A DNA stretch of 17,033 bases from Treponema sp. (lineage in GTDB: Bacteria > Spirochaetota > Spirochaetia > Treponematales > Treponemataceae): contig JAAZCS010000187.1 of the NCBI GenBank assembly GCA_012513125.1, positions 1-17,033 of the forward strand. The letters run 5' to 3'. The notes beneath the pieces were generated by a model. That model did not search any database. It worked only from the letters and a program-made list of their open reading frames with translations, and was not told the origin of the DNA. The translations under genes were made by a program, and so were the position numbers. Below, piece after piece: positions 1-17,033 of the stretch; the stretch's first letter is position 1; each line of letters begins with the position of its first letter.

Positions 1-921
1 ACCATTATTAATTAAAACTACTACTGGCATATCTTTAGGAATTACAGTTTTATCTTTTGATGCAGTAAAAACTTGATTTTCAAACAACAACCTACTCTTT
101 GTAGAAACAATTGTTCCTTCATCAATAAATTTATCTCCAATATCAGTCGCACTAGTTAGCAATCCACCCGGATTATCTCTAACATCAATAATAAGCTTAT
201 CGAAATTCTGCTCCTTAAACAAATCCAAAGCATTTTGCATTCTTTTAGCCGTTTCTGGAGTAAACTCAATCAGCCTAATATATCCAATTTTTGTCCCTTC
301 AATCATTCCATATTTTACAGTCGGAACTTCAATTAACGCCCTTGTCAATTTCACATCGAATTTCATATTGTTTCCACGCAAAATTGTCAAATTTACATCG
401 GTTTTTACTTCACCACGTAGAGCAGTCAAAACTTCATTCATTGTCATTTCAACAGTTGAATGTCCATCTATTGCGATAATATAATCTCCAGATTGAATGC
501 CAGCTTTATATCCCGGTGTATCTTCTATTGGTGACGAAACTTTTACATACGCAGGCTGTTTAGATGTTGATTCAATTGGTTTTGAAATTGATAAGCCAAC
601 GCCACCAAAAGAGCCAGTTGTCGTTTCATCCAAATCTCGCATATAATTTTCATCTAAATATAAAGTGTATGGATCACCAATTGAATCCAGCATTCCTTTT
701 AAGGCACCTTCATACAACTTTTTTGGATCCAATTCGTCTACATAATTTTGCTGAATAAAATCAAACATATAGTTTAATTTTTTCATATATTGATAACTTG
801 AGATTTTACCATCGTTTTCATAAATTGAGGCTGAATAACCATTACATGATAATAAAAGAATATTTACTGATAAGAATATTTTGATTAATGATAAACGTAT
901 ATTTCTACTTGCTTTTTTCAT
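1..921 (-). CDS. S41-family C-terminal processing peptidase (CtpA-like), lipoprotein, partial
   Basis: The gene runs off the left edge; 307 N-terminal residues are present. I translated it directly from the reverse complement. Residues 1-26 form a signal peptide ending in a lipobox-like LLLSC (Cys26), so the protein is probably a lipoprotein facing the periplasm. Residues about 60-90 (YVDELDPKKLYEGALKGML, then GDPYTLYLD) are the typical N-terminal segment of CtpA/CtpB peptidases. A PDZ domain follows (about 104-193, with GVGLSI and AGIQSGDYIIAIDG). The S41 core begins at about 208, with KLIIDVRDNPGG at 242-253. The window ends at VVLINNG, just before the expected catalytic Ser, so the Ser/Lys pair cannot be checked. 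The family cleaves C-terminal tails of exported proteins. No Shine-Dalgarno lies close to the ATG; a -10-like hexamer sits at -12 to -7. It is divergent from the MinD-like gene. Confidence 0.9.
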   Translation of the reverse strand, partial: MKKASRNIRLSLIKIFLSVNILLLSCNGYSASIYENDGKISSYQYMKKLNYMFDFIQQNYVDELDPKKLYEGALKGMLDSIGDPYTLYLDENYMRDLDETTTGSFGGVGLSISKPIESTSKQPAYVKVSSPIEDTPGYKAGIQSGDYIIAIDGHSTVEMTMNEVLTALRGEVKTDVNLTILRGNNMKFDVKLTRALIEVPTVKYGMIEGTKIGYIRLIEFTPETAKRMQNALDLFKEQNFDKLIIDVRDNPGGLLTSATDIGDKFIDEGTIVSTKSRLLFENQVFTASKDKTVIPKDMPVVVLINNG

Positions 922-927
922 ACAAAT

Positions 928-956
928 AGTTTACGTTACCACCCTAAAAAAAGCAA
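928..956 (-). promoter_or_regulatory. Putative promoter of the S41 peptidase gene, leaderless spacing
   Basis: On the minus strand, TTGCTT (951-956) and TAAACT (928-933) are separated by 17 bases. The -10-like box ends six bases before the ATG at 921, which would place the transcript start on the A of the start codon. The match is moderate (3/6 and 4/6 to consensus) in AT-rich DNA. The 73-base divergent gap holds this and the plus-strand promoter of the next gene. Confidence 0.35.
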
Positions 957-959
957 TAA

Positions 960-988
960 TAGTCAAGATGAAATAATCATGATATACT
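960..988 (+). promoter_or_regulatory. Putative promoter of the MinD-like gene, leaderless spacing
   Basis: TAGTCA (960-965), a 17-base spacer and TATACT (983-988) fit a sigma-70-type promoter (4/6 and 5/6). Only six bases separate the -10 box from the ATG at 995, so transcription would begin at the start codon. No Shine-Dalgarno is visible in the six bases between, nor just upstream. Confidence 0.5.
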
Positions 989-994
989 TTCTTC

Positions 995-2143
995 ATGGTA
1001 CAAATAATTCCAGTAGCAAGTGGAAAAGGTGGAGTCGGAAAAAGTCTTCTTTCTGCAAATTTAGCTATTGCTCTTGGGCAACAAGGCAAAAAAGTTGTTC
1101 TTGCAGATTTAGATTTAGGAGCTTCAAACTTACACCTTGTAATAGGTCAACGTCCTAGTCCAGCCAGTCTGGGCTCTTGGTTTACAGAAAAAAGTAACTT
1201 CAAAGATATAATTCAACCAACTGATTACAAAAATGTCAGTTTTATTGAAGGCGACAGTCAAATCCCTGACTTAACTTCACTTAAATTTTCACAAAAGGTT
1301 AAACTCATACGAAATTTAAACAACATCGATACAGATTATTTAATTCTAGATTTAGGAGCAGGAACTCATCAATTTATTCTTGATATGTTTCTCCTTTCAC
1401 CACAAGGAATCGTTGTTACAGCACCAGCTGTTACTGCAACTTTAAACGGGTATTTATTCCTAAAAAATGTTGTTTTCAGACTTTTGTATACAACTTTTAA
1501 AAGAGGCACACCCGGAAGACAATTCCTTGATGATTTAAAAAAAGATTCTTCTTCAATGCAAAAACTTCATATTCCTCAATTAATTCAAGTTCTTGCACAA
1601 AAAGATCCACAAACAACACAACTTTTTATTTCCAGAATGCATGAATTCAGACCTCGTCTTGTTATGAATATGATTGAAGACCCAAAAGACGCAAATAAAT
1701 TACAAAGAATAAAAACTTCATGCAATCAATATTTAGGCTTAGAAATAGAATATCTCGGCTTAATATTCCGCGACACTCTTCAAGATAAAGCTCTTTCATC
1801 ACAATTGCCACTTGTTGTCTACAAACCGCAATCTGTTCTTGGACAAGCCATTTACAGAATAGCTGATAAAATAATCGAAACTGAGCCTCACAAATTTGAT
1901 TCTGACTTTAATATTTCATCTGCATCTTCTGATAATTTTCAAAATGCGGAAGAAGAAGCAAATAACGATTTTGACTTCAAACTCTCAGGTATTGACGATT
2001 TAGTTTCTAGCGGTTCTTTATCAATAAGCGAATTAGCAGAAATGATTAAAACGCAGCAGTACGAAATTACACAATTACGAAAAGAAAACCTTCTTTATAA
2101 ATCAAAACTTATACAAGCAAAAAATGAAGGCTTTAAACTATAA
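995..2143 (+). CDS. MinD/ParA-like P-loop ATPase with C-terminal coiled coil
   Basis: The 382-residue protein has a deviant Walker A, KGGVGKS at 11-17 with the signature Lys11, a following VVLADLDLGASN (34-45), and a Walker B-like LILDLGAG at 116-123. This places it in the MinD/ParA/FleN branch of SIMIBI ATPases, which dimerise on ATP and usually position cell components or regulate flagellar number. The ATPase core ends near 300. An acidic Ser/Asn-rich linker (about 305-340) leads to a predicted coiled coil (about 345-378), longer than in typical MinD (about 270 residues). There is no MinC, MinE, ParB or flagellar gene next to it, so its cargo is unknown. The stop is nine bases before lgt, whose Shine-Dalgarno lies in that gap, so the two are probably co-transcribed. 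The family call is firm; the exact role is not. Confidence 0.88.
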   Translation: MVQIIPVASGKGGVGKSLLSANLAIALGQQGKKVVLADLDLGASNLHLVIGQRPSPASLGSWFTEKSNFKDIIQPTDYKNVSFIEGDSQIPDLTSLKFSQKVKLIRNLNNIDTDYLILDLGAGTHQFILDMFLLSPQGIVVTAPAVTATLNGYLFLKNVVFRLLYTTFKRGTPGRQFLDDLKKDSSSMQKLHIPQLIQVLAQKDPQTTQLFISRMHEFRPRLVMNMIEDPKDANKLQRIKTSCNQYLGLEIEYLGLIFRDTLQDKALSSQLPLVVYKPQSVLGQAIYRIADKIIETEPHKFDSDFNISSASSDNFQNAEEEANNDFDFKLSGIDDLVSSGSLSISELAEMIKTQQYEITQLRKENLLYKSKLIQAKNEGFKL

Positions 2144-2152
2144 GGATTTTTT

Positions 2153-3139
2153 ATGCTACAACTCTATATTAATTATCCATCTTGGATTCATCCAGAAATT
2201 TTTCCATCAATACCATTCTTAAATCTGATTCGCTGGTACGGTTTAATGTACATTTTTGCTTTTGCAACAGCGTATTTTTTACTTAAAAAAGTTGCAAAAG
2301 AAGGTCTTCTTGATTCTGAAAACTACAAATTTGCAGAGGATGATTTATTCAGCTTTATTACAACAGGGATTATCTTTCTTCTGATTGGTGCAAGACTTTT
2401 TTCCACACTTATTTACGACACAAGTGGAATTTACTTAAAAAAACCATGGCTAATTTTCTGGCCATTTGATCAACAAGGAAAATTCACAGGTCTTGCAGGA
2501 ATGTCTTATCACGGTGGGTTTGTCGGTGGGTTAATAGGCATGATTTTTTGGTGTAAACGTCATAAACAACCAGTTTTCAAATGGGTTGATGCAATGGTTT
2601 GTGCCATTCCTGCGGGTTACACTTTTGGACGACTTGGAAATTTCTTAAATGGTGAACTTTACGGACGCATTACAACTATGCCATGGGGAATCGTTTTCCC
2701 TCAAGCAGAAAAATTCTCTTCTTCTCTTTCATGGGTAAAAAACTTTGCTGCCTCAATCAATATGACTATTCTTGATAACACTTTGGTTAATCTTCCTCGA
2801 CATCCAAGTCAATTGTACGAAGCTTTATTTGAAGGTTTAATTTTGTGGTTAATAATCTGGATGCTTAGAAAACACAAAAAGTTTGATGGAATGCTTTCTA
2901 TGATTTACGCCGGCGGTTACGGTATTTTCCGCTTTGTTATTGAATATTTTAGAGAACCTGATTCAGATTTAGGCTATCGAATATCAAGTCAAACTGATGC
3001 ACCTATTTATTTGAACACTTCATTATTTAATTTTTCCACCGGGCAAGTATTGTGTTTCTTCATGATTTTATTTGCCATCGTAGGAACAATTACTTTAGTT
3101 ATATTGAACAAAAGAAAGAAACAAATATCAAAGAAATAG
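2153..3139 (+). CDS. lgt: Prolipoprotein diacylglyceryl transferase
   Basis: Lgt moves diacylglycerol from phosphatidylglycerol to the lipobox Cys of prolipoproteins in the inner membrane, the first step of lipoprotein maturation. The 328-residue protein has several hydrophobic segments (about 28-44, 66-88, 121-134, 225-237, 295-316). It carries the family signature GRLGNFLNGELYGR at 159-172, the conserved YHGG with His120, and R260/E264/R267 in the block GIFRFVIEYFRE. These match the residues known to matter in E. coli Lgt (R143, N146, H103, R239, E243). AAGGA lies about seven bases before the ATG. The protein is slightly longer than E. coli Lgt (291) because of a longer loop at 183-215 and a Lys-rich tail. 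It is followed by a bidirectional terminator. Confidence 0.97.
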   Translation: MLQLYINYPSWIHPEIFPSIPFLNLIRWYGLMYIFAFATAYFLLKKVAKEGLLDSENYKFAEDDLFSFITTGIIFLLIGARLFSTLIYDTSGIYLKKPWLIFWPFDQQGKFTGLAGMSYHGGFVGGLIGMIFWCKRHKQPVFKWVDAMVCAIPAGYTFGRLGNFLNGELYGRITTMPWGIVFPQAEKFSSSLSWVKNFAASINMTILDNTLVNLPRHPSQLYEALFEGLILWLIIWMLRKHKKFDGMLSMIYAGGYGIFRFVIEYFREPDSDLGYRISSQTDAPIYLNTSLFNFSTGQVLCFFMILFAIVGTITLVILNKRKKQISKK

Positions 3140-3144
3140 CAATA

Positions 3145-3195
3145 TATACAAAAAAAAGGCAACCAATTCTTCATCAGTTGCCTTTTTTTGTATAA
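3145..3195. terminator. Bidirectional rho-independent terminator
   Basis: The hairpin has GGCAAC (3158-3163) pairing with GTTGCC (3177-3182) around a 13-base loop. It is flanked by a run of eight A on the left and seven T on the right, and the flanks TATACA/TGTATA extend the symmetry. It can end transcription of lgt from the left and of the convergent binding-protein gene from the right. Confidence 0.92.
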
Positions 3196-3205
3196 ATCTA
3201 ATTAA

Positions 3206-4345
3206 TTACGGATTTACAGTTGTGTTATAAATTGTTTTCAATCCACCGTTATCATCTTTTACGATTTCAACAATAACAGCTGATTTTACAGGATTATGTT
3301 TTGCATCAAATGTAAGATGACCAGTTACATAATCATTATCAGAAGCTTCCAAAGCAGAACGAACAGCAGCTACATCTTCACTTCCAGCTTTTTCAATTGC
3401 ATCTCTTAAAAGATAAACTGAATCATAACCCAAAGCTGCAAATGAATTTGGCTCTTTTCCATATTTATCACTGAAAGCTTTTACAAAGTTTCTTACATAT
3501 AAACTTGTTGAGTCAGCTGCATAGTGATTTGAATAAAAACCGTTAAGAACTTCATCACCTGCATTAGAAGTAAGTCCGTCCCATCCATCAGCACCAACGA
3601 TTGGAGCAGTTACACCCTGAGCACGCAATTGTTTTGCAATCAAAGCAACTGTTCCATAATAATCTGGAAGATAAATCATATCTGGGTTTGCAGATTTAAT
3701 TTTTGTAATAATTGCATTGAAATCTTTTTCACCTTTTGCATATGATTCAGCAACAACAGAACCACCATTTTTTCCAAATTCAGCAACAAAGTTTTCATAA
3801 AGACCAACAGAATAATCATTTGTAATATCATAAAGAATAGCAGCTTTTTTTGCTTTTAAGTTCTCTGCAGCAAATTTTCCACCAACAGTTCCCTGGAATG
3901 GATCGATAAAACAAGCACGGAAAATATAATTTCCTGCATCTGTGATATCTACAGCAGTTGCAGCTGGAGCAATCTGAATTACTTTACTAGCTTGTGATAA
4001 AGCTGTAATTGATTTTGTACAACCAGAAGTCAATGAACCAATAATGATTTTTGCACCATCTTTTGTTGTGATTTTTTTGAAAGCGTTTACTGTTTTATCA
4101 GCATTTCCTTCATCATCTTCACTAATCAACTGAATTAACTTTCCATTAATTCCACCAGCAGCATTGATTTCTGCAACAGCTAGTTCAACACCATTCTTAT
4201 TTTCAACACCATAAACAGCAACATCGCCAGAAAGAGGTCCAATACATCCAATTTTAATAACATTAGAATTTGATTTTGAACATCCAACAGTAGCCATTGC
4301 CATCAATCCTGCAATAGCTCCAATTACAAATACATGTTTTTTCAT
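3206..4345 (-). CDS. Branched-chain amino-acid-type ABC transporter substrate-binding lipoprotein
   Basis: The 379-residue protein begins with a lipoprotein signal peptide ending in ATVGC (Cys22). The mature part is a type I periplasmic binding fold of the LivJ/LivK (Peripla_BP_6) class: IKIGCIGPLSGDVAVYG at about 31-47, GVELAVAEINAAGGINGK near 53-70, and further landmarks IIIGSLTSG and ALGYDSVYLLRDAIEKAG. The family binds leucine, isoleucine and valine or related small amides and hands them to LivHMGF permeases. No permease or ATPase gene is adjacent, so it is an orphan here and its ligand is uncertain. GGGAAGG lies a few bases before the ATG. It has its own promoter and shares the terminator with lgt. 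Confidence 0.93.
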   Translation of the reverse strand: MKKHVFVIGAIAGLMAMATVGCSKSNSNVIKIGCIGPLSGDVAVYGVENKNGVELAVAEINAAGGINGKLIQLISEDDEGNADKTVNAFKKITTKDGAKIIIGSLTSGCTKSITALSQASKVIQIAPAATAVDITDAGNYIFRACFIDPFQGTVGGKFAAENLKAKKAAILYDITNDYSVGLYENFVAEFGKNGGSVVAESYAKGEKDFNAIITKIKSANPDMIYLPDYYGTVALIAKQLRAQGVTAPIVGADGWDGLTSNAGDEVLNGFYSNHYAADSTSLYVRNFVKAFSDKYGKEPNSFAALGYDSVYLLRDAIEKAGSEDVAAVRSALEASDNDYVTGHLTFDAKHNPVKSAVIVEIVKDDNGGLKTIYNTTVNP

Positions 4346-4395
4346 AAAACCTTCCCATATATGAATTACTATCCATATAACAATAATTAAGGTAT

Positions 4396-4414
4396 ACTTT
4401 AATTAAATTAAAGT
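4396..4414. promoter_or_regulatory. Perfect inverted repeat at the start of the binding-protein transcript
   Basis: ACTTTAAT (4396-4403) and ATTAAAGT (4407-4414) are perfect reverse complements around three bases. The predicted transcript start of the binding-protein gene (about 4414) falls on its edge, so it would occupy about +1 to +19. It could be an operator for a dimeric regulator or a small 5'-end hairpin in the mRNA. The stems are pure AT except one C:G pair each, so the RNA hairpin would be weak. Confidence 0.45.
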
Positions 4415-4420
4415 TTCTTG

Positions 4421-4449
4421 ATTATATTTTAATTGATTATTTGTGTAAA
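4421..4449 (-). promoter_or_regulatory. Promoter of the binding-protein gene
   Basis: On the minus strand, TTTACA (4444-4449), exactly 17 bases and a perfect TATAAT (4421-4426) form a near-consensus sigma-70 promoter (5/6 and 6/6). The predicted start near 4414 gives a leader of about 69 bases before the ATG at 4345. Confidence 0.75.
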
Positions 4450-4482
4450 TATATTTGATGAATTTTCGTTTTTAAAAATAAC

Positions 4483-4511
4483 TTGAGTTTACTTTTATCT
4501 TTTCCTATACT
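4483..4511 (+). promoter_or_regulatory. Promoter of the surface lipoprotein/barrel-like unit
   Basis: TTGAGT (4483-4488), 17 bases and TATACT (4506-4511) form a good sigma-70 promoter (4/6 and 5/6). The start would fall near 4518, leaving about 30 bases of leader with GAGGAG (4537-4542) five bases before the ATG at 4548. Confidence 0.7.
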
Positions 4512-4547
4512 TTACACAATTCTTTTCTTTCTTTTCGAGGAGTGTTT

Positions 4548-7004
4548 ATGAAAAAATCATTTATAAAAGTTTTAGTTTTCTTGTTAGTTTTAACTTTATC
4601 AAGTTGTGATTTTAACTCACTTGCAATTCCAACAACTTTATATGTTAAAACAAAAGCTGACTTTTCTTTTTCTTTAGCTAACTTTGATTTGAATCTTTCT
4701 GACTATTTTTCAAAAGCAACAATACAAAACGCTGTAGGCAATTCAGACTCTATAAAAGTTTATGATTATTTTCCTAATTCTGCAGATACAAAAGTTCAAC
4801 AATTTTTAATCAGAATGCCTCTTCAAGAAATTCCAGTCAATTTTGAAGATTATCTAAATCAATTCAATGTTGATACATTACTTCAAAAAACATCATTTTC
4901 AAAATCAATTACAATTCCTTCCATCAATTTACAAGCATCAGAAACTTTTGATTTACAATCTGCCCTTAATCTTTTAGTTTCATATTCGGGTTCTAGTGCT
5001 TCTATAACTTTTCAAACAGGATTTACAACATTAACTTATTCATCTGGAACAATGACAATTGCTTGCCCAACAGCAACAGGAACAGTAACCCTTAAAGATA
5101 GTGGCGGTTTAGCTGTTGCAAGTGGAACATTTTCTTCAGGAACAGCTTCTTTATCATTATCAAACGACACAATAAGTAAAACTGGAATGACTTTGGAGTT
5201 TTCTTCTGCATACACAGGATCTATCGGAATAGTAACAACAGGAACCATTTCTGAAGCAAAAGAATTAGCTTTATCTATGTCTGCAATATCCAAAACAATC
5301 TCAAATCCACTTTCTTCTGCAATTACAGCGTGTACAATTGGTACAGGAAATTTGGTAATTTCAACAGAAAACTTACCTTCTGGAATAAGTTTAACAACAT
5401 TAACTTCCAGTACTGGCGGACTTACAATTTCTTCTACTCCAAGTCAAACTATTAGTTTGGATTTAAAATCTCTTTCTTCAAGCGATATTGTAATTTCATG
5501 CACACCTTCACTTTCTGGTGACGCAACTTTTTCTACACCGGCAACTTCTGTTACTTTTAAATTTGCAACTAATATTTCTTCTTTATCTTCACTTTCTATT
5601 GAAGACGACTCTTTTGAAAACTTATCTGTTGATATAAATCAATCCTTCCCTTCAGAAATGTTGGAAATGATTGATTCAATCACGTTTACAGATAGTGGAA
5701 TTGGCGGTAACTACAAAAATACATTCCCTGCAAGTAACGATATATCAATTGTAATGAACGCTCCAATTCTAGGAATTTCTAGTCAAACAGAAACATTATC
5801 ATCAAACACAGGAAGCACAAATCCTTCATTTGAGATAAAAAGCTCAGGTGATACAACTGTAAACGTTGGAAATACCTCCCCTGCAATAAATTCTTTAGTA
5901 GTAAATCTTCAAATTCAAGTTCCGGGTTATGATTCTACAAATAAAAAGAAAATGACAGTAACAGATGTAGTTCCAGGAAGCACATATAATATAGCTGTTT
6001 CCGTAACACCAGTAATCAATTGGAAATCCATATCAATTAATAATGTTACCTCTAATCAATCTGGAAAACTTCCTTTAAAATTCAGCCTTTTTGACATAAT
6101 GGAAAGTTTCAAGGCGAAAATTGGCGAAAACATTGCACCAAAAATTGAAGTTGACTCTCTTCCTGTTTATTTATACTTTTCAAGACCAAATTTCTCTGCA
6201 TTCGATGATATTTCAGTTTCTGGAAAACTAGCTTCTTATGTTGGAGACGAGAATGGAAATATACTAACAGGAGAAAGTAAAAGTTATATTTTAGGTAATT
6301 CTTCAACTCCGGCGACCATGGCTTTTGCCTCAGAACCAACACTTTCAACAGATTCTTCAGATGTAGTGACTACAGATATTAGTAATATTACAAGTAGTTG
6401 TTCAACAAATTTAAAAACAACATTGAATAAAACACGTGATGCCACAAATAAATATATTTGTATAGATTATGATGTAGCTATAGCGAATTCTTCATTAATA
6501 ACAGTTACAAAAGACCAAATAACAGACGCAAATTCTTCAATTGCAATTGTTGCATACATTTGCGTTCCTCTAAAATTCAATGTTACAGATTCAAATGGTA
6601 TCACAATTAACGTTTTAGATATGCTTGGAATGTCGGGCAGCACAGATTTATTCAAAAGAACTACTGCTACAGATGTTACAAGCTTCCAACAATATTTGGA
6701 TGCACTTACTTCTGTAGATTTAGTTTATCAGACACCAGTCTTGCCATTTAATTCAACAGAAGAAATTAAAGTTATCGTAGAGCATATTTATGGAAGTTCA
6801 GATACAGAAAAACTAACATTAGGAATGTCAGGTGGTTCAATTTCTCTAAATCCAAGTAAAATTTGTTCAATTTATCCTTTGTTACCAGATATTAATTTAG
6901 TAATTCCACAAACCTCATTCTCAATTACAAGAAATACAGCGGTCAACCTTAATGTTGGAGTAACACTCCATACAGATGGTATAGTAAATATTTTCGGAAA
7001 TTAG
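4548..7004 (+). CDS. Large Ser/Thr-rich lipoprotein of unknown function
   Basis: I chose the ATG at 4548 rather than an in-frame GTG two codons upstream because GAGGAG sits at ideal distance from the ATG and itself overlaps the GTG. The 818-residue product starts with a hydrophobic signal ending in the lipobox LTLSSC (Cys20), so it should be lipid-anchored. The rest has no membrane segment. It is rich in Ser, Thr, Ile, Asn and Gly with alternating polar/hydrophobic stretches (for example TFQTGFTTLTYSSGTMTI and SATFS-like strands), which suggests a long beta-rich exported protein. Cys is rare. I do not recognise a named domain. Its stop is nine bases before the next gene, whose Shine-Dalgarno lies in the gap, so the two are almost certainly co-expressed. 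A surface or periplasmic partner of the barrel-like protein is an inference from this pairing. Confidence 0.85.
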   Translation: MKKSFIKVLVFLLVLTLSSCDFNSLAIPTTLYVKTKADFSFSLANFDLNLSDYFSKATIQNAVGNSDSIKVYDYFPNSADTKVQQFLIRMPLQEIPVNFEDYLNQFNVDTLLQKTSFSKSITIPSINLQASETFDLQSALNLLVSYSGSSASITFQTGFTTLTYSSGTMTIACPTATGTVTLKDSGGLAVASGTFSSGTASLSLSNDTISKTGMTLEFSSAYTGSIGIVTTGTISEAKELALSMSAISKTISNPLSSAITACTIGTGNLVISTENLPSGISLTTLTSSTGGLTISSTPSQTISLDLKSLSSSDIVISCTPSLSGDATFSTPATSVTFKFATNISSLSSLSIEDDSFENLSVDINQSFPSEMLEMIDSITFTDSGIGGNYKNTFPASNDISIVMNAPILGISSQTETLSSNTGSTNPSFEIKSSGDTTVNVGNTSPAINSLVVNLQIQVPGYDSTNKKKMTVTDVVPGSTYNIAVSVTPVINWKSISINNVTSNQSGKLPLKFSLFDIMESFKAKIGENIAPKIEVDSLPVYLYFSRPNFSAFDDISVSGKLASYVGDENGNILTGESKSYILGNSSTPATMAFASEPTLSTDSSDVVTTDISNITSSCSTNLKTTLNKTRDATNKYICIDYDVAIANSSLITVTKDQITDANSSIAIVAYICVPLKFNVTDSNGITINVLDMLGMSGSTDLFKRTTATDVTSFQQYLDALTSVDLVYQTPVLPFNSTEEIKVIVEHIYGSSDTEKLTLGMSGGSISLNPSKICSIYPLLPDINLVIPQTSFSITRNTAVNLNVGVTLHTDGIVNIFGN

Positions 7005-7013
7005 GAGTTTATC

Positions 7014-8246
7014 ATGAAAAAATTTTTTATCAGTTTATTTTTAATTGTTTCAATATTTAAGCTTTCAGCAACAAACTTTTTCTCATCCAGATTCTTTGAA
7101 ATAAAAGCTGAAGTACCAGCTTATGTTTCAAACAATAGTTTAAAAATTACAGATTATTTAGTCAGTTCTCCAGTTTTAGATTTACAATCAATTGCCCTTC
7201 AAGTTCCAATTGAAGGACTAAATCTAGACTTAAACCTTTATCCAAAAGTAACAATTCAATTTAATCCCCAAAAAGGCCCTGTTATTGGAGCTGCAGTTGG
7301 TGTTGATTTATATGGCAATGTGAACATTTCTCAATCCCTTTTCACGTTCTTGGGGCTAGGAAACACATTAAATCAAGATATCAATGTATCAGCAAGCACA
7401 GATTTTGATGTTTTTTCTTATGTTTCATTATATGCAGGCTACAACTCAGAAAAGTTTAGTGTTGTCTTCAAACCTTCTTTAGTAATTCCAGTTCTTCATA
7501 TGTCCACAGGTTACGCTGGTGTTACAGTTCAAAACGCAGCTTCTGGAGGAATTGACATTAAAGCAAATGCATCAGTAAACGTATTCACCTCTTTTACTGC
7601 CACTCAAGAAACATTAAAACTGATTTCCCAAAATCCATTCATTCTTTATAGCGATGCAATAGATTCTTCAGGTATTGATTTAGCCGCTGAATTTAGATAT
7701 TCAATTTTAAGTTTCTTAGATTTGACTGCAAAAGTCAGAGTTCCTATTATTCCTTGTAAATTAGATTATTTGGCACCACTTACTGGCTCTTTTAATTTCT
7801 CCTTGAATATTTCCTCAATACTAGCAAATAATACTATACCTAGCCCAACTTATGGTTATAATATTTCAAATGGTTTAGTTTGGTTTTATCAATTTTCAAG
7901 ACCTTTAAAACTATTTCTTAGAGCCGACTTACTTCCAAATAATGACTTTCTTTCAGCATTTGCAGGTGCTGGTCTTGGAGTAAAACATCCATTCTCTGGT
8001 GATTCAAGTGAAGTTGTTTTTTATCCAGAATATATTTTAGGAGCAAAAGTCGGAATTTATAGCATTCTTATGACAACTTTATCAACAGAATACACAGACC
8101 AGCTTTTTATTCACCAATTAATGGTTACATTGAATCTTCGATTTCTACAAGTTGATGTTGGAGCTGCCTTGTCTGCAAAAAATTTCTTTGATTCTTTCAA
8201 TGTGAAGGGTCTTGGTGTTTATGCAGCGGCAACAATAGGATTTTAA
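7014..8246 (+). CDS. Exported protein, probable outer-membrane beta-barrel
   Basis: The 410-residue protein has a clear signal peptide (about 1-20, ending near KLSA). It contains no further hydrophobic helix. The mature part shows many amphipathic strands (for example FSVVFKPSLVIPV, IDLAAEFRYSILSF, LKLFLRADLLP, LMVTLNLRFLQVDVGAAL) and ends in ATIGF, with the terminal Phe typical of barrels inserted by BamA. This is the pattern of an outer-membrane barrel, but I cannot name the family; a porin-like or FadL/PorV-like fold are possibilities only. AGGAG sits six bases before the ATG, in the nine-base gap after the lipoprotein gene. No convincing terminator follows; the next gene has its own promoter. 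Confidence 0.82.
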   Translation: MKKFFISLFLIVSIFKLSATNFFSSRFFEIKAEVPAYVSNNSLKITDYLVSSPVLDLQSIALQVPIEGLNLDLNLYPKVTIQFNPQKGPVIGAAVGVDLYGNVNISQSLFTFLGLGNTLNQDINVSASTDFDVFSYVSLYAGYNSEKFSVVFKPSLVIPVLHMSTGYAGVTVQNAASGGIDIKANASVNVFTSFTATQETLKLISQNPFILYSDAIDSSGIDLAAEFRYSILSFLDLTAKVRVPIIPCKLDYLAPLTGSFNFSLNISSILANNTIPSPTYGYNISNGLVWFYQFSRPLKLFLRADLLPNNDFLSAFAGAGLGVKHPFSGDSSEVVFYPEYILGAKVGIYSILMTTLSTEYTDQLFIHQLMVTLNLRFLQVDVGAALSAKNFFDSFNVKGLGVYAAATIGF

Positions 8247-8256
8247 TCGCCTAAAA

Positions 8257-8285
8257 TTGATTAAATATTTGTGTTGTTATACAAT
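8257..8285 (+). promoter_or_regulatory. Promoter of the nfnA-nfnB unit
   Basis: TTGATT (8257-8262), 17 bases and TACAAT (8280-8285) form a good sigma-70 promoter (4/6 and 5/6). The start would be near 8292, leaving about 28 bases of leader that contain AAGGA (8308-8312) seven bases before the ATG. Confidence 0.65.
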
Positions 8286-8319
8286 ACTTTAGATTTATCT
8301 TTTTCTTAAGGAACTAAAA

Positions 8320-9183
8320 ATGTTTAAAATTATCGAAAAAAAACAGCTTTCTAACGATGTTTTCTATATGAAAATAGAAGCTCCAGATGTAGCTCGCAAC
8401 CGAAAAGCTGGTCAATTTGTTATAGTTCAAGTTGATTCTGATTTTGGGGAAAGAATTCCTCTTACAATTGCTGACGCAGATCCAGAAAAAGGATGGGTTG
8501 CAATAGTATATCAAACTGTTGGTGCCACAACTTTCAAACTATCACAGAAAAATGTTAATGACAGCATTCCTACATTTTTAGGACCATTAGGACGCCCATC
8601 TAAAATTGAACGTTACGATGCTCCTGTTGTAATAATTGGTGGTGGAATTGGCGTTGCACCTTGCCATCCAATTGTACAAGCTCATAAAGCAATTGGAAAC
8701 AAAGTAATCTTCATTATGGGTGCAAGAAACAAAGATCTTCTAATTTTTGAAGATGAAATGAAAAAAGCAGCCGATGAACTGATTATTATGACAGATGACG
8801 GTTCAGCCGGAAGAAAAGGTCTTGTTACAGAACCATTAAAAGAACTTTGTGAATCACAATGTCCACCTGCAGAAGTAATTTCTATTGGTCCTCCAATAAT
8901 GATGAAATTCTGTTGCAAAACTGTTGAACCTTACAAAGTACCAATTACAGTTTCACTAAATACTATCATGATTGACGGAACAGGTATGTGCGGTGGTTGT
9001 CGTGTTAATATAGGTGGAGAAACAAAATTCGTTTGTGTTGACGGTCCAGAATTCGACGGTTCAAAAGTTGATTTTGATAATATGATGATGCGTATGAAAT
9101 CTTACAAAGCCAAAGAACAAGAAGATTTCCACAAATGCAAAATGTTAGCTCAAGCTGATGCCCTTGCATCTCAGAACAAATAA
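8320..9183 (+). CDS. nfnA: NfnA-type ferredoxin:NADP oxidoreductase subunit (FAD and [2Fe-2S])
   Basis: The 287-residue protein is the small subunit of NADH-dependent reduced ferredoxin:NADP oxidoreductase (Nfn), also annotated as sulfide dehydrogenase subunit SudB. It has a ferredoxin-reductase fold with the FAD-binding RIPLT at 45-49 and the NAD-binding GGGIGVAP at 107-114. A [2Fe-2S] site near the C-terminus has Cys224, Cys227 and Cys239 plus Asp219, the unusual Asp ligand known from Thermotoga NfnA. The family bifurcates electrons between NADH, ferredoxin and NADPH in the cytoplasm. The adjacent large-subunit gene, 42 bases downstream, supports this over dihydroorotate dehydrogenase PyrK, since no pyrD is nearby. 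AAGGA precedes the ATG by seven bases. Confidence 0.9.
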   Translation: MFKIIEKKQLSNDVFYMKIEAPDVARNRKAGQFVIVQVDSDFGERIPLTIADADPEKGWVAIVYQTVGATTFKLSQKNVNDSIPTFLGPLGRPSKIERYDAPVVIIGGGIGVAPCHPIVQAHKAIGNKVIFIMGARNKDLLIFEDEMKKAADELIIMTDDGSAGRKGLVTEPLKELCESQCPPAEVISIGPPIMMKFCCKTVEPYKVPITVSLNTIMIDGTGMCGGCRVNIGGETKFVCVDGPEFDGSKVDFDNMMMRMKSYKAKEQEDFHKCKMLAQADALASQNK

Positions 9184-9188
9184 TTTAG

Positions 9189-9220
9189 ATTTTATAGAGG
9201 ATTTTATAGAGGATTTTATA
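9189..9220 (+). repeat. 12-base tandem repeat carrying duplicate ribosome-binding sites
   Basis: ATTTTATAGAGG occurs at 9189-9200 and 9201-9212, followed by a partial copy ATTTTATA at 9213-9220. Each full copy ends in a Shine-Dalgarno-like AGAGG. The nearer one ends 13 bases before the ATG of the next gene, which is longer than usual. Confidence 0.9.
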
Positions 9221-9225
9221 ATCAA

Positions 9226-10710
9226 ATGAATAATGATGAATTAAATAAAATTGCAAAAGAAGAATATGCAAAAATTGAAGATAAAATAAAAAGTAGGACA
9301 TTAACCGCAAAAGACAAAAATGCTATCCCTCAAATGATAATGCCAACTCAAGACCCTAAAAAACGAGCTCGTTTGATGAGTGAAGTTGCACTAGGATATA
9401 CAAAAGAGATGGCTATTGTTGAAGCAAACAGATGTCTACAATGTAAAAAACCTTTTTGTGTTGAAGGTTGCCCTGTAAACATCGATATTCCAGGATTCAT
9501 TTCACAGATAGCTGTTGGAGAATTTGGAAAGGCAATCGACGTTATCAAAAGAACAAGTTTATTACCTGCAATTTGTGGTCGTGTTTGCCCTCAAGAAAAA
9601 CAATGTCAAGGAAAATGTACTGTTGGAAAAGTTTACAAAAGTGCAGAAAAAGCAGTATCAATAGGTCGTCTAGAAAGATTTGTTGCTGATTGGGAACGCG
9701 AAAATAACAAAGTAACATTACCTACAATTGCCCACAAAACAGGAAAAAAAGTTGCTGTTGTCGGATCAGGTCCCGCTGGATTAACAGTTGCAGCTGATTG
9801 TGCAAGAGCTGGTCACGATGTTACTGTTTTTGAAGCTTTCCACAAAGCTGGTGGAGTTATGATGTATGGAATTCCAGAATTCAGACTTCCTAAAAAAATT
9901 GTTCAAGATGAAATTGAAAATTTAACAAAAATAGGCGTAAAATTTGAAAACAATTTCTTAGTTGGAAGAACTGATACTCTCGACCAATTATTATCAGAAA
10001 AAGGATTTGATGCCGCATTTGTAGCTACAGGTGCCGGTCTTCCAAAATTCCTAAATATTCCAGGTGAAAATCTTATTGGTGTTTTCAGTGCAAACGAATA
10101 TCTAACTAGAGCTAACTTAATGAAAGCCTACGACAAAGAACATGCTGCAACTCCTTTATACGAAGCCAAACACATTTGCGTTGTTGGTGGCGGAAACGTA
10201 GCAATGGACGCAGCCAGAATGGGGCTTAGACTTGGTGCTGAGACAGTTAGCGTAATCTACAGACGAACACGCGACGAAATGCCAGCTCGTTCTGAAGAAA
10301 TTGTACACGCCGAAGAAGAAGGAATAGAATTCCGTTTCCTCGAAAATCCAATTGAAGTTATTGGCGACGAAAACGGCACTGTAAAAGCCGTAAAATGCTT
10401 GTACTATCAGCTTGGTGAACCAGATGCCTCTGGAAGAAGAAGCCCTGTAGAAATCAAGGGTAGCGAACATGAAGTTGAATGCGATGCTTTAATTGTTGCT
10501 CTCGGAAATGGAAGTAATCCACTACTAGTTCAAACAACAGAAGGTCTTGATGCTGATAAACGTGGACACATTATTGTTAATGAAAATCAAGCTACTAGCC
10601 ATGCAAAAGTATGGGCCGGTGGAGATATCGTTCTTGGTGCTGCAACAGTAATACTTGCCATGGGTGAAGGCCGAAAAGCTGCTGCAAGTATAAACGATTA
10701 CTTAAAATAG
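9226..10710 (+). CDS. nfnB: NfnB-type NADPH-dependent oxidoreductase, glutamate synthase small-subunit-like
   Basis: The 494-residue protein is GltD-like. An N-terminal double [4Fe-4S] domain has Cys70, 73, 78, 82 (CLQCKKPFC...GCP) and Cys117, 121, 127, 131. An FAD-binding Rossmann motif VVGSGPAGL lies at 178-186, and an NADPH-binding VVGGGNVAMDAARMG at 318-332. A GDI-type FAD motif (AGGDIVLGAAT) lies near the C-terminus. No glutamate synthase large subunit is present and the gene follows the NfnA-like gene, so it most likely forms the Nfn (SudA/SudB) complex rather than GOGAT. About 25 extra N-terminal residues, Lys-rich and probably helical, precede the usual start of the family. The name gltA is often given to this gene by homology. 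A strong terminator follows. Confidence 0.9.
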   Translation: MNNDELNKIAKEEYAKIEDKIKSRTLTAKDKNAIPQMIMPTQDPKKRARLMSEVALGYTKEMAIVEANRCLQCKKPFCVEGCPVNIDIPGFISQIAVGEFGKAIDVIKRTSLLPAICGRVCPQEKQCQGKCTVGKVYKSAEKAVSIGRLERFVADWERENNKVTLPTIAHKTGKKVAVVGSGPAGLTVAADCARAGHDVTVFEAFHKAGGVMMYGIPEFRLPKKIVQDEIENLTKIGVKFENNFLVGRTDTLDQLLSEKGFDAAFVATGAGLPKFLNIPGENLIGVFSANEYLTRANLMKAYDKEHAATPLYEAKHICVVGGGNVAMDAARMGLRLGAETVSVIYRRTRDEMPARSEEIVHAEEEGIEFRFLENPIEVIGDENGTVKAVKCLYYQLGEPDASGRRSPVEIKGSEHEVECDALIVALGNGSNPLLVQTTEGLDADKRGHIIVNENQATSHAKVWAGGDIVLGAATVILAMGEGRKAAASINDYLK

Positions 10711-10738
10711 TTATTTCCTAGAATTTAATTAAAATGAC

Positions 10739-10785
10739 AAAGAGTTCAATATTTAATCTTATTTGAATATTGAACTCTTTTTTTT
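10739..10785 (+). terminator. Rho-independent terminator after nfnB
   Basis: A perfect 15-base stem (10739-10753 with 10766-10780) encloses a 12-base loop, and the right arm runs into eight T (10778-10785). Because the left arm starts with AAA, it may also work in reverse, but there is no minus-strand gene immediately to the right. Confidence 0.93.
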
Positions 10786-10816
10786 ACTTTACCATCAACT
10801 CATTTTTAATAATTCC

Positions 10817-10822
10817 GATAAT
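10817..10822 (+). promoter_or_regulatory. Putative -10 box of the GerMN gene, leaderless spacing
   Basis: GATAAT (5/6 to TATAAT) lies at -12 to -7 relative to the ATG at 10829, so transcription would start on the ATG. A -35 box is weak: TCAACT (10795-10800) with a 16-base spacer is the best I see. A promoter here is expected because the nfnB terminator ends just upstream. Confidence 0.4.
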
Positions 10823-10828
10823 TATTAT

Positions 10829-11620
10829 ATGTCAACAAAAAAAAGAAATAGTGGTTTAGCGTTAGCCTGCTGCATTTTAGTAGCATTGATTATTTTTATC
10901 ATTTTTCTTGTTAAGAAAGATACTATTATTACAAATTTAAAAGATACAGCTTTTTTTGATCGAGTCTTTGGAAAAACTCCCGAATTCGTGGAAAATCATC
11001 AGAGTGCGAAAACAACAGAACAAATTGATTTAAAAAATGACTCAATTATTATTGATATACAACCAGAAGAAACAAAAACAACTATTACAGAGCAAAACAA
11101 AATAAACGATTCTACCCCTTCAATTACAAAAAACACAGAAGAAGTTGAATCAACTAAAACAAAAGAAAAAAATCAAACCAAACCAGATGTTCCTACAACA
11201 AATATCAAACTTTATTTTATAAACATAGATTCAGACGGTTCTGTAATCAGAAAACAAATCACACGTTCTGTTGCAAAAAACGACTCACCATTAACAACAG
11301 CACTCAAACTTCTGCTTGAAGGACCTAATTCAACTTCTTCTTCAGAAAAGAATTGCATTACGTTAATTCCTAAAAACACAAAACTTTTAAGTGCCAGAGT
11401 TCAAGATAGAACAGCTTATTTAAATTTCAATGAGAATTTTGAATTTAATGAAGTCGGAATTGAAGGTTACATAGGACAATTGATGCAAATCGTTTACACA
11501 TCTACTGAATTTTCAACAGTAGACAGTGTTCAATTCCTAATCGACGGAAATAAGAAAGATTATCTTGGAAGCGAAGGTCAATGGATTGGCTCTCCACTTT
11601 CAAGAGCAAGCTTTAATTAG
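10829..11620 (+). CDS. Membrane-anchored GerMN-domain protein
   Basis: I start at the ATG at 10829; an upstream in-frame TTG at 10763 lies inside the nfnB terminator and would add residues before the membrane anchor. The 263-residue product has a short Lys-rich N-terminus, one transmembrane segment (about 9-28), a polar Lys/Glu/Thr linker (about 30-122) and a C-terminal GerMN domain (about 124-250). The domain shows the usual features: IKLYFIN first strand, TTALKLLLEGP, LLSARVQDRTAYLNFNENF, and the closing VDSVQFLIDG. GerM is known from spore-formers, but the domain is widespread in cell-envelope proteins of non-sporulating bacteria; its ligand is unknown. The domain should face the periplasm. 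There is no Shine-Dalgarno. The last eight bases overlap the 3' end of the convergent gene. Confidence 0.87.
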   Translation: MSTKKRNSGLALACCILVALIIFIIFLVKKDTIITNLKDTAFFDRVFGKTPEFVENHQSAKTTEQIDLKNDSIIIDIQPEETKTTITEQNKINDSTPSITKNTEEVESTKTKEKNQTKPDVPTTNIKLYFINIDSDGSVIRKQITRSVAKNDSPLTTALKLLLEGPNSTSSSEKNCITLIPKNTKLLSARVQDRTAYLNFNENFEFNEVGIEGYIGQLMQIVYTSTEFSTVDSVQFLIDGNKKDYLGSEGQWIGSPLSRASFN

Positions 11621-12704
11621 TTTTGTATGATTTTACAATTTTGTCATAATATGATTTATCTTTGCAATATTGATCATAATAAGTAGACATCGACAACACT
11701 AATACATTTGAGTTATCTTGTTTTGTGAATTTATATACTGAATGAATATAATTTTTTTTGGCAATAACACACGAATCTATTGTCACCTTATATCCATTCT
11801 CTTCTTCAACAATCACCATGTTTTGAAAATCAGAATACATTCCATCAACACTTTCAGTCATTCTTCTAATCAAAGAACACAAATCATTATTTTTATCTTT
11901 ATATTGATGAGGTAATTCAAGCAACACTAAAAAAGACTCATCACCAAAAGTCCAGCTATTTTCAGTTTGTTGAAGCCAATTCTCATCCAAACTTACTTCT
12001 TGCTTTTCATTAAACGCAAATTTTACTATTTTTTTTGACTTTATTTTTTGAGTTTTCTTAGCAGTCGTTTGTTCTGTAAAACCTACAAATTTATTAAATG
12101 AAACATCATTAGAAGAATAAATTTTTCCTGTTGTGCAACACTCAAACAGTGATTTATTTTCAAAATCAACAATGGATTTTATATTAAAAACAGGAACAGT
12201 ATTATCAAATTTAATCTTAACATTGCCACCAAATTGAACAAAATCTTGAGAAATCTCATTTTTGCCCAATGAAACTACAGTTCCAGCTTTTATTCTTCTT
12301 GCTGAAAATTCATATAACAAATCATGAAGATAATTCAAAATTGTAACATCATCCGTATCTGGCATAATTGTTGAAACAACTTCTTCACCAGTCATATTCC
12401 AATAATCACTTTCAGAATCAACTGTTACATAAAATGAAATTTCTTTTTCAGGCAATTTTTTTTCAGAATCAGACGGAGCATAGTATCTAATTTGGTAAGT
12501 ATTTTCATCGTAAAATAAAAATCCCACATACGCTACTCTTTCAAAACTGTAATCTCTATAGTAGACATATTCACCACTTGAATCTTCAATTTCTCTTTTT
12601 ATTCCAGGCAAGGCAAATAACGAAAAACAAGTAAAAAACAATATACAAAATGAACTAATTCTTTTAAAACCACTGTTTCTACTATTATTCTTTTTAAAAT
12701 TCAT
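11613..12704 (-). CDS. Exported protein of unknown function
   Basis: I choose the ATG at 12704 because GGAG (12711-12714) sits six bases upstream and the signal peptide then starts properly; a GTG at 12731 would add nine residues. The 363-residue product has a basic N-terminus, a hydrophobic core (FCILFFTCFSLFALP, about 19-33) and a likely cleavage site after ALP or nearby. The rest is soluble, acidic and aromatic-rich, with no motif I recognise. A basic stretch with several Lys (KKTQKIKSKK) sits mid-protein. It follows proS by 55 bases and may be its distal operon partner. A possible TATAAA box overlaps the proS stop. There is no terminator hairpin at its 3' end, where it overlaps the GerMN gene by eight bases. 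Confidence 0.8.
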   Translation of the reverse strand: MNFKKNNSRNSGFKRISSFCILFFTCFSLFALPGIKREIEDSSGEYVYYRDYSFERVAYVGFLFYDENTYQIRYYAPSDSEKKLPEKEISFYVTVDSESDYWNMTGEEVVSTIMPDTDDVTILNYLHDLLYEFSARRIKAGTVVSLGKNEISQDFVQFGGNVKIKFDNTVPVFNIKSIVDFENKSLFECCTTGKIYSSNDVSFNKFVGFTEQTTAKKTQKIKSKKIVKFAFNEKQEVSLDENWLQQTENSWTFGDESFLVLLELPHQYKDKNNDLCSLIRRMTESVDGMYSDFQNMVIVEEENGYKVTIDSCVIAKKNYIHSVYKFTKQDNSNVLVLSMSTYYDQYCKDKSYYDKIVKSYKTN

Positions 12705-12759
12705 CAAAAACTCCAAATTTACACTTCTCACTGTTCACTCTTGCCCAAACTATTTTATA

Positions 12760-14574
12760 CTAATTTAATTTTTTTAATTCTTCTTTAATAATATCATTAG
12801 TTTTTTCAACTACGCTTTCATATGGAACTAATTCCACATTTCCATTAGTTCTTATTTTCAACTCTACATTTGGAAGATTCTTATCACCAACAACAATTCT
12901 TATTGGGAAACCAATCAAATCAGCATCTTTAAACTTTACACCTGGACGTTCATTTCTATCATCCAAAAGAACTTCAACACCAATATCTGTCAATTTATTG
13001 TAAATTTCATCAGATACTTCTTTCATTTTTCCATCATATTTTACAGGAACAATCACAACTTGATATGGTGCAGTACTCATAGTCCAGCAAATTCCATCGT
13101 CATCATGATGTTCTTCAATTACAGAAGCTAAAGTTCTATCCAAACCGATTCCATAACATCCCATAATTGGAGTTTTATACTTTCCGTTTTCATCCAAATA
13201 AGTAACATTCATTGTTTTTGTGTACTTTGAACCTAATTTGAAAATATGACCCAATTCGTTGCCTTTTTTACTGTAGAATTCTGCCCCACAGTCAGGACAC
13301 TTGTCCCCAGGAACTACAACCCTAACATCAGCAGTCATAAATGACTCAAAATCTCTTTGTGGTTCAACATGAATATTATCGTAATCCTTTGTTCCACCGC
13401 CTGTTACAGTATCATGCAAATTTTTCACACTTTCATCTGCAATCAGTGGTAACTTTGTCAATCCAACAGGTCCAACAAATCCATGAGGAGCACCTGAATA
13501 TTCTATTACTTCTTCTTCATTTGCTAACTCAACATCACTTGCCTTTAAACAAGCAGACAATTTTGTCTCACTAACATCCAAATCACCACGAATTGCAACA
13601 GCAACAAAACTTACAGGATAAAAAGGAACAGCAACATCTTTTGATTCCAGTTTGAAAGCTTTTCCACCAGGGGCATTGCTAAAATCAATTGAACTATTAT
13701 AAACTTTATACACAAGTACTTTTATAAATTGCCTAGCCGACATTTTGAAGAATTCTTCCATTTGTGCAATTGTTTCCACTCCAGGACAATGAACTTTTTC
13801 AATTACCTTATCAGTTTTCACTAATGGATTTCCATTCAAATCTGTGGCAACGTCTTCTTTACAAGTCGCTTTTTCAACATTTGCAGCATATCCACATTTT
13901 GGACACAAAATTAATGTATCGTCACCAACTTCACTTTCAACCATGAACTCTTCAGAACCAGAACCGCCCATTGCACCTGTATCCGCTTTTACAGAAATTG
14001 TCGACAATCCCAATCTTTTAAATATTTTTCTATATGCTTAAGCACATTTGTCATATGATTCATCAAGTGATTTCTGATCAGCATCAAAAGAATAAGCGTC
14101 CATCATCGTAAATTCACGACCGCGCATCACTCCATAACGAGGACGAATTTCATCACGATATTTTGTATTGATTTGATATGCAATAATTGGCAATTGTTTA
14201 TAGCTTGAAAGCCCATCTCTAATTAGTGCAGTAAAAGCCTCTTCCGCAGTAGGACTAACAACCATATCCTGACCGCCTCGGTTTGTAGCCTTTAACATTT
14301 CATTGCCCATAGTTTCCCAACGTCCACTTTCTTTCCAAATGTCACCGGGAACAATTACTGTTGGTTTAATTTCAAGAAGACCGGCGTTATCTAATTCCTC
14401 ACGAATTATGTTCTCAATTTTTCGAAACGCTCGTAATCCCAACGGCATGTATGAATAAAGACCGTTTCCTAGTTTTCGAATAAGACCAGAACGCATCATC
14501 AATTTATGACTTGCAATAACGGCATCAGATGGAGATTCTCTAAGAGTAGAGATAATAGTTTTTGTTGCTTTCAT
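12760..14574 (-). pseudogene. proS: Prolyl-tRNA synthetase, interrupted by an in-frame TAA stop
   Basis: Read through, this is a 604-codon bacterial-type ProRS, which charges tRNA-Pro with proline. The part before the stop (14574-14038, 178 residues) holds class II motif 1 (about 36-64) and motif 2 (RDEIRPRYGVMRGREF, 140-155). After codon 179 (TAA, 14040-14038) the same frame continues AYRKIFKRLGL, which matches the family. The remainder holds the PADTGAMGGSGSEE-like segment, the YbaK-type insertion (editing) domain (about 225-410), motif 3 (GCYGIGLDR, near 472-480) and the C-terminal anticodon-binding domain. The three codons Cys-Ala-stop replace the usual Met-Tyr-x before AY, so either a nonsense change or two compensating one-base shifts could explain it. 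An in-frame TTG at 14013 would restart only the C-terminal 417 residues, without motifs 1 and 2. There is no Shine-Dalgarno at the first ATG. Because ProRS is essential, a sequence error, recoding or a second copy elsewhere must be considered. Confidence 0.9.
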
Positions 14575-14580
14575 AATTTT

Positions 14581-14609
14581 ATTTTATCTTATTTCAAAAA
14601 AGATTTAAA
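14581..14609 (-). promoter_or_regulatory. Putative promoter of proS, leaderless spacing
   Basis: On the minus strand, TTTAAA (14604-14609), 17 bases and TAAAAT (14581-14586) match consensus 4/6 and 5/6. The -10-like box lies at -12 to -7 before the ATG at 14574. The region is so AT-rich that chance matches are likely; the lack of a Shine-Dalgarno is the supporting point. Confidence 0.35.
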
Positions 14610-14615
14610 GAGATT

Positions 14616-15350
14616 CTATTTTCTTAATACACAAACAATTCTGTCAGTTTCTATTGAATAAGGTGTCTTTTTATAATCATTATAAAATTCGACAGACGAA
14701 TATTTTACTTCTTTTGCAATTTTTTCAATTGTTTCTTTTGTAACAGGATAAATTTGTCGATTTGTTACTACTTTTGTATTGTTATTCTTTGAATTAATCA
14801 AAGTTTCCCACAAATAATATATTTCATTTTCTCTAGTAACAGATGATTCCATGCAAATACGTGAACTTTTTCGTTCAGGCAGAACTATTTTATCTGATAA
14901 CAAATCATATTTAGAAAAATTAGCTACTTCAATAATAAAAATACCATTTTCTTTTAATAACATTTTTACATCAAACAAAAATTTCTTCAGCAATGTAATA
15001 TTATTTATTATTAAAATTCTGCTATTAATACATAAAGCAATATTAAAATAATCACAGCCCAAATATCTTGCAATATCAATTGTAGCAATATTAAAAACAT
15101 GTACATTATTTTCTTTATTCAATTTATTTGAATTAGCGATTCGCGAAAACTCACTAAAAGTATCAGTAGCGGTTATATCAAATCCATTTGTAAAAAGGGA
15201 AGTTGAAAATAAATTTGGTCCCGCTTCTATTTCAATCATTTTTACAGGCTTTGAAACCCCCGAAACTGATTCCAACACCATTGTTTTCAAGTCTTCATTT
15301 ATTGGATAAAGCTCGTTAAAATATTCGATAAACTTTTCTATAAAAAACAT
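14616..15350 (-). CDS. Class I SAM-dependent methyltransferase-like protein
   Basis: The 244-residue protein shows the order of a Rossmann-type methyltransferase: first strand and loop MIEIEAGPNLFSTSLF (about 38-53), an acidic end of strand two in GFDITATD (about 56-63), DYFNIALCINSRILII (about 99-114) as strand four, and LKENGIFIIEVANFSKYD (about 132-149) as strand five. Motif I is unusual: the canonical GxGxG-like loop reads EAGPN. The substrate is unknown; small-molecule, tRNA and protein methylation are all possible. The ATG follows the ricT stop by nine bases, with AAAGG overlapping the ricT end, so it is translated from the same mRNA. proS starts 41 bases downstream. Confidence 0.75.
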   Translation of the reverse strand: MFFIEKFIEYFNELYPINEDLKTMVLESVSGVSKPVKMIEIEAGPNLFSTSLFTNGFDITATDTFSEFSRIANSNKLNKENNVHVFNIATIDIARYLGCDYFNIALCINSRILIINNITLLKKFLFDVKMLLKENGIFIIEVANFSKYDLLSDKIVLPERKSSRICMESSVTRENEIYYLWETLINSKNNNTKVVTNRQIYPVTKETIEKIAKEVKYSSVEFYNDYKKTPYSIETDRIVCVLRK

Positions 15351-15359
15351 TTTCTGCCT

Positions 15360-16280
15360 TTAATTTATTCTCCATCTATCATTTTCTTTAATAAATCTCT
15401 TTGCATTCACTTCAAGCACACGCCCATCTTCTCCAAAAAGCTTAACCATTGATGTAAGAGGATTCACTTCTGTTATTTTAAAACTTGTCCCGTCATAATT
15501 TATTCTTAAACCTTCAGGTGGCAATTTTTTTTGTGCTTCATTATACCAGTCGTATTCGTATGAAAGACAACACAAAAGCCTTCCACATTGTCCAGATATT
15601 TTCATTGAATTTAGAGACAAATTCTGTTCTTTTGCCATCTTTATTGATACAGGACGAAGTTTATCCGAGACTGAATGGCAACAAAATGGTTTTCCACAAA
15701 CTCCCAATCCGCCAGTAATCCTAGATTCATCTCTAACACCAATTTGTCTTAATTCAATTCTCATTTTAAAAATTGAAACTAAATCTTTTACCAATTCACG
15801 AAAGTCAACTCGGTTATCTGAACTAAAAAAGAATAAAATTTTCTGTTCCTCAAAAAGAAAATGAGTTGTTATCAATTTCATATCTAACTTATGAGCAGCA
15901 ACTTTTTCCTTAAAAATTGGATACGCTTCTTTTTCTTTTTGAATTAGTTCTTGTCTTTTTTCTAAATCAACTTGATCTGCTTTTCTTTCAATTGTAACAA
16001 TATCAGACTGTTTAATTCCAATAGGTCTTTGAGCCTGTCCAAGAACTAAAGCTAAATCTTTTCCATATTTCGTTTGTATAATTACAAAATCTTTTGCATG
16101 TAAATCAAAATTCTTAGGATTCTTTGCATATACAGTTTCACAACAATACTCTAACTTTAGATGAAACAATGGCTGATTAATTACCAAACTCTCACTTTCA
16201 TTATCACAAGAATCCCCATCTTCCAACGAAGACAAATTTATATTTTCATCATCAATATCATTCTCAAATATATCACTCAT
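15360..16280 (-). CDS. ricT: RicT/YaaT-like PSP1 domain protein
   Basis: The 306-residue protein has an acidic N-terminal tail (about 1-34) and a PSP1/RicT core (about 38-306). Six Cys form two CxxxxCC groups, C195/C200/C201 (GVCGKPFCC) and C232/C237/C238 (QCGRLLCC), the hallmark of RicT (YaaT), where Cys residues help bind [4Fe-4S] clusters. The segment FFSSDNRVDFRELVKDL (about 151-167) is also typical. In Bacillus, RicT acts with RicA and RicF in mRNA maturation with RNase Y and in sporulation/biofilm control. No RicA or RicF gene is visible here, so the partner set may differ. In Bacillus yaaR lies close to yaaT, and the YaaR-family gene is directly upstream here too, 25 bases away. AAGGAA lies about seven bases before the ATG. 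Confidence 0.92.
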   Translation of the reverse strand: MSDIFENDIDDENINLSSLEDGDSCDNESESLVINQPLFHLKLEYCCETVYAKNPKNFDLHAKDFVIIQTKYGKDLALVLGQAQRPIGIKQSDIVTIERKADQVDLEKRQELIQKEKEAYPIFKEKVAAHKLDMKLITTHFLFEEQKILFFFSSDNRVDFRELVKDLVSIFKMRIELRQIGVRDESRITGGLGVCGKPFCCHSVSDKLRPVSIKMAKEQNLSLNSMKISGQCGRLLCCLSYEYDWYNEAQKKLPPEGLRINYDGTSFKITEVNPLTSMVKLFGEDGRVLEVNAKRFIKENDRWRIN

Positions 16281-16296
16281 ATGTAATTCCTTTTTT

Positions 16297-16325
16297 AGTA
16301 TAAAATTATGATTGCATTAAGTCTA
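16297..16325 (-). promoter_or_regulatory. Possible internal promoter before ricT
   Basis: On the minus strand, TAGACT (16320-16325), 17 bases and TATACT (16297-16302) match consensus 4/6 and 5/6. It overlaps the end of the yaaR-like gene and would start transcripts near 16290, which cuts into the ricT ribosome-binding site, so it may be weakly used or fortuitous. Confidence 0.35.
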
Positions 16326-16863
16326 CAATCAATCCTTTTATTTCATTTACTTGTTTTAATATTTTCAAATTATCAGCTTGATTCATAAGCATTCCCTTGG
16401 CTAACGCGTCTAATTTTTCATTGACCACATTTACAATTTCCTCAGGATTAGCCAAAGACCTATTCATATCATTATTATAACTACTAAAATAATTTAATGG
16501 CGTATGATATCTTCTTTTTTTTCTTTTTGAGATATCATAATTATTATTTACAACAAAATTCAAAAACTGACGAACCGATTTCTTAAATTTTGCAATATTT
16601 GCATCTGAGATATTTTCAGAAAGATTATTTCCTGCTTCATCAACTGCATCTTTCAGAGCTACAATGGCATCATCAAAACTCAATTTACTTAATTCAGGTG
16701 GCAACCCATTAATTTCAACAGCATCATCAACTGATTTTTCTTTTAACAAGTCTGAAAACTTAGTCTTTCTCGAAGCTATTTTTTCACTTTTATTATCTTT
16801 AACTCTTTGATTTATTTGAGATTGAATACCAGCTAAGTAAGTTGAATTACCAAGAGGATCAAT
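16306..16863 (-). CDS. YaaR-family (DUF327) protein, probable ATT start
   Basis: The secure part (from the TTG at 16749, 147 residues) contains the YaaR hallmarks: IAKFKKSVRQFLNFVVNN, a basic SKRKKRRYHTPLNYF, and the closing heptad-like helix LKILKQVNEIKGLIVDLMQ. The open frame continues upstream without a stop as IDPLGNSTYLAGI, then QSQIN, then KTKFSDLLKEK. The last piece resembles the SFSNVLQ segment near residue 25-30 of Bacillus YaaR, so the TTG would cut off conserved sequence. The only candidate near the right place is an ATT (16863-16861), four bases after an AAAGAG and one base past the bactofilin stop, giving about 185 residues. The function is unknown; the family is helical and often next to ricT or holB. 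If ATT is not used, the protein starts at 16749. Confidence 0.78.
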   Translation of the reverse strand: MDPLGNSTYLAGIQSQINQRVKDNKSEKIASRKTKFSDLLKEKSVDDAVEINGLPPELSKLSFDDAIVALKDAVDEAGNNLSENISDANIAKFKKSVRQFLNFVVNNNYDISKRKKRRYHTPLNYFSSYNNDMNRSLANPEEIVNVVNEKLDALAKGMLMNQADNLKILKQVNEIKGLIVDLMQS

Positions 16864-16864
16864 T

Positions 16865-17032
16865 TCACTCTTTAAAACTAGCCTTTTCTTTTATAGATTT
16901 TTCCTGATTATATTTCACCACTTCTTCTTCGTATCTTTTTTCATCTTTAATTGATATACAGTGTCCATGAATTATAACTTTATCTTCAATCTGAATTCTT
17001 TTTGACAAAACATCACCAATAACTACAGAACT
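16865..17032 (-). CDS. Bactofilin-like polymer-forming protein, partial C-terminus
   Basis: I translated the last 55 codons by hand; the gene begins outside the right edge. The visible part starts SSVVIGDVLSKRIQIEDKV, then IIHGHCISI, which matches the end of a bactofilin beta-helix core (repeats of the type GDV..S.RI.I..GV.I.G.C). It ends in a charged tail rich in Lys and Glu (KDEKRYEEEVVKY onward). Bactofilins polymerise into cytoskeletal filaments without nucleotides and influence cell shape; in spirochaetes and Helicobacter-like bacteria they help maintain helical form. The TGA (16867-16865) is followed after one base by the probable start of the yaaR-like gene, so the two are translationally coupled. 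Only the C-terminal turns are seen, so the call is moderate. Confidence 0.65.
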   Translation of the reverse strand, partial: SSVVIGDVLSKRIQIEDKVIIHGHCISIKDEKRYEEEVVKYNQEKSIKEKASFKE

Positions 17033-17033
17033 A

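Follow-up and report, generated by a model that had tools for sequence, protein, structure and literature searches.

Why should the gene for prolyl-tRNA synthetase (ProRS), an enzyme that cells require, carry a stop codon within an otherwise intact reading frame? The question is raised by positions 1 to 17,033 of contig JAAZCS010000187.1 of Treponema sp. (assembly GCA_012513125.1). This stretch, analysed as a whole and referred to below as the window, is contig 6 of a draft genome of 2,265,936 bases in 406 contigs that is 80.6% complete. A first-pass annotation, made from the letters alone, had reported an in-frame TAA inside a ProRS gene whose two sides lie in one frame and both resemble the enzyme. 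In the assembled sequence this description proved correct on both counts. The features concerned are the following:

12760..14574, minus strand: proS, bacterial-type (family II) prolyl-tRNA synthetase, 604 codons with one inner stop; NF006625/TIGR00409 matches both halves, and relatives are about 58-73% identical
14038..14574, minus strand: first open part of proS, 178 codons plus TAA, taken from the list of open reading frames; NF006625 positions 1-176
14038..14040, minus strand: in-frame TAA, proS codon 179, where the near-identical protein P0001 has Glu
12760..14037, minus strand: second part of proS, 425 codons plus the terminal stop, without further break; NF006625 positions 180-557
14035..14044, no strand: TGCTTAAGCA, a perfect palindrome containing the stop, at chance level

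The frame consists of 605 triplets, and only triplets 179 and 605 are stops. Model NF006625 (559 positions; TIGR00409, proS_fam_II) is covered by the two parts in this single frame. Scored separately, the first part reached 282.7 bits and the second 407.2; neither attains the cut-off of 558, which is a threshold for the whole protein. The gene is an ordinary bacterial ProRS gene, matching the bacterial-type enzyme (NF006625/TIGR00409; solved structures 2j3l and 5ucm) over the length of the model. It departs from that type in one respect: its frame is interrupted by the TAA at codon 179, a site at which 33 relatives were read without a stop.

These 33 loci (L004-L032, L033, L036, L041 and L042) were compared around codon 179; the genome's own copy (L003) was left out, as were L034, L035 and one part of L033, which fall short of the site. 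The stretch shown around the codon is gapless in all of them. The first-pass annotation had seen three neighbouring deviations here, K-C-A-stop in place of K-M-Y-x-A-Y, and had explained them by two compensating one-base shifts flanking the stop. The pattern that it quoted is close to that of the solved chain 5ucm_A, which reads D-G-M-Y-Q-A-Y, but the nearest relatives do not have it. The nearest genus relative (G007) reads D-K-C-A-[A]-A-Y, G030 reads E-K-C-A-[R]-A-Y, G011 reads D-R-V-A-[S]-A-Y, and the other relatives read D-N-V-A-[A or E]-A-Y or Q-A-Y-A-[K]-A-Y. The near-identical protein P0001 reads D-K-C-A-[E]-A-Y and differs in that stretch at codon 179 only. Since K-C-A is native in the nearest relatives, there is one deviation, the stop itself, and the two-shift explanation, refuted by the relatives' sequences, retains next to no probability. 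On the sequences aligned, the deviation is confined to a single codon, whose residue differs from relative to relative (Lys 13, Ala 9, Arg 4, Glu 4, Ser 1, Val 1, Gly 1).

The palindrome to which attention had also been drawn is real. However, the window holds 24 perfect 10-bp palindromes, compared with a mean of 28.8 (range 21-40) in 50 mononucleotide shuffles, and at this chance level TGCTTAAGCA carries no signal.

P0001 (604 residues) differs from the window ProRS at positions 64, 179 and 362 only. It represents a cluster of six members and three contigs; the representative alone was compared, as a protein. A similar counterpart was found for the replicative polymerase gene dnaE of the same draft genome, which contains two in-frame stops (see below). 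The DnaE protein P0241 shows two differences besides the stop sites in 1209 residues compared (the query was used without its last codon), and it carries Tyr and Glu at L196:4844 and L196:3710, respectively. All three stop sites are thus occupied by sense residues in P0001 and P0241. The longest contigs that hold these two proteins measure 19,043 and 61,087 bases, respectively. A base error private to one assembly should leave near-identical copies intact, and these two are intact as proteins; the comparison was made at protein level with cluster representatives whose sources were not shown. As far as the copies seen tell, the TAA in proS appears to be private to this draft assembly. Two other proteins in the database look unusual. 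The DnaE protein P0242 seems chimeric, being 58-94% identical to P0241 in blocks of 50 residues up to residue 900 and then identical to the end, while the 712-residue ProRS P0005 contains, from residue 308, a near-repeat of 130 residues (93% identical, offset 128), perhaps an assembly duplication.

Decay of the gene compensated by a second ProRS, for example of the archaeal/eukaryotic type, had been suggested as another possible cause. The search did not bear this out: no second bacterial-type ProRS was seen in the genome itself (80.6% complete), and no archaeal/eukaryotic-type enzyme scored above the curated cut-off in 39 genomes of the genus, this one included, and on these searches the explanation was rejected. 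Weak extra matches of the ProRS search in the same genome were C194 and C47. Records of Treponema and of other spirochaetes make up the named relatives in the genome collection; many come from animal gut samples. Of the 35 other genomes of the genus compared for ProRS, 28 encode it in a single frame that no inner stop interrupts (L004-L029, which account for 26, and G013 and G027, the latter cut at residue 558). In G026 the gene is spread over two contigs, in G008 and G016 it runs into a contig end after 45 and 37 residues, respectively, and G010, G017 and G023 gave no ProRS match. The gene of G031 (L033:2498), another draft genome of the genus, shows a different fault, a frame change near residues 161-165.

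The break could also divide the enzyme into two polypeptides that assemble into one synthetase, the second starting shortly after the stop, a possibility that the first-pass annotation had listed:

14011..14013, minus strand: TTG, codon 188, the first possible restart after the stop; opens a 417-aa frame in the same frame

This codon lies only 8 codons (24 bases) past the TAA, both parts of the gene are intact, and the relatives read at this place have Met (13 of 33), Leu (16), Cys (3) or Ala (1). No G-rich ribosome-binding site was seen by eye in the 40 bases preceding the TTG at 14013. The break, which we take to lie shortly after class II motif 2, falls within a stretch that aligns gaplessly to the solved ProRS 5ucm, which argues against a split. 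A split synthetase would be expected to show its break in related genomes or in independent assemblies, and a break at codon 179 occurs in none of the 33 relatives read at the site. Among the best 120 of the 1597 proteins matching the first part, the closest has 266 residues and 91% identity, so that no near-identical short form of 178 residues is present among the matches listed. Moreover, stops also interrupt other genes of this genome, at positions unrelated to this one. Our search of the literature found no relevant report of a split or stop-bearing ProRS, from which absence from print is not claimed. Nothing in this analysis singles out a split enzyme, and we consider it highly improbable.

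Further in-frame stops were sought in contigs 1-100 (contig 1 to base 20,000 only) and in contig 108, added for gyrA (101 contigs, 582,211 bases). The scan relied on codon usage and listed stops with a coding-like frame of at least 25 codons on each side; it misses stops near gene ends. Nine of the 50 listed positions, proS included, were confirmed by means of relatives or family models, and 40 of the others appeared by eye to be gene borders, antisense frames or unclear cases. The confirmed stops outside proS are:

L153:2332: TAA, SpoIIE-type sensor, whose HAMP and SpoIIE domains follow the stop; a single frame in 19 loci of relatives
L196:4844 and L196:3710: TAA at both, dnaE (Tyr and Glu in P0241)
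L196:9850: TAA, gltX; 12 genus relatives have Glu (5), Lys (3), Ser (2), Gly (1) and Gln (1)
L205:3385: TAA, thrC; Leu in 13 of 13 genus relatives
L328:13053: TAA, uvrB; Glu in 6 of 9 relatives read, Met in 2, Gln in 1 (one of 10 fetched stretches was unmatched)
L338:2280: TAA, U32-family gene; Glu in 8 of 10, Asn in 1, Asp in 1
L367:4102, contig 108: TGA, gyrA; Gly in every other genome compared there

In total, eight of the nine confirmed stops are TAA and one (gyrA) is TGA; the eight from contigs 1-100 are all TAA. At the two dnaE sites, pattern matching in 120 listed proteins gave Tyr in 108 (12 unmatched) at the first, and Glu in 93 and Ala in 2 (25 unmatched) at the second. Contigs 1-100 (574,341 bases) contain 151,540 coding-like codons, which with eight stops corresponds to about one stray stop per 19,000 such codons. 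The families gyrA and rpoC had been chosen in advance of their results. The lists of sites were partly chosen for holding stops. Only 508 codons of rpoC are present, at a contig end, and they showed no stop. A type I restriction R gene (L331:1933) also contains an in-frame TAA spanned by the family match. As an accessory gene it could be a true pseudogene, and it was kept out of the counts. In addition, a rough scan of the 101 contigs for frameshifts flagged 12 candidate places.

Six genes (proS, the SpoIIE-type gene, gltX, thrC, gyrA and rpoC) were read in relatives as a control, leaving out the last 15 codons of each copy. No internal stop was found in 131 copies (89,920 codons). At the rate of this genome 4.7 stops would be expected there (P(0)=0.009), a comparison in which four of the seven genes that supply the stop rate also belong to the six control genes, and in which the control loci, being the best matches found, favour intact copies.

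The composition of the stops was compared with two substitution models. With all substitutions at equal rates, 5.4% of those possible in these genes create a stop, and 52% of these stops are TAA; with G:C-to-T:A alone the values are 14.5% and 70%. For eight TAA codons out of eight (contigs 1-100) the probability is 0.005 at equal rates and 0.055 with G:C-to-T:A alone; for at least eight out of nine (gyrA included) it is 0.026 and 0.19, respectively. Glu is the residue of the near-identical protein, or of the majority, at four of seven sites (P=0.006-0.009 for equal rates and 0.45 for G:C-to-T:A); the gltX and SpoIIE-type sites were left out of this test because they are too variable. The thrC site, with Leu, does not fit G:C-to-T:A. 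The implied rate is about one substitution per 3,000 to 8,000 bases. Missense changes at otherwise conserved sites numbered two in proS (0-7 in controls), one beside the stop in gyrA (0-21), two in rpoC (0-12), nine beside the stop in thrC (0-13) and 17 in gltX (0-18). The gltX and thrC values are the second highest in their sets, and those of proS, gyrA and rpoC are unremarkable compared with the controls. Such counts are compatible with the presence or the absence of the few errors expected at the implied rate, and neither show nor exclude them. Codon 652 of dnaE gives no sign of error, since its Lys is shared by 42 of 80 matched proteins.

Simultaneous loss of ProRS, GluRS, the replicative polymerase and gyrase is not compatible with growth. 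Essential genes being hit together, the stops in growing cells should be either read through or absent. A suppressor tRNA or weak release factor that usefully reads through UAA (and UGA), yielding full-length products, would account for stops in a number of essential genes that otherwise retain an open and conserved frame, and for the exclusive use of TAA in contigs 1-100. In-frame stops are reported to be widespread in bacterial genes in PMC7918605, where they are argued to be real and mostly short-lived. The likeness to the cases in that paper, for which readthrough is presumed, lies in a single in-frame stop within an otherwise conserved gene. The difference is that the stops described there are argued to be real, whereas here near-identical proteins are stop-free, the proS and dnaE sites being filled by sense residues in them, and more than one essential gene is affected at the same time. 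Against readthrough, furthermore, two kinds of stop codon are involved, TAA and TGA; the former is also the most frequent terminator (of 190 long coding frames, 127 are closed by TAA, 46 by TAG and 17 by TGA); and the control copies of relatives are free of stops. No stop-reading anticodon was found among 23 tRNA genes, a weak test in which 13 of the 20 isotypes were recovered (Asp, Glu, His, Ile, Lys, Phe and Pro were missing). Useful readthrough thus seems very unlikely. Still less credit can be given to a Treponema-like strain that tolerates UAA and UGA in proS, gltX, dnaE and gyrA through leaky termination, with a different residue inserted at each site.

A reassigned stop codon should specify one residue across genes and should no longer be the usual terminator. 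In this genome the replaced residues differ (Glu, Tyr, Leu, Gly and variable ones), which makes one reassigned codon unlikely, TAA and TGA are both involved, and TAA ends most of the long frames. Reassignment of TAA alone had looked possible from the terminator counts; it was dropped because of the differing residues and the TGA in gyrA.

A real and very recent nonsense mutation in the sampled cells, from a dead, mixed or mutator population, would agree with the undamaged state of the rest of the gene and its near identity to an intact protein. Most genomes of the genus, moreover, are without a strong MutY match, a condition that could favour G:C-to-T:A changes. Nevertheless, such mutations would have to be the population consensus in proS, dnaE (twice), gltX and gyrA together, a burden that growing cells could not bear, and relatives that likewise lack a strong match to MutY are free of such stops in the genes that were read. 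Among the 39 genomes of the genus, MutY matches exceeded 160 bits in four (all below the cut-off), were weaker in 33, including this one, and were absent from two. Weak matches being the rule throughout the genus, MutY loss does not single out this genome, and a mutator of this kind was rejected. On this evidence we judge a real mutation unlikely, though less so than useful readthrough.

The near-identical protein without the stop, together with similar stray stops in other essential genes, indicates that the TAA in proS most likely arose as an error in the draft genome. Among the causes originally listed, a sequence or assembly error is the best supported, given the intact near-identical proteins and the eight further stops. 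We infer that the stops are errors rather than real mutations, and their chemical type likewise. They would represent errors of reads or consensus left uncorrected in a draft genome of low quality, perhaps of a guanine-to-thymine (oxidation-like) type. Oxidation-type sequencing artefacts, reportedly treated by Costello et al. 2013 (a reference cited in PMC5994075), appear as G-to-T or C-to-A changes. The conversion of Glu and Gly codons to stops seen here fits that class; the Leu site of thrC does not, and in the present case the type is deduced from the proteins and codons of relatives.

We therefore hold it very probable that the TAA in proS is a base error private to the draft assembly, one of several stray nonsense codons and not new biology; the in-frame TAA is most likely no real feature of the gene. 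The case shows how an apparently broken essential gene can be resolved, by reading near relatives and then checking the same assembly for the same fault. With stray stops at about the rate given above, gene losses or recoding inferred from this assembly are not to be trusted.
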